Source: Arthrobacter crystallopoietes
GTDB taxonomy: Bacteria > Actinomycetota > Actinomycetes > Actinomycetales > Micrococcaceae
DNA: 64,000 bases
Reading direction: 5' to 3'
NCBI RefSeq assembly: GCF_017603825.1
Contig: NZ_CP072014.1
Location: 4,278,001 to 4,342,000 of the forward strand
The notes beneath the pieces are model-generated. The model had not been told where the DNA came from. It did no database searches and was given only the letters and a program-made list of their open reading frames with translations. Below, one piece after another: positions 1-64,000 of the stretch. Within the stretch, counting starts at the first letter, position 1. Each line of letters starts with the position of its first letter. Made by a program: the position numbers and the translations under genes.

Positions 1-730
1 CGGCGGCGAGGCCGGCCCCGCCGCCGGCAACCCGATCAAAGGTGCCGCAAATGGGTCTGGCGAAGCCGTTGCCGGCTCCGCGGATGCCGGCAACGGGAAC
101 GGCGCTACGGGGTCCGGTCCGACAGGCGCAGGCGAACCGGTACCGGTCACCGATGCTGCTGGCGCGAACGGAGACACCGGAACCGCCGGAAACACAAGGG
201 AAGCAGGTTCGGCGACCGGGCCGCCGGGCTCCAGACGTGACCCCGGCGATGCAGGCGATGCGCCCGGGGTGGAAGTGTGGGTCCGCCGGCTGTATACAGC
301 GCCCGGTACCGGGCAGCTGCTCGGAATGGATTCGCGGGCACGGTTGATGCCGGCCGGAATGCAGCGGGTCATCCAGGCCCGGGACCAGCTCTGCCGCACC
401 CCCTGGTGCGACGCGCCGATCCGCCACCACGACCACGTCGTGCCCTGGCGCAACGCCGGGGACACCAGCGAGATCAACGGGCAAGGCCTATGCGAAGCAT
501 GCAACCTCGCGAAAGAAGCCGACGGCTGGCACGCCCAAACCGTCCCCGGCCCACGGCACACCGTGGAAACCACCACCCCCACCGGACACACCTACCAATC
601 CACCGCACCAGCACTACCCGGCACACCACCGGCAACGGCAACAGAGCAACCGGACGAACTGCCCGAGCCGCTGTCAATCTTCGAACAGGCACTCGGCCAC
701 ATCGACTTCCTCTACCGCCCCGCCGCATAA
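1..730 (+). CDS. DUF222/HNH endonuclease-like protein, C-terminal part (5' truncated)
   Basis: The reading frame is open from base 2 to the TAA at 728-730, so the start lies outside the window. The C-terminal domain has the HNH pattern of 13E12-type proteins: a [15 protein letters not shown] segment, then HVVPW, an [10 protein letters not shown] segment and a following Lys. The two Cys pairs and the His pair are the expected zinc and catalytic positions. Roughly the first 85 visible residues are a Gly/Ala/Thr/Asn-rich, low-complexity linker, which fits the variable region between the DUF222 and HNH domains. Such proteins occur in many copies in Arthrobacter-like genomes and their physiological role is unclear. 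An internal ATG at 269 would give a shorter ORF, but the frame clearly continues upstream. Confidence 0.85.
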
Positions 731-749
731 CAGGGAGGCAATCCCAAAC

Positions 750-2330
750 TCAGAGGTCGGCGAGAACCGATCCCGGGCTTTCAATAGCATCCGCTACGTA
801 TCGGAGGAAGCCGCCGGCTGTGCCACCATCGCAAACACGATGGTCGAAGGCCAGTGTCAGCTCGGTGATTTTCCGCACCGCCAACTGTCCATCGACGACC
901 CACGGCTTATCAATGATCCGGCCAATCCCAAGGATCGCCACTTCTGGGTAATTGATGATGGCTGCGCTGCCGTCCACTCCAAAGACCCCGTAGTTGTTCA
1001 GCGTAAAAGTTCCGCTGGTCAATTCTGCCGGAGTGGCTTTGCCTTCGCGGGCGACGGCAGTCAGTCGACGTATCTCGGCATCGAGTTCGCGTGCGCTGAG
1101 CTTGTCGGCCCTCCGGATGCTGGGAACCATTAGCCCCCGATCCGTTTGTGCTGCAAAGCCGAGGTTTACGCCGTCAAAGCCCACGATCTCATCGTTTTCT
1201 ACCCGAGTATTGAGTTCAGGGAATTTGGCCAGACCTGCAGTTACGAAACGGGCAATGAAAGCCAGGAGACCTGGCGTATTGTCTCCATCCCGCTTCTTTA
1301 GGGCAGCACGGATCTCAAGCAGCGCGGTGGCATCCACATCCACCCATACTGTGGCTTCCGGAATCTCCCGCCGGCTCTGCGCCATAGCTGCAGCTACCGT
1401 CCTCCGTACACCCTTCATAGGCGTGCGGGTAGCGATTCCAAGCCCAGTGCGTGCATCACCAGCACCGCCGCCAGCGGCAGTAGCAATGGAAGCGGCGTCG
1501 GCCGATCCCACCACCGCAGGGCTTTCGCTCAGGCCCGCAAGCGCCTCCTCAACGTCCCGTCGCAGGATCAGTCCACCGGGGCCCGAACCGTGTATCTCGG
1601 AAATACTGAGTCCACCGTCCCGGGCCAGTTTTCGCACCAGCGGTGAAATCACCTGCGGAGCCAGACCAATAGGTACCGTTCCGTTGGACGATCCCGCAGC
1701 TGCCGGAGTCCCTGGTTCACCGGCTTCGGCAGCTCGCACAGCCTGGGCTACGGCGGCCCGAGGCGCACGATCGGGCGCTGCAGCAACTGCAGGTGCTGCA
1801 GCGGGGACTGCCCGCGGCTCAGCAACAGGAGCGGCTGCCCCGACCCGCGCGCCGGCGCTCCCCTTTGGCCGACGGGTACGCTTGGCGCCACCATGGCCGC
1901 CGGGTGTTCCGTAGCCGATGAGAACGTTTCCGGATCCGCCGTCTTCTGCCTGCTCGGCCTGCTCAGCCGGGGCTTGGACGCCGGCCCGTTCCTCGTCCCG
2001 GTACGCTTCGGCGCCGGGATGTGCTTTGGCAGCGCGCGGCCCGCCGGCAGCTGCACTGGAACCCCCTGTTGCTCCGGCAGAACCGGCTCCTGCCGCGTCG
2101 ACGGAAATCAACGGTTTGCCGACATCAATGGTGTCCCCGGCCGCGCCATGCAACTCGGCGACGGTGCCAGCAAACGGACTGGGTACTTCCACCATGGACT
2201 TGGCGGTTTCGACTTCGGCGATAGGCTGATCGACCTTGATTTCATCGCCGACATTGACCAGCCAGTTGACCAGCTCAGCATCGGTCAGCCCTTCACCCAG
2301 ATCCGGGAGGTTGAATACCTGACGTGACAT
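750..2330 (-). CDS. bkdC: 2-oxoacid dehydrogenase E2 component, dihydrolipoamide acyltransferase
   Basis: This is the E2 core of a 2-oxoacid dehydrogenase complex, which transfers the acyl group from E1 to CoA through lipoyl-lysine. Of 526 residues, about the first 78 form one lipoyl domain (lysine in ETAKSMVEV). A long Ala/Gly/Pro-rich linker follows. A peripheral-subunit-binding domain sits near 230-265 (PLVRKLARDGG), and the C-terminal catalytic domain carries the DHRVCDGG active-site motif. I chose ATG 2330 because it lies two bases after the stop of the E1-beta gene and has GGAGG about 10 bases upstream; the longer frame to 2348 would overlap E1-beta. It is the last gene of the operon E1-alpha, E1-beta, E2. 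Branched-chain specificity is inferred from the Lrp-type neighbour; pyruvate or acetoin substrates cannot be excluded. No E3 gene is nearby. Confidence 0.9.
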   Translation of the reverse strand: MSRQVFNLPDLGEGLTDAELVNWLVNVGDEIKVDQPIAEVETAKSMVEVPSPFAGTVAELHGAAGDTIDVGKPLISVDAAGAGSAGATGGSSAAAGGPRAAKAHPGAEAYRDEERAGVQAPAEQAEQAEDGGSGNVLIGYGTPGGHGGAKRTRRPKGSAGARVGAAAPVAEPRAVPAAAPAVAAAPDRAPRAAVAQAVRAAEAGEPGTPAAAGSSNGTVPIGLAPQVISPLVRKLARDGGLSISEIHGSGPGGLILRRDVEEALAGLSESPAVVGSADAASIATAAGGGAGDARTGLGIATRTPMKGVRRTVAAAMAQSRREIPEATVWVDVDATALLEIRAALKKRDGDNTPGLLAFIARFVTAGLAKFPELNTRVENDEIVGFDGVNLGFAAQTDRGLMVPSIRRADKLSARELDAEIRRLTAVAREGKATPAELTSGTFTLNNYGVFGVDGSAAIINYPEVAILGIGRIIDKPWVVDGQLAVRKITELTLAFDHRVCDGGTAGGFLRYVADAIESPGSVLADL

Positions 2331-2332
2331 GG

Positions 2333-3325
2333 TTATGCGTCCTCCCACTGAAGATCATCCACGGCGTCGAGGATTCGGTCCACGCTGGGCAAATAGAACT
2401 GCTCCAGCTTCGGCGCAGGGTAAGGAATGTCAAAGCCGGTAACGCGCAGAACCGGCGCTGCCAGCGAGTGGAAACAGCGTTCCTGCACCCGGGCCACGAT
2501 TTCAGAGGCCACTGAGGCAAAGCCAGGGGCCTCCGCGATAACGACGGCGCGGCCCGTCTTACGCACGGACGCCGCCACTGTCTCGTCGTCGAAAGGAACG
2601 ATGGAACGCACGTCGATGACCTCCAGCGACCGGCCTTCTTCGGCAGCGGCGGCTGCGGCGTTCAACGCGGTGGATACCGAGGGACCGTAGGCAATCAGCG
2701 TGGCGTCGCTGCCTTCGCGCGCAACGACAGCACGGCCAAACGAGCCGACTGATTCGCGCAAGGACTCCAGCTCCAGGTCCTCCTTTGACCAGTACAGCTT
2801 CTTTGGCTCCAAGAACACCACCGGGTCCGGGTGGCGGATGGCCTCGCGGAGCATCGTATACGCGTCCTGCACTGTCGCCGGCGCCACCACCGTCAACCCG
2901 GGCGTGTGCGCATAGTAAGACTCGGAGGAGTCACAGTGGTGTTCCACTCCGCCGATGCCGCCCGCATAGGGAATGCGGATAACCATGGGCAGCTTGACCT
3001 TGCCCTTGGTCCGGTTCGGCATCTTGGCGACGTGCGAAACGACTTGTTCAAAGGCGGGGTAGGCAAAGGCATCGAACTGCATCTCCACCACCGGACGGAG
3101 CCCGTTCATCGCCATGCCGATGGCCATGCCCATAATGCCGGACTCGGCCAGCGGCGTGTCGAAGCAGCGTTCCTCGCCGAAGCGTGCCGTCAGGCCGTCG
3201 GTAATCCGGAAAACGCCGCCGAGAGGGCCGACATCTTCACCAAATACGACGACGGTCGAATCCGCCTCCATCTCATCGGCCAGTGCCGTGTTCAGCGCCT
3301 TGGCAAACGTCAGTGTTGTGCTCAT
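2333..3325 (-). CDS. bkdB: 2-oxoacid dehydrogenase E1 component, beta subunit
   Basis: This is the beta subunit of a heterotetrameric thiamine-diphosphate-dependent 2-oxoacid dehydrogenase; with the alpha subunit it decarboxylates the 2-oxoacid and reductively acylates the E2 lipoyl group. At 330 residues it is full length. The N-terminal half is the pyrimidine-binding domain (VFGEDVGPLGGVFRIT and the CFDTPLAESGIMGMAIG segment), followed by the transketolase C-terminal domain from about residue 200. The start ATG at 3325 is preceded on the minus strand by GGAGGAACCACC. It lies 23 bases after the alpha-subunit stop and overlaps the E2 translation-start region, so the three genes are surely co-transcribed. 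Branched-chain rather than pyruvate specificity rests on context only. Confidence 0.92.
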   Translation of the reverse strand: MSTTLTFAKALNTALADEMEADSTVVVFGEDVGPLGGVFRITDGLTARFGEERCFDTPLAESGIMGMAIGMAMNGLRPVVEMQFDAFAYPAFEQVVSHVAKMPNRTKGKVKLPMVIRIPYAGGIGGVEHHCDSSESYYAHTPGLTVVAPATVQDAYTMLREAIRHPDPVVFLEPKKLYWSKEDLELESLRESVGSFGRAVVAREGSDATLIAYGPSVSTALNAAAAAAEEGRSLEVIDVRSIVPFDDETVAASVRKTGRAVVIAEAPGFASVASEIVARVQERCFHSLAAPVLRVTGFDIPYPAPKLEQFYLPSVDRILDAVDDLQWEDA

Positions 3326-3348
3326 GGTGGTTCCTCCGGTGGTAGCAG

Positions 3349-4509
3349 CTAGGCCGGTTCGCGTGCCAGCTCGTCGCGCAGCTTGGCCGCCTGTTCGAGG
3401 AGCTGACTGGTCTTTTCGGTGAATACGTAGCGGAACAAGTCCTCCGGATCCACCTCGGACTCGGCGTTCAGTCCGTCCCGCATTGCAGCTGCCACCGTCT
3501 CCGCCTTCTCGGCAATGTTCTTTTCCACTTCTTCGTCCAGCAGGTTGAGGTCAGTCAGATAGGTGCGCATGCGCTGGATCGGATCCTTCGACACCCACTG
3601 CTGGACCTCGTCGTCTTTGCGGTAGCGGGTGGCATCGTCCGCGTTGGTGTGGGACTGCATGCGGTAGGTATGGGCTTCCACCAATGCCGGCCCGCCGCCG
3701 TCCCGCGCCCGCTCGACCGCCTTGCCCAGGACGGACAACAGCGCTGCAAGGTCATTACCGTCGACCCGCTCCCCCGGCATGCCATAACCAATGGCCTTAT
3801 GAGCTAACGACGGCGCTACGGTCTGGTGGTGCAACGGCACGGAGATGGCGTACTGGTTGTTTTGGACGAAAAACACCACGGGCACGTGGAAGACGGCTGC
3901 GAAGTTCAGTGCTTCATGGAAGTCGCCTTCGCTGGTTGCGCCGTCGCCGCACATGGCGACGACAACGGTGTTCTCGCCCTTGAGCTTGGCCGCGTGCGCC
4001 ACCCCGACGGCGTGCAGCAGCTGGGTGGCCAGCGGCGTGGCCTGAATGGAAACGTTATGTTCGTACGGGTCGTACCCGCTGTGCCAGTCGCCTCGCAGCA
4101 GGGTGAGCGCCTGGATGGGATCCACGCCCCGGGCCAGCACCGCAACAGTGTCGCGGTACGTAGGGAAGAGCCAGTCCTGCTTGTCGATGCAGACGGCTGC
4201 CGCAACCTGGCAGGCTTCCTGTCCGTGGGAGGACGGGTAGACGGCCATCCGGCCCTGGCGCACCAGCGCATTGGCCTGGTCATTGACACGACGGCCGACG
4301 ACGAGCTCCCGGTAGGCAGCCAGCAGGGCTTCGCCATCAGGCAGAGGGTATTTGTCGTTGTGGACGTGGCGGCCGTCCGGATCCACCAGCTGGACTGGCT
4401 GCGCGGATGGCAGCATATAGGACTCGGCGGTTGCCTGCTGATCCAGGTCTGGACGACGGGAGGGGTCCTGCATCGATCCCTCGAGCGGATTTCCGGTTGA
4501 GATAGTCAT
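3349..4509 (-). CDS. bkdA: 2-oxoacid dehydrogenase E1 component, alpha subunit
   Basis: This is the alpha subunit of the E1 heterotetramer and carries the thiamine diphosphate motif (CGDGATSEGDFHEALN ... QNNQYAIS, the GDG-X-N motif) in its middle third. The phosphorylation-loop equivalent YRMQSHTNADD is also visible. I chose ATG 4509 (386 residues, MTISTG) because GGGAG lies seven bases upstream; an in-frame ATG at 4566 would add 19 residues but has no good ribosome site and would extend into the promoter region. It is the first gene of a three-gene operon. The AT-richer stretch 4567-4727 separates it from a divergent Lrp/AsnC gene, the usual arrangement of bkd operons with their regulator. 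Confidence 0.9.
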   Translation of the reverse strand: MTISTGNPLEGSMQDPSRRPDLDQQATAESYMLPSAQPVQLVDPDGRHVHNDKYPLPDGEALLAAYRELVVGRRVNDQANALVRQGRMAVYPSSHGQEACQVAAAVCIDKQDWLFPTYRDTVAVLARGVDPIQALTLLRGDWHSGYDPYEHNVSIQATPLATQLLHAVGVAHAAKLKGENTVVVAMCGDGATSEGDFHEALNFAAVFHVPVVFFVQNNQYAISVPLHHQTVAPSLAHKAIGYGMPGERVDGNDLAALLSVLGKAVERARDGGGPALVEAHTYRMQSHTNADDATRYRKDDEVQQWVSKDPIQRMRTYLTDLNLLDEEVEKNIAEKAETVAAAMRDGLNAESEVDPEDLFRYVFTEKTSQLLEQAAKLRDELAREPA

Positions 4510-4649
4510 CGTTTGCTCCCTCGAATCCTTCGCATACTGTTGGCCGTCAGGCGGATAATCGTTCACCGCAGCTGTGCCGGAGAGTAGAAACTGTGTGGCT
4601 TTAGTATGCGTTCAGATGACTATTCGTATCCACTTCCACTAAAGATTAT

Positions 4650-4695
4650 GGAATTTTCAATCCCAAGGCCGTATTCTTATGGACGAATTGCAATT
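4650..4695. promoter_or_regulatory. AT-rich divergent promoter region with candidate Lrp-type sites
   Basis: Between the divergent bkd operon and the Lrp-family gene the sequence becomes AT-rich. It contains the imperfect palindrome GGAATTTTCAATCC (4650-4663) and the perfect palindrome AATTGCAATT (4686-4695). Lrp/AsnC proteins typically bind short AT-centred palindromes in the shared promoter, so these are reasonable operator candidates. No binding evidence exists in the sequence itself. Confidence 0.35.
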
Positions 4696-4727
4696 GTGAG
4701 CTGCCTAACTAAACGAGGTGTAGACGA

Positions 4728-5180
4728 ATGACAGATGGCGATTCGCCGAAGCTGGACGACATTGACCGGAAGATCCTGTCAGAGCTCACCCGGGACGGCC
4801 GGTTGTCGGTAACGTCTGTAGCCGAGAATGTGCACATCTCCCGCGCTCACGCGTATTCGCGTATCGCTCGTCTGACCGAAGCCGGAGTCCTGACGAAGTT
4901 CACGGCGTTGGTGGATCCGATCAAGGCCGGACTGAAGTCTTCGGCTTATGTGACCCTGAAGTTGCGCCAGCATTCCTGGCGCGAACTGCGGGAAGCGCTT
5001 CGAGCCATCCCGGAGGTGCATCACATCGCGCTCGTCGGCGGTAACTTTGACGTGATCCTGCTGGTGCGCGCCATAGATAACGTGGACCTGCGCCGGGTCA
5101 TTTTTGACCAGATCCAGTCAATGCCCGGGATTCTGGACACGCAGACGTTCCTCGTGTTCGAGGACCTCGACACTCGATAA
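4728..5180 (+). CDS. Lrp/AsnC family transcriptional regulator, likely regulator of the bkd operon
   Basis: A 150-residue protein of typical Lrp/AsnC size. The N-terminal winged HTH starts LDDIDRKILSELTRDGRLSV and has the recognition segment VHISRAHAYSRIARL. The C-terminal RAM/AsnC ligand domain follows (VHHIALVGGNFDVILLVRA). ATG 4728 has GAGGTG seven bases upstream. It is divergent from the 2-oxoacid dehydrogenase operon, so it probably senses an amino or oxo acid and controls that operon (BkdR-like). The target and ligand are inferred from context, not shown. Confidence 0.88.
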   Translation: MTDGDSPKLDDIDRKILSELTRDGRLSVTSVAENVHISRAHAYSRIARLTEAGVLTKFTALVDPIKAGLKSSAYVTLKLRQHSWRELREALRAIPEVHHIALVGGNFDVILLVRAIDNVDLRRVIFDQIQSMPGILDTQTFLVFEDLDTR

Positions 5181-5257
5181 CGGCCGGGTCGGGCGATAAA
5201 CCCAGGCCTATACGCCAGATCACTGATGGCCAACATTAAGAAGCGGCGTTAAACGGC

Positions 5258-5286
5258 AATGCCGCCGGGTTCGTCCCGGCGGCGTT
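5258..5286 (+). terminator. Rho-independent-type hairpin after the Lrp-family gene
   Basis: GCCGCCGGG (5261-5269) and CCCGGCGGC (5275-5283) form a perfect nine-pair stem with a TTCGT loop, extendable by A-T pairs at the base. It lies 80 bases after the regulator's stop. The T tract is short (GTT), as is common in high-GC actinobacteria. Confidence 0.65.
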
Positions 5287-5296
5287 CCCGCTAACC

Positions 5297-5388
5297 ATGG
5301 TCAGGGCTGGTGTGCTCCGACTGCAACAGCCTCGCGTCGCGGAACTGCCCTCCCCCATGTGGCCGCAGAAGCGGACCAGCCCTGCCAT
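5297..5388. repeat. Inverted repeat in a 338-bp intergenic region
   Basis: ATGGTCAGGGCTGGT (5297-5311) is complementary to ACCAGCCCTGCCAT (5375-5388) with one bulged base, enclosing about 63 bases. The whole stretch 5181-5518 has no convincing gene. The repeat may be a structured 3' region of the paa transcript, which ends nearby at 5519 on the minus strand, or the remains of a small mobile element. No target duplication was seen. Confidence 0.4.
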
Positions 5389-5518
5389 GCCTTGTGGGTT
5401 TCCCCAGCTCGGATCGTTTCATCGGTTTAGAAAATCAGTTTGATAAATTCTCTGCCCGGCCGTGAGACATGTCAAGGGTACGAAGGGATTGTAAGTCGGT
5501 GTGCCAGGTGGCGGCTAG

Positions 5519-6304
5519 CTAGCCCTTGAAGACTGGCTTGCGCTTTTCCTGGAACGCTTTGAAACCCTCAGCGTAGTCTTCGCTCTTGCACAGCTCGCCT
5601 TGGGCGGTGTTTTCCTCGTCGACGGCGGACCATAGTCCCAGTCGCTGGTCCCGGATGTTGGCCACCAGTTCCTTCGACGCACGGAAGGCCCCCGTTGCAC
5701 CTTGGGCAACCTTGGTCACCGTGGCGCGCGTGCTGTCCAGTAGCTCGTCCGCTGGCATGGTCCGGCTGAACAAGCCCGCACGGACAGCTTCTTCGCCGCT
5801 CATCAAATCAGCCGTGTAAATCAGATCCAGGGTGCGGTGGGCGCCGAGCCGCTCGGTGAACAACCAGTGGCCGCCGGAGTCAAGGGTGGCGCCAAGGTTG
5901 GCGAACGGCGAGCCGATTTTCGCATTGTCGGCAACGTAAACCACGTCGGTGGCAATGAGCAGTCCAAGTCCGACGCCGAGACATGCGCCTTGCGCCGCCG
6001 CGAACGTGGGTGCCGGGAAGGCCGCTATCTTTTTCAGCAGCGGCGTCACCAGATTGCCAAGGTAGCCATACGCGTCATCGGTTTCGGGCACGACGCCGGA
6101 GATGTCGCGTCCGGCGCAGAAGCCCCGGCCTTCACCGCGGAGCAGCAACGCACGGACGGAACCGTCAGCGGCGGCTGCGGCGGCGTCGTCGTACGCCTTT
6201 CCCAGCTCAGCCAAAGCGTCTTCATTGAGCGCGTTCATCTTCTGCGGCGCGTTCAGCACCACTTCGGCGACGTTGTTTTCGATCGACAACTCGATCATGC
6301 CCAC
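5519..6304 (-). CDS. paaG: Enoyl-CoA hydratase/isomerase, probable ring-1,2-epoxyphenylacetyl-CoA isomerase
   Basis: A 261-residue crotonase-fold protein. The oxyanion-hole segments RGFCAGRDISG and GACLGVGLGL are visible, and an Asp replaces the second hydratase Glu region (NLGATLDSGGHWL), as in isomerase-type members such as PaaG. It should convert the epoxide made by PaaABCE to oxepin-CoA. I chose the GTG at 6304 because GAAGGAG lies six bases upstream; an ATG two codons later is the alternative. It is the distal gene of the paaABCDE operon, 47 bases after paaE. A general enoyl-CoA hydratase role cannot be excluded, but position and residues favour PaaG. Confidence 0.8.
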   Translation of the reverse strand: MGMIELSIENNVAEVVLNAPQKMNALNEDALAELGKAYDDAAAAAADGSVRALLLRGEGRGFCAGRDISGVVPETDDAYGYLGNLVTPLLKKIAAFPAPTFAAAQGACLGVGLGLLIATDVVYVADNAKIGSPFANLGATLDSGGHWLFTERLGAHRTLDLIYTADLMSGEEAVRAGLFSRTMPADELLDSTRATVTKVAQGATGAFRASKELVANIRDQRLGLWSAVDEENTAQGELCKSEDYAEGFKAFQEKRKPVFKG

Positions 6305-6351
6305 GGTTTTCTCCTTCGGTGCAGGTGCAGTGCAGGTAAATTCAGCGGCGT

Positions 6352-7542
6352 TTACGCATCGTAGTTGACGGTGATTTCATCGCCGGTGGGACGGGTCTGG
6401 CAGGTCAGCACGTAGCCGCGCTCGATCTCTTCCGGCTCCAGCGCGTAGTTCTCCTCCATCTCGAACGTGCCGGAGACCACCTTGGCGCGACAGGTGCCGC
6501 AGACGCCGCCGGCGCAGGCGAAGGGAACGTCGGGACGGACGCGCAGTGCCGCATTGAGCACGGTTTCGCGGGCATGCTTGGGGCTGGCCACCTGGGCGGA
6601 GAGCCCGTCCAGCTGGAAGTTGATTTCGTAGTTGTCCGCGTTCGGATCCACCTCGACCGGTCGGCCGATGTTGCCCTGCGGCTTGTTTGGCTCGCCGGTG
6701 GTGAAGAGCTCGAAGCGGATTTTCTCCGCCGGAACTCCACGTTCGGCCAGGGTGTCGCGGCAGAGCTGGACCAATTCGAACGGACCGCAGAGGAACCACT
6801 CGTCGACGTCATCGGTGCGCAGCACTTCGTCGAAGAGGCTGGTGAGTTTTTCGGCGTCGATCCGGCCCGAAAGCAGCGGCGAGATGCGCTGTTCGCGGGA
6901 GAGCACGTGGTGCAGGCCAAAGCGTGCAGGATATTTGTCCTTGAGGTCCGCCAGTTCCTCCACGAACATGACGTCCATGGCGGCTTTGTTCGCATATACC
7001 AGGTCAAAACGGACGTTGTCGTTCGCGGCCAAAACGGTGCGGGCGATGGAGATCACCGGGGTGATGCCGGAACCGGCAGCGAACGCCACGAAAACGTCTT
7101 CGGCGTCCGTGTCGATGGCCTCCGGGTGGTTGATCTCCGTCATCTGGTGCTTGGAGATGAACGCTCCCGTGGGGCTCATGACGTCCAGGACGTCCCCGGC
7201 CTTGAGGTTCTCGTTGGCCCAGTTAGAGAACAGTCCGCCGATGTCGCGTTTGATCGCCACGCGGATCTCGCCTGGCCGCGGCTCGGCGCAAATGGAGTAG
7301 CTGCGCCGGACCTCCTGGCCTTCCATGGTGGTGCGCAGCGCTACGTACTGTCCGGGGACATAGTCGTAATGGCCTTGCAGCTCCTCGGGAACGGCGAACG
7401 TCACCTCGATGGCCTCGTCGGTGAGGCGGCGGACCTCGGCAACGCTCAACGGGTGGAAGGACCCACGCTTCTTGGCCGGCGCGTCGGTGGCGGTACCGCC
7501 GGAAGCGTCGGAAGCTGAGGCCGGCGATGTGGAAGTAGTCAT
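6352..7542 (-). CDS. paaE: Phenylacetyl-CoA 1,2-epoxidase reductase subunit
   Basis: The electron-transfer subunit passes electrons from NADPH to the di-iron oxygenase PaaA. The 396 residues contain an FAD-binding ferredoxin-reductase domain (QYVALRTTM, RRSYSICAEP), an NAD(P)-binding domain (AAGSGITPVISIA, FLCGPFELVQ), and a C-terminal plant-type [2Fe-2S] ferredoxin domain with CAGGVCGTCRAK plus a later Cys (VLTCQTRP). The N-terminus has about 30 extra Ser/Ala/Thr-rich residues. Its ATG directly abuts the paaD stop, so translation is coupled. It belongs to the operon paaA-B-C-D-E-paaG. Confidence 0.95.
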   Translation of the reverse strand: MTTSTSPASASDASGGTATDAPAKKRGSFHPLSVAEVRRLTDEAIEVTFAVPEELQGHYDYVPGQYVALRTTMEGQEVRRSYSICAEPRPGEIRVAIKRDIGGLFSNWANENLKAGDVLDVMSPTGAFISKHQMTEINHPEAIDTDAEDVFVAFAAGSGITPVISIARTVLAANDNVRFDLVYANKAAMDVMFVEELADLKDKYPARFGLHHVLSREQRISPLLSGRIDAEKLTSLFDEVLRTDDVDEWFLCGPFELVQLCRDTLAERGVPAEKIRFELFTTGEPNKPQGNIGRPVEVDPNADNYEINFQLDGLSAQVASPKHARETVLNAALRVRPDVPFACAGGVCGTCRAKVVSGTFEMEENYALEPEEIERGYVLTCQTRPTGDEITVNYDA

Positions 7543-8082
7543 TTAGAGCACCTTGAAGTAATCGAAAGGTTCTTTGCACTCATTGCACTGATAGAGCGCC
7601 TTGCAGGAGGTGGAGCCAAACCGGGTCAGTTCACGGGTGTTGAGCGAGTTGCACTGCGGGCATTTCACACTGAGGCCCAGGCTGATCGGACCGGTGCGGA
7701 GGGCAGCCATGCCGGTGGGCGGCGCAATGCCGTACTCCTCCAGCTTGGCCTTGCCCGAATCCGTCATCCAGTCCGTGGTCCAGGCCGGCGCCAAGACGAG
7801 CCTGACCCTCACGTCGCCGTAACCTTGTTCGCCAAGGGCGGCAACGACGTCGTCCTTGATGGCATCCATGGCGGGGCACCCGGAATAGGTGGGCGTGATG
7901 GTCACGTCCACTGCCGGGTTGCCGTTGTCGTCGAATTCTTCAGGCACGACGTCGACACTGCGCAGGATTCCCAGCTCGGCGATATTGATGACGGGAATCT
8001 CAGGGTCGCAGACCGTCGCCGCGATGTCCCAGGCACGGGCTGCTTCAGCCTCGGCCGGGCGCACTGCTGTGTTGGTAGACAT
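7543..8082 (-). CDS. paaD: Phenylacetate epoxidase iron-sulfur maturation-type protein
   Basis: A 179-residue MIP18/PaaD-family protein: an N-terminal DUF59 domain (VCDPEIPVINIAELGILRSV, TYSGCPAMDAI) followed by a C-terminal zinc-ribbon-like segment with Cys pairs (KCPQCNS, SCKALYQCNECK). Family members help assemble or repair the metal centres of the epoxidase rather than catalyse the reaction. It lies between paaC and paaE, 45 bases after paaC, and abuts paaE. Older naming calls this gene paaJ in some species. Confidence 0.93.
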   Translation of the reverse strand: MSTNTAVRPAEAEAARAWDIAATVCDPEIPVINIAELGILRSVDVVPEEFDDNGNPAVDVTITPTYSGCPAMDAIKDDVVAALGEQGYGDVRVRLVLAPAWTTDWMTDSGKAKLEEYGIAPPTGMAALRTGPISLGLSVKCPQCNSLNTRELTRFGSTSCKALYQCNECKEPFDYFKVL

Positions 8083-8127
8083 AACCTGCTCCGTTATCTT
8101 TTCTTGCTCGTCTTGGCTGTTGCCGGT

Positions 8128-8955
8128 TTACCAGGTGGCGCCCGGGTGCTCGCGGGCGATGACCTGCATCTCCGCGAGGATGTAGCCCAGGTGTTCGCTG
8201 TGCTTGCCGCTACGGCCACCGGTCATCGCCGGTTGCACGTCGGGGAGCTTCAGCCCTGCTTCGTCCAGCACCTGCGCCACGAGCGCATCGAACGGTTCGC
8301 GCATTTCGGACGGACGTGCGGCAACGCCGTCAAGCCGTTCGATGAGTTCGTCGTCCTGGAACAGCTCGGCCACGTAGGGCCAGACCGAGTCGAGGCCGGC
8401 CTGGATGCGGAGCTTGGACTCCTCAGTGCCGTCGCCGAGCCGGATGGTCCACTGGATCGCGTGGTCCCGGTGGTAGTCCACTTCCTTAAGCGCCTTGGCC
8501 GAGATAGCCGCGATCGTCTCGTCCGCGGAATCGATCAGCCGTGAGTACAGCTCATGCTGGAAGATGGAAAACACCAACTGGCGGGCGATGGTCTTGCCGA
8601 AGTCACCGTTTGGCTGCTCGACCAGGAAGCAAGACCGGAATTCCGCCTCGCCGCGCCAGTAGGCCAGGTCATCTTCGGACTTGCCCCATGCGGAGCCGGC
8701 GTAGGTAAGGAACGAGCGAGCGTGTCCCAGGAGGTCCAGGGCGATGTTGCCCAGGGCCACGTCTTCTTCGAGCTCGGGCGCCCGGGAGATCCACCAGCCG
8801 AGCCGCTGGGCCAGGATCAGGGCATCGTCGCCGAGGCGCAGGGCATATTCGCCGACGTCTTCGCCGACCTTGATACCACCGGCAACCCGCTCGGCCACGT
8901 CCTCGGGACGCAGGGCGTTGCCCGGCGTGATGCGTGTTGCGCTTTCCCCGCTCAC
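8128..8955 (-). CDS. paaC: Phenylacetyl-CoA 1,2-epoxidase, structural subunit PaaC
   Basis: This 275-residue ferritin-like protein pairs with PaaA in the epoxidase. Helical-bundle segments typical of PaaC are visible (YALRLGDDALILAQRLGWW, EEDVALGNIALDLLGHAR, VFSIFQHELYSRL, KEVDYHRDHAIQW). It is considered a structural partner lacking a functional di-iron site. The start ATG at 8955 overlaps the paaB stop by four bases (8952-8955), indicating translational coupling. Confidence 0.95.
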   Translation of the reverse strand: MSGESATRITPGNALRPEDVAERVAGGIKVGEDVGEYALRLGDDALILAQRLGWWISRAPELEEDVALGNIALDLLGHARSFLTYAGSAWGKSEDDLAYWRGEAEFRSCFLVEQPNGDFGKTIARQLVFSIFQHELYSRLIDSADETIAAISAKALKEVDYHRDHAIQWTIRLGDGTEESKLRIQAGLDSVWPYVAELFQDDELIERLDGVAARPSEMREPFDALVAQVLDEAGLKLPDVQPAMTGGRSGKHSEHLGYILAEMQVIAREHPGATW

Positions 8956-9308
8956 AGGTGCTTCACCCCTTCACTCTTCTTGTAATACGTGGCGTGCCGG
9001 TAGTCCTTGCCCTTGGGCGATTCGAAGAACTCACCCTTGGCATCCGGATCGCTGGCAATGATCGACGACGCCGGCACTACCCACAGCGAGACGCCTTCGT
9101 TGCGCCGTGTGTATAGATCCCGCGCGTTGCGCACGGCCATCTCGGCGTCCGGCGCGTGCAGCGACCCTGCGTGCACGTGCGAAAGTCCGCGGGATGACCT
9201 GACGAAGACCTCCCAGAGCGGCCAAGGGGTCTTTTCCGGCGTGTGGCCGATTTCCGTGGCGGGGGTTTTGTCCGACGTGCCCATTGCGGTCTGGTCTGAT
9301 GTTGCCAT
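8952..9308 (-). CDS. paaB: Phenylacetyl-CoA 1,2-epoxidase, small subunit PaaB
   Basis: A 118-residue protein with the compact PaaB domain (WEVFVRSSRGLSHVHAGSLH, ARDLYTRRNEGVSLWVVPAS). PaaB bridges PaaAC dimers and stabilises the complex. The first 30 residues are a polar extension. Its ATG overlaps the paaA stop by one base (TAATG arrangement) and its 3' end overlaps paaC, so expression of the three subunits is tightly coupled. Confidence 0.95.
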   Translation of the reverse strand: MATSDQTAMGTSDKTPATEIGHTPEKTPWPLWEVFVRSSRGLSHVHAGSLHAPDAEMAVRNARDLYTRRNEGVSLWVVPASSIIASDPDAKGEFFESPKGKDYRHATYYKKSEGVKHL

Positions 9309-10303
9309 TAGGCTACCTGTGCTTTCTGTGCCTTCTTAGCTGCGTAGGCAGCTGCTGCTTCGCGTACCCATGCGCCGTTCTCGTGCGCCTCGCGGCGGCG
9401 TTCCATCCGCTGGGCGTTGCAGGGGCCGCGGCCTTTGAGGACCTCGTAGAACTCATTCCAATCGAGCTCGCCGTACTCCCACTTGCCGGTTTCTTCGTTG
9501 AAGCGGATCTCGTCATCGGGCAGGGTCAGTCCGAGGACCTTTACCTGTTCCTGGATCATGCCGACGAATCGCTGGCGCAGCTCGTCATTGGAGAAGCGCT
9601 TGATGTTCCAGCGCATGGACTGCTGCGAGTTCGGGGATTCGTCGTCGTTCGGACCGAACATCATCAGCGCCGGAGCGTAGAAGCGGTTGACCGCGTCCTG
9701 GGCCATCTGCTTCTGCGCAGGCGTTCCATTGGCGAGCTCGAGCAGGATCTCGAAGCCCTGCCGCTGGTGGAAGGACTCTTCCTTGCAGACCCGCACCATT
9801 GCCCGGCCATAGGGACCGTAAGAAGCACGGCACAGCGGCACCTGGTTGACGATAGCGGCGCCATCCACCAGCCAGCCGATGGCACCCATGTCCGCCCAGG
9901 TGAGCGCCGGGTAGTTGAAGATGGACGAGTACTTCGCCTTGCCGCTGAGCAGCTGGTCGAAGAGCTCGTCGCGCGGCGTGCCCAAGGTCTCCGCCGCCGA
10001 GTACAAGTAGAGGCCGTGCCCGGCTTCGTCCTGCACCTTGGCCATCAGGATGGCCTTCCGCTTCAGCGACGGGGCGCGCGTGATGAAGTTTGCCTCCGGC
10101 TGCATCCCGATGATTTCGGAGTGGGCGTGCTGGGAAATCTGCCGGGTCAGGGTCTTCCGGTACCCGGCTGGCATCCAGTCCGCCGGCTCGATCCGTGAAT
10201 CCTCGGCGATGATCTTGTCAAAGTAGGCCTGGCCGGCCTCGTCCTCAGCGGACGGAACAGGCTGCAACTGTGCGTCCCGCGGGGATTGCGTCTGCGTTGC
10301 CAT
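9308..10303 (-). CDS. paaA: Phenylacetyl-CoA 1,2-epoxidase, catalytic di-iron subunit PaaA
   Basis: The catalytic subunit inserts one oxygen of O2 into the aromatic ring of phenylacetyl-CoA. Di-iron ligand motifs of the ferritin-like superfamily are present: a Glu-X2-His in [12 protein letters not shown] and another in [14 protein letters not shown] chose ATG 10303 (331 residues) because AGG lies eight bases upstream; a GTG three codons earlier overlaps this ribosome site. It is the first gene of the paaABCDE-paaG operon, with a TetR-type operator-like palindrome 43 bases upstream. Confidence 0.95.
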
Positions 10304-10345
10304 GATGGTCACCTCACTATGGGGGAATTTCCGGCGCGAAATATT

Positions 10346-10365
10346 TACCGACCGTTCGTTCAGAA
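10346..10365. promoter_or_regulatory. PaaR-type operator, site A (upstream of paaA)
   Basis: TACCGACCGTTCGTTCAGAA matches the half-sites of the shared motif TACCGA(C/A)CG-NN-CGTTCGGTA, seen also at 12826, 14711, 18279 and 24546. It lies 43 bases upstream of paaA in the divergent paaA/peptidase promoter region. It is probably bound by the TetR regulator encoded at 14744. Confidence 0.65.
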
Positions 10366-10457
10366 TATAGTCACGTCGGCGAGACAGTCAAGCGTCACGC
10401 GCCGAAGGTTCGGTTCACCTGTCAGCCAAACCCGGTGGCTACACGGAACCCGGTCTA

Positions 10458-10463
10458 TATATT
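10458..10463 (+). promoter_or_regulatory. Candidate leaderless -10 element for the S9 peptidase gene
   Basis: TATATT is followed by exactly six bases (TGGGGC) and then the ATG at 10470. This TANNNT-N6-ATG spacing is the hallmark of leaderless transcripts in actinobacteria. No separate Shine-Dalgarno site with normal spacing is present. A -35 element is not evident. Confidence 0.45.
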
Positions 10464-10469
10464 TGGGGC

Positions 10470-12698
10470 ATGAGCCACTCTCCCGCAGACACCGAAGCAG
10501 ACTCCCCTACCATCGGCACTGCCGACCCGGCTGGCGGGACCACGCCCGCAGGGCTGCCGCAGCCGCCGGTCGCCCGGAAAGAAACGGTGGAGCGCACCCA
10601 TCACGGGGACACGTTCGTGGACAACTACGAATGGCTCCGCGAGAAGGACAGTCCGGAAGTCGTTGCCCATCTGCAGGCCGAAAACCAGTACACCGATGCC
10701 GTCACAGCAGACCAGCAGCCGCTGCGCGAGGCGATCTTCAGCGAGATCAAGAACCGCACCCAGGAAACCGACCTTTCCGTCCCGGTCCGCAAGGACGGCT
10801 GGTGGTACTACGGGCGGATGGAAGAGGGCAAGCAGTACGGCATCCAGTGCCGGGTCAAGGCCCAAGATACCGGCGACACGAAGGCAGACTGGACGCCGCC
10901 GCAGGTTGAACCCGGTACCGAAGTGCCAGGCGAGCAGATCCTGCTGGACGGCAACGCCGAGGCCGAGGGCCACCCCTTCTTCTCCCTCGGCGGCGCGGCG
11001 GTAACCCGCGACGGCAACCTCTACGCCTACGCCGTGGACAACGCCGGCGACGAGCGGTTCACGCTGCGGATCAAGGACCTGCGGACCAACGAGCTGCTTC
11101 CGGATGTGGTGGAGAACGTGTTCTACTCGCTGGCCTTCTCCCCCGACGGCAGCCAGGTTTTCTACACCGTGGTGGACGATTCCTGGCGGCCGTACCAGAT
11201 CAAATCCCACACGCTCGGCACCGAGGTGAGCGCCGACGTCGTGGTTTATCAGGAAGACGATCCCGCGATGTGGACCGGCTTCGAGCTCTCCGCCGACCGC
11301 CGGCATCTGGTCATCGGGATCGGCTGCTCCGAATACAGCGAAACGCGACTGCTTGATTTCGCGCACCAGGAGACCGGCCTGCGCACCGTCATTTCGCGCG
11401 ACGAGCGCATCCTCTACGAGGCTGAACCGTTCCTGCTCGATGGGGTGGAGAGGGTCCTGCTGACGCACAATAAGGACGCGGTCAACTCCATGGTTTCCGT
11501 GGTGGACGCGGCCGAGTTCGCCAAACCGCTGGCCCAGCAGCGCTGGAATACCGTGATAGCGCACGACGACGGCGTGCGGGTCAACGGTGCGGGGGTCACC
11601 GCTACGCACGCGGTGCTGTCCGTACGCAAAGACACGATCGAGCGCGTGCAGGTCATTCCGCTGGCGGGGCTGGGCACGCCCGGGCAGGCGCTGCCGGTGG
11701 AGCCGGACTTCGACGAGGAGCTCTACACGGCCGGCGTCGGCGGTTCGGACTACGACGCTCCGGTCGTCCGGCTCGGCTACAGCTCGTTCCTGACCCCGCC
11801 CCGGGTGTATGACTACGAGCTGGCTACCGGGGAGCTGTTCCTGCGCAAGGAGACGCCGGTTCTGGGCGGCTACCGGTCCGAGGACTACGTCGCCGAGCGG
11901 GCCTGGGCCACCGCGCAGGACGGGACGCAGATTCCGCTCTCGATTGTCCGCAAGGCCACGGTGGAGCGCAATTCCGCCAATCCTGCGCTCATCTACGGCT
12001 ACGGCAGCTACGAGGTCAGCATGGATCCGGGCTTCAATACCGCCCGGCTCTCACTGCTGGACCGCGGCGTTGTCTTCGTCATTGCGCACGTGCGCGGTGG
12101 CGGCGAGGTGGGGCGCAAGTGGTACGACGACGGCAAGAAGCTGGCCAAGAAGAACACCTTTACCGACTTCATCGACGCCACCGATTGGCTGGCGTCATCC
12201 GGCTGGGCCGATCCGGCGCGGATCGCCGCGATGGGCGGTTCCGCCGGCGGCCTGCTGATGGGTGCCATTGCCAACCTGGCGCCGGAAAAGTACGCGGCCG
12301 TTGTCGCCCAGGTGCCGTTCGTGGACCCGCTGACCTCGATCCTTGATCCGGATCTGCCGCTGTCCGCCCTGGAGTGGGAAGAATGGGGCAATCCGATTAC
12401 GGACCCCGAGGTCTACGCCTACATGAAGTCCTACTCGCCGTACGAGAACGTGCATGAGGCTGCTTATCCGCGCATCGCGGCGGTGACCAGCTTCCACGAC
12501 ACGCGCGTGCTTTACGTGGAGCCGGCGAAGTGGGTTGCCCGGCTGCGCGAAGCCACCACGGGAACGGAGCCGATTCTGCTCAAGACGGAGATGGACGGCG
12601 GCCACGGCGGAGCCTCGGGCCGGTACGAAGCCTGGAAGGACCGGGCCTGGGACTACGCCTTCGTCCTTGCTGCGTTGGATGCCCGCGAACTGATCTAG
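10470..12698 (+). CDS. S9 family prolyl oligopeptidase, oligopeptidase B-like
   Basis: A 742-residue serine peptidase of the usual family size. An N-terminal seven-bladed beta-propeller (about residues 80-430) excludes large substrates. The C-terminal alpha/beta-hydrolase domain carries the nucleophile Ser in MGGSAGGLL, the Asp in SFHDTRV and the His in DGGHGGASG. It probably cleaves short peptides after basic residues, in the cytoplasm, since no signal peptide is seen. It sits between the two halves of the paa cluster and is divergent from paaA but has no obvious link to phenylacetate. A strong terminator follows at 12726. Confidence 0.92.
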   Translation: MSHSPADTEADSPTIGTADPAGGTTPAGLPQPPVARKETVERTHHGDTFVDNYEWLREKDSPEVVAHLQAENQYTDAVTADQQPLREAIFSEIKNRTQETDLSVPVRKDGWWYYGRMEEGKQYGIQCRVKAQDTGDTKADWTPPQVEPGTEVPGEQILLDGNAEAEGHPFFSLGGAAVTRDGNLYAYAVDNAGDERFTLRIKDLRTNELLPDVVENVFYSLAFSPDGSQVFYTVVDDSWRPYQIKSHTLGTEVSADVVVYQEDDPAMWTGFELSADRRHLVIGIGCSEYSETRLLDFAHQETGLRTVISRDERILYEAEPFLLDGVERVLLTHNKDAVNSMVSVVDAAEFAKPLAQQRWNTVIAHDDGVRVNGAGVTATHAVLSVRKDTIERVQVIPLAGLGTPGQALPVEPDFDEELYTAGVGGSDYDAPVVRLGYSSFLTPPRVYDYELATGELFLRKETPVLGGYRSEDYVAERAWATAQDGTQIPLSIVRKATVERNSANPALIYGYGSYEVSMDPGFNTARLSLLDRGVVFVIAHVRGGGEVGRKWYDDGKKLAKKNTFTDFIDATDWLASSGWADPARIAAMGGSAGGLLMGAIANLAPEKYAAVVAQVPFVDPLTSILDPDLPLSALEWEEWGNPITDPEVYAYMKSYSPYENVHEAAYPRIAAVTSFHDTRVLYVEPAKWVARLREATTGTEPILLKTEMDGGHGGASGRYEAWKDRAWDYAFVLAALDARELI

Positions 12699-12725
12699 TA
12701 AAGCTCCCTTTGGAAGAGCACGACG

Positions 12726-12759
12726 GCGGGGCCGCCGCAGTTTTCTGCGGCGGCCCCGC
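12726..12759 (+). terminator. Strong hairpin terminator after the S9 peptidase
   Basis: A perfect 15-pair stem (12726-12740 with 12745-12759) closes a TTTT loop 27 bases after the peptidase stop. Only two T residues follow. It separates the peptidase from the thioesterase-paaK-paaR operon. Confidence 0.75.
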
Positions 12760-12825
12760 TTGCGTCGGTGCTGCCGGGCGCCTTCTGCCGACCAGGATGA
12801 CTTGACTTGGCTCACAAATCAGGAT

Positions 12826-12845
12826 TACCTAATGAACATTCGGTA
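12826..12845. promoter_or_regulatory. PaaR-type operator, site B (upstream of the thioesterase-paaK operon)
   Basis: TACCTAATGAACATTCGGTA is an almost perfect palindrome whose right half CATTCGGTA matches the motif shared with the other paa sites. It ends 20 bases before the thioesterase ATG. Confidence 0.65.
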
Positions 12846-12865
12846 AAGAACAACGAGGGGCGCAC

Positions 12866-13357
12866 ATGACGGAAATCGACGTCGACACCAACCTTGGCGG
12901 GCAGCCCGACAGCCCCGCCGCGGAATCTGCTGCGCCCTTCCATCCTGCCTTCGTCAATGACCAGGCCGCCGCGTGGATGGGCGTGGAACTGGTTCGCGCG
13001 GAGTTCGGTGATGTTGTCATCCGGATGCGCTTGCGGGACGAGATGCTCAACGGCTTCGGCATGGCGCAGGGCGGCATGATCTTCGCCTTCGCCGACGTCG
13101 CCTTCGCACTGGCCTGCAACGATCCGCACGGTGACGGCAGCACCATTACCGTTGCCTCCGGCGTCGATGTTAATTTCATGAATCCGGGGTTTTCCGGCCG
13201 TCAACTGACCGCCACCGCCACCCTCGTCAACCAGACCGGCCGCAGCGGTCTGTTCGACATCCGCGTGACCCAGGAGTCCGGGAGCGGCGAGGAAATCCTC
13301 GCCGAGTTCCGCGGCAGATCGCGCACCGTACCCAACCCCGCCGCCAAAAAGCACTAG
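12866..13357 (+). CDS. paaI: Hydroxyphenylacetyl-CoA thioesterase, hotdog fold
   Basis: A 163-residue PaaI-type hotdog thioesterase. The family signature region is clear: a long helix beginning GFGMAQGGMIFAFADVAFALACN, then VASGVDVNFMNPGF and the strand LFDIRVTQE. PaaI hydrolyses dead-end hydroxylated phenylacetyl-CoA thioesters and frees CoA. ATG 12866 has GAGGGG five bases upstream. It is the first gene of the paaI-paaK-paaR unit, 14 bases before paaK. Confidence 0.88.
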   Translation: MTEIDVDTNLGGQPDSPAAESAAPFHPAFVNDQAAAWMGVELVRAEFGDVVIRMRLRDEMLNGFGMAQGGMIFAFADVAFALACNDPHGDGSTITVASGVDVNFMNPGFSGRQLTATATLVNQTGRSGLFDIRVTQESGSGEEILAEFRGRSRTVPNPAAKKH

Positions 13358-13371
13358 CAAGGACCTTCTTA

Positions 13372-14712
13372 ATGACCACCACCACCGGTACGAAAGCCCG
13401 CAAGTCCACTCCGGCTGAGCCCGAGACCCTCGATCCCGAAGAGCTGATGAGCCGGGACGAACTCGAAGCCCTTCAGCTGACGCGCCTGCAGCACACCGTG
13501 GCTTACGCCTACGAACGTGTGCCGATGTACAAGAAGAAGTTCGACGACGCCGGCGTGCGCCCGGAGGACCTGAAGGAACTGGCCGATCTGGCGAAGTTCC
13601 CGTACACGGACAAGGAAGACCTCCGCCAGTCCTACCCGTTCGGCATGTTCGCTGTTCCGCAGAACGAGGTGGCGCGCATCCACGCTTCGTCCGGCACCAC
13701 CGGCCGCGCCACGGTGGTCGGCTATACCAAGGGGGACCTGGACCGCTGGGAGACGCTGTTCGCCCGGTCGCTGCGCGCCTCCGGCGTCAAGAAGGGCTGG
13801 AAGGTCCACAACGCGTACGGGTACGGCCTCTTCACGGGCGGCCTCGGTGCGCACTACGGCGCCGAAAAGCTTGGCTGCACCGTTATCCCGATGTCCGGCG
13901 GCCAGACCGAGAAGCAGATCCAGCTGATCCAGGACTTCGAGCCGGACGCCATTCTTTGCACGCCGACCTACCTGCTGACCATTGTCGATGCCATGGAGCA
14001 GAAAGGCATCGACCCGCGCAAGACCTCGCTCAAAGTTGCTGTCCTCGGCGCCGAACCGTGGACCGAGGAGATGCGCCATGAGCTCGAGACCAAGCTCGAC
14101 ATCGACGCCTGCGACATCTACGGCCTCTCCGAAGTCATGGGCCCGGGCGTGGCCGGTGAATGCATCGATTTCAAGGATGGCTCCACGATCTGGGAGGACC
14201 ACTTCCGCCCGGAGATCATCGATCCGGCGACGGACGCGGTCTTGGCCGACGGCGAACACGGCGAGCTGGTGTTTACCTCTCTGACCAAGGAGGCCATGCC
14301 GGTCATCCGCTACCGCACCCACGACCTGACCCGGCTGCTGCCGGGCACCGGGCGGGCGAACATGCGCCGGATCGGCCGGATCACCGGCCGGAGCGACGAC
14401 ATGATCATCCTGCGCGGCGTGAACCTGTTCCCGACCCAGATCGAGGAAATCGCGCTGCGGATTCCGGGTCTGAGCCCGCACTTCCAGCTCGAGATCACCC
14501 GGCCGGGCCGGATGGACGAGCTGACCGTCAAGATCGAACGCCGCGAGGATTGCACGGCCGAGACCGCCGCCGCGGCCGCCAAGGACCTGCAGAAGCAGAT
14601 CAAGATCCACGTCGGCTCCAGCTGCCGGATCGACATCGTTGAACCACACTCCCTCGAGCGGTCCAACGGGAAACTCCGCCGGATCTACGACCTGCGTAAG
14701 GTCGAGAGCTGA
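13372..14712 (+). CDS. paaK: Phenylacetate-CoA ligase
   Basis: This enzyme activates phenylacetate with ATP and CoA, the entry step of the pathway. At 446 residues it has the short ANL-family architecture of PaaK. It shows the P-loop-like AMP motif ASSGTTGRATVVGYT, the substrate and acyl-adenylate segments YGLFTGGLGAHYGAEK and YGLSEVMGPGVAGEC, and the hinge region RIGRITGRSDDMIILRGVNLFP. An AAGGA site lies eight bases before ATG 13372. It is followed by the TetR gene, 31 bases after the stop, with an operator-like sequence starting at the paaK stop codon. Confidence 0.96.
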   Translation: MTTTTGTKARKSTPAEPETLDPEELMSRDELEALQLTRLQHTVAYAYERVPMYKKKFDDAGVRPEDLKELADLAKFPYTDKEDLRQSYPFGMFAVPQNEVARIHASSGTTGRATVVGYTKGDLDRWETLFARSLRASGVKKGWKVHNAYGYGLFTGGLGAHYGAEKLGCTVIPMSGGQTEKQIQLIQDFEPDAILCTPTYLLTIVDAMEQKGIDPRKTSLKVAVLGAEPWTEEMRHELETKLDIDACDIYGLSEVMGPGVAGECIDFKDGSTIWEDHFRPEIIDPATDAVLADGEHGELVFTSLTKEAMPVIRYRTHDLTRLLPGTGRANMRRIGRITGRSDDMIILRGVNLFPTQIEEIALRIPGLSPHFQLEITRPGRMDELTVKIERREDCTAETAAAAAKDLQKQIKIHVGSSCRIDIVEPHSLERSNGKLRRIYDLRKVES

Positions 14713-14730
14713 CCGACCGAACGTTCATGG
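14711..14730. promoter_or_regulatory. PaaR-type operator, site C (upstream of the TetR gene)
   Basis: GACCGACCGAACGTTCATGG carries the core ACCGACCG-N2-CGTTC of the shared motif. It lies between paaK and the TetR-family start at 14744, which would allow autoregulation independent of the upstream promoter. Confidence 0.6.
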
Positions 14731-14743
14731 AAAGATAGTTGTC

Positions 14744-15373
14744 ATGGTGAAGACGAAAAATCCGGAAACAGCCCGGCGCGGACGCCCGGGCTACGACCAG
14801 CAGTCAGTGCTGAGCGTAGCCGTCACCGTCTTCAACAAGCATGGCTACGAGGCGACGTCCATGGGCATCCTGGCGGAAAACCTCGGCATCTCCAAGAGCG
14901 CTATCTACCACCATGTTCCGTCCAAAGGCGACCTGCTGCGGCTGGCATTGGAGGAGGCGCTGGGTTCACTGGAAGCAATTCTGGAAGAGCCCGGTGCCTC
15001 CGCCGGCCGGGCAGATGACCGGCTGGAGTACGTGCTGCGCCGGACCATCGACGTCCTGACGGAGAAACTCCCCTACGTCACCCTGCTGCTGCGGCTGCGC
15101 GGGAACACCGAGGTGGAGCGCGACGCCTTGGAACGCCGCCGCGAGTTCGACCACAAGGTCGCTGCCCTGATGGACGCGGCCCGCGAAGAGGGCAGCCTGC
15201 GCAGCGATATCGATCCGCGCACCACTACGCGCCTGCTCTTCGGCACGATCAACTCCATCGTCGAGTGGTACAAGCCCGGCGGGAAGCTGACCTCGCAAAA
15301 GCTGGCCGATGATCTGATTTCCATGATGTTTGACGGCCTTCACCTGCCAACGGCCGCCCGCGTTATCGCCTGA
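14744..15373 (+). CDS. paaR: TetR family repressor, probable regulator of the paa genes
   Basis: A 209-residue TetR protein. The N-terminal HTH is clear (RRGRPGYDQQSVLSVAVTVF, GYEATSMGILAENLGISKSA, YHHVPSKGDLLRLALEEAL). The C-terminal half is an all-helical ligand and dimer domain. I chose ATG 14744 (MVKTKNPE); the frame extends to 14639 but that would overlap paaK and break the usual N-terminus. A weak GGAAAG lies nine bases upstream. Its position after paaK, and the five similar palindromes at paa promoters including its own, support it as the paa repressor. Phenylacetyl-CoA is the inducer of analogous regulators. Confidence 0.88.
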   Translation: MVKTKNPETARRGRPGYDQQSVLSVAVTVFNKHGYEATSMGILAENLGISKSAIYHHVPSKGDLLRLALEEALGSLEAILEEPGASAGRADDRLEYVLRRTIDVLTEKLPYVTLLLRLRGNTEVERDALERRREFDHKVAALMDAAREEGSLRSDIDPRTTTRLLFGTINSIVEWYKPGGKLTSQKLADDLISMMFDGLHLPTAARVIA

Positions 15374-15439
15374 GAGCCTCCCGCCCCTGGCCGCCTGACT
15401 GTTAGGCTGGCAGCAACCAATCGGCGTCAGGGGGACGTT

Positions 15440-16090
15440 ATGGACTGGTTCGTGGATTTTCCTGGGGAAACCGGACCGTATATTTGGATATCGCTGGCGA
15501 ATATGGGTCTCACCATTGCCGGCATTGCGCTCTTTGCCTACAGGTTCCGATGGGCATGGTTGTTTCCCGTCGCTACCACTGTGGCCTTTCTTAGTCTCGG
15601 CCTCCAGGCCCAAGGCATCCGGACCAGCTTCGGCCCGGTGCTAACGCTTGCGGTTTGTGTCTACGGCCAATGGCGCTGGCAACTGTACAAAGATGGCGCC
15701 ACCGCCTCGATCCCGCTGCGGCGCGCCTACCCGGTGGAGTGGGGCATCGCAGCCGGACTGTTGATCCTCTTCACTCTGATCATCGGTTTTGCCGGCTCCG
15801 AACTGCTGCCCTTTGTCGGCCCCGGATACATCCTGAGCAGTCTGCTGTCGTCCCTGCCACTGGTGATGTACTTAGGGTTCGCGCACGGCATCTTCGAGTC
15901 TTGGTATGTCGGTGGCGCTTTCGGGGCTTTGAACCTGGCCAGCCTGGCCGTGCTGGTCCCGGCCCCGCCTCCGGCATTCGTCTATACCGCCGTCGTCCTC
16001 GGTCTCTACGTGTTCGGACTGGTTAAATGGAAGGCGGCCCTGAATCATCAAGGCCGCCTTACGCAGGTGGCTCACCCTGCCGGCAGCTGA
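15440..16090 (+). CDS. PnuC-like multi-pass membrane protein
   Basis: A 216-residue protein with about seven hydrophobic segments. Segment patterns near VCVYGQWRWQLYK and LYVFGLVKWKAAL resemble the half-repeats of PnuC-type nicotinamide riboside transporters. The similarity is from memory of the family and is not strong. ATG 15440 has GGGGGAC seven bases upstream. It lies between paaR and the convergent paaZ, so a role in uptake of a pathway-related compound is possible but not shown. Confidence 0.5.
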   Translation: MDWFVDFPGETGPYIWISLANMGLTIAGIALFAYRFRWAWLFPVATTVAFLSLGLQAQGIRTSFGPVLTLAVCVYGQWRWQLYKDGATASIPLRRAYPVEWGIAAGLLILFTLIIGFAGSELLPFVGPGYILSSLLSSLPLVMYLGFAHGIFESWYVGGAFGALNLASLAVLVPAPPPAFVYTAVVLGLYVFGLVKWKAALNHQGRLTQVAHPAGS

Positions 16091-16121
16091 TGCCGCTTGG
16101 CAGGAGCAACTGTAACCGCTG

Positions 16122-18194
16122 CTACTTTTCGACGAGCGTCAGCACATCGTAGGTGGCAACGATCTCGTCGTTCTGGTTGGTCAGGACTGCATCCCAGGCA
16201 ACCTCGCCGTACTCGTCCGTTTCACGCGGCGTGATGCGCTTCGCGGTCAGCGTCACGCGAATGGAGTCTCCGGCCGCGACCGGCGTGATGAACCGCAGGT
16301 TCTCCAGACCGTAGTTCGCCAGCACCGGGCCCGGAGCGGGCTCCACGAAGAGGCCCGCGCCCCAGGCGAGCAGCAGGTAGCCGTGCGCCACGATGCCGGG
16401 GAAGAACGGATTGGCTTCTGCTGCCTCCTGGTTGGTGTGCGCGTAGAACGTATCCCCGGTCTCGTTCGCGAAGGCAGTAATGTCATCCAGGGTGACCTGC
16501 CGCAGATCCGAGCGCAGTGCATCGCCGATCTTGAGCTCGGCGAGGTTCTTCCGGAAGGGATGCACCTCATCGAAATTGCGGTCGGCGCCGGTATGCCAGA
16601 CACCGGTGATCGCCGTAAGCATGTTGGGCGATCCCTGGACCGCGGTGCGCTGCATGTGGTGCAGCACGGAGCGGATGCCGCCGAGTTCCTCGCCGCCGCC
16701 TGCACGACCCGGACCGCCGTGGACCAGATGCGGCACCGGGGAGCCGTGGCCGGTTGAGGTGCGCGCATCCTCGCGGTTGAGCACCAGCACACGGCCGTGG
16801 TGGGCGGCGATTCCCGTCACCAGCTTGCGCGCTGTCTCCGGGTCGTTGGTGGCGACGGTCGCAACCAGCGAGCCTGAGCCCATGGCGGCGAGCCGGATGG
16901 CGTCATCCAGGTCCTTGTAACCGATGACGGAGGAAACCGGCCCGAAGGCCTCGCGCGAGTGCACCGCTTCCGCCTCGGCGTCGGCAAACTTCAGCAGCAC
17001 CGGGGACATAAACGCGCCGTCGTCGACGCTGCCAACAGTTCCGTCCTGCAGGGTGACTTTCGGCGAATCCAGTGTTCCGTACGCCAGTTCGCCGCCGGCG
17101 TCGAGCATTTCCTGAACTGCGGCGCGCACATCGGCAAGCTGCTCCAGGGAAGCCAGGGCGCCCATGGTCACGCCTTCTGCCCGCGGATCGCCGACGACAA
17201 CCCGCTCCTCGATCCGCGCCCGTACGGCGTCGATGACGTCCTGCACACGCTCCGACGGGACAATGGTGCGGCGGATGGAGGTGCACTTCTGGCCGGCCTT
17301 GGCCGTCATTTCGGTGACCAGTGACTTGATGAAGGCATCGAACTCAGGGGTGCCCGGCACGGCGTCGGGACCCAGGATCGCTGCGTTCAGGGAGTCAGCT
17401 TCCGCCGTGAAACGGATACCGCCTTGGGCGACATTCGGATGGGACTTCAGCAGGTTGGCCGTGTTAGCCGAGCCGGTGAAGGAGACCGCATCGCGGTAGT
17501 CAAGGTGGTCCAGCATGTCCCGGGCGGAGCCGGAAATCAGCTGTAGGGATCCGGCCGGCAGAATGTTGGACTCGATGATCAGCTTCACCGCGGCCGCAGT
17601 GACATAGCCGGTGGGCGTAGCCGGCTTGACGATGGTGGGAACGCCCGCAATGAACGCCGGCGCAAACTTCTCCAGCATGCCCCAGACGGGGAAGTTGAAG
17701 GCGTTGATCTGTACAGCCACACCCGGAATGCGGGTGTAGATGTGCTCACCGATGAAGGAACCGTCCTTGGCGAGCACCTCGGCGGGCCCGTCGATGACAA
17801 CCTGGGCATTGGGCAGTTCGCGCCGGCCCTTGGAACCGAACGTGAAAAGGACGCCGATACCGCCGTCGATGTCGATCATGTTGTCGATCTTGGTGGCGCC
17901 CGAGCGGTGGGAGAGCTCGTAGAGCGCCTCACGGTGGCTGTTGAGGAACTGTGCCAGTTCCTTGAGTTTCAGCGCACGCTGGTGGAAGGTCAGCTTGCCC
18001 AATTCTGTTTGGCCGACGCTCCGGCCGTACTCGACCATTTCTGCCAGATCCAGCCCGTCCGTGCTCACCTGGGCCAGCACATCGCCTGTGCTGGCATCAC
18101 GGACCTCAGTGCCGGTTACGCCTGGTTCCGGCGTCCACCAGGCGTCCTGGACGAAACTCGGCACAAATTCAACACCAACGGAGGTAGTGGTCAT
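16122..18194 (-). CDS. paaZ: Bifunctional aldehyde dehydrogenase/enoyl-CoA hydratase, oxepin-CoA hydrolase
   Basis: PaaZ opens the oxepin-CoA ring and oxidises the aldehyde product. The first about 510 residues form an aldehyde dehydrogenase domain with the Cys nucleophile in AGQKCTSIRRT and the general-base region RFTAEADSLNAAI. Residues about 550-690 form an R-specific MaoC-like hydratase domain (RQVTLDDITAFANETGD, PFFPGIVAHGYLLL). I chose ATG 18194 (690 residues) with GAAAGG upstream; the frame continues to 18632, but that extension overlaps a divergent gene and has no domain. It is divergent from a thioesterase and shares the operator-like site at 18279. Confidence 0.95.
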   Translation of the reverse strand: MTTTSVGVEFVPSFVQDAWWTPEPGVTGTEVRDASTGDVLAQVSTDGLDLAEMVEYGRSVGQTELGKLTFHQRALKLKELAQFLNSHREALYELSHRSGATKIDNMIDIDGGIGVLFTFGSKGRRELPNAQVVIDGPAEVLAKDGSFIGEHIYTRIPGVAVQINAFNFPVWGMLEKFAPAFIAGVPTIVKPATPTGYVTAAAVKLIIESNILPAGSLQLISGSARDMLDHLDYRDAVSFTGSANTANLLKSHPNVAQGGIRFTAEADSLNAAILGPDAVPGTPEFDAFIKSLVTEMTAKAGQKCTSIRRTIVPSERVQDVIDAVRARIEERVVVGDPRAEGVTMGALASLEQLADVRAAVQEMLDAGGELAYGTLDSPKVTLQDGTVGSVDDGAFMSPVLLKFADAEAEAVHSREAFGPVSSVIGYKDLDDAIRLAAMGSGSLVATVATNDPETARKLVTGIAAHHGRVLVLNREDARTSTGHGSPVPHLVHGGPGRAGGGEELGGIRSVLHHMQRTAVQGSPNMLTAITGVWHTGADRNFDEVHPFRKNLAELKIGDALRSDLRQVTLDDITAFANETGDTFYAHTNQEAAEANPFFPGIVAHGYLLLAWGAGLFVEPAPGPVLANYGLENLRFITPVAAGDSIRVTLTAKRITPRETDEYGEVAWDAVLTNQNDEIVATYDVLTLVEK

Positions 18195-18278
18195 CGTTGA
18201 CTGCCCTTTCCTTCTCTGGGGACGAATCGCAGTATCGTCCACAGTATCGACAAGCATCTGAACAACGCAGGATAAACA

Positions 18279-18298
18279 AACTGAACGGTCGTTCGGTA
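18279..18298. promoter_or_regulatory. PaaR-type operator, site D (paaZ / thioesterase divergent promoter)
   Basis: AACTGAACGGTCGTTCGGTA has the best-matched right half CGTTCGGTA and a palindromic GAACG-GT-CGTTC core. It lies between the divergent paaZ (85 bases away) and thioesterase (62 bases away), so one site could control both. The core also fits GAAC-N4-GTTC, but the flanks match the other paa sites rather than a typical LexA box. Confidence 0.7.
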
Positions 18299-18359
18299 AC
18301 ATGTCTACACTACATGAATGCATCCGAAGCCGACAGGATGAAAGGGTCAGGATCAAATA

Positions 18360-18794
18360 ATGGAGCCGGATATCAAGACCGAAACCGAACAGGACCAGCC
18401 GTGGAAGATCGTCCTCGGCGAACTGGACGAGAAGATGGGCGTAAGGATTCTGGAAGAATCCGCCCAGCGCGTGGTCGCCACGATGCCGGTAGAAGGAAAC
18501 CGGCAGTCGTTCGGCCTGCTGCATGGCGGCGCCTCGCTGGCATTCGGCGAGGCCATCGGGTCCTGGGCAGCCGTGATCCATGCCGGCAAGGGTCGCTCCG
18601 CCGTCGGTGTCGATGTCTCGGCCACTCATCACCGTTCAGCCCGCAAGGGCACGATCACTGGTATCGCCACGGCAATCCATCTGGGCCGCACCACCACCAG
18701 CCACGAGGTCGTGATTTACGACGACGAGGAACGCCGGCTCTGCTCCATGCGCATCACCAACCTGATTCTGGACCGCCCCAAGCCCGGCGGATAG
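18360..18794 (+). CDS. PaaI-type hotdog thioesterase
   Basis: A 144-residue hotdog-fold acyl-CoA thioesterase. The conserved RQSFGLLHGGASLAFGEAIG stretch is the active-site helix signature, and VGVDVSATHHRSARKG the following strand. AGGA lies seven bases before ATG 18360. It is divergent from paaZ and shares its candidate operator, so it probably acts on a paa intermediate. It is a second thioesterase besides the gene at 12866; a menaquinone-type 1,4-dihydroxy-2-naphthoyl-CoA hydrolase is an alternative. Confidence 0.85.
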   Translation: MEPDIKTETEQDQPWKIVLGELDEKMGVRILEESAQRVVATMPVEGNRQSFGLLHGGASLAFGEAIGSWAAVIHAGKGRSAVGVDVSATHHRSARKGTITGIATAIHLGRTTTSHEVVIYDDEERRLCSMRITNLILDRPKPGG

Positions 18795-19066
18795 ACCGCC
18801 TGTTACTCATGAAAGTCCAGTAGAAAATCGAGTAGTGAAGATCCTCACTTCTGCCTGAACTGGCCGGTAATGTTTCAATCACGAAGCCCGCACCGGCGTC
18901 AGCGGAGGCCCGGCAGACCGCCCAGCAGAAATGCTGACGGTAAAGCAGCCACCATCCGCGGACTCCAGCCCCGCACGTTCAAGCGAACATGACGACGGCG
19001 GCGGGCGGACCGCCGGGTGCAGCACCGTGTAACGCATCACTTACCTCGGCGGCGTTGGGGAAGGCC
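18795..19066. other. Gene-free intergenic stretch between thioesterase and tyrosine phosphatase
   Basis: No ORF with a plausible start and domain, no tRNA and no repeat was recognised in 18795-19066. It lies between convergent genes. The only clear element is the hairpin just to the right at 19067. Confidence 0.5.
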
Positions 19067-19096
19067 GCGGTGGCAGCTTGGGGAAGCTGCCACCGC
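19067..19096 (-). terminator. Hairpin terminator after the phosphatase gene
   Basis: A perfect 13-pair stem (19067-19079 with 19084-19096) with a GGGG loop (on the plus strand) lies just beyond the phosphatase stop on its minus-strand 3' side, followed by CCTTCCCC. Being symmetrical it may also stop transcription from the left. Confidence 0.7.
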
Positions 19097-19104
19097 CGCC
19101 AGAT

Positions 19105-19818
19105 TCAGTCCAGGTGAAGCCGGTTCCGCAACTGCCGCAGCTCTGCCTCGCCCAGTCCGTTCCGCAGCAGGTACTGTGCGGCTTCGAAACCTTCCGCGGC
19201 CGCCTCTACAGCGGCGCGGGTGTCCTCAATCCGCGCCGTAAGCTCCGAACCCGAGAGATACCGTTCGATCGGATGCGGATACGGACTGATCCGGTGCCAC
19301 TCGTTGATGCCGCGCAGGCCGAACTCGTAGTGGTCCGCGATGGTGCCGGCGTCCTTGCCTGCCAAGTTCAGCAGCAGCATCCCAATCAGTCCGGTGCGGT
19401 CGCGTCCGGCCGAGCAATGAATAACGACGGCGCCCTCCGCTCCTGCGAGGGTCCGGGCTATCGCCGTGATCTTGTCCGGAAAGAGCCGGAGGTTGTCAGG
19501 GTAGGAACGCGGATGGCTCAGGTAGGGCCCGCTGAGTTCGCGGAACTCAGCGTGGTCAGGTTCTTCGGTCGGGCAGTGGAGCACGGTGAAGGCCGAGCGG
19601 ACTTCGGCTGCGACCTCGGGATCCGTCTCCCGGCGCGAGCGCTCCCCCACGTTCCGCAAGTCGACAACGGTGCGCACGCCGTCGTCGTACATCTGGCGCC
19701 AGCCGGTTTCCGTCAGCCATTCAGAACGGCCCATCCCGAAAATGTCCCCGGCAATCCGGCGCGCATTAACCGCACCGTCCCACTCCATCGGGTGGATCCG
19801 CTCCAGCCGTGCCGTCAT
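19105..19818 (-). CDS. Tyrosine/dual-specificity phosphatase family protein
   Basis: A 237-residue phosphatase with the CX5R P-loop in VIHCSAGRDRTGLIGM, the general-acid region and VVDLRNVGERSR. The family acts on phosphotyrosine or small phosphorylated molecules. I chose ATG 19818 because it starts five bases after the stop of the upstream GNAT gene, with GAGG close by; a longer frame to 19986 would lie inside that gene. It is transcribed with the GNAT gene. Substrate unknown. Confidence 0.85.
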   Translation of the reverse strand: MTARLERIHPMEWDGAVNARRIAGDIFGMGRSEWLTETGWRQMYDDGVRTVVDLRNVGERSRRETDPEVAAEVRSAFTVLHCPTEEPDHAEFRELSGPYLSHPRSYPDNLRLFPDKITAIARTLAGAEGAVVIHCSAGRDRTGLIGMLLLNLAGKDAGTIADHYEFGLRGINEWHRISPYPHPIERYLSGSELTARIEDTRAAVEAAAEGFEAAQYLLRNGLGEAELRQLRNRLHLD

Positions 19819-19822
19819 GTCC

Positions 19823-20434
19823 TCACCGGTTCCCTGCGTCGGGGCGGACTTTATCCAGCCGGGCCTGAAGACCGCGTTTGACGATGGGCCACTCGGAATC
19901 GAGCACGGAGTAGACAACCGTGTCACGCACTGTCCCGTCCGGCATTTTCGTGTGGTTGCGGAGCACGCCGTCCTGCTTCGCACCAAGCCGTTCGATGGCT
20001 TCGCGGGACTGGCGGTTCATCCAGTGTGTCCGGAATTCCACTGCCTTGCAGCCAAGCTTTTCGAACGCGTGCGTCATCAGGAGCATCTTGCTGTCAGGGT
20101 TCGCTCCGGTCCCCTGTGCGCTGGCCCGCGTCCAGGTGTAGCCGATCTCCACCCGCGGCGTGTCCGTATCGATATTGCAGAAGGTGGTCATGCCCAGAAC
20201 GGCGCCGTCGGAGAGCCGGCTGACAGTGAACGGCAGCATGGTCCCCTCGTCTTGTTTCTCCATCCGGCGGCGGATTTCCAGCTCCATGGTCTCCGGCGAG
20301 GGAACCCGGGTGTACCAGAGGTTCCACAGCTCGCCGTCGCGAACAGCGTCCTCCAGATCGGGCATGTGGCGCCTGCGCAAGGGCTGCAGTCGGACGTACT
20401 TACCGGTCAGGGTCAGCGGCTCGAACAGTGGCAT
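19823..20434 (-). CDS. GNAT family N-acetyltransferase, RimJ/RimL type
   Basis: A 203-residue GNAT acetyltransferase of the RimJ/RimL-like group: starts with LTGKYVRLQPLRRRHMPDL, has VEIGYTWTRASAQGTGAN for acetyl-CoA binding and ends with the RSREAIERLGAKQDGVLRNH signature. These enzymes acetylate protein N-termini, amino acids or antibiotics; the substrate is unknown here. The start is preceded by a leaderless-type -10. It forms an operon with the phosphatase gene. Confidence 0.85.
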   Translation of the reverse strand: MPLFEPLTLTGKYVRLQPLRRRHMPDLEDAVRDGELWNLWYTRVPSPETMELEIRRRMEKQDEGTMLPFTVSRLSDGAVLGMTTFCNIDTDTPRVEIGYTWTRASAQGTGANPDSKMLLMTHAFEKLGCKAVEFRTHWMNRQSREAIERLGAKQDGVLRNHTKMPDGTVRDTVVYSVLDSEWPIVKRGLQARLDKVRPDAGNR

Positions 20435-20440
20435 GGACTC

Positions 20441-20446
20441 ATCTTA
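20441..20446 (-). promoter_or_regulatory. Candidate leaderless -10 element for the GNAT gene
   Basis: On the minus strand TAAGAT is followed by six bases (GAGTCC) and the ATG at 20434, the TANNNT-N6-ATG layout of leaderless actinobacterial transcripts. Confidence 0.5.
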
Positions 20447-20573
20447 GAACCTTGGAAAGACCTTAGGGTGCGGGAAATGGGGCCGGCCTTCAGCGGCGTG
20501 TCGCAAAAGTTCAGCTCGACGACACGATGTGAAACGTGCCACTTCGATAGCCGCCAAGGGTATTTTGAGACGC

Positions 20574-21485
20574 ATGAATGCTAACTTTCAGGGCCGTACC
20601 GGCCTGCCTAAGCGTCTGGGGGCGCTGACAGTTCTAGTTGCCGGTCTGGTAGCCGGGTCAGTGGCCGCGCCCGCCGCCGCCCATGAGGATTCCATCGATC
20701 TGGTCGTTTTCGGCGACTCCTACTCCGCCGGCATCGGCGCCGGTACACCCGCTCCGAGCACCATTACCAATGACCCAAGATGCTTCGTCTCTCCCTCCGG
20801 CTATGCTGAATCGCTTAGCGAGCGGCAGCGCGCTGTTGAGCTCACGGCCAACGCCGCTTGCTCAGGTGCCTGGGCCGGCACCGGACCTTCCGAGCCGGTC
20901 AACGAGGACGTCCCCGACGTGCCGCAGCAGATTCAGCTCGCATCGGAAGATGGCTTGCTCGGAGCAGGAACGGACCTCGTGACCCTGACAGCAGGCGGCA
21001 ACGATGTCCAGTTCAGCCGCATCATCGGTGCCTGCATGCAACAGGACTTGGCGATCTGTAAAGCAACAGTGACGCAGGCCGAACAAGCAGCCAGGACGCA
21101 GGTAGCCCCGGCATTGGCCCTGGACTACCAACAGATCAATACCGCCGCTCCAGACGCGACCATCGCCGTACTCGGATATCCGCATCTGTTCTCAACGGAA
21201 GGCGCCACAGCCTCGCCCCTGTCCCCCGAAGCGGCAAAGGTCTTCAACGACGGCGTGGACACACTGAACAGCATCATCGAGGGGACTACGGAACAATCCG
21301 ACTCGGTGGTCTACGTCGATGTAACCAAGCGATTCCGGAATCATGGGATCGGATCGTCCGAACCGTGGATCAACTTCGATCCAACCAATTTGCAGGACTA
21401 CAACAACTTCCACCCGAATGAAAAAGGCTATGAGAAGGGCTACGCGAAAGTCCTGAAGCCGGTAGTCCGTTCCTTGCAGCGCTAG
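20574..21485 (+). CDS. Secreted SGNH/GDSL hydrolase
   Basis: A 303-residue extracellular esterase/lipase. The N-terminus is a Sec signal peptide (positively charged PKRLG, hydrophobic LTVLVAGLVAG, AxA-type cleavage after APAAA). Block I is VVFGDSYSAGIGAG with the nucleophile Ser, block III TAGGNDVQFS supplies the oxyanion Asn, and the C-terminal NFHPNEKGY gives the catalytic Asp/His region. I chose ATG 20574 because TATTTT lies seven bases upstream, which suits a leaderless start; a GTG at 20529 is a longer alternative. A 19-pair terminator follows. Confidence 0.88.
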   Translation: MNANFQGRTGLPKRLGALTVLVAGLVAGSVAAPAAAHEDSIDLVVFGDSYSAGIGAGTPAPSTITNDPRCFVSPSGYAESLSERQRAVELTANAACSGAWAGTGPSEPVNEDVPDVPQQIQLASEDGLLGAGTDLVTLTAGGNDVQFSRIIGACMQQDLAICKATVTQAEQAARTQVAPALALDYQQINTAAPDATIAVLGYPHLFSTEGATASPLSPEAAKVFNDGVDTLNSIIEGTTEQSDSVVYVDVTKRFRNHGIGSSEPWINFDPTNLQDYNNFHPNEKGYEKGYAKVLKPVVRSLQR

Positions 21486-21512
21486 CAACGCCCGCCAACG
21501 CCGACAGCCCAT

Positions 21513-21555
21513 AAACAATTGCCCGCCGGAGAAATTCTCCGGCGGGCAATTGTTT
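21513..21555. terminator. Bidirectional terminator between convergent genes
   Basis: A perfect 19-pair stem (21513-21531 with 21537-21555) with an AAATT loop lies between the SGNH hydrolase and the convergent 3-hydroxyacyl-CoA dehydrogenase. It starts with AAA and ends with TTT, so it can terminate in both directions. Confidence 0.9.
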
Positions 21556-21586
21556 GCCTGCTTAGTACGTGGCGGTTGGGGTGTGC

Positions 21587-22450
21587 CTAGCTATCCCAGC
21601 TGAAGAAACCTTTGCCACTCTTGCGGCCGAGCTCGCCCTTGGCCACTTTGTCCCGCAGGATCTGCGGCGGCGCAAAGCGCTCCCCCAAGGTGGAGTGCAG
21701 GTACTCGGCGATGCCCAGGCGGACGTCCAGGCCCACAATGTCCGTCGTCTTCAGCGGCCCCACGGGATGCTTGTAGCCGAGCACCATGGCCGCATCGATG
21801 TCTTCGGCTGAGGCCACGCCCTCTTCAACCATGCGCATGGCTTCCAAGGCGATGGCCACACCCAGCCGCGAGGAAGCGAAGCCGGGGGCGTCATTGACGA
21901 CGACGGCGGTCTTGCCCAGCGACTGGACCCATGACCGGGCTGCGGCGGCGAGTTCTTCCGAGGTCTCCTCGGCCAGCACCACCTCGACCAGAAGCGAAGC
22001 CGGGACCGGATTGAAGAAGTGCAGTCCGCAGAAGTTGGCGGGCCGCTCGAGCTGTTCGGCGAGCTTGCCCACCGAAAGCGACGAGGTGTTGGTGGCCAGC
22101 CAGGCGTTCGGCGGCAACTGCGCTTCCACGGCCTTGAGCGCCGTCGACTTCAGTTCAAAGTCTTCCGGCACGGCTTCGACTACCAGACCGCAGCTGCCGA
22201 AGGAGTTGTAGTTGACCGAGACCGACAGCCGCTGGGTCAGCGCCTCGATGGTCTCCGTGGTGGTCCCCCGCTGCACGCTCTTGAGCAGCGCATCAGTAAC
22301 CCGGCGGCGCGCGCCTTCCGCGGCGTCGTCGTCCCTTTCCACCACCACTACCTCGGCACCGGCGGTCAGGAAGGCGTGGGCGATGCCCGCACCCATGCGA
22401 CCGCCGCCGAGCACGCCTACTTTGCTAGGTACCGTATCTACTGTTTCCAT
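21587..22450 (-). CDS. paaH: 3-hydroxyacyl-CoA dehydrogenase, probable 3-hydroxyadipyl-CoA dehydrogenase
   Basis: A 287-residue NAD-dependent dehydrogenase: N-terminal Rossmann fold (VGVLGGGRMGAGIAHAFL), His in the catalytic segment NFCGLHFFNPVP and the C-terminal helical domain (VNDAPGFASSRLGVAIALEA, YKHPVGPLKTTDIVGLD). In phenylacetate breakdown PaaH oxidises 3-hydroxyadipyl-CoA. It is the last of three co-oriented genes (thiolase, hydratase, dehydrogenase) under the site at 24546. A 3-hydroxybutyryl-CoA dehydrogenase role is the alternative. Confidence 0.88.
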   Translation of the reverse strand: METVDTVPSKVGVLGGGRMGAGIAHAFLTAGAEVVVVERDDDAAEGARRRVTDALLKSVQRGTTTETIEALTQRLSVSVNYNSFGSCGLVVEAVPEDFELKSTALKAVEAQLPPNAWLATNTSSLSVGKLAEQLERPANFCGLHFFNPVPASLLVEVVLAEETSEELAAAARSWVQSLGKTAVVVNDAPGFASSRLGVAIALEAMRMVEEGVASAEDIDAAMVLGYKHPVGPLKTTDIVGLDVRLGIAEYLHSTLGERFAPPQILRDKVAKGELGRKSGKGFFSWDS

Positions 22451-22455
22451 GTGGC

Positions 22456-23259
22456 TTACTTGCTTTCTGTCTGCTTTTCCTTGGCCGCCCGCTTGGCCGC
22501 GCCCTTATCCAAGAACGCCTGCATGCGGTCGAATTTGGCTTCGGATTCGAACAGGATTCCCTGCGCGATCGTGTCAATAACGGGATGGACTTCCCGCGGA
22601 GTGTGGAACACGCTCTTAGTGATCCGGACGGCCAGCGGGTCCTGCGCCCCGATCCGGTCCGCGAGCGCGTGGGCGGCGTCGATCAGGACGTCGGCCTCGT
22701 GGACCTCCGTGACCAGGTGCACCGCGAGGGCTTCCTGCGCACCGAGGATGCGGCCGGCCAGCAGGATTTCCTTGGCCAGCGGTTCGCCGACCAGTTCCTT
22801 CAAGCGCCAGGTGGCTCCCGCGGCTGCCATGATCCCCAGATTGGTCTCGGGTTGGCCGATCTTCACGCTTGGCGTGGCCAGGCGGAAATCCGCAGCGTAG
22901 GCCAGTTCGGCCCCGCCGCCGAGGGCATAGCCGTCCAGGGCGGCGATGACCGGCATGGGCAGCTGGGCGATCCGGTTGAAGATGGTCGAGTTGATCCCGG
23001 CGAGGGCATCCTCACGACGGCGTTCGCGCAATTGCGCGATATCCGCCCCCGAGGCGAAGATCCCCTTGCCGTTGACCTGCGTGCCCGAGAGGATCATGAT
23101 CCGCGGCTGGCGCTCCAGCACCGCGCAGACGGTGTGCAGTTCATCGACCATGGTCTGGTCGATGGCGTTGCGGACCTCCGGCCGGTTCAACTGGACATGG
23201 ATCCGGTCTTCCCGCTCTTCGACCAGCAGGGTGGAGAATTCGTGTGCGTCGAACAGCAT
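22456..23259 (-). CDS. paaF: Enoyl-CoA hydratase, probable 2,3-dehydroadipyl-CoA hydratase
   Basis: A 267-residue crotonase with both hydratase Glu residues in place (YALGGGAELAYAAD and IGQPETNLGIM) and the oxyanion motif IFASGADIAQL. It should hydrate 2,3-dehydroadipyl-CoA. I chose ATG 23259, which overlaps the thiolase stop by one base (TGATG); the frame extends to 23307 but would overlap the thiolase further. The Lys-rich C-terminal tail AAKRAAKEKQTESK is unusual but common in actinobacterial members. Confidence 0.85.
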   Translation of the reverse strand: MLFDAHEFSTLLVEEREDRIHVQLNRPEVRNAIDQTMVDELHTVCAVLERQPRIMILSGTQVNGKGIFASGADIAQLRERRREDALAGINSTIFNRIAQLPMPVIAALDGYALGGGAELAYAADFRLATPSVKIGQPETNLGIMAAAGATWRLKELVGEPLAKEILLAGRILGAQEALAVHLVTEVHEADVLIDAAHALADRIGAQDPLAVRITKSVFHTPREVHPVIDTIAQGILFESEAKFDRMQAFLDKGAAKRAAKEKQTESK

Positions 23260-24470
23260 CAGACCCGCTCGATGATCATCGAGGTTCCCTGGCCCACTCC
23301 CACACACATGGTGGCCAGGCCGCGCTGGGCGTTCTCACGTTCCATCCGGCCCAGCAGCGTCACCACCAGACGTGAGCCGCTGGAACCGAGCGGATGCCCC
23401 AAAGCGATGGCCCCGCCGTCGTTGTTCACGATGCTTTGGTCAATCTTCAGATCGCGCAGCACGGCCAGGGACTGCGTGGCGAATGCTTCGTTGAGTTCAA
23501 CGGCGCCGAGGTCCTCGACGCTCCAGCCTGCCTTGTCCAGCACCTTGCGGGTGGCCGGTACCGGGCCGACGCCCATGATTTCCGGGGCCACACCAGCGGA
23601 GGCGCCTTCCACAATTCGGGCGCGCGGGGTCAGGCCGAACTTCTTCACGGCCGCCTCCGACGCCACGATGATCGCGGACGAGCCGTCGTTGAGGGAGCTG
23701 GAGTTGCCGGCCGTGACCACGCCGCCGGGCTTGATGATGGGCTTCAGGCCGGCGAGCACTTCCATGCTGGTACCCGGGCGCGGGCCCTCGTCCGTGTCGA
23801 CGACGGAGGTGCCCTTGCGGCTCTTGACCGTGACGGGGACAATCTCGTCCTTCAGCCGGCCGCCCTCGATGGCCGCGATGGCCCGCTCATGCGACTGCAC
23901 GGCGAAGGCGTCAGCATCTTCCCGGGAAATGCCGTAAACATCGGCGACCTCTTCGGCCGTCTCGGGCATGGAGTAGGTCATCTTGCCGTCGCGGGACAGG
24001 TCGCCCTTGGCGAAGCGCTCGTTGACGAAACGCCAGCCGATGGACGTGTCGAACTGCTCGCCGGGCTTGGCGAAGGCCTTCATCGGCTTCTCCTGCACCC
24101 AGGGCGCACGGCTCATCGACTCGACGCCACCGGCCACGACGATGTCCGCGGCGCCGGCCTTGATCATGTGCGAGGCCATGATGATCGCGCTCAGGCCCGA
24201 GGCGCAGAGGCGGTTGACGGTAATGCCAGGCACGTGGTCCCCGTAGCCGGCCAGCAGCCACGCCATACGCGCGACGTTGCGGTTTTCCTCACCCGCACCG
24301 TTGGCGTTGCCGAAAATAACCTCGTCCACTGCGTCCGGATCCACACCAGCACGGTGTACGGCTTCCTTGACCACAAGTGCGGCCAGATCGTCCGGGCGTA
24401 CCGCGGACAGTGCGCCTCCATAGCGGCCAATCGGGGTACGGGCCCCGCCAATCAGGAATGCCTCAGCCAT
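23259..24470 (-). CDS. paaJ: Thiolase, probable 3-oxoadipyl-CoA/acetyl-CoA acyltransferase
   Basis: A 403-residue thiolase with the acyl-accepting Cys in VNRLCASGLSAI, the catalytic His in GGAIALGHPLGSSGSR and the second Cys in ATMCVGVGQGTS. It should cleave 3-oxoadipyl-CoA to succinyl-CoA and acetyl-CoA, the last step of the pathway. It heads the operon thiolase-hydratase-dehydrogenase, and a TetR-type operator-like site lies 76 bases upstream, tying it to the paa regulon. Also compatible with a protocatechuate-pathway PcaF. Confidence 0.9.
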   Translation of the reverse strand: MAEAFLIGGARTPIGRYGGALSAVRPDDLAALVVKEAVHRAGVDPDAVDEVIFGNANGAGEENRNVARMAWLLAGYGDHVPGITVNRLCASGLSAIIMASHMIKAGAADIVVAGGVESMSRAPWVQEKPMKAFAKPGEQFDTSIGWRFVNERFAKGDLSRDGKMTYSMPETAEEVADVYGISREDADAFAVQSHERAIAAIEGGRLKDEIVPVTVKSRKGTSVVDTDEGPRPGTSMEVLAGLKPIIKPGGVVTAGNSSSLNDGSSAIIVASEAAVKKFGLTPRARIVEGASAGVAPEIMGVGPVPATRKVLDKAGWSVEDLGAVELNEAFATQSLAVLRDLKIDQSIVNNDGGAIALGHPLGSSGSRLVVTLLGRMERENAQRGLATMCVGVGQGTSMIIERV

Positions 24471-24545
24471 TGAATTTTCCCTCGCGCTCGAGTGTCTTGG
24501 ATGACGATGTGCGGACGGCTCCGACGGATTTTGCCCGGAAGAAAT

Positions 24546-24565
24546 TACCGACCGACCGTTCTATA
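24546..24565. promoter_or_regulatory. PaaR-type operator, site E (upstream of the thiolase operon)
   Basis: TACCGACCGACCGTTCTATA has the same left half TACCGACCG and inner CGTTC as the other four sites. It is in the promoter region of the thiolase-hydratase-dehydrogenase operon, where otherwise no gene is present between 24471 and 24666. Confidence 0.6.
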
Positions 24566-24666
24566 AAGAATCCCACGCGCGCTGGCGAGGGTCAACTGAA
24601 GCATCAGTCCAAGGCGCTACATGACACCGGGCGCTGACGCCACAGCGACGACGGCGGGCGGCGTGC

Positions 24667-25152
24667 CTACTGCCCCAGCGCCTGGCTGTAGTGCCGCACC
24701 AGTTCTTCAACGGGCTGCCCCGCGTCGCCGGAACCATCGAGAAAAGTCGCCAGCTGCTCGAGGCAGCCGTGCCAGCCGGCAGCAACGTTGGCAATCATGG
24801 CCGGATCCTGGATGGTGTTCGTGAGCATGAGCAGGCTGCCGCCGGCATCGGGCTGCAGCCGCCAGCGAAGCACTTCCTGGTCCCAGCTGAAGGCGAGCAG
24901 GTGCGGCGGATCAAGCTCCAGGACCTTGCCGTGGTCAGGTTCCTCGCCCGGGAAGCGGAATTCGATGGTTCCGTCCACCTGCTGTTCCAGCCGGACAGCA
25001 CAAGGGAACCATGCCGAGAGTTCCGAGTCCTCGCTCAGCGCGCGCCACAGCCGCTCGATGTCCTGACCGTACCGGCGGCGGAAACGCAACACCGGCTGGC
25101 CTTCCACCGTGCTGTCCAGACTGACATCCACCTTGAATTTTCCTGCCGTCAT
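24667..25152 (-). CDS. SRPBCC/AHSA1-type START-like domain protein
   Basis: A 161-residue protein of the activator of Hsp90 ATPase 1-like/SRPBCC superfamily: RFRRRYGQDIERLWRALSED, SAWFPCAVRLE and HLLAFSWDQEVLRWRLQP fit the helix-grip fold. Such proteins bind hydrophobic ligands or assist as stress proteins. It is separated by only nine bases from a second SRPBCC gene, likely an operon. Function unknown. Confidence 0.75.
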   Translation of the reverse strand: MTAGKFKVDVSLDSTVEGQPVLRFRRRYGQDIERLWRALSEDSELSAWFPCAVRLEQQVDGTIEFRFPGEEPDHGKVLELDPPHLLAFSWDQEVLRWRLQPDAGGSLLMLTNTIQDPAMIANVAAGWHGCLEQLATFLDGSGDAGQPVEELVRHYSQALGQ

Positions 25153-25161
25153 ACTTCCTCC

Positions 25162-25623
25162 TCAGGCGCGGTTTTCGGCCCTGGCCGCGATGTCCTTCAA
25201 GTCCTGCGCCATCGCTTTACGGGCGGCGTTCATGCCGATCTTGCCGAACACGGCCATCATCAGCTTGGTCAGCGTGCCCGGGCGGGCTTGCTCGGCACCG
25301 AAGAACATTGTCAGTTCCGTACCTCCCGGCACGGGGCGCAAGGCGAATCGGGTCGTGTAGTCGGCGCCGCCGGACTGCGCCTTAACCGTGGTGGCATGCG
25401 GAGCCTGGGCGTCCGCAACCCACATCTCTTCGGTGGCTTCCTTTCCCATCATTTTCCGGGTTTCCCGCCAACGGAAGCCTTCGGTATAGGGACCGGGCGT
25501 GAGGACTTCCACCTTGGTCACGCCGGACAGCGTTCCCGCGGCTCCCTCTATATCAGTCAACACCTCCCACACGGCTTCCACCGGTGCATTCACGTGCTGG
25601 GTCAACTCCAGTTGATGCGCCAT
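25162..25623 (-). CDS. SRPBCC family protein
   Basis: A 153-residue START-like protein of the polyketide cyclase/dehydrase group: MAHQLELTQHVNAPVEAVWEVLTDIEG at its start, GFRWRETRKMMGKEATEEMW in the centre and a C-terminal helix with KDIAARAE. ATG 25623 has AGAGGA five bases upstream. It is upstream of, and probably co-transcribed with, the SRPBCC gene at 24667. No catalytic activity is evident. Confidence 0.78.
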   Translation of the reverse strand: MAHQLELTQHVNAPVEAVWEVLTDIEGAAGTLSGVTKVEVLTPGPYTEGFRWRETRKMMGKEATEEMWVADAQAPHATTVKAQSGGADYTTRFALRPVPGGTELTMFFGAEQARPGTLTKLMMAVFGKIGMNAARKAMAQDLKDIAARAENRA

Positions 25624-25901
25624 TGATTCCTCTGGTTTGTAACATGTGTATCCGCGTTGGTCTGCCCAACACAGTAGCCCATGGGTCAGACAGGCACTGG
25701 GAAGGACGCGACCAGTCCGTCATCCAGCCGCAGTTCCGCGCCGGGTCCGGTGCCGCCGAAGGGCCGGGACGGAGCTGTCAACGTTTCAACGCGTCTCCGT
25801 GCAGCTGCGGGCAGGGGACGGCGCAAGTGCCGGACCAACCGTCGTCGCATTCGCGGACAAAAGTTGTCCTGAAGACTCTGGCGCGCGGTTGGCCGGGCGC
25901 C

Positions 25902-25907
25902 TACCGT
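25902..25907 (+). promoter_or_regulatory. Candidate leaderless -10 element for the VOC-family gene
   Basis: TACCGT, then six bases (CGAAGC), then ATG 25914. The 290 bases between the SRPBCC gene and this gene contain no recognisable gene. Confidence 0.4.
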
Positions 25908-25913
25908 CGAAGC

Positions 25914-26351
25914 ATGACCTACAACCTGCAGATAGTCGTGGACTGCGCCGACCCCCACAGCCAAGCCGACTGGTGGGCCGGAACCTTGGGCTGGACGCTG
26001 GAGCAAACGGACCCGGAGTTCATCAAGAAAATGATCGCCCAGGGCCACGCCCGGGAGGAAGACACCATCACCCATAACGGCATGCTGGTTTGGCGGGCCG
26101 GCGCCGCTATCTCTCCGCCGGAGGAAAAGGATTTGCCCGACCGCCGACGGATCCTCTTCCAGCCGGTCCCGGAACCGAAAACGGTGAAGAACAGGCTGCA
26201 CTGGGATGTGCGCCTCGCCGGCGACGACAGGGACGTGGTCCGGGAGCGGCTCGAAGCCCGCGGTGCCAAGTTCCTGTACGACGCCCAGCAGGGACCGTAC
26301 AGCTGGTACACCATGGCCGATCCGGAAGGCAACGAATTCTGCCTCACGTGA
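25914..26351 (+). CDS. VOC family (glyoxalase-like) protein
   Basis: A 145-residue glyoxalase/bleomycin resistance fold protein: YNLQIVVDCADPHSQADWWAGTLGW at the N-terminus, HWDVRLAGDDRDVV and WYTMADPEGNEFCLT at the C-terminus. This is the glyoxalase-6 type found in many actinobacteria. The substrate is not known. The start fits a leaderless transcript; longer frames to 25584 have no domain content. Confidence 0.82.
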   Translation: MTYNLQIVVDCADPHSQADWWAGTLGWTLEQTDPEFIKKMIAQGHAREEDTITHNGMLVWRAGAAISPPEEKDLPDRRRILFQPVPEPKTVKNRLHWDVRLAGDDRDVVRERLEARGAKFLYDAQQGPYSWYTMADPEGNEFCLT

Positions 26352-26374
26352 GAGGTTGGTTTTGGGCCCCGGGC

Positions 26375-26380
26375 TAAACT
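26375..26380 (+). promoter_or_regulatory. Candidate leaderless -10 element for menB
   Basis: TAAACT, then six bases (CGCTAT), then GTG 26387. No ribosome-binding site is visible, which agrees with leaderless translation from GTG. Confidence 0.5.
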
Positions 26381-26386
26381 CGCTAT

Positions 26387-27400
26387 GTGAGCTTTGAGAA
26401 TTCTGCCCCCGCGCCCGCCACCGCCGCACCGGAAGCCAGCAACCAAGCACGGGCCGCCGTCTTGCCCGCAAAGGTGTCGGATGTCTTCGACCCCGCCCAG
26501 TGGCGCGAAGTATCCGGTTTCGATTTCCAGGACATGACGTACCACCGCCAGGTGGAACGCGACGAGTCCGGCGCCGTGCTGCGCGACCTGCCCACCGTGC
26601 GCATCGCCTTCAACCGGCCCGAGGTTCGCAATGCCTTCCGGCCCGGCACGGTGGACGAACTCTACCGTGCGCTGGACCACGCCCGGATGACGCCGGAGGT
26701 GGCGACTGTCCTGCTGACCGGCAACGGCCCCTCCGCCAAGGACGGCGGGCATTCGTTCTGTTCCGGCGGCGACCAGCGGATCCGCGGCCGCGACGGCTAC
26801 CGCTATGCCGACGGTGAGACGCAGGAAACCATTGACCCGGCCCGCGCCGGGCGGCTGCATATTCTCGAAGTCCAGCGCCTGATGCGCACCATGCCCAAGG
26901 TAGTCATCGCGGTCGTTAATGGCTGGGCGGCAGGCGGCGGGCACAGCCTCCACGTGGTGGCGGACCTGACCATCGCCTCGCGCCAGCACGGAAAGTTCAA
27001 GCAGACGGACGCCACCGTCGGCAGTTTCGACGCCGGCTACGGCTCGGCGCTGCTGGCCCGCCAGATCGGCCAGAAGGCCGCCCGCGAGATCTTCTTCCTG
27101 GCGCGGGAGTATTCCGCCGAAGACATGGTCCGGATGGGCGCCGTGAACGAGGCCGTGGATCATGATCGGCTGGAGGAGACCGCGCTGGAATACGCCGCCG
27201 ATATCGCTCGGCAGTCGCCGCAGGCCATCCGCATGCTCAAGTTCGCGTTCAACCTCGCGGACGACGGGCTGGCAGGCCAGCAGGTCTTCGCCGGCGAGGC
27301 CACCCGCCTGGCCTACATGACGGATGAGGCCGTGGAGGGCAAGGAAGCCTTCCTGGAAAAGCGCGACCCGGACTGGTCCCGCTTCCCGCGCTACTTCTAG
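26387..27400 (+). CDS. menB: 1,4-dihydroxy-2-naphthoyl-CoA synthase
   Basis: MenB closes the second ring of menaquinone. The 337 residues include the crotonase core with SFCSGGDQRIRGRDGY, NGWAAGGGHSLHVVADL and the MenB-typical FKQTDATVGSFDAGYGS, and the C-terminal WSRFPRYF. The first about 35 residues are an actinobacterial extension. Start GTG 26387 is supported by a leaderless-type promoter. It is followed by menE after nine bases and menA further on, forming a menaquinone cluster. Confidence 0.95.
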   Translation: MSFENSAPAPATAAPEASNQARAAVLPAKVSDVFDPAQWREVSGFDFQDMTYHRQVERDESGAVLRDLPTVRIAFNRPEVRNAFRPGTVDELYRALDHARMTPEVATVLLTGNGPSAKDGGHSFCSGGDQRIRGRDGYRYADGETQETIDPARAGRLHILEVQRLMRTMPKVVIAVVNGWAAGGGHSLHVVADLTIASRQHGKFKQTDATVGSFDAGYGSALLARQIGQKAAREIFFLAREYSAEDMVRMGAVNEAVDHDRLEETALEYAADIARQSPQAIRMLKFAFNLADDGLAGQQVFAGEATRLAYMTDEAVEGKEAFLEKRDPDWSRFPRYF

Positions 27401-27409
27401 GGCCGCCGG

Positions 27410-28525
27410 ATGAACATCGATCCGGCGCTGAAAGCACTCTCGGCCGCGCTGGCAGGCACGGGCCCCGCCGTCGAAATCACACCCGATGGCACCCCAGAAC
27501 CGGTTACCTCGGCAGGCCTGGCGCCGGAGACCGCAGCGGTAGTGCGGACCTCAGGCTCTACCGGCACGCCGAAGGCCACCATGCTGGGGATTGATGCGCT
27601 CGCCGCGTCCTCGATGGCCACGGCCATGCGGCTGCAGGGCGAGGGCCAGTGGCTGCTGACGTTGAGCCCCAACTATGTGGCCGGCCTGCAGGTGCTGGTG
27701 CGTTCGCTCTACGCGGGTACCCGGCCTTGGGTAATGGACCTGTCGGACGGCTTCGCCCCGGAGGCGTTCACCACGGCAGCGGGCGAGCTCACGGACAGGT
27801 TCAGGCTGGTCTCGCTGGTCCCCACCCAACTGCACCGGCTGCTCACGGACCCGTCGGCGGAAACAGTCCAGGTGCTGCGGCGCTTCGACACCATCCTGCT
27901 CGGCGGCGCCCGGATGTCCGACGACCTTCGCACGGCTGCCCGTAAACATTCACTGCGGATTGTCCGTACCTACGGCATGAGCGAGACCTGCGGCGGCTGT
28001 GTTTACGACGGCGTACCGCTGGACGGCGTCCAGCTACGGTTGGATGCTGGCCGGATATCCATTGGCGGCGACATCCTGGCCTCGGGATACCTGGACAATC
28101 CCGAACTGACCGACGCGCATTTCAGTACCTTGCCGGACAAGGACAGTGCTGCCCGCCGCTGGTTCCTCACCGAGGATCTGGGTGAAGTGCACGACGGCGT
28201 GCTGACCGTCAGCGGGCGCGCGGACGATGTGCTCATCACCGGTGGCGTCAAGATCTCCGCCGCCGCCGTCGCCTCGGCCGTCGAGACCGTCCCCGGGGTG
28301 GACGCTGCCCTGGTAGCCGGTGTTGAGGACCCGGAGTGGGGCACCCGGGTGGGCGCCGCCGTCGTCGGTTCTGCCGACGATGAGCTGATCCGCCGGACCG
28401 TCCGCGAGGCGCTGGGACCAGCCGCGGTGCCGCGCATCCTCGTGCGGCTGGAGGCCCTGCCGCTGCTGGCCAACGGCAAACCGGACCGGCTGGCCGTGGC
28501 GCGGGCACTGCGCGAAGCCGGCTGA
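27410..28525 (+). CDS. menE: 2-succinylbenzoate-CoA ligase
   Basis: MenE activates o-succinylbenzoate with ATP and CoA before MenB acts. The 371-residue short ANL protein has AVVRTSGSTGTPKATMLGI (AMP motif), RTYGMSETCGGCVYDG and the motif TEDLGEVHDGVLTVSGRADD VLITGG region. The C-terminal Lys in LPLLANGKPDRLA is the catalytic one. It directly follows menB. It is shorter than the E. coli enzyme, as usual for actinobacteria. Confidence 0.92.
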   Translation: MNIDPALKALSAALAGTGPAVEITPDGTPEPVTSAGLAPETAAVVRTSGSTGTPKATMLGIDALAASSMATAMRLQGEGQWLLTLSPNYVAGLQVLVRSLYAGTRPWVMDLSDGFAPEAFTTAAGELTDRFRLVSLVPTQLHRLLTDPSAETVQVLRRFDTILLGGARMSDDLRTAARKHSLRIVRTYGMSETCGGCVYDGVPLDGVQLRLDAGRISIGGDILASGYLDNPELTDAHFSTLPDKDSAARRWFLTEDLGEVHDGVLTVSGRADDVLITGGVKISAAAVASAVETVPGVDAALVAGVEDPEWGTRVGAAVVGSADDELIRRTVREALGPAAVPRILVRLEALPLLANGKPDRLAVARALREAG

Positions 28526-28625
28526 TACGCGCACGCCGCCGGCGATAAGCGAGAATAGTTCACTGCGGCCGGCACCGGAACCGGTCCGCCGCCATCATCA
28601 CCGTTCACGAAAGCAGGATCTTCAC

Positions 28626-29507
28626 GTGGCTACAGTTGCCCAATGGATTGAAGGCGCACGCCCCCGCACGCTGCCGATGGCGGCCGCCCCGGTCATCGTG
28701 GGCAGCGCCGCGGCCTTCGACCTCGAGGCCTTCGACCCCACGCGGGCTTTGCTGGCGCTGCTGATCGCCCTGCTGTTCCAGATCGGTGTCAACTATGCCA
28801 ATGACTACTCGGACGGCATCCGCGGCACCGACGATGTCCGGGTGGGGCCCATCCGCCTGACCGCTTCCGGAGTGGCCTCGCCGAAGTCGGTGAAGTTTGC
28901 GGCCTTCGGCTGCTTCGGACTGGCATTGCTCGCCGGTTTGGCCCTGATTGTTTTGTCCCAGACCTGGCCACTGCTGCTGGTGGGAGCCGGCTGTGTCATT
29001 GCCGCATGGGGCTACACCGGCGGCAGCAACCCCTACGGCTACCGGGGCCTGGGCGAAGTCTTCGTGTTCCTGTTTTTCGGCATCGTGGCGACCATGGGCA
29101 CCACCTACACCCAGGCCCTGCAGGTCAGCTGGGCTTCCTTCGTGGGCGCGGTAGGCACGGGACTGATCGCCACCGCGCTGCTGATGGCCAACAACGTGCG
29201 GGACATTCCCACGGATCGCGAGGTCGGGAAGATCACGTTGGCCGTCCGGCTGGGCGACGAAGCCGCCCGGATCAGCTACGTGATGATGCTGGCCGTTGCC
29301 ATCCTGCTGCCGCTGGTCCTGGTCAATGAGCATCCGTGGATCCTGCTGGTGCTGCTGCTGGCACCGGTGTGCCTGATGCCCAGCTGGGTCATGCTCAAGG
29401 GCAAGAAGCGAAAGGACCTGATCCCGGTGCTCAAGCAGACCGGCATCATCAACCTATGCTTCGCCGTCGCCTTCTCGCTGGGTCTGGCGCTGACCCGGCT
29501 GATGTAG
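28626..29507 (+). CDS. menA: 1,4-dihydroxy-2-naphthoate polyprenyltransferase
   Basis: A 293-residue membrane prenyltransferase of the UbiA family that attaches the isoprenoid tail in menaquinone synthesis. The first Asp-rich motif is in NYANDYSDGIRGTDD and the second in NNVRDIPTDREVGK; about eight to nine membrane segments are visible. Start GTG 28626 has AGGAT about seven bases upstream. It is convergent with the DUF4229 gene. Confidence 0.95.
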   Translation: MATVAQWIEGARPRTLPMAAAPVIVGSAAAFDLEAFDPTRALLALLIALLFQIGVNYANDYSDGIRGTDDVRVGPIRLTASGVASPKSVKFAAFGCFGLALLAGLALIVLSQTWPLLLVGAGCVIAAWGYTGGSNPYGYRGLGEVFVFLFFGIVATMGTTYTQALQVSWASFVGAVGTGLIATALLMANNVRDIPTDREVGKITLAVRLGDEAARISYVMMLAVAILLPLVLVNEHPWILLVLLLAPVCLMPSWVMLKGKKRKDLIPVLKQTGIINLCFAVAFSLGLALTRLM

Positions 29508-29510
29508 CGG

Positions 29511-29846
29511 TCAGTCCGCCGTCGGCTTATCTTCGCGCTTGGTGTCTTTGGGCTTGCGGTCCGCGTCCACCCGGAGCTCGCCATAGCGGTCCACGGCTTC
29601 GTCTTCGGCCATCGCATCCGAGATCTCGGTTGAGGTCCGCAGGGGCGCGGCCTTGCCGGAGAACCGGTGCCGCACTGACTCCGAAGCGGCGTCGCGCATT
29701 TCACGGAAGAACAGGTACGTGATGCACCATCCGGCGACGGCAGCCACGAGGGCGGAGAAGATCAGGCCAACGCCCAGCCACATGCAGATGACGAAGATGA
29801 CTGCAACAATACCCAGCCGCAGAGCGGTAAATTTCCAGAAAGCCAC
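29511..29846 (-). CDS. DUF4229 small membrane protein
   Basis: An about 111-residue protein with two N-terminal membrane segments (FTALRLGIVAVIFVICMWLG and GLIFSALVAAVAGWCITYLF) and a charged tail. This is the DUF4229 pattern of actinobacteria, of unknown function. I chose the second of two adjacent GTG codons (29846) since TAAACT lies exactly six bases upstream; the first GTG at 29849 is the alternative. It ends three bases from menA. Confidence 0.8.
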   Translation of the reverse strand: MAFWKFTALRLGIVAVIFVICMWLGVGLIFSALVAAVAGWCITYLFFREMRDAASESVRHRFSGKAAPLRTSTEISDAMAEDEAVDRYGELRVDADRKPKDTKREDKPTAD

Positions 29847-29852
29847 CACACA

Positions 29853-29858
29853 AGTTTA
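29853..29858 (-). promoter_or_regulatory. Candidate leaderless -10 element for the DUF4229 gene
   Basis: On the minus strand TAAACT is followed by TGTGTG and GTG 29846. Confidence 0.45.
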
Positions 29859-29940
29859 CGCTGTCGGCGCCAGTCCGGTCTCCGCTCGCGCTCAGAGCGG
29901 AAAGCCAGCTGCACGAGCAGTGGCGACGCCCCGGCTCAAC

Positions 29941-29946
29941 TACACT
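29941..29946 (+). promoter_or_regulatory. Candidate leaderless -10 element for the PLDc_N protein gene
   Basis: TACACT, then TAATGC, then ATG 29953. Confidence 0.5.
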
Positions 29947-29952
29947 TAATGC

Positions 29953-30372
29953 ATGGCCCGTGTCTACATAATGCTCGTTGTACTCGCAGTCGCAATCATT
30001 GTTTATGCGCTGATCGAGTGCATCCGCTCGCGGCCGCAAGAAGTCCGCAGCATCTCCAAACCGGGCTGGATCCTCACCATCATCCTGGTCCCGCTCATCG
30101 GCGCCCTGCTCTGGTTTGCCTTCGGGCGGCCGCGCGCTTCCAAACAGGCGCAGCAGGCCGCGCCGCGCCGGCCCATGGCACCCGATGAGGACGTCGCTTT
30201 CCTGCGCAATCTGGACGTGCAGCGCCGGCAACGCCAGCGCGAGGAAGCGCTGAAGAAGCGCGAAGAGGAACTCAAGAAGCAGGCCAAGGACAAGGGCCGC
30301 AGCGGTACCAACCACAGCGGAACGAACCAGGTCAGCGAAGAGGATCCGGAAAATCCGAACACCCCGCGCTGA
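29953..30372 (+). CDS. PLDc N-terminal domain (phospholipase D nuclease N-term) membrane protein
   Basis: A 139-residue protein: a membrane segment at residues about 1-20, then the short PLDc_N domain (YALIECIRSRP, SKPGWILTIILVPLIGALLW FAFGRP region) and a highly charged, Lys/Glu-rich C-terminal helix (RQRQREEALKKREEELKKQ) that is probably a coiled coil. The domain also occurs alone in many actinobacteria; function unknown. It is located upstream of the DUF2809 gene. Confidence 0.82.
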   Translation: MARVYIMLVVLAVAIIVYALIECIRSRPQEVRSISKPGWILTIILVPLIGALLWFAFGRPRASKQAQQAAPRRPMAPDEDVAFLRNLDVQRRQRQREEALKKREEELKKQAKDKGRSGTNHSGTNQVSEEDPENPNTPR

Positions 30373-30442
30373 CGGATTACGACGGCGGGCCCTCCTCGCC
30401 AGCGCAGCGCTGGCTATCGCTGCGGGGCTGCTGGTCCGGTTC

Positions 30443-30814
30443 ATGGGCAGTGGCACCTGGACCAACCACACCGGCGACGCACTCTACGCGGTGCTGATCT
30501 ACCTCCTGGTCGCCGCCGTGGCTTCGCGGATCCCGAGTTGGCAGGCCGCCGCGGCCGCATTGGCGGTGTGCACCGCCGTCGAACTCCTCCAGCTTTCGCC
30601 CCTGCCCGCCGCACTCGGCGAAATCTTCCCGCCCGCGCGCCTGGTTTTCGGCACTACGTTCGGCATGCTCGACTTGGTTTCCTATGGAACGGGTGTACTG
30701 GCAGCTGGTCTGCTGGACGGTGTCCTGTGCCGTCGCCTCGACGTCCGGCGTCCTGGCAGCCGGAGTCTTAGTGGCGCGGTCCCCGCGGAAGCCTCAGGTC
30801 AGGATGTGCCGTAG
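30443..30814 (+). CDS. DUF2809-like membrane protein, start uncertain
   Basis: The 123-residue ORF from ATG 30443 has the DUF2809 segments (HTGDALYAVLIYLLVAAVASR, AAALAVCTAVELLQL, FGTTFGMLDLVSYGTG) and about three to four membrane passes. The in-frame sequence before the ATG reads LRRRALLASAALAIAAGLLVRF. This would be a natural basic and hydrophobic N-terminus, but that stretch has no ATG, GTG or TTG codon back into the previous gene. Either a non-standard start is used, translation continues from the upstream gene by slippage, or the gene has lost its start. Function unknown. Confidence 0.6.
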   Translation: MGSGTWTNHTGDALYAVLIYLLVAAVASRIPSWQAAAAALAVCTAVELLQLSPLPAALGEIFPPARLVFGTTFGMLDLVSYGTGVLAAGLLDGVLCRRLDVRRPGSRSLSGAVPAEASGQDVP

Positions 30815-30901
30815 CTAGCGTTCCGGCGCGCGAGCACCGGTGAATGCGTGGCACACAGGACCTACGGATCCGTTCGCTGCTAGGTCGCTGAGGAAGAAAC
30901 A

Positions 30902-30937
30902 GGGTCCTGCGCGCTGGTTGCCCAAGGCGCAGGACCC
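30902..30937 (-). terminator. Terminator after the cytochrome c maturation operon
   Basis: GGGTCCTGCGC (30902-30912) pairs perfectly with GCGCAGGACCC (30927-30937). On the minus strand the stem is followed by TGTTTCTTCC. It lies about 30 bases beyond the ccsB stop. Confidence 0.75.
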
Positions 30938-30964
30938 GTTCAGAAAGCTAGTGGGGAGGTCCGC

Positions 30965-31999
30965 TTACTGGATGCCGGAGTAGCTGTGCAGTCCGGAGAA
31001 AAAGACGTTGACGATGGTGAAGTTGAAGACCACGCAGAGGTAGCCGACGATGGACAGCCAGGCGGCCCGGGTTCCGGTCCAGCCGCGCGTGGCGCGGGCA
31101 TGCAGGTAGCCGGCGTAGACCACCCAGATCACGAAGGTCCAGACTTCCTTGGTGTCCCAGCCCCAGTAACGGCCCCACGCCTTCTCGGCCCAGATGGCGC
31201 CCGCCATCAAGGTAAAGGTCCACAGCACGAACGCGATGGCATTCACCCGATAGGCGAAGTTTTCCAGCGACAGGGCCGACGGCACGAGGCGCAGGAAGCC
31301 CATGCGCTCCGGCTGGCCGGCGCGGGCGCGGGCTTCCCGGTTGGCCTGCAGCAACTGCAGCACGGACATGGCGAAAGTCAGGGTGAACAAAGCGGAGGCG
31401 ATCACGGCGATCGAGACGTGGATGATCAGCCAGTAGCTCTGCAGCGCCGGCACCAGGTGGGCCACCGGCGTCGGGAAGCCGATGGCAGCCGCGCACAGCA
31501 TGATGACAACCAGGCCGATAACAAAAGAGCCCAGGAAGCGTACGTCCTTGCGGGTGAGGACCAACAGGAATACGACGGCGACAATCAAGCCGCCGGTGGT
31601 GCAGAACTCGTACATGTTGCCCCACGGCACGCGGTGCGCCGCGATTGCCCGGGAGATCACGCCGGCCGCGTGGACCAAGGCAGCCACGATGGTGACGGCC
31701 ACGCCGATACGGGCGGCCACGCGGCGTTCCCTGGTGTAGACCATAGCCTCGTCTGCCGTCTCGACGGGGGCGCCGGCCCCTGCTCTTCCAGCAGAACCGG
31801 CTGCGGAGCCACCGCCTGCTCCGGCCAGCACCTTCGGCTCGGACTGTTCGCGGGCCAGACGGGATTCGACCGACCGGATGGTCTTGCTGGAGGTTGCCAG
31901 GTCCCAGCAGAAAGCAATGAACGCCACGGTGTATGCCATGGCGGCCAGCAGGATGAACAGCTCGCTGTACTGGCCGAGCGTCTCGTCAATGGAGGGCAT
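30965..31999 (-). CDS. ccsB: Cytochrome c biogenesis protein CcsB/ResC, haem handling
   Basis: A 344-residue multi-pass membrane protein of the CcmC/CcmF/CcsA superfamily. It carries the Trp-rich haem-binding motif (WGRYWGWDTKEVWTF), conserved His residues flanking it (AHRVPWGN, LIIHVSI, GLHSYSG), and about eight membrane segments. With ResB it exports haem and attaches it to apocytochrome c in the System II pathway. It lies 12 bases after resB and ends the operon resA-ccdA-resB-ccsB. Confidence 0.93.
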   Translation of the reverse strand: MPSIDETLGQYSELFILLAAMAYTVAFIAFCWDLATSSKTIRSVESRLAREQSEPKVLAGAGGGSAAGSAGRAGAGAPVETADEAMVYTRERRVAARIGVAVTIVAALVHAAGVISRAIAAHRVPWGNMYEFCTTGGLIVAVVFLLVLTRKDVRFLGSFVIGLVVIMLCAAAIGFPTPVAHLVPALQSYWLIIHVSIAVIASALFTLTFAMSVLQLLQANREARARAGQPERMGFLRLVPSALSLENFAYRVNAIAFVLWTFTLMAGAIWAEKAWGRYWGWDTKEVWTFVIWVVYAGYLHARATRGWTGTRAAWLSIVGYLCVVFNFTIVNVFFSGLHSYSGIQ

Positions 32000-32011
32000 T
32001 GGAGGGGATCC

Positions 32012-33775
32012 TTAGGAGTTCTTTACGCCGACGGCGCTTTTGTTATTGTCTGCCTGCTGGTCCTGGTTGGCCAGCCATTCCTTCTCGAAGAGTTTGCGCA
32101 GGGCCGCGGATTCGCCTTCCAGCCTGGGGTCTTCGCCACGGGCCAGCAGTCCCCACTCAACCATGGTCCGGCCGTCCTCGTGGGTACCGGCACGAACCCA
32201 GACGCGGCGGCGGCCGATGAACAGGGAGGCGCTCAGGCCGATAATGGCGAGCGTTGAGAACACCAACGCGCCGGCCTGGCCCGGGTCGTGGTCGACGTCC
32301 AGGGCGACGTAGCGCTTCAGTCCGTCGAAGGTGACGCTGCCCAGTCCGTTCGGCAGCTCGTAGCTTTCGTAGGCGCCTAGGGAGAATTCGCCTGCTTCGT
32401 CTTCGCCGTCGCTCATCGATGTCAGGGTGGAAGTGTCGAGCACAAAGACGTTCTTCGGGTCGCCTTCGTCCAGGCCGAGGTCGCCGTAGTAACCGTTCAG
32501 GTAGAGCCGAGGGTTGAACGGATCCGGGTCGCTGCCTACGGCCACGCCATCGGAACCTTCCACCGCGGTGGGCAGGAAGAAGCCCACAAATCCCAGCTGT
32601 TCCGGCTGGGCGTCCGGGACCTTAATGACCATGGTCGAGGTGTAAGCGCCGTCGTTCGGCACCGACACCACGGGACCCTGCAACGCGATGTTGCCGTCGC
32701 CGTCGCGGATCGTCACGACCGGTGCATAGCCGTTGCCGACCAGGTACACGCTCGTTCCGCCAATGGACAGCGGTTCGTTGACCTTCAGGGTCTGCTGTTC
32801 CGGTTCCGCCTCGGGCGATTCCTTGGTGGTCAGGACCGCAGTGAAGTCCAACGGCTGGCCGTAGTGGGTGTCCGATTCACGGTCGAAGACCACGTCGAAG
32901 CTGTCCAGCTGCAGCGAATACGGCTCCAGCTGGTCCTCGTGGAAATTGCTGCCCGGGGAGAAGTTGTCGTAACCCACCAAAGTGTTGACGAAGGACTCGC
33001 CTTCGACAATGATCTTTTGACCGCGGTAGCCGAACAGCCCGCCCACGGCGACGGAGACCAGGACACCGATCAGCGAGACGTGGAAGACCAGATTGCCGAT
33101 TTCCTTCAGGAAGCCGCGCTCGGCACCCACGGAAGGCATCGCGCCGTCCTTGCCGCGCACCTCTACCCGGTATCCGCGGCGCTTGAGCAGCCGGGCGGCA
33201 TCGTCGACGGCGGATTCGCGCGTGACTTCCAGGTTTGACGGCAGCGCCATCGAACCGTATTCCGGCAGCCGGGAGAGCCGGCGCGGGGTCCGCGGCGGCT
33301 GGGAGCGCATGGCCTTCCAGTGCTGGATGGCGCGCGGGACCACACAGCCGATCAGGGAAATGAACAGCAGCAGGTAGATCGCCGAGAACCAGACCGACGA
33401 GTAGACGTCGAACAGCTGGAAACGGTCCAGCCAGGGACCGGTTTCCGGGTTGTCAGTGATGTATTGGGTGACGACCGCGGGATTCGCCGGCCGCTGCGGG
33501 AACAGCGAGCCCGGCACTGCGGCGACGGCCAGCAGCAGCAGCAGGAACAGCGCGGTGCGCATGCTCGTCAACTGGGTCCAGATCCAGCGCAAGGTGCCGA
33601 CGAAACCCAAGGCGGGCAGGGCGACGTCGTTCTTCGCCGAAGGCATTTTGTCCTTCATCGCCGGGCCCCACCCGCGGGCGGCATCCGCCTTGCCCGCGGG
33701 CCCTGCCTGCTCCGTGCCAGGGGTCGGGGGTGTCTCGGACGCGGGCGTCTCGGGAGTCTTAGGTGTTTCGCTCAT
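32012..33775 (-). CDS. resB: Cytochrome c biogenesis protein ResB
   Basis: A 587-residue ResB protein. An N-terminal polar Pro/Thr-rich segment precedes three membrane helices (TALFLLLLLAVAAVPGSLF and others), then a large extracytoplasmic domain and a last membrane helix (ALVFSTLAIIGLSASLFIG). It is the partner of CcsB in the haem synthetase. Its ATG overlaps the ccdA stop by one base. Confidence 0.92.
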   Translation of the reverse strand: MSETPKTPETPASETPPTPGTEQAGPAGKADAARGWGPAMKDKMPSAKNDVALPALGFVGTLRWIWTQLTSMRTALFLLLLLAVAAVPGSLFPQRPANPAVVTQYITDNPETGPWLDRFQLFDVYSSVWFSAIYLLLFISLIGCVVPRAIQHWKAMRSQPPRTPRRLSRLPEYGSMALPSNLEVTRESAVDDAARLLKRRGYRVEVRGKDGAMPSVGAERGFLKEIGNLVFHVSLIGVLVSVAVGGLFGYRGQKIIVEGESFVNTLVGYDNFSPGSNFHEDQLEPYSLQLDSFDVVFDRESDTHYGQPLDFTAVLTTKESPEAEPEQQTLKVNEPLSIGGTSVYLVGNGYAPVVTIRDGDGNIALQGPVVSVPNDGAYTSTMVIKVPDAQPEQLGFVGFFLPTAVEGSDGVAVGSDPDPFNPRLYLNGYYGDLGLDEGDPKNVFVLDTSTLTSMSDGEDEAGEFSLGAYESYELPNGLGSVTFDGLKRYVALDVDHDPGQAGALVFSTLAIIGLSASLFIGRRRVWVRAGTHEDGRTMVEWGLLARGEDPRLEGESAALRKLFEKEWLANQDQQADNNKSAVGVKNS

Positions 33776-34563
33776 CAGATGGGGAGCCTCACTTCATTTG
33801 CGAACCAGTCCTGCAATTGCGTTACCCAGGTTCCCCACATCCCGCTGGCCATCAGCACACCGAGAACAACCAGCAGTGCCCCGCCTGCCCGCTGCAGGAA
33901 CAGGCGGTGCTTGCGGAAGAATGCCATGGCGCCCATGCCCCGCCGCACGCCGAGCGCGATCAGCAGGAACGGTATGCCGAGCCCCAGGCAGTACACAAAG
34001 GCCAGGAAGGCGCCCTTGGTCGCGTCGGCGCCGCCGGAATATGCCAACGCCTGGACGGCGGAGAAGGTGGGTCCGATGCACGGCGCCCAGCCCAGGCCGA
34101 AGGTCATCCCAAGCACCGGGGCGCCCCAGAGCCCGGCCGGCGGGCGGGAATGGATCTTGCGGTCGCGCTGGAACCAGGACAGTCCGCCCATGAAGATCAC
34201 GCCCATCGCAATAACGACGACGCCGAGCGCCTGCGTGACCCACGCGGCTTCCGATCCCTTCAGCCAGGCTCCCAGTTGCCCGAACACCGCTCCGATGGCC
34301 ACGAAGACAATGGAGAAGCCGAGCACAAACAGGCCGATGCCGGCAAGCATCCGCCCGCGGCGCTGGCGTTCCAGATCCACGCCGGTCAGTCCGGTGACGT
34401 AGCCCAGATAGCCCGGCACCAGGGGCAGGACGCACGGGGACAGGAAAGACACCAGCCCCGCCAGCATGGCCACGGGGATGGCCAGCAGGACGGAACCGTT
34501 CAGGACGGTGTCGCCGAAGGCGCTGCCGATGCTCAGGGGGACGTAGGCCGCAGTCAGTTCCAC
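33775..34563 (-). CDS. ccdA: Cytochrome c biogenesis protein CcdA, thiol-disulfide electron transfer
   Basis: A 262-residue DsbD-like membrane protein with six or more membrane segments. The redox Cys pair is in FLSPCVLPLVPGYLG and GWAPCIGPTFS. It carries electrons from cytoplasmic thioredoxin to the extracytoplasmic thioredoxin-like ResA, keeping apocytochrome haem-binding cysteines reduced. It lies two bases from resA. Confidence 0.95.
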   Translation of the reverse strand: MELTAAYVPLSIGSAFGDTVLNGSVLLAIPVAMLAGLVSFLSPCVLPLVPGYLGYVTGLTGVDLERQRRGRMLAGIGLFVLGFSIVFVAIGAVFGQLGAWLKGSEAAWVTQALGVVVIAMGVIFMGGLSWFQRDRKIHSRPPAGLWGAPVLGMTFGLGWAPCIGPTFSAVQALAYSGGADATKGAFLAFVYCLGLGIPFLLIALGVRRGMGAMAFFRKHRLFLQRAGGALLVVLGVLMASGMWGTWVTQLQDWFANEVRLPI

Positions 34564-34565
34564 GG

Positions 34566-35180
34566 TCAGGCGGCCGCTGTGTCTCTGATCAGCGCTTTCA
34601 GCGTGCCCTTGTCCGCGACGCCCAGGATGCGGGCAGCTACCCGGCCTTTCTTGTCGAGCACGAGCGTGGTGGGGACGGCCTGCGGCGGGACGTAGTTGGT
34701 CATCGCCAGCAGGATGCCGCCGTCCTTATCTTGAAAACTGGGGTAGGTCACGCCGAAATTGCGCTCGAAGGCTTCCGCCGTTGCCCGTTCGTCGCGGATG
34801 TTCACGCCGTAGAACTGCGCCTTGTCGGCGAACTCCTCGCTCAAGGCCTGCAGGTCCGGGGCTTCCAGCCGGCACGGTGCACATGCGGCGTACCAGAAGT
34901 TGAGCACAGTGACCTGGCCGGCGAAATCGGCGGCCTCCACGGTGGTTCCGTCGAAGAGTTTCCCGGAGAGCTGGACCGGTTCACCGCGGGTGGCGGCGTC
35001 GTATTCGGTCACCGAGCCGTCCCCGGCGATGTAGTTTTTGTTATCGCCGGCATTGGCCTGCTGGGCGAGGGAATCCTCCACCGTGCAGGCGGCCAGGGGC
35101 AGGGCAAAGACCAGTCCCGCACCAAGCTTGAGCAGGGAACGACGGTTGAACGGCTGGGGTGTTTGGGCAGTCACAATCAC
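34566..35180 (-). CDS. resA: Thioredoxin-like lipoprotein ResA/TlpA
   Basis: A 204-residue extracytoplasmic thiol-disulfide oxidoreductase. The N-terminus has a lipoprotein signal (LVFALPLAACTVEDS, Cys of the lipobox), and the active site is the CXXC in ACAPCRLEAPDL within the thioredoxin/AhpC-like fold. It reduces the CXXCH cysteines of apocytochrome c. It is the first gene of the operon; the start is GTG 35180 or the GTG two codons downstream. Confidence 0.93.
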   Translation of the reverse strand: MIVTAQTPQPFNRRSLLKLGAGLVFALPLAACTVEDSLAQQANAGDNKNYIAGDGSVTEYDAATRGEPVQLSGKLFDGTTVEAADFAGQVTVLNFWYAACAPCRLEAPDLQALSEEFADKAQFYGVNIRDERATAEAFERNFGVTYPSFQDKDGGILLAMTNYVPPQAVPTTLVLDKKGRVAARILGVADKGTLKALIRDTAAA

Positions 35181-35234
35181 ACTTTTCTTCGTGGGCTGGG
35201 AAGTATCCCACTTCTACAACGCGTAGTAATTCTA

Positions 35235-35897
35235 TTACGCTCCCGGGATATTCGCCGCACCGGGCAAAAGGTCGGCGCTGGGCTCGCAATATTCGACCCC
35301 GACGAGGCGTTCGCCGTCGAACTTCAGGCTGGTTACCGAGGTCAAAGTACATTGCCGGCGGCGGGGGTCGTGCCACAGCCTGCGTTGTTCCGCTGCCAGC
35401 CGCGTCACCCAGATGGGCAACTGATGGCTCACCAGCACTGCTTCGGCACCTTCTCCGCCGCGTTCGACGGCGGCGTGCCGGGCATCCTGGACCGCTGCCA
35501 TGACCCGGGCGACCTGTCCGGAGTAGGGCTCCCCCCAGGACGGCAGCATCGGATTGCGCAGGTACCTCCAGTGCCGCGGATCCCGCAGGTGCCGTTTAAC
35601 GTCGGAGAGGCCCTCGAAGTGGTTCTCGGCTTCGATAATCCGCTCGTCGGTCACGATCTCCAGGCCCAACGCCGCGGCAGTTGGCTGAGCCGTCTCCTGT
35701 GCGCGGGTAAGCGGAGAGGCCACCAGATAGCTGATCTTGGCACCACCTTCGACCCGCTGGGCGAAGAAGTCCGCCGCCCGCTGGGCCATCTCACGTCCGA
35801 GCTCGGAGAGACGGAAATTAGGCAGCCGGCCATAGAGGACGCGGTCCGGATTATGGACCTCGCCGTGGCGGAGTAAATGCACAGTGGATAGGGGCAT
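35235..35897 (-). CDS. Histidine phosphatase family (phosphoglycerate mutase-like) protein
   Basis: A 220-residue protein with the phosphohistidine motif LLRHGEVHNP and a second His in VLVSHQLPIW. Such enzymes remove phosphate from small metabolites. ATG 35897 (MPLSTV) was chosen over 35954 because the longer N-terminus has no domain content. It is 54 bases upstream of resA on the same strand, the same position as the corresponding gene I recall in Mycobacterium; it may be co-transcribed. Confidence 0.88.
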   Translation of the reverse strand: MPLSTVHLLRHGEVHNPDRVLYGRLPNFRLSELGREMAQRAADFFAQRVEGGAKISYLVASPLTRAQETAQPTAAALGLEIVTDERIIEAENHFEGLSDVKRHLRDPRHWRYLRNPMLPSWGEPYSGQVARVMAAVQDARHAAVERGGEGAEAVLVSHQLPIWVTRLAAEQRRLWHDPRRRQCTLTSVTSLKFDGERLVGVEYCEPSADLLPGAANIPGA

Positions 35898-36021
35898 GGT
35901 CTTAATTCTCTCAAAGTCAAGGGGATTGCCCAAAGCCGGAGGGCGTGGCAACAATGGGCACTGAGTGAAGATCTGCTGCTCAGCCCTGATGGAATCGTTT
36001 TTCCCACCTAAGGAGATCGTT

Positions 36022-36567
36022 ATGACATTGCCCCAAGGTCTGGCTCAAGGCGTCTGGACTCTCGACCTGGCGCACAGTGAAATCGGCTTCACCGTCCGCC
36101 ACGCCGGAATCAGCAAGGTCCGCGGCCGTTTCACAGATGCAACGGCCGAGGCACGTGTTGGCGAGTCGCTCGCGGAGTCCACTCTGCACGCCACGGTCAA
36201 TACAGCCAGTTTCGAGTCCGGCGACGCCAACCGCGATGCCCATGTCAAGGGACCTGACTTCTTCGACGTCGAGGAGTTCCCGGAAATGACTTTCGTCGCC
36301 ACAGGCGTCGAAGGCGACGGCGAGGACTACACCGTTACCGGCGACCTGACGATCCGCGGCACGACCAAGCCGGTGGAAGTCGAGGTGGAGTTCACCGGCG
36401 TGGCTGTCGATCCGTTCGGGGCGACCAGGGCCGGGTTCACCGGTGAAACCGAAATCAGCCGTAAGGAGTTCGGCCTGACCTGGAACGCGGCGCTGGAGGC
36501 CGGCGGCGTGTTGGTCAGCGACAAGGTGAAGATCAACCTGGATGCGGCACTGGTCAAGCAGGCCTGA
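36022..36567 (+). CDS. YceI family protein, lipid/isoprenoid-binding type
   Basis: A 181-residue lipocalin-like YceI protein: WTLDLAHSEIGFTVRHAGISKVRGRF, DFFDVEEFPEMTF, GDLTIRGTTKPVEVEVEF and SRKEFGLTWN are the family repeats. ATG 36022 has AAGGAG six bases upstream. No signal peptide is seen, so a cytoplasmic role is likely. A terminator follows. Ligand unknown; isoprenoid quinone binding is known for relatives. Confidence 0.9.
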   Translation: MTLPQGLAQGVWTLDLAHSEIGFTVRHAGISKVRGRFTDATAEARVGESLAESTLHATVNTASFESGDANRDAHVKGPDFFDVEEFPEMTFVATGVEGDGEDYTVTGDLTIRGTTKPVEVEVEFTGVAVDPFGATRAGFTGETEISRKEFGLTWNAALEAGGVLVSDKVKINLDAALVKQA

Positions 36568-36589
36568 GCTGCCCGATCCGATGCATGGA

Positions 36590-36625
36590 TTTGCCCGGCC
36601 GGGACAGCTGTTCCGGCCGGGCAAA
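36590..36625 (+). terminator. Terminator after the YceI gene
   Basis: A perfect 13-pair stem (36590-36602 with 36613-36625) whose arms start TTTGCCC and end GGGCAAA, 22 bases after the YceI stop. Confidence 0.8.
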
Positions 36626-36757
36626 ATCATCCTTCAGAGCTAGTCCCTGCCGGTATGTCTGCGCTGTAGGGTTGCAGTAGGAGCTGTCCTGTTCTGCCTT
36701 GTCAACGCGGTACCGGCGGCTATCTGCAGTGTCGATCGACAGAAGAAGGATGCGACC

Positions 36758-37549
36758 ATGTCCACTCCCGCAAACAATCCAAATCCGTCCGAGAAACCGG
36801 ACCAGCAACCGGGACAGTCCGGCGAGAACGGCGACGTCGCACCCCGCTACGGACAGAACTCGCCCTACGGCCAAAACACGCCGCAGTACGGACAGAACTC
36901 GCCCTACGGCCAGCAGCCCGGCCAGCCCGGCCAGCCCGGCCAGTACAGCCCCTACGGACAAAACCAGCCGTACGGACAACAGCCCTATGGCCAGAACGCC
37001 CCGTCTCCGTACGGGTACCAGAATGCACAGCCCGGCCAGTACAGCTATCCGAGCAGCCAGCCCCAAGGCGGTGCAGGGAAGCCCGAAGCTCCCAAAGAAG
37101 TCATGATCGCTTTCTGGCTGATCATCGCGGCGGCCGCGCTGACCGCTATCGAGATCATCATTTCTTTGGCAACCATGGACACTGTGCTTGCCCAGCTGGC
37201 GGATGATCCGGCTGTCCGGGATGCTGTGGCCCAGACTGGCGGCCAGATCAGCGAACAGGAATTCATCGACATGGCCAGCGGTATGGCCGGCGTGGTCATG
37301 GTCGTCGTCGGGCTTATCGGCATCGGACTTTATCTGATGGTTGCCTTCGGTGTAAAGGCCGGCAAGAACTGGGCCCGGATTACGGGTACGGTGTTCGCCG
37401 CGCTGTCCCTGCTCGGCATTATTCCGTTTGGACTGCACACCCTGACGATCCTGCTCGGCATTGCCGCCGTCGTGCTGCTGTTCATGCCGCCGTCGAGCAA
37501 CTTCTTCAAGGCAGTGGCGGCACGCAAGTTCGGCATCTACGGCCGCTGA
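36758..37549 (+). CDS. Membrane protein with YGQ/PGQ-rich low-complexity N-terminus
   Basis: A 263-residue protein. Residues about 28-100 are a Pro/Gln/Gly/Tyr-rich region with tandem YGQNSPYGQ-, QPGQPGQ- and QPYGQN-type units. The C-terminal half has about four membrane segments (VMIAFWLIIAAAALTAIEII, GVVMVVVGLIGIGLYLMV, TGTVFAALSLLGIIPFG, LTILLGIAAVVLLFM). Similar domains are seen in actinobacterial proteins of unknown role. The disordered region may mediate protein contacts at the cell surface or in the cytoplasm. RBS AAGGA lies eight bases before ATG. It is convergent with rex, six bases apart. Confidence 0.75.
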   Translation: MSTPANNPNPSEKPDQQPGQSGENGDVAPRYGQNSPYGQNTPQYGQNSPYGQQPGQPGQPGQYSPYGQNQPYGQQPYGQNAPSPYGYQNAQPGQYSYPSSQPQGGAGKPEAPKEVMIAFWLIIAAAALTAIEIIISLATMDTVLAQLADDPAVRDAVAQTGGQISEQEFIDMASGMAGVVMVVVGLIGIGLYLMVAFGVKAGKNWARITGTVFAALSLLGIIPFGLHTLTILLGIAAVVLLFMPPSSNFFKAVAARKFGIYGR

Positions 37550-37555
37550 CGTTTC

Positions 37556-38284
37556 CTACTGTGCCTTGCGGGCGCGGGTTTCGGAGTCCAGCTCCGATTC
37601 CTGCGCCCGTTGTGCGTGGTAGGCCAGGATCTGCAACTCGGTGGCCATGTCGACCTTCCGCACCTGCACGTGCGGCGGCACCTGCAGCACAACGGGAGCG
37701 AAGCTCAGGATGCTGGTGATTCCGGCAGCGACGAGCTTGTCGCAGAGTTCCTGTGCCACACGGCCCGGAACGGCCAGCACGACCATGTTCGCGCCGGTCC
37801 GGTGCAGCACGGTTTCCAGGTCGGCCGTGTTGTGGATTTTCAGACCGCCGATCTCGGTTCCGATGATCGACGGGTCAGCATCGAAGATGGCCGCAACTTC
37901 GAATCCACGCGTGGTGAAACCCGAATAACCTGCCAGAGCCCTGCCGAGGTTACCGGCGCCGATGATGGCGACGCGCCATTCCTGGGTCAGCCCCAGCCGG
38001 GCGGAAATGGTCCGCGTCAGCAGCTGCACGTCATAGCCGACGCCGCGCGTGCCGTAGGAGCCGAGGTAGGACAGATCTTTGCGGAGCATTGGGGATTTGA
38101 CCCCGGCGGCTTCGGCGAGTTCCTCCGATGAGGCACGCTCCACCCCCTCGGCGAGCAGAGAGTTCAGGGCTCGCAAGTAGATCGTCAGCCGCGCAACAGA
38201 CGCCGGCGGAATAGTGCGGCCCGAACTTTCGGGATTCCCAGCGGTACCGGGAAGATCCTGCGTGGTCACGATGTGGCTCTCCAT
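37556..38284 (-). CDS. rex: Redox-sensing transcriptional repressor Rex
   Basis: Rex senses the NADH/NAD ratio and represses respiratory genes. The protein of about 242 residues has the winged HTH (IPPASVARLTIYLRALNSLL, ASSEELAEAAGVKSPMLRKD, YGTRGVGYDVQLL) and a Rossmann domain (AIIGAGNLGRALAGYSGF) with the C-terminal swapping helix. ATG 38284 was kept, but a GTG five codons downstream (38269) has GGAGAG seven bases upstream and may be the real start. It sits beside a glutaredoxin-like gene on the same strand. Confidence 0.93.
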   Translation of the reverse strand: MESHIVTTQDLPGTAGNPESSGRTIPPASVARLTIYLRALNSLLAEGVERASSEELAEAAGVKSPMLRKDLSYLGSYGTRGVGYDVQLLTRTISARLGLTQEWRVAIIGAGNLGRALAGYSGFTTRGFEVAAIFDADPSIIGTEIGGLKIHNTADLETVLHRTGANMVVLAVPGRVAQELCDKLVAAGITSILSFAPVVLQVPPHVQVRKVDMATELQILAYHAQRAQESELDSETRARKAQ

Positions 38285-38344
38285 TGCTAGCTGTAGTCCC
38301 ACTTTAGGCGCTGGGCAAAACGGCAACCAATCGGCTCTGCTGGA

Positions 38345-38608
38345 TCAGGACGTCAGCAGGCGCCGCAGCCTCTCGGGGTCGATGCGCCAGAAATCTCGCT
38401 GCACGCCGTCGATCATGACCACCGGAATCTCCTCGGCGAACCGCCGTTCCAGCTCCGGATCCTCCAGAATGGACTTCTCCTGCCATTCCAGGCCAAGGTC
38501 ATCGGCAACTGCCGAGACAGTTTCCCGGGCCGCTTCACAAAGGTGGCAGTCCGGCTTGGTGAGCAGCACCAGTTCATGGCTAGGGCAGGGAGCAGCTGAA
38601 TCCGTCAT
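38345..38608 (-). CDS. Glutaredoxin-like small protein (DUF836 type)
   Basis: An 87-residue thioredoxin-fold protein with the CXXC motif in TKPDCHLCEAARETV and a cis-Pro region IPVVMIDG. Members act as small oxidoreductases. ATG 38608 is supported by TACGTT seven bases upstream (leaderless type); a TTG three codons earlier is possible. It lies 60 bases upstream of rex on the same strand. Confidence 0.88.
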   Translation of the reverse strand: MTDSAAPCPSHELVLLTKPDCHLCEAARETVSAVADDLGLEWQEKSILEDPELERRFAEEIPVVMIDGVQRDFWRIDPERLRRLLTS

Positions 38609-38615
38609 AGCTAAC

Positions 38616-38621
38616 AACGTA
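38616..38621 (-). promoter_or_regulatory. Candidate leaderless -10 element for the glutaredoxin gene
   Basis: On the minus strand TACGTT is followed by seven bases (GTTAGCT) and ATG 38608. Confidence 0.4.
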
Positions 38622-38703
38622 ACCCCACCGGGTCAGGAGTCAATAACCAGACACTGCCCGCCCTCCTCCACAGGGCGGCTCGGCTTCGATGCCTCCGGCT
38701 CGT

Positions 38704-38709
38704 TAGACT
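38704..38709 (+). promoter_or_regulatory. Candidate leaderless -10 element for the HAD hydrolase gene
   Basis: TAGACT, six bases (CGAGAC), then ATG 38716; no Shine-Dalgarno sequence. Confidence 0.5.
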
Positions 38710-38715
38710 CGAGAC

Positions 38716-39534
38716 ATGCCCTCAGCCGCCACAGGTCCTGCCCACCGAAAGCCTGATCCCTCCGGCGCAGAAACCGGGGCCGCGTTTTTCGACGTCGACA
38801 ATACTTTGATGCGCGGGGCAAGCCTGTTCCATGTGGGGCGCAAGATGTACCAACGCGGCGCCTTCCGGATGCGCGACGTTGCGGGGTTCGCCATCAAGCA
38901 GGGAAAGTTCCTATGGCGCGGGGAAAACCTGAAGGACATCCAGTCTGTCCGCGATACCGCTATGGCGCTCGGCGCCGGGCTGATGGTGACGGATGTGAAG
39001 GCCCTGGGCGAGGAAGTCTATGACGAGATCATCGCCTCCAAGATCTGGCCTGGCACCCGCGCCCTCGCGGACCAGCATCTGCGCGCCGGCCGCAAGGTGT
39101 GGCTGGTGACCGCCACTCCCCTGACCGTCGCGGAAGTCATCGCTGACCGGCTGGGCCTGGACGGGGCTTTGGGTACCGTGGCGGAAATTGCCGACGGCGC
39201 TTACACCGGCGCCCTCGTCGGTGAAATCCTGCATGGGCCGGCCAAGGCCTACGCCGTCGCCGAACTCGCCAAGCTGGAAGGGCTGGAGCTGGGGAACTGC
39301 TGGGCCTACAGCGATTCCTACAATGATGTTCCGCTGCTGTCGCTGGTGGGCAATCCGGTGGCTATCAATCCGGACGCGAGGCTGCGCCGGCACGCCCGGG
39401 AACGCAACTGGCCGATCTACGACTTCCGCAGCGGCCGCAAGGCTGCAACCCTGGGACTCAAAGCCGCCACCGGCGCTGGCGCCGTGTACGGGCTCTGGCG
39501 AGGGGTGCACAAGTTCCGCGGCCCACGCGGCTGA
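38716..39534 (+). CDS. HAD-IB family phosphatase, SerB1-like
   Basis: A 272-residue HAD-superfamily IB hydrolase: motif [18 protein letters not shown], motif [19 protein letters not shown] and motif [19 protein letters not shown]. The C-terminal tail is basic. Phosphoserine phosphatase-like activity is possible, but subfamily members also act on phospholipid headgroups. It is divergent from the glutaredoxin-like gene; the association of these genes with bS22 resembles Mycobacterium. Confidence 0.87.
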
Positions 39535-39597
39535 GCCGGCCGCTACGGCCTCCCCGCCACAGTTGCAGTTCCTAGTCCCGCACGGCTTAACGCAAAC

Positions 39598-39621
39598 GGC
39601 CCGCCAGTTACCTGGCGGACC
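39598..39621 (-). terminator. Hairpin after the bS22 gene
   Basis: CCGCCAG (39601-39607) pairs with CTGGCGG (39612-39618), with further GG/CC pairing outside. It lies 27 bases beyond the bS22 stop on the minus strand, between convergent genes. Confidence 0.55.
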
Positions 39622-39647
39622 GAGAAGCATGCTGTAAAGCGGAAGCT

Positions 39648-39746
39648 CTACTTCTTATTGCGACGCTGGTGGCGTGTCTTGCGAAGCAGTTTACGGTGCT
39701 TCTTCTTGGCCATACGCTTGCGGCGCTTCTTAATAACTGAACCCAC
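39648..39746 (-). CDS. Small basic ribosomal protein bS22 (AURKAIP1/COX24 type)
   Basis: A 32-residue ORF too short for common gene-length cut-offs: it starts GTG at 39746 and reads MGSVIKKRRKRMAKKKHRK followed by LLRKTRHQRRNKK. This matches the actinobacterial small-subunit protein bS22, a homologue of mitochondrial mS38, which binds 16S rRNA near the decoding region. GAGGAA lies four bases upstream of the GTG. Thirteen of the first twenty residues are Lys or Arg-like, as expected. It is followed by a hairpin and lies downstream of a small HTH gene, an order I recall also from Mycobacterium. Confidence 0.9.
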   Translation of the reverse strand: MGSVIKKRRKRMAKKKHRKLLRKTRHQRRNKK

Positions 39747-39923
39747 GAGTTCCTCACAAATTCACTTCGATTAACATCCGCCTGCCATAGTTTGCCCTTG
39801 AGAACAGCAGTGGCCGGCGGATTCTTACGATGACGTAAAACGTTCCTTAACAGGGTACCGCCTAAATCAGGCGACAATTTACCGCCCGTTGGCGCCCGGT
39901 CCGTTGCCCAGTTCCAAAACCGC

Positions 39924-40142
39924 CTAAGCGGTATCCGACTGGCCCTCCACAACGGCACCGCGAAGATACTGCTCGACGGCCGATTCCGGCACCCTGTAAG
40001 AGCGGCCGAAACGCACAGCAGGCATCTCTCCGGAGTGAATTAACCGGTAAACGGTCATCTTGGAAACACGCATCACTTCGGCTACTTCCGACACCGTCAA
40101 AAAGCGGACGTTCGAAAAGTTCTTCTCCTCAGCCATTTCCAA
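39924..40142 (-). CDS. Small helix-turn-helix (excisionase-like) DNA-binding protein
   Basis: A 72-residue MerR/excisionase-type wHTH protein: FLTVSEVAEVMRVSKMTVYR for the HTH, then LIHSGEMPAVRFGRSYRV and the C-terminal helix AVEQYLRG. It is the conserved actinobacterial protein found beside the bS22 gene rather than a phage excisionase, since no integrase is nearby. The start could be M1 (40142) or M3. Target unknown. Confidence 0.85.
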   Translation of the reverse strand: MEMAEEKNFSNVRFLTVSEVAEVMRVSKMTVYRLIHSGEMPAVRFGRSYRVPESAVEQYLRGAVVEGQSDTA

Positions 40143-40283
40143 AATCCTTTACTCCGGTTGGGCCGGACGGCATGCCGCCTTGCCCTGCGAGTAATTGCCG
40201 TCTAGCTAGACACTCTAGAGGGCCAAGTGACCAAAGTGAAAGTTGCCCTGTTGATTAAGCGTTACATGATAGGAGCGGCTTTT

Positions 40284-41396
40284 TCAGCGGGACATTCCGG
40301 CTCGCTGAACACTGCTCAAGGCAAGGTGGGCGAGCGTGGAAACCGTCATGTCCCAGTCCATGCATGCGTCCGTCACACTCTGCCCGTAAACCAGTTCGGC
40401 GTTGCCGGCTGCCTGGTCAGCGACATCCAGTTTCTGCGCTCCCGCTACCAGGAAGCTTTCCAGCATGATCCCGGCAATGGCGGAGGCGCTGTGGCCTGTC
40501 CCCTCCAGTTGGGCGGCCACGTCCAGCGCCACCTCTGCCTGCCGGTGATGGCTCTTGCCGCTGTTGGCATGGCTGGCATCAACGATCAGCCGCGGGTTAA
40601 GCCCCGCTTCCGCCAGCAGCTCCGAGGCACGGACAACATTGGCGGCGTCGTAATTTGGTCCGGCATTGCCGCCGCGCAGAATCAGGTGTGTATCGGCGTT
40701 CCCCGCGGTAGAGACCATGGCGGCCCGGCCGGCTTCGTCAATACCAAGGAAAGTTTGCGCAGCCGAGGCGGCGGTGCAGGCATCAAGCGCAACCTGCAGC
40801 CCGCCGTCGGTCCCGTTCTTGAAACCGATCGGCATGGACAGTCCCGAAGCGAGCTGGCGGTGGATCTGGCTTTCCGTTGTGCGCGCACCGATCGCTCCCC
40901 AGCTGACCAGATCAGCTACGTACTGCGGGCTGATCGGTTCGAGGAACTCGGTGGCAACAGGGAGCCCGAGGTCGGCTACGTCGAGCAGGAACCGGCGCGC
41001 CGTTCGGAGCCCGGCGGCAACGTCATGCGAGCCGTCCAGGCGCGGGTCGTTGATTAGGCCTTTCCAGCCAACCGTGGTGCGCGGCTTTTCGAAGTACGCG
41101 CGCATGACGACGAGCAGCTCGGAGCTGTGCTGCTGGGCCACCGCTGCCAGGCGCCGCGCGTAGTCGAGCCCGGCCTCCGGATCATGGATGGAGCATGGGC
41201 CGACGATCACCAGCAGCCGGTCATCAACGCCGTCCATGACCGCACGGATCTCGGCGCGGCCACGGTCGACGACGGCGGACTGTTCGGCAGTTGCCGGCAG
41301 CTCTTCGATGACCTCATGCGGCGTCGGCAGCGCACTGAAGGAGGTGACCCGCAGGTTGCTGGTCTGGATCTTGTCTGCGTTCAGTACCGGATTCAT
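40284..41396 (-). CDS. aroF: 3-deoxy-7-phosphoheptulonate (DAHP) synthase, class I AroG/AroF type
   Basis: DAHP synthase joins phosphoenolpyruvate and erythrose 4-phosphate, the first step of aromatic amino acid synthesis. The 370-residue protein has class I (AroG/AroF) signatures: VIVGPCSIHDPE, MRAYFEKPRTTVGWKGL, WGAIGARTTESQ, GFKNGTDG and ILRGGNAGPNYD. The 5' region contains a leader ORF rich in Trp, Tyr and Phe codons and a terminator, so expression is probably attenuated by aromatic amino acid supply. It follows the sugar kinase gene on the same strand but probably has its own promoter. Confidence 0.93.
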   Translation of the reverse strand: MNPVLNADKIQTSNLRVTSFSALPTPHEVIEELPATAEQSAVVDRGRAEIRAVMDGVDDRLLVIVGPCSIHDPEAGLDYARRLAAVAQQHSSELLVVMRAYFEKPRTTVGWKGLINDPRLDGSHDVAAGLRTARRFLLDVADLGLPVATEFLEPISPQYVADLVSWGAIGARTTESQIHRQLASGLSMPIGFKNGTDGGLQVALDACTAASAAQTFLGIDEAGRAAMVSTAGNADTHLILRGGNAGPNYDAANVVRASELLAEAGLNPRLIVDASHANSGKSHHRQAEVALDVAAQLEGTGHSASAIAGIMLESFLVAGAQKLDVADQAAGNAELVYGQSVTDACMDWDMTVSTLAHLALSSVQRAGMSR

Positions 41397-41452
41397 GGTT
41401 TTCCCGTCTTATGATGGCGGGAACCAATCAGAACCCGCCGTGGAAATGGCGA

Positions 41453-41476
41453 AGGGCAGAGAATGATCTCTGCCCT
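41453..41476 (-). terminator. Attenuator-type terminator hairpin in the aroF leader
   Basis: AGGGCAGAGA (41453-41462) pairs perfectly with TCTCTGCCCT (41467-41476), loop ATGA. On the minus strand the stem is followed by TCGCCATTTCC and aroF starts 57 bases beyond. It lies downstream of the leader ORF and could stop transcription before aroF. Confidence 0.7.
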
Positions 41477-41477
41477 G

Positions 41478-41541
41478 TTGGCTCTGAAGGTGTCGGTTGC
41501 GCACGCCGTTAGGCAGTCACGTTAGGCCCCTCCAGAGCCAA
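41478..41541 (-). promoter_or_regulatory. Leader mRNA pairing segments upstream of the aroF attenuator
   Basis: On the minus strand the segment at 41541-41529 (TTGGCTCTGGAGG), immediately after the aromatic codons of the leader ORF, can pair in 12 of 13 positions with 41490-41478 (CCTTCAGAGCCAA), immediately upstream of the terminator. This is the 1:2 stem expected in an attenuator. An alternative 2:3 antiterminator with good pairing was not found (only CAGAG/CUCUG), so the exact switch is uncertain. Confidence 0.5.
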
Positions 41542-41571
41542 CGGAAAATACGCATACCAACGGGTTGTCAT
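41509..41571 (-). CDS. Leader peptide of the aroF attenuator (Trp/Tyr/Phe-rich)
   Basis: A 20-residue ORF reading MTTRWYAYFPLALEGPNVTA from ATG 41571, stop TAA at 41511-41509. Codons 5-9 are TGG TAT GCG TAT TTT, i.e. Trp, Tyr, Ala, Tyr, Phe: the three aromatic end products in one run just before DAHP synthase. A longer start at ATG 41583 (adding MLVD) is in frame. Two CATAAT boxes overlap the end of the kinase gene at 41609-41623 and could be the promoter. Ribosome stalling here when aromatic aminoacyl-tRNAs are scarce would affect the downstream hairpin. Such a leader has been described for aroF in Corynebacterium, to my memory. Confidence 0.8.
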   Translation of the reverse strand: MTTRWYAYFPLALEGPNVTA

Positions 41572-41608
41572 GTCCACGAGCATAAGCCACGATTTCCACC
41601 CTGCGACA

Positions 41609-41623
41609 ATTATGACGATTATG
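41609..41623 (-). promoter_or_regulatory. Candidate promoter (-10 boxes) of the aroF leader
   Basis: Two CATAAT hexamers on the minus strand (41614-41609 and 41623-41618), at the stop of the kinase gene, are positioned 26-38 bases before the leader start. No clear -35 was seen. Confidence 0.35.
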
Positions 41624-42545
41624 ACTTCCGGCGGTCCGGAGCTGGCGCATCCGAACCCGGGCTGCTTGCGTGACCGGCCGGATCATCGAGCAGGTCCACA
41701 CCGTAGACTGGCTCCCGATCCAGCTGGCGGACGTCGTCAATGCCGTACGGCGCAAGTGCGGCGGCAATGCCGGCAGCCAATTGCGGCACGTTCGCCCCGA
41801 GTCCGCCGCCGAGGATCACGGGTCCGGAGATATCCAGGCGGCCGGCGACCTGCAGGATAAGCCCCGCCAGATCCTCGGCGGCAACAGCCAGCAAGTGCGC
41901 GGCCACCGGATCAGCGGCGGCAGCGTCGACAACCAACCGCGAGCGCTGCGCCCAGTAGCGGCGCCCGGTGGGACCGTGGAAGTGTGCGATCAGCTCCACC
42001 GGGTCCGCCAGCGAGCAGTCGGCCAGCAAGGCACGTGTCAGCGCATCGGGCTCCAGGCCTTGGTCGCGGCGGCGCAATGCGTGCCGGACCAGTTCCCGGC
42101 CCAGCCAGTAGCCACTGCCCTCGTCCCCCAGCAGGTAGCCCCAGCCTCCTGCCCGGGCCTCTTTTCCAGCGCCGTCCGTGCCCCAGACCGCCGATCCCGT
42201 GCCGGCAATGACCGCAATGCCGCGACGGGCGCGTCCCGCGGCGAGCACCAGGCGTGAATCGTGTACGGCGTGGATTTCCGCGTGCGGGGCAAAAGGCGAG
42301 ATGAGACCGGCCAGGGCGCCGGCGTCGTTCGCTGTATCGATCCCGCCGGCCCCGGCGATCACCGTGTCCGCATCGCTGCCTAGGGCCGAGAAAACTTCCG
42401 CCAGCGCGTTGGACGCTGCTTCACTGGAAACGTTCTGCACGTTGGCGCTGCCCGCAATGGCTTCGGCCGTGACGGCCCCGTCCTCCAGACGGATGGCATG
42501 GGTCTTGGTGCCGCCGATGTCCAGTCCGATCAGAATGTGCGCCAT
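41619..42545 (-). CDS. N-acetylglucosamine kinase-like / BadF-type ATPase family protein
   Basis: A 308-residue ASKHA-fold kinase: the phosphate motif LIGLDIGGTKTHAIRLEDG at the N-terminus, AVIAGTGSAVWGTDGAG and GPVILGGGLGANVP. It resembles N-acetylglucosamine kinase of the BadF/BadG/BcrA/BcrD family rather than ROK kinases with a CXCGXXGC zinc motif, which is absent here. I chose ATG 42545 since the upstream extension has no domain. Substrate is an inference. It is divergent from lldD. Confidence 0.82.
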   Translation of the reverse strand: MAHILIGLDIGGTKTHAIRLEDGAVTAEAIAGSANVQNVSSEAASNALAEVFSALGSDADTVIAGAGGIDTANDAGALAGLISPFAPHAEIHAVHDSRLVLAAGRARRGIAVIAGTGSAVWGTDGAGKEARAGGWGYLLGDEGSGYWLGRELVRHALRRRDQGLEPDALTRALLADCSLADPVELIAHFHGPTGRRYWAQRSRLVVDAAAADPVAAHLLAVAAEDLAGLILQVAGRLDISGPVILGGGLGANVPQLAAGIAAALAPYGIDDVRQLDREPVYGVDLLDDPAGHASSPGSDAPAPDRRKS

Positions 42546-42697
42546 AGCGTTAGAGCTTACTGCCGCCCTGCGCATCCGGCTTCGGAGGCGGCCTCGGCGA
42601 GGCAGGTTGTCGGTCAACCGGCTGGCGTCGCGCTCGATGGAATCCCGGCGTTCCCATGGCACTGGCCCTTCCCGTGCTCCTCCCATATGCCGTAGGC

Positions 42698-42712
42698 TGT
42701 GGTTAGACCACA
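42698..42712. promoter_or_regulatory. GntR/LldR-type operator upstream of lldD
   Basis: TGTGGTTAGACCACA is a perfect inverted repeat (arms TGTGGT and ACCACA around TAG). Its core TGGT-N3-ACCA is the recognised motif of FCD-type GntR regulators such as LldR. It ends 30 bases before the lldD ATG, so repression relieved by lactate is likely. No GntR gene is in this window. Confidence 0.7.
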
Positions 42713-42741
42713 CAGGTTTCCACCCACGAGGGAGCTAAGCC

Positions 42742-43980
42742 ATGCATGAAGAACTGCCCCCGGCCCTCAAACGCCGGATCCCCAAAGTTGCAGATCTCAC
42801 CCCGCTGATGCAGTTCAAGCGGCCTACCTTCGGCAGCGCCGCCCGGTTGCAGCGTGCCAACACCATCTGGGAACTGCGTGCGATGGCCAAGCGGCGCACA
42901 CCCAAGGCGCCCTTCGACTACACCGACGGGGCTGCCGAAGCCGAGATCACCCTGAACCGGGCACGCGAGGCATTCCAGGACCTGGAGTTCCGGCCCGGCA
43001 TCTTGCGCAACGTCCAGACCGTGGACCTGAGCACCGAGGTGCTGGGCCAGCGGTCGGCGCTTCCCGTGGGCATCGCGCCCACCGGCTTCACCCGGATGAT
43101 GCAGTCCGAGGGCGAGTATGCCGGCTCGCGGGCCGCGGCCGCGGCGGGGATCCCCTACACGCTCTCCACCATGGGCACCGCGTCGATCGAGGATGTCGCC
43201 GCTGCCGCGCCGCATGGCCGCAACTGGTTTCAGCTCTATCTCTGGACCGACCGCGAGAAGTCCCTGGCGCTGATCGACCGCGCGGCCAAGGCGGGCATGG
43301 ACACGTTGATGGTCACGGTGGATACCCCCGTGGGCGGGGCCCGGCTGCGCGACGTCCGCAACGGCATGACGATCCCGCCGGCGCTGACCGCGAAGACCGT
43401 CTTGGACGCTTCCTACCGTCCCGCTTGGTGGTTCAATTTCCTCACGCATGAGCCGCTGTCGTTCGCCTCGCTCTCGCGCTACTCGGGGACCGTCTCCGAA
43501 CTGATCGACTCCATGTTCGACCCCACCCTGAGCTTCGACGACCTGGCGTGGCTGCGCGACACCTGGAAGGGCAAGCTGGTGGTCAAGGGGCTGCAGACTC
43601 TGGAAGACACCAGAAAGGTGGTGGACTACGGCGCGGACGGAATCGTGCTCTCCAACCACGGCGGACGCCAGCTGGACCGCGCGCCCATCCCCCTGCACTT
43701 GCTCAGCCAGGTGGCGCGGGAGCTGAAAGGCAAGACGTCCATCATGCTGGACACCGGCATCATGAGCGGCGGCGACATCGTGGCCGCGATCGCGCTGGGA
43801 GCCGATTTCACCCTCATCGGCCGGGCCTACCTGTACGGGCTGATGGCCGGCGGCCGAATGGGCGTAGACCGTGCCCTGGAAATCCTCTCCGGCGAAATGG
43901 CCCGCACCATGCGCCTGCTGGGTGTCAACAAGGTCGAAGACCTGAACCCGGATCATGTGAAACTCCCGGCCGGCCTCTGA
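42742..43980 (+). CDS. lldD: FMN-dependent L-lactate dehydrogenase
   Basis: A 412-residue alpha-hydroxy acid dehydrogenase that oxidises L-lactate to pyruvate and feeds the respiratory chain. FMN and substrate motifs are visible: [40 protein letters not shown]-equivalent [10 protein letters not shown], the catalytic His in [14 protein letters not shown] and GSDFT-like [24 protein letters not shown] lies eight bases before ATG 42742. It is preceded by an LldR-type palindrome. Confidence 0.92.
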
Positions 43981-44019
43981 CCGAACGGCGCTGTTCCTGC
44001 TTCCAACACTGCGTTAAAC

Positions 44020-44061
44020 AACGACGGCGGGGCTCACCATTTGGTGAGCCCCGCCGTCGTT
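44020..44061. terminator. Bidirectional terminator between lldD and gdhA
   Basis: A 20-base arm (44020-44039) is followed by TT and its exact complement (44042-44061); the effective loop is a few bases. It starts with AA and ends with TT, and lies between convergent genes, so it can serve both. Confidence 0.92.
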
Positions 44062-44075
44062 CGCTGTAAATCCCC

Positions 44076-45437
<1,362 letters not shown>

Positions 45438-45590
45438 CTATCGGAGTGCGGGCAGGTGCATGTACGGAAAAATCTCGTGATTGGAAGACGCAGCTGCGCA
45501 ACCTTCAAATCGAAACATACCCGGTGGGCAAGATGATAACGGGAACGAAATAACGCCTGCCGGCGGCGTAATGAATTCGGCCCTCCGCCG

Positions 45591-46055
45591 CTAGCCGCGG
45601 CGGCTGCGCCGCAGCTTCGGCAGGTGCGCAAAAAGATCCGCTGCCTGCTTCGCAGCTTGATTGGCCGCAAGGCCCAGGGATCGGCCCAGCTGGGGCGGTA
45701 CCTGGTTCTCTCCGTCGCCGTCCAGCTCCGCGGCGGATGCCGAGACCAGAGACACCGCAGGCGCCAGCGGTTCCTCCACGGGCAGGTTTACCGACGCTAG
45801 TCCGAAGCCGGCAACCCAGTCCGCGATGTCCTGCAGCGGGTCTGTCTGCAGAGCGTAGAAGCGCTTCTGTCCCTGGGCCCGCATCGAGACCAACCCGGCC
45901 TCGCGCAGCACCTTGAGATGTTTAGAGACTGTAGGCTGGCTGACCTCGAGTTCCTCGACCAGCTCGCCCACGGATTTGTCGCCCTCACGCAGGGAGCCGA
46001 GTATTTCACGGCGCGTCCCCTCTGCGATTACGGCGAAAACATCATCGATGACCAT
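45591..46055 (-). CDS. ArsR family transcriptional regulator
   Basis: A 154-residue protein: the first about 85 residues are an ArsR winged HTH (VFAVIAEGTRREILGSLREG, SVGELVEELEVSQPTVSKHL, GLVSMRAQGQKRFYALQTD), like SdpR-type members. No Cys metal-binding pair is seen. The C-terminal 70 residues are Ala/Leu/Glu-rich and end in a basic RRSRRG. Start supported by a leaderless -10. It is upstream of gdhA on the same strand; a link is possible but not shown. Confidence 0.85.
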   Translation of the reverse strand: MVIDDVFAVIAEGTRREILGSLREGDKSVGELVEELEVSQPTVSKHLKVLREAGLVSMRAQGQKRFYALQTDPLQDIADWVAGFGLASVNLPVEEPLAPAVSLVSASAAELDGDGENQVPPQLGRSLGLAANQAAKQAADLFAHLPKLRRSRRG

Positions 46056-46061
46056 TCCATT

Positions 46062-46067
46062 ACCCTA
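46062..46067 (-). promoter_or_regulatory. Candidate leaderless -10 element for the ArsR gene
   Basis: On the minus strand TAGGGT, six bases (AATGGA), then ATG 46055. Confidence 0.45.
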
Positions 46068-46134
46068 GCCACATATACGCGGGGCGGCATCCCCCGCGGT
46101 GCACGTGGCGGCAACCGCATGGAAATCGTTATGC

Positions 46135-47337
46135 TCAGTCAAACCAGGGGTCCAGCCCGTGGTACGGGAACACTTCCTTGCGAGTCGCCATGACCGTGCG
46201 GTCAACCGCGTCGTTGGGGTCGTAGCCGACTTCCCAGGAGCGCCACCAGAGCTGGGCGTCGTCGTTCATCAGCAATGGAGCAGTCTGCCCGTACCGTTCC
46301 AGCACGTAGTCCCGCCAGCGTTGCGGTACTTCCGCCCGCAACGGGACAGGCTGGCCGGAAACAACGGCAACCAGATGGCTCCACGAACGCGGCACCACAT
46401 TAAAAATGTCGTAGCCCCCACCGCCGGTGGCAATCCAGCGGTCATCAGTCACTTCACGGGCCAGCTCCGCAATGTCCAGCATCATCTGCCGTTGAGCGTC
46501 GACGCTGAGGCGGACGCTGCTGAGGATGTCCCGGGCATGATTGTCGCAGCCGTGTTGGCTCACGATAATCTCCGGCTTGAAGGCATGTGCCAGTTGCGGG
46601 ACCACCGCATGGAAGGCCCGCATCCAGGCCGCGTCCCCAGTGCGCGGAGGGACCGCCACGTTCACGGCGCTGCCCAGAGCGTCCGGACCACCGATCTCAT
46701 TGGCAAAGCCCGTTCCGGGGAACAGCGACATGCCCGTCTCATGGATGGAGACAGTGAGCACCCGCGGATCATTCCAAAAGATGTTCTGGGTACCGTCGCC
46801 GTGGTGCGCATCGACGTCGATATACAGGACGCGCTGGACGCCGCCGTCGAGCAGGCGCTGAATGCCCAGCGCGCAATCGTTGTAGATGCAGAAGCCGCTG
46901 GCTTTGTCACGCGCGGCATGGTGCATGCCCCCGCCGAAATTGACCGCGTGCACGGCCTTCGAGCTCAACAGGGCTTCCGCCGCCTGCAGTGTTCCGCCGG
47001 CCAACCGCGCGCTGGCTTCGTGCATCCCGGCAAAAGCCGGGTCATCCTCGGTGCCCAGCCCCCTTGACTCATCCGGCTCGTCCGGGTTGGCACTGACGGC
47101 ATGCACGGCCGCCACATACTCTGCGTCGTGAACGGCCAGCAGTTGATCGTCCGTCGCGACCTCGGGAGCGACGACCGAGACGTTGTCCCTGTCGAAGAGG
47201 CCGAAGTCTGCCGACAGCCGCGCAGTCAGATCCAACCGGATCGGCGACATTGGATGTTGCGGCCCAAAATTGTAAGCAAGCATCGACTCATCCCACATGA
47301 CGTGAGTTGGAACACTGGCCGCTGGGTTCGCTTGCAT
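46135..47337 (-). CDS. acuC: Acetoin utilization protein AcuC, class II histone-deacetylase-like
   Basis: A 400-residue zinc-dependent deacetylase of the histone deacetylase superfamily: YIDVDAHHGDGTQNIFWND (metal-binding Asp/His), TVSIHETGMSLFPGTGF, and VSQHGCDNHARD. In bacteria such enzymes remove acetyl groups from lysines of acetyl-CoA synthetase. The length matches the AcuC family. It is divergent from trkH. Confidence 0.9.
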   Translation of the reverse strand: MQANPAASVPTHVMWDESMLAYNFGPQHPMSPIRLDLTARLSADFGLFDRDNVSVVAPEVATDDQLLAVHDAEYVAAVHAVSANPDEPDESRGLGTEDDPAFAGMHEASARLAGGTLQAAEALLSSKAVHAVNFGGGMHHAARDKASGFCIYNDCALGIQRLLDGGVQRVLYIDVDAHHGDGTQNIFWNDPRVLTVSIHETGMSLFPGTGFANEIGGPDALGSAVNVAVPPRTGDAAWMRAFHAVVPQLAHAFKPEIIVSQHGCDNHARDILSSVRLSVDAQRQMMLDIAELAREVTDDRWIATGGGGYDIFNVVPRSWSHLVAVVSGQPVPLRAEVPQRWRDYVLERYGQTAPLLMNDDAQLWWRSWEVGYDPNDAVDRTVMATRKEVFPYHGLDPWFD

Positions 47338-47474
47338 CAGGGACAGGCTACGCGAAACGGTGGCCGGGGTGCATGATTAGCGTCCCCGATGACGGCGGAT
47401 AGATGATTTACTACTGCAAGGACCAAGTCCCCAAACCCGCCAGGAAACCTACCAGCCCGTCAGAAGCGAACCGT

Positions 47475-48887
47475 ATGACAATAAACCAGCCGTTCAGTCG
47501 GCAGGATCGGAAGCAAGGGAAGCTTTCTTTCCTGCTGAGGATCCGCGATTTTGTCGACAGCGTCGCCAACAGTTCTCCGGCGCGGCTGGCCCTTATTGTC
47601 TACGCCGGCGTTATCTTCGTCTTCACGGGCCTGTTGTCACTGCCCGGCGCCGCTGCGGACGGGAACATTACGCCGCTGCACGACGCCTTCTTCACAGCCG
47701 TTTCGGCCGTGTGCGTGACCGGCCTGACGGTTGTCTCTACGGCCGCCCACTGGACCTTCTTCGGCCAGGCGATTATCTTGCTCGCCATCTTCATCGGCGG
47801 GTTGGGCACCCTGACGCTGGCCTCCATGCTGGCCCTGATGGTGAGCAAACGGCTGGGCGTCCGGGGAAAACTGATTGCCCAGCAGGCCATGAACAATGCC
47901 GGCCGGCTCGGCGAAGTCGGCACGCTGCTGCGGATCGTCATCACCACGTCGGTGCTCATCGAACTGGCGCTGGCCTTGATGCTCATCCCCCGGTTCATCA
48001 TTCTGGGCGAATCCTTCGGACAAGCTGTCTGGCATGGCGTCTTCTACTCCATCTCCGCATTCAACAACGCGGGCTTCACGCCGCACTCCGACGGTCTGGT
48101 GCCCTATGAAGAAGACCTCTGGATTCTTACTCCCCTGATGATCGGGGTATTTCTAGGCAGCTTGGGCTTCCCCGTTGTTATGGTCCTGCTGGAACGCGGC
48201 TGGCGGTTCAGCAGGTGGAATCTGCACACCAAGCTCACCGTTCAAGTCACGTCCCTCCTGCTGCTCCTCGGGGCCATAGCCTGGGGCTTCATGGAATGGC
48301 AGAACGAGGATACGATCGGGGGACTCTCCCCCACCGACAAAGGCATCCACGCGGTTTTCGCCTCGGTGATGATGCGCTCGGGCGGCTTCAACCTCGTAGA
48401 CCAAAACGCCATGGACTCCCCGACCATGCTGCTCACGGATGCCCTCATGTTTGCGGGCGGCGGCTCAGCCTCGACGGCCGGCGGCATCAAGGTAACCACA
48501 ATCGCCATCGTCTTCCTTGCGATTGCCGCGGAGGCGCGCGGCAACAGGGACGTTAACGCCTACGGCCGTACAATTCCCGAGGGTGCCATGCGCGTGGCGA
48601 TCTCCGTTATCGTCATGGGAGCTACCTTCGTGGCCGTGGCTGCCGGCATGCTGCTGTCAATGACCGATGAGGACCTGGACCGCATACTGTTCGAAGTCAT
48701 TTCGGCTTTCGCAACCTGCGGGCTGAGCACCAACCTCAGCGCCGAACTGCCCCCTGAGGGCAAGTACATCCTCTCGGCCCTGATGTTCGCAGGCCGCGTA
48801 GGTACTATCACGCTGGCCTCCGCGCTAGCCTTGCGTGAAAGCCGACAATTGTTCCATTATCCGGAAGAGAGGCCGATCATTGGCTGA
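47475..48887 (+). CDS. TrkH/KtrB-type potassium uptake subunit
   Basis: A potassium translocating subunit of the TrkH/KtrB family with four pore-loop repeats: AVCVTGLTVVST, AFNNAGFTPHS, MMRSGGFNLVD and AFATCGLSTNLSA. About eight to ten membrane segments are visible. ATG 47475 (470 residues) was chosen; an in-frame ATG at 47403 would add 24 residues with no membrane content. It overlaps the start of the trkA-like gene by eight bases, and the pair form the transporter. Confidence 0.9.
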   Translation: MTINQPFSRQDRKQGKLSFLLRIRDFVDSVANSSPARLALIVYAGVIFVFTGLLSLPGAAADGNITPLHDAFFTAVSAVCVTGLTVVSTAAHWTFFGQAIILLAIFIGGLGTLTLASMLALMVSKRLGVRGKLIAQQAMNNAGRLGEVGTLLRIVITTSVLIELALALMLIPRFIILGESFGQAVWHGVFYSISAFNNAGFTPHSDGLVPYEEDLWILTPLMIGVFLGSLGFPVVMVLLERGWRFSRWNLHTKLTVQVTSLLLLLGAIAWGFMEWQNEDTIGGLSPTDKGIHAVFASVMMRSGGFNLVDQNAMDSPTMLLTDALMFAGGGSASTAGGIKVTTIAIVFLAIAAEARGNRDVNAYGRTIPEGAMRVAISVIVMGATFVAVAAGMLLSMTDEDLDRILFEVISAFATCGLSTNLSAELPPEGKYILSALMFAGRVGTITLASALALRESRQLFHYPEERPIIG

Positions 48888-49563
48888 CAAGTCGAACAGC
48901 AACCGTCCGGCACACAACGCTCCGGTGCTGGTGGTGGGCCTGGGCCGCTTCGGCGCGGCCACGGCCGAGCAGCTGGTGAAGCAGGGCCGGGAGGTCTTGG
49001 CCATCGAGCGCGACCCCGCCCTGGTCCAGAAATGGTCCGGCCAGCTGACCCACATCGTCGAAGCCGACGCCACCAACATCGACGCGCTGCGCCAGCTCGG
49101 TGCTCAGGACTTTACGTCCGCCGTCGTCGGTGTGGGTACCTCGATCGAGTCCTCCGTGCTGATCACGGTCAATCTGGTGGATCTGGGTATCGAACACTTG
49201 TGGGTCAAGGCCATTACGGCCTCGCACGGCAAGATCCTCACCCGCATCGGCGCCAACCATGTTATCTACCCGGAGGCCGACGCCGGCCGCCGCGCCGCGC
49301 ACCTGGTGGGCGGACGGATGCTGGACTTCATCGAGTTCGACGACGGTTTTGCGATCGTGAAGATGTACCCGCCGAAGGAGACCCAGGGCTTCACCCTCGG
49401 CGAGTCGGGGGTCCGCTCCAAGTACGGCATCACCGTGGTCGGCGTGAAGTCTCCCGGCGAGGATTTCACTTACGCACGGCCCGAGACAAAAGTGTCCAGC
49501 CGGGACATGCTTATCGTGTCAGGCCATGTGGATCTGCTCGAGCGGTTCGCGGCGCGGCCGTAG
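48880..49563 (+). CDS. TrkA/KtrA-type potassium channel regulatory subunit
   Basis: A 227-residue regulatory protein with an RCK_N Rossmann domain (PVLVVGLGRFGAATAEQLVK, IERDPALVQKW, LGIEHLWVKAI) and an RCK_C domain (SKYGITVVGVKSPGEDF, SRDMLIVSG). It binds nucleotides on the cytoplasmic side and gates the TrkH-like subunit. I chose TTG 48880 because AGAGG lies seven bases upstream and the start overlaps the trkH stop region; an in-frame ATG at 48835 would lie further inside trkH. Confidence 0.88.
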   Translation: MADKSNSNRPAHNAPVLVVGLGRFGAATAEQLVKQGREVLAIERDPALVQKWSGQLTHIVEADATNIDALRQLGAQDFTSAVVGVGTSIESSVLITVNLVDLGIEHLWVKAITASHGKILTRIGANHVIYPEADAGRRAAHLVGGRMLDFIEFDDGFAIVKMYPPKETQGFTLGESGVRSKYGITVVGVKSPGEDFTYARPETKVSSRDMLIVSGHVDLLERFAARP

Positions 49564-49566
49564 CCC

Positions 49567-50421
49567 TCAGGCGAGTTCGCGGGAAATCTCCGCTGCGCGC
49601 TCCGCAGCCGCACGTGCACCGGCGGCAATGATATCCGGCAACCCAGCCTCGTCGAAGGCGGCGATAGCGCGTTCGGTGGTGCCGTTAGGGCTGGTGACCG
49701 CCTTGCGCAGCGCCACGGGGTCCGCCCCCTCCTGGGCCAGCATAGCGCCGGCGCCGGCAACCGTATCGCGGGCCAGAGCCATGGCCAGCTCCGGATCAAG
49801 GCCAAGCTTCACGCCTGCTTGCGCCATGGCTTCGGCAAGGTAGAAGGCGTAGGCCGGGCCCGATCCGCTGACGGCGGAAACGGCGTCGAGGTTCCCTTCC
49901 GGAACGATGACCGTGGTGCCTGCCCCGGAGAACACCGCGGCTGCCGCCGCCAGCTGATCCTCGGTAACGTTGCTGCCGGCCGAAAGCCCGACGGCACCCC
50001 GGCCCACCTTTAGCGGTGTGTTGGGCATTGTGCGCACGAGCGGCTGGCCCTCGGGCAGCGCGGCCTCCATAGTGGCGATCGTGACCGCGGCCGCAACGCT
50101 GAGGACCACGGTTTGCGGCGACAGGGCGGACGCGATGCTGCGGCACAAGTCGACGATGCCGACCGGCTTAACCCCCAGCACCACCAGCGCGGCACTCTCC
50201 ACCGCCTTGAGATTGGCCTGCGCGTCCTCGGTTTCGGCCAGCACGGTCAAACCCTCGTAGCGGCTGCGCAGTTCTTCCGCCCGCTCGCTCCGGCGGACCG
50301 TCGCGGTCACATTCGCCGCAGGAGTGCCGGCGGCCAACAGGCCCGCGAGCACCGCTTCGTTCATGGAACCGCATCCCAGAAAGACGATCCGGCCGGTGGT
50401 TTCAGTAGTCTGCGCAGTCAT
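49567..50421 (-). CDS. proC: Pyrroline-5-carboxylate reductase
   Basis: ProC makes proline from pyrroline-5-carboxylate with NADPH. The 284 residues show the Rossmann motif IVFLGCGSMNEAVLAGLLA, the MPNTPLKVGRGAVGLSAG and VSAVSGSGPAYAFYLAEAM segments and the DTVAGAGAMLAQEG motif. It is three bases from the convergent trkA-like gene. In M. tuberculosis, as I recall, proC also lies near ppx and bS22. Confidence 0.94.
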   Translation of the reverse strand: MTAQTTETTGRIVFLGCGSMNEAVLAGLLAAGTPAANVTATVRRSERAEELRSRYEGLTVLAETEDAQANLKAVESAALVVLGVKPVGIVDLCRSIASALSPQTVVLSVAAAVTIATMEAALPEGQPLVRTMPNTPLKVGRGAVGLSAGSNVTEDQLAAAAAVFSGAGTTVIVPEGNLDAVSAVSGSGPAYAFYLAEAMAQAGVKLGLDPELAMALARDTVAGAGAMLAQEGADPVALRKAVTSPNGTTERAIAAFDEAGLPDIIAAGARAAAERAAEISRELA

Positions 50422-50544
50422 GTTGCCATTGAATCACGCAGCCGCCGGCCCCGGCATGTTTCTGTGTCGGGACCGATTCACAGTCTTTTCCCAGCATCTT
50501 AAAGGCGATATCCCAACAAGGAAACCTACCTTAATTACTACCTC

Positions 50545-50648
50545 ATGAAGGTGCGAGTGATTATGGACCGGGTCTCCTGGTCCGGTGCCGGCAATACCCG
50601 CGGATGTCTCCCCCAACCGTCCGCAGGCTGTGCCGGCACCTTCTCTTT
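50545..50648 (+). ncRNA. Candidate structured intergenic RNA with terminator between ppx and proC
   Basis: On the plus strand, in the gap between two minus-strand genes, several helices nest. GGACC (50565-50569) pairs with GGTCC (50579-50583). GGTGCCGGCA (50584-50593) pairs perfectly with TGCCGGCACC (50631-50640) and encloses GCGGA/TCCGC (50600-50604, 50620-50624). An AAGGTGC at 50548 can also pair with the GCACCTT end. The last stem is followed by TTCTCTTT, a plausible terminator. No known family was recognised. Confidence 0.4.
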
Positions 50649-50661
50649 AACCAGCAGCTGG

Positions 50662-51687
50662 CTAAGGTATCGCTCTGTCCAGCCTTTCGACCGCCGGAGC
50701 AGGTTCCAGTGCCTTCTGGACGAGGGCAGTCCCCACAGGGCGCACCGGTGCATCGCTGTCGTACAGCAGATGGTCGAAGCGCTTGAGGATGAGTCCTTCG
50801 CGCAGGGCCCACGGGCAGATCACCATCGAGCTGATGTTGAACATCTCCATCGCCGCCTCCGCGACCAGTGCCCCGGCCAGGAGCTGCGGGGCGCGGACCA
50901 GTGAAACCCCGGGCAGGTTGGCCCGGTCGCTGGCCGGCATCGCGGAAAGCCTCTGGGTCCAGAGGGAAAGATCCTCGCGGCGTAGTTCGCGCCGGATGTA
51001 GGGTCCGGCCGCGGACGGAGCTGCTCCTGTAATGCGGGCCAGGGACCTGAACGTTTTGGAAGTGCCGGCGACGAGATCCGGGAACCCCGCGCCGTCGAAC
51101 TCTTGAACGGCCGGCGCAAGGGTTTCCCTGATGTAGTGCCGCAGGTCCTTGACGCTGCCGGCACTGGGCGGATCGGATGGCAGCCAGTCACGGGTCAGCC
51201 GTCCGGCGCCAAGCGGAACCGATGCCGCCACATCCGGTTGTTCATCATGTCCGATGGCCATTTCGAAAGAGCCGCCGCCGATGTCCAGATCCAGAATGGT
51301 GCCGGCGCCCCATCCGTACCAGCGCCTGACCGCGACCAGGGTCAGCGCCGCTTCCTGCGGGCCGGTCAGTTCCTGCAGGGCGACGTTGGTTTCAGCCTGC
51401 ACGCGGGCCAGCACGGCGTCGCCGTTGGCAGCCTCCCGGATAGCGGACGTGCAGAAAGCCAGCATGTCCTCGGCGCTGTGCTGGCCGGCGAATGCCCACG
51501 CCTCCCGGATGAACCCGATCAGCTCCTGCTGGCCGTCCTCGTTGATGTTCCCCTCGCCATCCAGATAGGCCACCAGCGATAGCGGCCGCTTGTGCGAGGC
51601 AAACGGAACGGGCCTGGCGCCCGGATGGGCGTCGACCAGTAACAGGTGGACGGTGTTCGAACCGATATCGAGGACGCCTAGACGCAT
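50662..51687 (-). CDS. ppx: Ppx/GppA family phosphatase (exopolyphosphatase)
   Basis: A 341-residue ASKHA-fold phosphatase with the phosphate-binding motifs [17 protein letters not shown] and [17 protein letters not shown] and the catalytic Glu in [10 protein letters not shown]. Members hydrolyse polyphosphate or pppGpp. The start ATG 51687 has a CATAAT box six bases upstream. It is likely part of the stress-response gene group near proC. The short form lacks the C-terminal domains of E. coli Ppx. Confidence 0.88.
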
Positions 51688-51726
51688 GCTCTTATTATGT
51701 CGGCTGAAAGCACGGCTGTTTGTCCC

Positions 51727-54453
51727 TTACTTCTTGGCCGTGGCCTTGCGCCGGGCGGCGGGCTTTTTGGCCGGACCCTTGGCACGCTTTTCGGCCAGCA
51801 GTTCAATGGCCTGGTCGCGGGTCAGCTCCTCGATGCTCATCGAACGGGGCACCGTAATATTGGTCGCGCCATCGGTAATGTACGGACCGAAACGGCCGTC
51901 CTTAACCACGATGTTCTTCTCCGAGACGGGATCCGTGCCGAACTCGGCTAAGGGCGGCGCAGCGGTCCGGCCGCCGCGCTGCTTCGGCTGGGAGTAGATC
52001 TCCAGCGCCTGCTCCAGCGTCATGGTGAAGATCTCGTCTTCCGAACCGATGGAACGCGAGTCCGTACCCTTCTTCAGGTACGGGCCGAAGCGGCCGTTCT
52101 GCACGGTGATCTCGTTGCCTTCGGCATCCGTACCCAGCACCCTGGGCAGGCTCATCAGCTTCAAGGCGTCTTCCAGCGTGACAGTCTCCACCGTCATGGA
52201 CTTGAAGAGGGAACCGGTGCGCGGCTTGACTTTGACCGGTTTCTTCGGCGGCTTGGGCTTGCCGTTCTTGTAGTACTCCACAGGCTGGTTCGCGAGCTCC
52301 TCGGCCGTGGGCTCCGGAATGATCTCGGTGACATAGGCGCCGTAACGGCCCTCCCGGGCCACAATGGTCCGGCCCGTCTCCGGATCCTGCCCCAGTTCTC
52401 GTTCGCCCGGGCCCTGGTTATCCATCAGTTCCACGGCCTTTTCGGCGGTCAGCTCGTCCGGTGCGAGATCGTCCGGAACGTTTGCACGCTGCGGGTCGGC
52501 CAGCTCTCCGGTCTCCGGATCGAGCACGGCGGCGCGCTCCAGGTAGGGGCCGAACTTGCCCACGCGCAGGGTGATTCCTTCGGCGATTTCGATCGAGTTG
52601 ATCTCCCGGGGATCGATTTCGCCCAGGTCGTTGACGATGGTGTTCAGGCCCGTTTCCTTGCGGTCCCCGTAGTAAAACCCGTCGAGCCAGTCCACCCGGC
52701 TCGCCTCGCCGCGGGCGATGCGGTCCAGGTCCTCTTCGAGCGCGGCCGTGAAGTCATAGTCCACGTAGTCGCGGAAGTGCTCTTCCAGCAAGCGGACCAC
52801 GGAGAACGCGATCCAGCTAGGAACCAGAGCTGAGCCGCGGGTGCTGACATAGCCGCGGTCCATGATGGTGGAAATGGTAGCCGCGTAGGTGGACGGCCGG
52901 CCGATGCCACGCTCTTCCAGCGTCTTGATCAGCGAGGCTTCGGTGTAGCGCGGCGGGGCGGAGGTTTCGTGTCCGACGGCGGCAACGTCCTGGGCCTTCA
53001 GCGCGTCCTTTTCGGCGAGCTGCGGCAGGCGGCCGGTGGCCGCGTCGTCGTCCTCATCGCGGGCTGCGTCCTTGCCTTCCTCGTAGGCGGCCATGAAGCC
53101 GGGGAAGGTGATGACGGTACCGGAAGCGGAGAAGACCGCGTCCCGGCCGTCCGGAGCAACGGCGCCCAGGCGAACGGTGGAGGTCGAGCCCTTTGCGTCC
53201 GCCATCTGGGAGGCAACGGTGCGCTTCCAGATCAGTTCATAGAGCTTGTATTCGTCGCTGCTGAGTTGGCTGCGGACCTGGCCCGGGGTACGGAAGGAGT
53301 CGCCGGCAGGACGGATGGCCTCGTGGGCTTCCTGCGCGTTCTTGTCCTTGCCCTTGTAGACGCGGCGGGCATCCGGTACGTACTCCGGGCCGTACAGCTC
53401 CGAGGCCTGGCGGCGTGCCGCGTTGACGGCCTGGTCGCTCAGCGCCGGCGAATCGGTACGCATATACGTGATGTAGCCGTTTTCGTACAGGCGTTGGGCC
53501 ACCTGCATGGTGATCCGGGCCGAGAAACGCAGCTTGCGGGCAGATTCCTGCTGCAGCGTCGAGGTAGTGAACGGCGCGGCGGGGCGCCGGGTGTACGGCT
53601 TGTTCTCCACCGAACGGACGGCGAACTCCGCGGTGCGCAGACCGTTGGCGAGGGACGAAGCAGCCGCCTCATCGAGGTGCACCGCGGACTTGGCGGTGAG
53701 CACACCGGCGTCGTTGAAGTCTTTTCCGGTAGCCACGCGGGAGCCGTCAAGCGAAACGAGCTTCGCCTTGAACGCGCCGCCCTTGGCAGCATCCTCGGGT
53801 TCGACCGTGGCCAGCAGATCCCAGTAGGACGCGGAGCGAAAGGCCATGCGCTCACGTTCGCGCTCGACTACCAGGCGGGTGGCCACGGACTGGACGCGCC
53901 CGGCAGAGAGCCCGGCCTTGACCTTGCGCCACAGCACCGGGGACAGTTCGTAGCCGAAGAGCCGGTCCACAATGCGGCGCGTTTCCTGCGCGTCCACCAG
54001 ATCGGTGTCCACATCGCGCATTTCCTGCAGGGCACGCTGGATGGCTTCGCGGGTAATTTCGGGGAAGGTCAGCCGGTGGACCGGGACCTTGGGCTTGAGC
54101 ACCTCAAGCAGGTGCCACGCGATGGCCTCGCCCTCGCGGTCACCGTCAGTTGCGAGGTAGAGCTCGTCGGCGTCCTTGAGCAGGCTCTTGAGTTCGGCGA
54201 CTTTTTTCTTCTTGTCCGCAGAAACCACGTAGTAAGGTTCGAAGTTTTTCTCGACATCGACGGCGAATTTGCCCACCGAAGTCTTCTTCAGCTCGGCCGG
54301 CAGGTCCGACGGCTGCGGCAGGTCCCGGATGTGGCCCATTGAGGCCGTGACCTCAAAACCCTCGCCGAGATACCCGGCAATAGTCTTGCCCTTGGCAGGA
54401 GACTCGACAATGACGAGTTTCATACCGGTTTTTTCGCGGGCCTTGGGTGGCAC
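51727..54453 (-). CDS. topA: DNA topoisomerase I, type IA
   Basis: TopA relaxes negative supercoils. The 908-residue protein has the TOPRIM domain (LVIVESPAKGKTIAGYLGEG, YLATDGDREGEAIAWHL), the catalytic Tyr in GYITYMRTDSPALSDQA, and the C-terminal half with repeated FGPYL-type modules (VGKFGPYLERA, REGRYGAYVTE, NGRFGPYLKKG, DGRFGPYITDG). A Lys/Ala-rich tail follows (GPAKKPAARRKATAKK); no classical zinc fingers, as usual in actinobacteria. Start GTG 54453 has AGGAG upstream. Confidence 0.96.
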   Translation of the reverse strand: MPPKAREKTGMKLVIVESPAKGKTIAGYLGEGFEVTASMGHIRDLPQPSDLPAELKKTSVGKFAVDVEKNFEPYYVVSADKKKKVAELKSLLKDADELYLATDGDREGEAIAWHLLEVLKPKVPVHRLTFPEITREAIQRALQEMRDVDTDLVDAQETRRIVDRLFGYELSPVLWRKVKAGLSAGRVQSVATRLVVERERERMAFRSASYWDLLATVEPEDAAKGGAFKAKLVSLDGSRVATGKDFNDAGVLTAKSAVHLDEAAASSLANGLRTAEFAVRSVENKPYTRRPAAPFTTSTLQQESARKLRFSARITMQVAQRLYENGYITYMRTDSPALSDQAVNAARRQASELYGPEYVPDARRVYKGKDKNAQEAHEAIRPAGDSFRTPGQVRSQLSSDEYKLYELIWKRTVASQMADAKGSTSTVRLGAVAPDGRDAVFSASGTVITFPGFMAAYEEGKDAARDEDDDAATGRLPQLAEKDALKAQDVAAVGHETSAPPRYTEASLIKTLEERGIGRPSTYAATISTIMDRGYVSTRGSALVPSWIAFSVVRLLEEHFRDYVDYDFTAALEEDLDRIARGEASRVDWLDGFYYGDRKETGLNTIVNDLGEIDPREINSIEIAEGITLRVGKFGPYLERAAVLDPETGELADPQRANVPDDLAPDELTAEKAVELMDNQGPGERELGQDPETGRTIVAREGRYGAYVTEIIPEPTAEELANQPVEYYKNGKPKPPKKPVKVKPRTGSLFKSMTVETVTLEDALKLMSLPRVLGTDAEGNEITVQNGRFGPYLKKGTDSRSIGSEDEIFTMTLEQALEIYSQPKQRGGRTAAPPLAEFGTDPVSEKNIVVKDGRFGPYITDGATNITVPRSMSIEELTRDQAIELLAEKRAKGPAKKPAARRKATAKK

Positions 54454-54594
54454 GATTCTCCTACGTCAATTGCTGTGGCGGTGCGGCAGATGCATCCTGT
54501 CCCCGAAGTATCCGGGACAGCTGCCAGCTCTAGGTTAGCCCCAAGAATGGCACAACGAAGAAAATCGGGTGCAGGCACGGGGCCGGCGGGAGCT

Positions 54595-55248
54595 CTACGC
54601 GTCGTCGATATCCCCGGGCAGGAAAGAGAATACGTAGTACAGCTTTTGGGCGTCTTCGCCCCGGTTTTCGGGATTTGTGGTGGGGCTGAACTCGAGCAGG
54701 ATCTCGCCGATCCGGCGGCCCAGATCCGCGCGTTGCTCCTCTGTCAGATAAAAGCGGCCGGTGCTCAGCGCGGCGAGGTGGCCCTCCTGGCGCCAGGTGT
54801 CCGGGTTCGGCGCCTGTTTGTCCCGCTTGACGTACTTGGAGAGGCGCTGGCGCAGGTCGTTGAGCTCAACATCGACGACGCCGAGGGTTGCCGCCCGGCT
54901 GTCCGCCACCGAGGTGACATCCAGCCGTCCCGCGGCTGCCTGCCAGTGCCGCTCCCGGCCGTCGCCCTGGTTGGCGCTGCGCTTGACGAAGCCCCACTTC
55001 TCCAAGGCCCGCAAGTGGTAGCTCATGGCACTCGGCGTTAGTCCGTGCCGCTGCGCCAGCTCGGTGGCCGTGGCCGGCTGCTGCGTATCGAATAGTTCCT
55101 CGATAACTTTCAGGCGCACCGCATGGGCGAGCGCCCGGATGGCCCTCGCATCTGAAATGTTGACCCGGTCCCCCGAGCCCGCCGGCGCCCCGGCTCCGGA
55201 AATTTCGCCGGGCGCTGGGTCGGTAAATGGCGCTGCACCTTTGGTCAT
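54595..55248 (-). CDS. ArsR-like winged helix transcriptional regulator
   Basis: A 217-residue regulator with an N-terminal HTH (DARAIRALAHAVRLKVIEEL, QPATATELAQRHGLTPSAMS, RALEKWGFVKRS) and a C-terminal domain of unknown function rich in charged residues. The first about 28 residues are a Gly/Pro-rich leader. It lies between topA and the methyltransferase on the same strand, but with spaces that suggest separate promoters. Targets unknown. Confidence 0.82.
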   Translation of the reverse strand: MTKGAAPFTDPAPGEISGAGAPAGSGDRVNISDARAIRALAHAVRLKVIEELFDTQQPATATELAQRHGLTPSAMSYHLRALEKWGFVKRSANQGDGRERHWQAAAGRLDVTSVADSRAATLGVVDVELNDLRQRLSKYVKRDKQAPNPDTWRQEGHLAALSTGRFYLTEEQRADLGRRIGEILLEFSPTTNPENRGEDAQKLYYVFSFLPGDIDDA

Positions 55249-55322
55249 GGAAGGTAAGTCTAGTGCCCTTCAGAGCGCGGCAGTGAGCCGGTTCACTTGC
55301 GAAATGGCAACGATTGAGGCAC

Positions 55323-56909
55323 CTACGCCGCGGCAGGAACGAGGAAGCCGTCCGCCACGAGATTGCGCACCTCGGAGGTGAGCTGTTCGGAGAATTCCGC
55401 GTCCGGCCTCTCCAGCAGGGCTGCGAGCGCAGCCACCAGCTGGCCGACTGTCAGTTCACCGTCGCTGGCGGAGACGAAGCCCGCCAGCTCGGAACTCATC
55501 AAATTGGTGCGGCGGAAGCCCGCTCCTTGCCGCAGCAGGATCACGCCCGGATGCTCTGCCCCCGGGCGCTGATGGCGTTCCTCCGTGACGTCCTCGGCTG
55601 GCTGCAGCCGCTGGTCCGCGAAGTCCTCCGCGTGTGCCTCGAGCCAATCGTGCCGGTGGACGGCGGCGGCCAGATGCGGCCCGATGGGCTGCTCGATCGC
55701 GTAGCCGATTTCCTCGAACCTGCGCAGCCGGGCGGCGCTTTCGCTGCGCCGCAGCCAGATCATGCCGAACCCCACGCTCTCCACATCACGGGAAGCGAAA
55801 TCTTCCAGATACGCTGCATAGGAACGGCCGTAGAGACCCGGATCCCGGTTTTCCGAAGCGTCCCGCAGCCACGTCTGTGCATACGACGACGGAGTGAGTT
55901 GTTCGCGCTGGATCACCCAAGCCTCGGTTTTCGGATCGAGCCAGACTTCGAGCCGGTCATGCCAGGAACCGGCACCGGCCGGAATCTCCCAGTTTCCCAG
56001 CATCTGCGCCATCCCGCCTGTGTCCAGCGCCGAGGGCAGGCGGCGGACCAGCGTGGAGACAATGTCGTCGCCGGGCAGTCCGCCGTCACGGTACGTGAAC
56101 TGCTCCTCATCGGCAGTCTCCTCGGTGCGCGGCGTGATGACGAACGGCGGATTGCTCACGACCTGCCCGAAGTGCTCGCCAGCCACCGGGTCGAGCAGGC
56201 TGCCCAGCCGGAGGCTGACCCGCTCGGCAAGGTTCTGCGGATCCAGATCCAGTGCGCCCGCGTTCAGCAGCAGGTTGAAGCGGGTAAAGGCCAAGGCGCG
56301 TTCCGAGATGTCCGTGGCCGTCACATGCCGCGCGTGGCCCAGCAGGTGGAAAAGCTGGATGCCGCAGCCCGTGCCCAGATCCAGCGCACGTTCCACCGGC
56401 GCGCGGACAGTCAACTGCGCCAGCGTCAGCGAGGCCTGCCCGATCCCAAGCACGTGGTCCCGCCGCAGCACCCCGGGTGCCTGGTGCGCACCCAGGTCGC
56501 TGGCCACCCACAGCTGCGTTTCGTCGAACGCATACGGCCGGAGGTCAACGGCGGGACGGAAGCGTCCGCCGTCGTTGTTGATCAGCCCCAGTGCCAGCAG
56601 CCCTTCGGGCGTGACGGCGGGAAAGGCCGATGTAAGCTGGTCGCGTTCCAGCGTCCCGCCCAGAAGCCACAAACGTACGACGGCGGCCAACGGCTTGGAC
56701 CTGGCAGCGTCAAGTTCGCGATCGGTTACCAGCTGGGCCGGAATCAACTGGTCCCGGTCCAAGGCCTCGTAGGCTTCGTCGCCCAGCAATTGCTGGACCC
56801 CGTCCACCGTGTAATCCAGCGCCGTCAGGTCCTTGGCCAGGGCAGCCATCAGCTGCAGATCCGTACTCTGCGGGGCGTCCGGAATGTTGCCGGTATTGAA
56901 CTCAGTCAC
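55323..56909 (-). CDS. SAM-dependent methyltransferase, class I, with N-terminal substrate domain
   Basis: A 528-residue protein. The first about 160 residues are a wHTH-like domain found in actinobacterial methyltransferases (DUF7059 type). The central part has SAM-binding ALDLGTGCGIQLFHLLG and TATDISERALAF, and the NPPF catalytic motif (QVVSNPPFVITP), characteristic of N6-adenine, N2-guanine or glutamine methyltransferases. A further C-terminal domain follows. Target is probably rRNA or a protein, unproven. GTG start with TAGACT seven bases upstream. Confidence 0.82.
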   Translation of the reverse strand: MTEFNTGNIPDAPQSTDLQLMAALAKDLTALDYTVDGVQQLLGDEAYEALDRDQLIPAQLVTDRELDAARSKPLAAVVRLWLLGGTLERDQLTSAFPAVTPEGLLALGLINNDGGRFRPAVDLRPYAFDETQLWVASDLGAHQAPGVLRRDHVLGIGQASLTLAQLTVRAPVERALDLGTGCGIQLFHLLGHARHVTATDISERALAFTRFNLLLNAGALDLDPQNLAERVSLRLGSLLDPVAGEHFGQVVSNPPFVITPRTEETADEEQFTYRDGGLPGDDIVSTLVRRLPSALDTGGMAQMLGNWEIPAGAGSWHDRLEVWLDPKTEAWVIQREQLTPSSYAQTWLRDASENRDPGLYGRSYAAYLEDFASRDVESVGFGMIWLRRSESAARLRRFEEIGYAIEQPIGPHLAAAVHRHDWLEAHAEDFADQRLQPAEDVTEERHQRPGAEHPGVILLRQGAGFRRTNLMSSELAGFVSASDGELTVGQLVAALAALLERPDAEFSEQLTSEVRNLVADGFLVPAAA

Positions 56910-56952
56910 GCCTCAAAGTCTAGGCGCGGAGCAGGAATGGTTAAATGGGCGC

Positions 56953-57570
56953 ATGCTTGTTACCACCACCTATCTGGAGCAGACTGCGCCCGAGCAGCTG
57001 GTTCCGGGATCGCGCCCGCTGGCGCCGGGTACCCGGATCGAACAGGTCCGCAGCATCAGTCCCGAGTTCAGCAAGTTCCTCTACCGGTCTGTCGGCAGCG
57101 GCTGGAACTGGTCGGATCGCCTTGCGTTGACGCGCGCCCAGTGGGACGAAGTACTGCGCACTCCGGGTTCCGAGACCTGGGTGCTATTGGTGGAAGGCGC
57201 CCCGGCCGGCTACGTGGAACTGATGGGGCGTCCCGGCGCGGCGGGCACCGAAGTAGAGATCGTGTACTTCGGGCTCTTCCCGGAGTTCATCGGTGAAGGG
57301 TTCGGCGGCGCGCTGCTGACGGAAGGGATCCAGCAGGCGTGGCAACTGGACGCCCGGTGGGAACGCTTTGCACCCGTCAGCAGGGTATGGGTCCACACCT
57401 GCTCGCTGGACGGGCCGTCGGCGCTGGCCAACTACCAGGCGCGCGGCCTGCGGATCTTCAAGACCGAAGAAGAGGTCACCGAGCCGCAGGACGCCTCCGG
57501 CGGGCTGTGGCCCGAAGCCGGGCCAATGGAATCCACCGGTTCCGCCCGCGAGCTACCTGTGGAGGCCTAG
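56953..57570 (+). CDS. GNAT family acetyltransferase
   Basis: A 205-residue GNAT protein: GAPAGYVELMGR, the acetyl-CoA segment YFGLFPEFIGEGFGGALL TEG and VWVHTCSLDGPSALANYQARGL. I chose ATG 56953 since the longer frame overlaps the methyltransferase region and has no domain; TTAAAT lies six bases upstream. It is convergent with trhO. Substrate unknown. Confidence 0.83.
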   Translation: MLVTTTYLEQTAPEQLVPGSRPLAPGTRIEQVRSISPEFSKFLYRSVGSGWNWSDRLALTRAQWDEVLRTPGSETWVLLVEGAPAGYVELMGRPGAAGTEVEIVYFGLFPEFIGEGFGGALLTEGIQQAWQLDARWERFAPVSRVWVHTCSLDGPSALANYQARGLRIFKTEEEVTEPQDASGGLWPEAGPMESTGSARELPVEA

Positions 57571-57630
57571 CAGCCGGCACTCAAGCCTGTCCCGGACGCA
57601 GCGCGGGAGCTGGAACCGGCGCCGAAACCG

Positions 57631-57651
57631 GCCGCCTCTCTCTTAGGCGGC
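57631..57651 (-). terminator. Hairpin overlapping the trhO stop
   Basis: GCCGCCT (57631-57637) pairs with AGGCGGC (57645-57651) around a seven-base loop, including the trhO stop codon on the minus strand. It may act as a terminator between convergent genes. Confidence 0.4.
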
Positions 57652-58536
57652 GCAGCCGTCCGGGCAGCGGAGGGTCTCGGGGTTCGACGCACACTCGGTG
57701 CAATACAGGGTGAGGTTGCGGCAGCTCGGATTCGAGCAGTTCTCAAACTTGTTCGTTGCACCTTGGCAGCGGACGCATTCGCCGATGGTCTTCGCTTCGG
57801 GCGTGAACTCCATGTGCATGCGCTTGTCGAAGACATAGAGCGAGCCTTCCCACAACCCGGCGTCCCCGAATGTCTCGCCGTAGCGGACGATGCCGCCCTT
57901 CATTTGGTAAACCTCCTGGAAACCGCGGTTGACCATGAGCGAGGACAGCACTTCGCAGCGGATGCCACCGGTGCAGTACGTCACCACGGGCTTGTCCTTG
58001 AGGTCATCGTATTTGCCGGATTCCAGCTCTTTGATGAAGTCGTGGGTGGTGGCGACATCCGGGACTATGGCGTCCTTGAACTTGCCGATCTGCGCCTCGA
58101 ACGCGTTGCGGCCGTCAAAGAAGACCACATCCTCGCCAGCCTGCTTCTTGGCCTCGACCAGCTCGTGCAGTTCTTCCGGCCTCAGGTGCGTCCCGCCGCC
58201 GACCACGCCGTTCTCGTCGACCTTGAGCTCTCCTGGTGCGCCGAAGGACACGATTTCGTCACGGACCTTTACGCTCAGCTTCGGGAAGTCCTCGGCACCA
58301 CCTTCCGACCATTTGATGTCCATCTTCTTGAACGCCGGATACTCGCGGGTGGCCTTCACATACTGCTTGACCGCACCGATTTCCCCGCCGACGGTACCGT
58401 TGATGCCGTCCGCGGAGATCAGGATCCTGCCCCGCAGTCCCAGTTTTTCGCAAAGGGCACGCTGCCACAGCCGTACCGCTTCGGGGTCCGGCAAGGGGGT
58501 GAACGCGTAATAAAGCACAATTCGGTTTACAGCCAC
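57643..58536 (-). CDS. trhO: tRNA uridine hydroxylase TrhO, rhodanese-like
   Basis: A 297-residue TrhO/YceA protein involved in the 5-hydroxyuridine modification of tRNA. An N-terminal acylphosphatase-like domain ([35 protein letters not shown]), a rhodanese domain with the active Cys in [14 protein letters not shown], and a C-terminal cluster of eight Cys ([32 protein letters not shown]) that probably binds zinc. I chose GTG 58536, as TACCCT lies seven bases upstream; an upstream frame to 58563 is possible. Confidence 0.9.
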
Positions 58537-58543
58537 GTATTTA

Positions 58544-58549
58544 AGGGTA
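58544..58549 (-). promoter_or_regulatory. Candidate leaderless -10 element for trhO
   Basis: On the minus strand TACCCT, seven bases (TAAATAC), then GTG 58536. Confidence 0.45.
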
Positions 58550-58622
58550 AGCGCAGATGGCAAACCGGTTATTGTGACCTTGTTGTCATCTACTTCGGAT
58601 GCCGCCCACGCTGTTGGTTCGG

Positions 58623-58628
58623 TACTGT
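58623..58628 (+). promoter_or_regulatory. Candidate leaderless -10 element for the GNAT gene at 58635
   Basis: TACTGT, six bases (CTACCT), then ATG 58635. Confidence 0.5.
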
Positions 58629-58634
58629 CTACCT

Positions 58635-59309
58635 ATGGGCCTCGATTTCACCGCAGACGTACCTGATAACTTGCTCCCGGCGTGGGTTGCCGGCTGGTCA
58701 GCCTGCCGCGGCTATTCCCCGGCTCGCGAAGCCGGGCATCCGGCCATCGTGCTCGCCGACAAGACGGGCGACTGGGAGTTCTTTGCCTATGAGCCCGGCG
58801 ACGAGGAGTTCGCGGATCTCGCCAGGAATACGCTCGAATCGCCCAAGCGCATGCTCACCGTACTGACCCGTGATCCGCAGCGCTACCATATGCTGGCGCC
58901 GCAGCACGGGCTGAGGGTCCATCACAGCGACCAGTCCATGATGGTCACCGACATGTCCGAACAGGACGCCGAGGATCCCTGGTACCGGGACCCCGATTTC
59001 AAGACGTTCATCGATCGGGACGGCAACGTGCACCGCGCCCGCGTCATGTACGGCGAGGAGGAAGCGGCCCACGGCGTGATGGCTGTGGTGGATGGTGTCG
59101 CGGTCTTCGACCACATCGAGACCCATGACAACTTTCGCCGCCGCGGCCTAGCCACCCACATCATGCGCGCCCTGGCGGCTTCAGCGTTCGAGCATCTAGT
59201 GGAAACTGGCTTGCTGATCGCCTCGCATGACGGCCGCATGCTGTACCAGCACTTGGGCTGGGACACGGTGTGCGATGTCCTGATCCTCAAGCCCTCGGAC
59301 GCCGCTTAG
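58635..59309 (+). CDS. GNAT family N-acetyltransferase
   Basis: A 224-residue protein with an N-terminal domain of unknown function and a C-terminal GNAT domain: HGVMAVVDGVAVFDHIETHDNF, then the acetyl-CoA site RRRGLATHIMRALAASAFEH and GLLIASHDGRMLYQHLGWDTV. Start ATG 58635 fits a leaderless promoter; frames upstream to 58599 have no domain. Substrate unknown. Confidence 0.83.
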   Translation: MGLDFTADVPDNLLPAWVAGWSACRGYSPAREAGHPAIVLADKTGDWEFFAYEPGDEEFADLARNTLESPKRMLTVLTRDPQRYHMLAPQHGLRVHHSDQSMMVTDMSEQDAEDPWYRDPDFKTFIDRDGNVHRARVMYGEEEAAHGVMAVVDGVAVFDHIETHDNFRRRGLATHIMRALAASAFEHLVETGLLIASHDGRMLYQHLGWDTVCDVLILKPSDAA

Positions 59310-59407
59310 CCCCACCGCTGACAAGTACGCCCTGCCTTCCTTCCTGGTGGCGGCTGCTCGGGTGGGCAGCGGCGCCGTCTGCTTCCGGCAGGTGACACAA
59401 TATTCGG

Positions 59408-61750
59408 GTGGCACTGCATGATTCCCTGATCCCCCTGCTCGGCTCCGGTCCGGACCCCGAACAGCTCATGCACGTCCGCGAATTGCCTGCCCGGGACGCC
59501 ATCCACGAACCCTGGCCCGATTGGGCCCACTCGGATGTCGTCAATGCCTATGCCACCGTGGGCATGCACCAGCCGTGGCGGCACCAGGTCCTCGCCGCGG
59601 AAGCGGCCCATGCCGGCCGCCACACAATCATTGCCACAGGTACCGCGTCCGGGAAGTCGCTGGCGTATCAGCTCCCGGCGCTGGACTCGATCCACCGTAC
59701 GTCGCTGGAGGACCAAACCAGGCTGGAACCCACGGGATCCGTCGCGTTGTATCTGGCTCCAACCAAAGCGCTCGCCGCAGACCAACTGTCCGCCATCAAA
59801 TCCCTCAAACTGCCGACGGTGCGGGCCGAAACGTACGACGGCGACACGGATCCCGGTGCCCGCCGCTGGATCCGCGACCACGCCAATTTCGTCCTGGCGA
59901 ATCCGGACATGCTCCACTTTGGCATTTTGCCGAACCACACCTGGTGGGCCAGGTTCTTCCGCCGACTCAAGTACGTCATCATCGATGAAGCCCACAGTTA
60001 CCGCGGCGTTTTCGGTTCACATGTGGCCAATCTGATGCGCCGGTTGCGTCGGATCTGCGCCAGCTACGGCGCCGACCCTGTCTTCATCGGCGCCTCCGCC
60101 ACGTCGTCCGATCCGGCCTCTTCCTTTGGTCGGCTGATCGGTGCCGACGCCGACGCTGTGACGACGGACTGTTCGCCCCACGGCGCCACCACTGTAGCGT
60201 TCTGGGAGCCCCAACTAACGGAGCTCAAGGGCGAAAACGGCGCCCGTGAACGACGGACCGTAGTAGCCGAAACCGCCGATTTGCTAGCCAATCTTGTCTC
60301 CGCACGCGTCCGGACCATCGCCTTCATCAAGTCACGGCGCGGGGCGGAAACTATCTCCAGCATTACCAAAAGGCTCTTGGAAGAGGTCCATCCGTCGCTG
60401 CCCGGACGGATCGCTGCCTACCGCTCCGGCTATCTGCCCGAGGAACGCAGGGAACTTGAAAACAAGCTCCGGTCTGGTCAGTTGCTTGGCGTTTCGAGTA
60501 CTTCCGCGCTGGAACTAGGTATCGATATTTCCGGGTTGGATGCGGTACTGGTCGCAGGCTGGCCCGGCACGCGGGCCTCGCTGTTCCAACAGATCGGACG
60601 GGCAGGCAGGGCGGGGCAGGATGCCGTGGCAGCGTTCGTGGCCAGTGATGATCCGCTCGACACTTACCTCGTGCACCATCCTGAAGCGGTTTTCGACGTC
60701 TCCGTCGAAGCCACCGTGTTCGACCCGTCAAATCCCTACGTCCTCGGGCCGCATCTCTGTTCGGCGGCCCAGGAGCTGCCGCTGACTCCGGCAGAGCTGG
60801 GGCTCTTCGGTCCCACCGCCGAATCCCTGCTGGATAGCCTCACGGCGGACGGTTATCTGCGGCGTCGTCCTGCAGGCTGGTATTGGACACACGCCGAAAG
60901 CGCAGCGTCCCTGGTTAACCTCCGAGGCGACGGCGGTGGTCCCATCAACATCGTCGAATCGGAATCGGGCATGCTGCTGGGCACCATGGACTCGCCGCAG
61001 TCCCATTACCAGGCCCACACCGGAGCTATTTACGTCCACCAAGGCACCACGTACATCGTGGACGAGCTCAATGAGCAGGACCACTGCGCCATGGTTACCC
61101 GGTCCAATCCCGACTACTACACGCAGGCCCGGGACATCACCCAGATCGAGGTTCTGGAAGAACTACGCGGTGCAGACTGGGGCAGGGTCCGTGCTTCTTT
61201 CGGTGAAGTCAAAGTCACGACGAAGGTGATCTCGTTTCAGCGCAAGGCTTTCATCTCCAACGAGATCCTGGGTGAAGAACCGCTCGAATTGGGTGCGCGG
61301 GAACTGTTTACCAAGGCAGTCTGGTTCACCATCGACGATGCCGATCTTGCCGCGGCCGGCCTGGTTGCGGCCAGGATTCCCGGAGCCCTCCATGCCGCCG
61401 AGCATGCCGGGATCGGGCTGCTACCGCTGGTAGCGTCGAGCGACCGGTGGGACATCGGCGGAGTCTCCACGGCCTTGCATGCCGACACCGGGAAACCGAC
61501 GATCTTCGTCTACGACGGCCATCCGGGCGGAGCCGGTTTCGCTGAACGGGGTTACGACGCTGCCCGGACCTGGCTGACCGCCACCCGCGACGCTATCCGG
61601 TCCTGCGAATGCGAGTCCGGCTGCCCGTCCTGTGTGCAGTCACCTAAGTGCGGCAACAAGAACAACCCCTTGGACAAGTCCGGTGCCGTAATGCTGATCG
61701 ATGCGCTGCTCGCCGCGGCCGATATGCCCGCGGCGGAAGCAACGCGCTGA
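59408..61750 (+). CDS. DEAD/DEAH-box helicase with DUF1998 domain, MrfA-like
   Basis: A 780-residue superfamily 2 helicase: motif I ATGTASGKSLAYQLPAL, motif II VIIDEAHSYRGVFGSH, motif III GASATSSDP, motif VI QQIGRAGRAGQ. The C-terminal DUF1998 has a four-Cys cluster in CECESGCPSCVQSPKCG. This resembles MrfA of Bacillus, which works in mitomycin-type damage repair, so a DNA repair role is likely. GTG 59408 has no clear Shine-Dalgarno but a CACAAT six bases upstream. It is convergent with the Tad locus, an order I recall from M. tuberculosis. Confidence 0.92.
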   Translation: MALHDSLIPLLGSGPDPEQLMHVRELPARDAIHEPWPDWAHSDVVNAYATVGMHQPWRHQVLAAEAAHAGRHTIIATGTASGKSLAYQLPALDSIHRTSLEDQTRLEPTGSVALYLAPTKALAADQLSAIKSLKLPTVRAETYDGDTDPGARRWIRDHANFVLANPDMLHFGILPNHTWWARFFRRLKYVIIDEAHSYRGVFGSHVANLMRRLRRICASYGADPVFIGASATSSDPASSFGRLIGADADAVTTDCSPHGATTVAFWEPQLTELKGENGARERRTVVAETADLLANLVSARVRTIAFIKSRRGAETISSITKRLLEEVHPSLPGRIAAYRSGYLPEERRELENKLRSGQLLGVSSTSALELGIDISGLDAVLVAGWPGTRASLFQQIGRAGRAGQDAVAAFVASDDPLDTYLVHHPEAVFDVSVEATVFDPSNPYVLGPHLCSAAQELPLTPAELGLFGPTAESLLDSLTADGYLRRRPAGWYWTHAESAASLVNLRGDGGGPINIVESESGMLLGTMDSPQSHYQAHTGAIYVHQGTTYIVDELNEQDHCAMVTRSNPDYYTQARDITQIEVLEELRGADWGRVRASFGEVKVTTKVISFQRKAFISNEILGEEPLELGARELFTKAVWFTIDDADLAAAGLVAARIPGALHAAEHAGIGLLPLVASSDRWDIGGVSTALHADTGKPTIFVYDGHPGGAGFAERGYDAARTWLTATRDAIRSCECESGCPSCVQSPKCGNKNNPLDKSGAVMLIDALLAAADMPAAEATR

Positions 61751-61754
61751 CCGG

Positions 61755-62144
61755 TCAGGGCGGCGGGCCAGCCCTGGCCCGCCCTTCAGCCTCCCTCCAC
61801 GGCGCATGCATCATACCGAACAGCTGCGGTAACGGGACGGCTACGTCGATGTCGACTACGGCTCCCGTCGCACCGTGCCGACGGCAACTTTCCAGCTCGG
61901 CGCCATGCTCGCGTGCGACTTCATCGGCCAAGCCGCACGGGTCCCCGACCAGCAGCCCACGGGCGGCATCGGCGGCTGCCAAGGCTGCGAGGTCCGCGGC
62001 CTTGGACGCGCGCGCGACGGCGGTACTGGCTTGCATTCCCGCCGCCAGCGCCGCCGTCAGAAAGCACATCAACAGTGCTGTTGCCGCCGCCATCACAGTG
62101 CCGGAACCGCGTTCGCGCAGCGGGGTAACAGCGTCTCGTGTCAT
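61755..62144 (-). CDS. Rv3654c-like TadE-like protein
   Basis: A 129-residue single-pass protein of the Rv3654c type: RERGSGTVMAAATALLMCFL followed by an Ala-rich helix (TAVARASKAADLAALAAADAAR) and a short extracytoplasmic tail. It resembles TadE/pseudopilin-like proteins. Its ATG overlaps the upstream TadE-like stop (ATGA), so it is coupled. Role in Tad pilus assembly is inferred. Confidence 0.8.
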   Translation of the reverse strand: MTRDAVTPLRERGSGTVMAAATALLMCFLTAALAAGMQASTAVARASKAADLAALAAADAARGLLVGDPCGLADEVAREHGAELESCRRHGATGAVVDIDVAVPLPQLFGMMHAPWREAEGRARAGPPP

Positions 62145-62530
62145 TTCGTCGCTCCCGAGATCGTCGCCGATGAGACCGCGTGTTGCTCGGCCGGTGCGGT
62201 CGCTTCTGCAGCCAAGGTCCAGCCGCCGACGCCTGCCCAGGGAACGGGTACCGCCGCAGTGGTCCTCACGGTGATCCACCCTCCGGCGTTTCCGCTTGCC
62301 AACGTGGCTCCGCTGCCCGCAATCCGGCGGACAGCGGAGGCCGCCACCGCCGCCGTTTCGCCCCGGGCTAGCTGGCGAGCGGCTGTCTGCGCGGCCTTCT
62401 CCAACTGCAATTGTGTTGACCCGGCGGCGGCCCCGGCGAGCAGCATGGCCAGCACCGCCACAATTGCCGGCATCACGATGGCCGTCTCGGCGGTGACCGA
62501 CCCGCGGTCACCGCTCCGCCGGCGGGCCAC
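62141..62530 (-). CDS. TadE-like pseudopilin
   Basis: A 129-residue protein: RGSVTAETAIVMPAIVAVLAML is the TadE motif with Glu and membrane segment, followed by a periplasm-like domain ending in SATISGATK. I chose GTG 62530 with GGAAAG six bases upstream; a GTG at 62608 that overlaps the DUF4244 stop would give 155 residues. TadE proteins are minor pilins of Flp pili. Part of the Tad operon. Confidence 0.78.
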   Translation of the reverse strand: MARRRSGDRGSVTAETAIVMPAIVAVLAMLLAGAAAGSTQLQLEKAAQTAARQLARGETAAVAASAVRRIAGSGATLASGNAGGWITVRTTAAVPVPWAGVGGWTLAAEATAPAEQHAVSSATISGATK

Positions 62531-62604
62531 CCTGGTCTTTCCGGCTGCCGCGCCGGGCGTACGCTTAGCGCGGCAGCAGGAATCCTGTCGCTGGAGCACA
62601 GGTC

Positions 62605-62901
62605 TCACACCGCGGTCAGTGCCATTTCCACGAGGCCCGTCAAGAGCCCCCGCACCTCCCCGCTGCGCAGGATGAGCACCAGCAGCCCGGCAAAGCCCAC
62701 GGCGGCAAGTGTGGCGATGGCGTATTCGGCGGTCGCCATTCCCGCTTCCGAACCCGTCAGCCCGCGCCAGCCGCGGCGGGTGGTTTCGTCCGCATGCGGG
62801 AGCGGAAGTTCGATGACCTCGGCGAGCTCCTCCGATTCGGCGGACGCTTCTGCCGCGGTGGAGCCGTCGAAAGAACGGGAGAACTGGGTTGATCGGGACA
62901 T
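62605..62901 (-). CDS. DUF4244 Flp-type pilin-like protein
   Basis: A 98-residue protein: an acidic 60-residue leader, then SEAGMATAEYAIATLAAVGFAG, where G followed by MATAEY looks like a Flp prepilin cleavage site (Gly then Glu at +5), and a membrane helix. DUF4244 proteins are the small pilin of actinobacterial Tad loci. ATG 62901 has a strong AGGAGG five bases upstream. Confidence 0.82.
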   Translation of the reverse strand: MSRSTQFSRSFDGSTAAEASAESEELAEVIELPLPHADETTRRGWRGLTGSEAGMATAEYAIATLAAVGFAGLLVLILRSGEVRGLLTGLVEMALTAV

Positions 62902-63043
62902 TTCTACCTCCTGGTTGAGCCGCAAAGTTGCGGTACTTATGAGCCTGCCGCCGTGCAAGCCGGCGTAACACCGACGTTTTCTCCCAAGTGCACAAGCCCT
63001 CCCGGAAGAAGGTGTGTGGAGGATAACTGTTTCCGGAGCCGAT

Positions 63044-63664
63044 TCACAGGTCGGGGAGCAACGAGATCAGCACCGGCACGACACCCAGGCTGATGAAGGA
63101 TGGCAGCGCGCACAAGCCCAACGGCAGGACCAGCCGGGTCCCCAAGGTGGCCGCACGCCGCTCGGCTTCCTGCCTGCGGCGGCGGCGCAGTTGGTCTGCT
63201 TGGGCATACAGGATTGCTGCGGAGGGCGCGCCGGTGGCTGCTCCGAACTGCAGCGCCTCCTGTATCTCGTCCAGGCGGGTGTCCCTGCCGACGAGCCCCC
63301 AGGCCGTGTGCCACTCTGTTCCGAGTTGCAGGGCCGAGGCGACTTTATCCAGCCGTTCGCTGCTGCGAGGTCCGGCGACCTGAGCAAGCGTCGCCACCGC
63401 GGCAGGCAACGAGGTGCCGGATTGGATCATGGCCCCGAGCAGGTCCAGCATCAGCGCCGTGTCGGGTGAGCTCACCTCATTGTTGCTCCCGGCGGCACCT
63501 GTCCGGCTGGCTCCGGCGTCTGACGACTGCCGCTTTACCGCACGGAACCAGTGTGACGTGCTGGCGGGGCGACGTTCCCACCCGCGTTTTCGGAGACTTG
63601 GCCAAGGACCTACGAGCAGCCACAGCGCTCCAAAGATGAGCAGCGGGATAATCAATCCAGCCAT
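63044..63664 (-). CDS. tadC: TadC-like type II secretion F domain protein
   Basis: A 206-residue inner-membrane platform protein: N-terminal membrane segment, then a T2SSF domain with ALMLDLLGAMIQSGTSLPAAV and ATLGTRLVLPLGLCALPSFI plus a C-terminal membrane helix. ATG 63664 has GAGAGG six bases upstream. It follows a TadB-like gene and probably pairs with it. Confidence 0.85.
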   Translation of the reverse strand: MAGLIIPLLIFGALWLLVGPWPSLRKRGWERRPASTSHWFRAVKRQSSDAGASRTGAAGSNNEVSSPDTALMLDLLGAMIQSGTSLPAAVATLAQVAGPRSSERLDKVASALQLGTEWHTAWGLVGRDTRLDEIQEALQFGAATGAPSAAILYAQADQLRRRRRQEAERRAATLGTRLVLPLGLCALPSFISLGVVPVLISLLPDL

Positions 63665-63693
63665 ATCGGTCCTCTCCCTCGGCACATACGGAT

Positions 63694-64000
63694 TTATCCG
63701 TCTGCAGCGCGGCTCACCAGATGCTGGGACCAAAGCCGGCCCGCTGCCAGCAGCCCCAATCCCACTACGAGGATGGCCCAGCCCGCCGGGGTTCCCAGGA
63801 GGATGCCAAGAGGATCGGTACCCATGGCAGTACCGAGGCCAAGGCCGAAGATCGGGAGCCATGTCAGCAGCGTGGTCGTGGCACGTGGGCCGGCCAATGC
63901 AGTACGTCGGGCGGCTGCCCCGTCCAGGGTGTGCTGCAAATGACCGGCGTAATTTTCCAGCAGGACCGCCAGCGGGGCTCCGGTCTGTTCGGCAGCGTCC
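63694..64000 (-). CDS. tadB: TadB-like type II secretion F domain protein, partial (5' end outside window)
   Basis: The reading frame continues beyond the right edge (DAAEQTGAPLAVLLENYAGH, then LDGAAARRTALAGPRATTTL), so only the C-terminal about 100 residues are visible. The end has two membrane segments (TWLPIFGLGLGTAMG, AGWAILVVGLGLLAAG), as in TadB. It is 29 bases upstream of the TadC-like gene in the same operon; an ATPase gene (tadA) is expected to the right. Confidence 0.8.
   Translation of the reverse strand, partial: DAAEQTGAPLAVLLENYAGHLQHTLDGAAARRTALAGPRATTTLLTWLPIFGLGLGTAMGTDPLGILLGTPAGWAILVVGLGLLAAGRLWSQHLVSRAADG

Follow-up and report, generated by a model that had tools for sequence, protein, structure and literature searches.

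Expression of aroF in Arthrobacter crystallopoietes is very probably subject to ribosome-mediated control by the aromatic codons of a short open reading frame (ORF) that precedes the gene, and, in the lineage to which this bacterium belongs, the control is likely to involve an exchange of RNA pairings in which two segments, B and C, compete for a third, B′. The locus lies in a stretch of 64,000 nucleotides (the window), on the reverse strand of which all the features described here are found. Comparison of related loci and predicted folding support the leader ORF, its leaderless spacing, its codon bias, the pairings B:B′ and B′:C, a hairpin named T and the complementarity in two alternative hairpins, D and S, next to the gene. 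The full model, i.e. a ribosome-mediated attenuator with a leaderless sensor, a three-segment switch and translation as the main output, is the reading that we favour, with modest confidence.

In the mechanism that we propose, where the direction of regulation, the placing of the ribosomes and a mainly translational output are inferred, transcription would start at or beside the leader AUG and ribosomes would read MTTRWYAYF... When charged tRNA-Trp or tRNA-Tyr is scarce, a ribosome would halt on the W/Y run and leave B free, so that B:B′ could form; C would then be available for hairpin D, the strand complementary to the aroF Shine-Dalgarno (SD) site would be locked in it, and aroF would be translated (ON). 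When the codons are read fast, the ribosome would reach the stop codon and cover B, B′:C would form a junction around T and a small hairpin, E, and, with the 5′ arm of D thus consumed, the anti-SD strand would take the aroF SD site (OFF). Hairpin T would act as a scaffold, and perhaps also as a terminator or pause site.

The gene itself (40284..41396) encodes a type I DAHP synthase of 370 amino acids, as identified by the NCBIfam profile TIGR00034 (aroFGH; 470 bits) and by Pfam PF00793 (282.8 bits); the host genome contains one further DAHP synthase, a type II enzyme encoded elsewhere, and the same scan found no aromatic leader in front of this second gene. The ORF of 20 residues with aromatic codons that the preliminary description had placed upstream of aroF is confirmed at 41509..41571 (MTTRWYAYFPLALEGPNVTA, including the stop codon), its end being separated from the aroF start by 112 nt; an in-frame ATG further upstream, at 41583, would give MLVD-MTTRWYAYF... 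The Trp, Tyr, Tyr and Phe codons do stand in one run, as had been said (TGG TAT GCG TAT TTT), and with the preceding CGT they make up the putative sensor (41545..41562; R W Y A Y F), the nucleotides of which are near-invariant across Arthrobacter-like and many Microbacterium-like loci. This 18-mer (CGTTGGTATGCGTATTTT) has a single occurrence in the host genome, even with three mismatches permitted. A short ORF with end-product codons 5′ of aroF is the arrangement that a ribosome-mediated attenuator would be expected to have.

Relatives were gathered by means of AroF, the 80 named loci being the best 80 of at least 575, and the conservation of the ORF that had been proposed as a check is found: the leader motif is present in 76 of the 81 aroF loci (80 relatives and the window) and was not found in L052, L056, L071, L072 and L078. 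Leader-bearing loci belong to 17 named genera, i.e. Arthrobacter, Pseudarthrobacter, Paenarthrobacter, Sinomonas, Kocuria, Zhihengliuella, Microbacterium, Brachybacterium, Humibacter, Subtercola, Microlunatus, Williamsia, Gordonia, Mycobacterium, Mycolicibacterium, Corynebacterium and Pseudonocardia. In L009, an Arthrobacter-like aroF with its leader is found on a contig that bears the name of a Firmicute, Sporosarcina beigongshangi, and its record is probably mislabelled or contaminated. The leader peptides vary (RWYAYFxLALEGPA, RWFTYAMSAPEGPAA, YWRFIxAPGGA, RRYPYFAQAPGGA, QRFYFGGAPG). With a threshold of E 1e-60, a type I AroF was detected in 78 of the 297 genomes examined from the order and in 63 of the 296 from the class; a simple scan gave no leader in 32 of 127 further regions, six of which show one by eye and one of which is masked, and the remaining ones belong for the most part to two groups which, judged by kinship numbers only, may be Bifidobacterium-like and Pseudonocardiaceae-like.

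A fixed motif delineated B and B′ in 147 of 208 regions, several of the other 61 having variant leaders; a stem above the threshold together with a start codon was present in 121, the start codon nearest to the aromatic run being taken as the leader start. In all, 118 sequences were used for the covariation scan, for the swaps between classes of B′ and for the control of B′:C, 116 for a duplex search, 110 of the 118 for folds of truncated transcripts and 112 of the 118, which have a C partner, for folds with stalled ribosomes. For swap tests, 103 sequences were thinned to 56 representatives with less than 80% identity. Throughout, p-values overstate the evidence because the sequences are related. 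An ordinary, non-regulated 5′ UTR, conserved from close kinship only, might be considered on account of the close kinship of the Arthrobacter-like sequences, but the same architecture is built from different sequences in Mycobacteriales and others at about 60% AroF identity, and such a reading, contradicted also by the covariation reported below, is scarcely tenable.

The start of the leader has features of its own. A −10-like hexamer, TATGCT, is found at 41579..41584, 7 nt 5′ of the leader start codon; a TANNNT motif ends 6-7 nt ahead of the start codon in 104 of the 121 delineated leaders, and an SD-like motif precedes the start in one of them. A −10 element about 7 nt before the start codon and the lack of an SD site are the marks of leaderless short-ORF attenuators and, judged from the sequence spacing, imply that the leader mRNA would be leaderless, with transcription beginning at or next to the AUG. 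Stalling of a ribosome on such a leader can give access to the ribosome-binding site of the gene that follows. Leaderless polycysteine short-ORF attenuators of mycobacteria have reportedly been described by Canestrari et al. in 2020; the aroF leader is similar in its leaderless sensor ORF and in the proposed release of the ribosome-binding site, and differs in the amino acids and genes concerned and in the extra B/B′/C switch. It offers a case for the open question of how a leaderless sensor ORF acts on the expression of the gene behind it.

A second case is offered for the open question of why attenuator leaders favour rare U-ending codons, since the use of Tyr and Phe synonyms in the window (41562-41545) and its relatives is the extreme reverse of that in the gene: the 121 leaders contain TAT 196, TAC 4, TTT 106 and TTC 22 times, and the aroF genes, in those loci that include the gene, TAT 5, TAC 520, TTT 14 and TTC 833 times. 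The two Tyr codons, and likewise the two Phe codons, are usually read by one tRNA, so that a choice among isoacceptors is an unlikely cause of the bias; it may instead stem from slow reading by wobble or from a requirement that the 5′ end be unfolded. The conservation of synonymous codons also bears on the proposal that RWYAYFxLALEGPA is an arrest peptide, which would itself stall the ribosome on a small-molecule cue. The peptide is unusually conserved, including residues past the aromatic run, as arrest would predict; the post-aromatic residues, though, track the RNA of segment B, the other frame being used in L049, L051 and L067 (RWYAYRSGSGGA / RWYAYGRGSGGA), and the peptide differs elsewhere (YWRFI, RRYPYF, QRFYF), which together with the conserved synonyms makes nascent-chain arrest very improbable.

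Segment B, which corresponds to the post-aromatic codons (41529..41542; GTTGGCTCTGGAGG), pairs with B′ (41477..41490; CCTTCAGAGCCAAC) through 14 contiguous base pairs, one of them G-U, a better stem than the pairing of 12 out of 13 originally claimed. Hairpin T (41453..41476) consists of 10 bp (AGGGCAGAGA-TCAT-TCTCTGCCCT). The leader of the window folds with z-scores of −5.1 and −5.5 relative to shuffled sequences, none of 200 shuffles being as good in either instance. Across the 118 sequences of the covariation scan (effective number 34), ranks 1-3 are occupied by column pairs of B:B′ and T, with B:B′ providing the top-ranked pair, and unpaired column pairs appear from rank 4; the compensatory changes that the preliminary description had suggested looking for are thus present in both the stem and the hairpin. 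B:B′ and T have no bases in common and form in the same fold; a direct overlap between them was sought by eye and none was found. By eye, the aromatic codons could also pair with sequence beyond the stop codon; this possibility was set aside, as the codons hardly vary and full-length folds favour B:B′.

Without overlap, B:B′ cannot be a classical antiterminator, nor is T switched as in the classical scheme. In the trp/pheA-type attenuators of Escherichia coli, the leader codons are those of the end product, the pairings 2:3 and 3:4 exclude one another, and starvation gives 2:3. The OFF hairpin of that type is a U-tract terminator broken by the ON pairing; here, no U tract comes after B′:C, in which C would correspond to segment 4, and T coexists with B:B′. 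The leader differs from the E. coli systems also in the independent hairpin between segments 3 and 4 and in having no SD site of its own. The perfect 10-bp hairpin of the preliminary description is real, with all its 10 bp and with covariation, but a role as a terminator switched by the stem is not supported, as it forms alongside the stem and its tail (TCGCCATT) is U-poor and not a U tract. A terminator scan of the window did not flag T; it flagged a small hairpin right after it (41453-41434; one found, 0.2 expected). T-rich tails are rare in this host, since only 3 of 196 perfect hairpins in 464 kb of its genome have at least five T in an 8-nt tail, so that tail composition is no decisive guide to termination here.

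Termination at T is nonetheless a serious rival of the translational model. In this alternative, attenuation would be of the classical transcriptional kind, with T as an intrinsic terminator that the nearby upstream B:B′ hinders sterically or by timing, C and D being accessory. T belongs to the two best covarying helices, and its tail is U-rich in Mycobacterium/Williamsia-like and Corynebacterium loci, as well as in the copies preceding a chorismate mutase-type gene described below; in L259, a T-like hairpin with a TTTCGTC tail lies directly 3′ of a tRNA-Glu gene, where a terminator is expected, and attenuation of aroF in Corynebacterium glutamicum is reported, in excerpts of the literature, as transcriptional. 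From the U-rich tails, the L259 hairpin and the reported C. glutamicum attenuation, it is likely that T terminates in some lineages. Against this account as the whole explanation stand the lack of bases shared by B:B′ and T, the U-poor tail in the lineage of the window, and segment C, which is conserved and covaries with B′ although it is transcribed only past the end point of T; this last point weighs more heavily against T being the only output. Furthermore, T is absent from six loci (L079, L080, L201, L203, L204, L207) that keep the leader and the B′:C hairpin, though only one of them clearly switches: folding predicts a clear exchange in L204 (P(B:B′) 0.82 with B free), B′:C is dominant in both states in L201, L203 and L207, and B:B′ does not form in L079 and L080. 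L200 and L202, both with T, are predicted to switch (0.80 and 1.00). T can therefore be lost, but these loci do not establish that the exchange works in its absence. On balance, we regard termination at T as a rather unlikely main output in the window, and output at the initiation of aroF translation as more likely.

The translational model depends on segment C (41428..41435; GGTTCTGA), an element 3′ of T with a sequence like that of B and complementarity to B′ (UCAGAGCC), first recognised by comparison by eye. The preliminary description had found the antiterminator pairing not obvious; the alternative partner is on the 3′ side of the hairpin, beyond the coordinates given there. B:B′ and B′:C are mutually exclusive, and C adjoins hairpins D and S. 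When B is exposed, folding of 121 sequences gives a mean P(B:B′) of 0.94 and P(B′:C) of 0.04; when the RNA upstream of a position 12 nt past the stop codon is hidden, as by a terminating ribosome, the mean P(B′:C) is 0.88 (n=121). The pairing of B′ with downstream RNA is 0.90 as compared with 0.56 when the downstream DNA is shuffled, 113 of 118 sequences being above their own control, although this shuffled control is high too, 89 of its 118 values exceeding 0.5.

Swap tests and a covariance model were used because the MAFFT alignment of the C region is poor. Among the 56 representatives, a sequence's own pairing is better than the mean of swapped ones in 55 for B:B′, 49 for D, 48 for B′:C and 46 for S; of the controls, the 3′ arm of D (D3′) with the aroF start gives 30 of 56 and B′ with the 5′ arm of T 19 of 56. 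The interaction between classes of B′ upon swapping is −5 kcal/mol for B′:C and −16 kcal/mol for B:B′, the reversed control being at +0.6 kcal/mol. The OFF fold is predicted to be a three-way junction, with B′:C closing T and hairpin E, the latter formed from the tail of T by CGCC (41448..41451) and 41439-41436 and found in relatives as CGCC:GGCG, CGUC:GACG or UGCC:GGCA. In an alignment of 36 of 58 representatives, a choice that favours the fold, 91.6% of cells can pair as compared with 36-57% for slid versions, and both-sided changes occur in 11 of 22 pairs, a number reached by none of 500 shuffles; the 22 sequences left aside comprise those of Mycobacteriales type, Corynebacterium included, two loci from Kocuria/Zhihengliuella and some whose length is unusual. 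After realignment with the covariance model (81 sources, 92 matches, 25 of them partial, antisense or stray and most of these informing hairpin T only), all five measures are above every shuffle, with an alignment that leans to structure. Folding and covariation thus point to two mutually exclusive pairings chosen by ribosome position, the ribosome positions being assumed.

A stable, conserved fold with a three-way junction could also belong to a structured mRNA leader, i.e. a riboswitch or a protein-binding element, to which the short ORF is incidental. This seems hardly credible, in view of the conserved aromatic codons, start codon and promoter spacing and of the fact that Rfam finds no family at its gathering score anywhere in the window, the one match obtained being at chance level (12.4 bits; gathering score 70).

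How the B/B′/C switch would act on aroF is suggested by the elements that follow. GGCGGG (41434..41439), the 5′ arm of hairpin D, shares bases with C and takes in the 3′ arm of E, and D3′ (41416..41425; GGTTCCCGCC), the anti-SD strand, can pair either with GGCGGG or, as hairpin S, with the SD region of aroF (41397..41408; GACGGGAAAACC). In transcripts ending before the SD site, the predicted pairing of D3′ is 0.73 when B is exposed, as compared with 0.49 when B is covered (79 sequences up and 5 down by more than 0.1; n=110), and it is again 0.73 when B′ is removed, so that B′ causes the difference. At equilibrium, the exposure of the SD site is equal between the states (higher with B free in 50 of 121, p=0.98), a result that lends weight to the terminator account, and an output at the SD site would therefore need co-transcriptional kinetics or commitment. 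A first, cruder duplex search found the anti-SD strand freer with B covered in 35 and with B exposed in 26 of 116 sequences (p=0.09), and SD pairings beating shuffles at p<0.05 in 33 of the 116. The aroF SD site in the lineage of the window is unusual (GACGGGA) and may be shaped by its pairing with the upstream anti-SD strand.

The codons at which a stall would have an effect were explored by folding 112 sequences with the leading edge of the ribosome placed 12 nt past the first base of the A-site codon, an assumed footprint. P(B:B′) is then 0.96 for a stall at the fourth-last aromatic codon, 0.93 at the third-last, 0.72 at the second-last, 0.13 at the last and 0 at the stop codon; the corresponding values for the window are 1.00 (Trp), 1.00 (Tyr), 0.84 (second Tyr) and 0.03 (Phe). 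With a 9-nt footprint the Phe stall is also ON in the window (0.84), and one of 15 nt restricts ON to Trp and the first Tyr. The suggestion that the leader reads all three aromatic end products is therefore uncertain: Trp and the first Tyr are predicted to be ON with all three footprints, and the outcome for the second Tyr and Phe depends on the footprint. Results reported for C. glutamicum aroF, according to which, in the excerpts concerned, Phe limitation acts and Tyr availability does not, do not simply agree with this stall model, since Tyr is the middle codon of F-Y-F and a stall at the second-last codon is predicted to be ON.

The kind of control proposed here has a precedent in the aroR-aroF attenuator of C. 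glutamicum, which is said to have been described by Neshat et al. in 2014. A leader peptide with Phe-Tyr-Phe before aroF of this organism is mentioned in excerpts of two papers (PMC11802643, PMC4046766) and named aroR in the former, which agrees with the comparable Corynebacterium leader referred to in the preliminary description; PMC11802643 also names trpL and pheL as leader peptides. The two systems are alike, as far as the excerpts go, in having a short aromatic leader before aroF and expression that rises when the aromatic codons stall, and the aroR-aroF arrangement of an aromatic leader directly 5′ of a DAHP synthase gene is found in the window, the comparison being one of arrangement. 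In contrast to aroR, the window reads W-Y-A-Y-F, its T has no U tract, and C together with D/S suggests an SD switch. Five Corynebacterium loci other than C. glutamicum match aroR in their F-Y-F leader and B:B′ stem; in them T is strong, C is not clear by eye, and folding gave a downstream partner of B′ in three. C. glutamicum is described, again in excerpts, as having two DAHP synthase isozymes, aroF and aroG, and in control searches both DAHP synthase Pfam families match its genome.

Other actinobacterial amino-acid leaders, such as the LEU element and the ilvB, trp and cys leaders (e.g. the ilvB uORF attenuator, or ilvB-II motif), as presented in excerpts of PMC1262725 and PMC10272879, are similar in kind, some of them being without obvious terminators, and differ in pathway; the excerpts of PMC1262725 report no conserved RNA structures 5′ of phenylalanine and tyrosine operons in the Actinobacteria genomes studied. 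The leader had been thought undescribed in an Arthrobacter-like genome: among the matches listed from the open-access literature, and in Rfam, no comparable aroF leader is described beyond Corynebacterium; the kind itself is known from aroR. Within that scope, the three-segment switch, the leaderless design and the breadth, by which one Corynebacterium example is extended to 17 named genera, are likewise undescribed. For many soil, plant-associated and industrial actinobacteria, the leader would be a point of control at the entry to the aromatic pathway that can be tested directly.

The module may also have been reused. A search with the OFF-fold model finds no locus other than aroF in the host genome and yields 37 matches in 246 genomes of the class, 28 of them just 5′ of a known AroF, four chance or unrelated and five elsewhere; these counts are lower bounds, as Mycobacteriales leaders score poorly (most at E of about 0.003 to 0.5). 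The four matches set aside by eye are L259, i.e. the hairpin after the tRNA-Glu gene, L262, L263 and L264. In the five others (L253, L255, L258, L260, L261) the module stands before the gene of a divergent protein that is DAHP synthase-like and has a chorismate mutase domain, as judged from Pfam matches of 37.4 and 33.2 bits in L253 and from similar sequence in the other four. The reused leaders carry one or two Phe codons in four genomes (e.g. MNRSFAFIEPAPGSRS) and Tyr and Phe in one (MTCRYAFIEPAPGGPVGG); a leader with Phe and no Trp is in keeping with the sensor logic where a chorismate mutase domain follows, one or two codons being weak evidence for it. That a single codon-position logic holds across the actinobacteria, with Trp or Tyr stalls turning aroF ON and a stall at the last codon (Phe) leaving it off, B and C competing for B′, and the module being reused before a chorismate mutase-type gene, is a tentative extension that we hold with less than even belief, the more so as the codon logic varies with the footprint assumed. 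Two of the aroF loci in which the leader motif was not found, L071 and L072, both under the label Chloroflexi/Dehalococcoidia, contain different short ORFs 5′ of the gene in which aromatic residues form a run, VWFFYPGRL and RRRFFYPRR; these are possibly separate attenuators.
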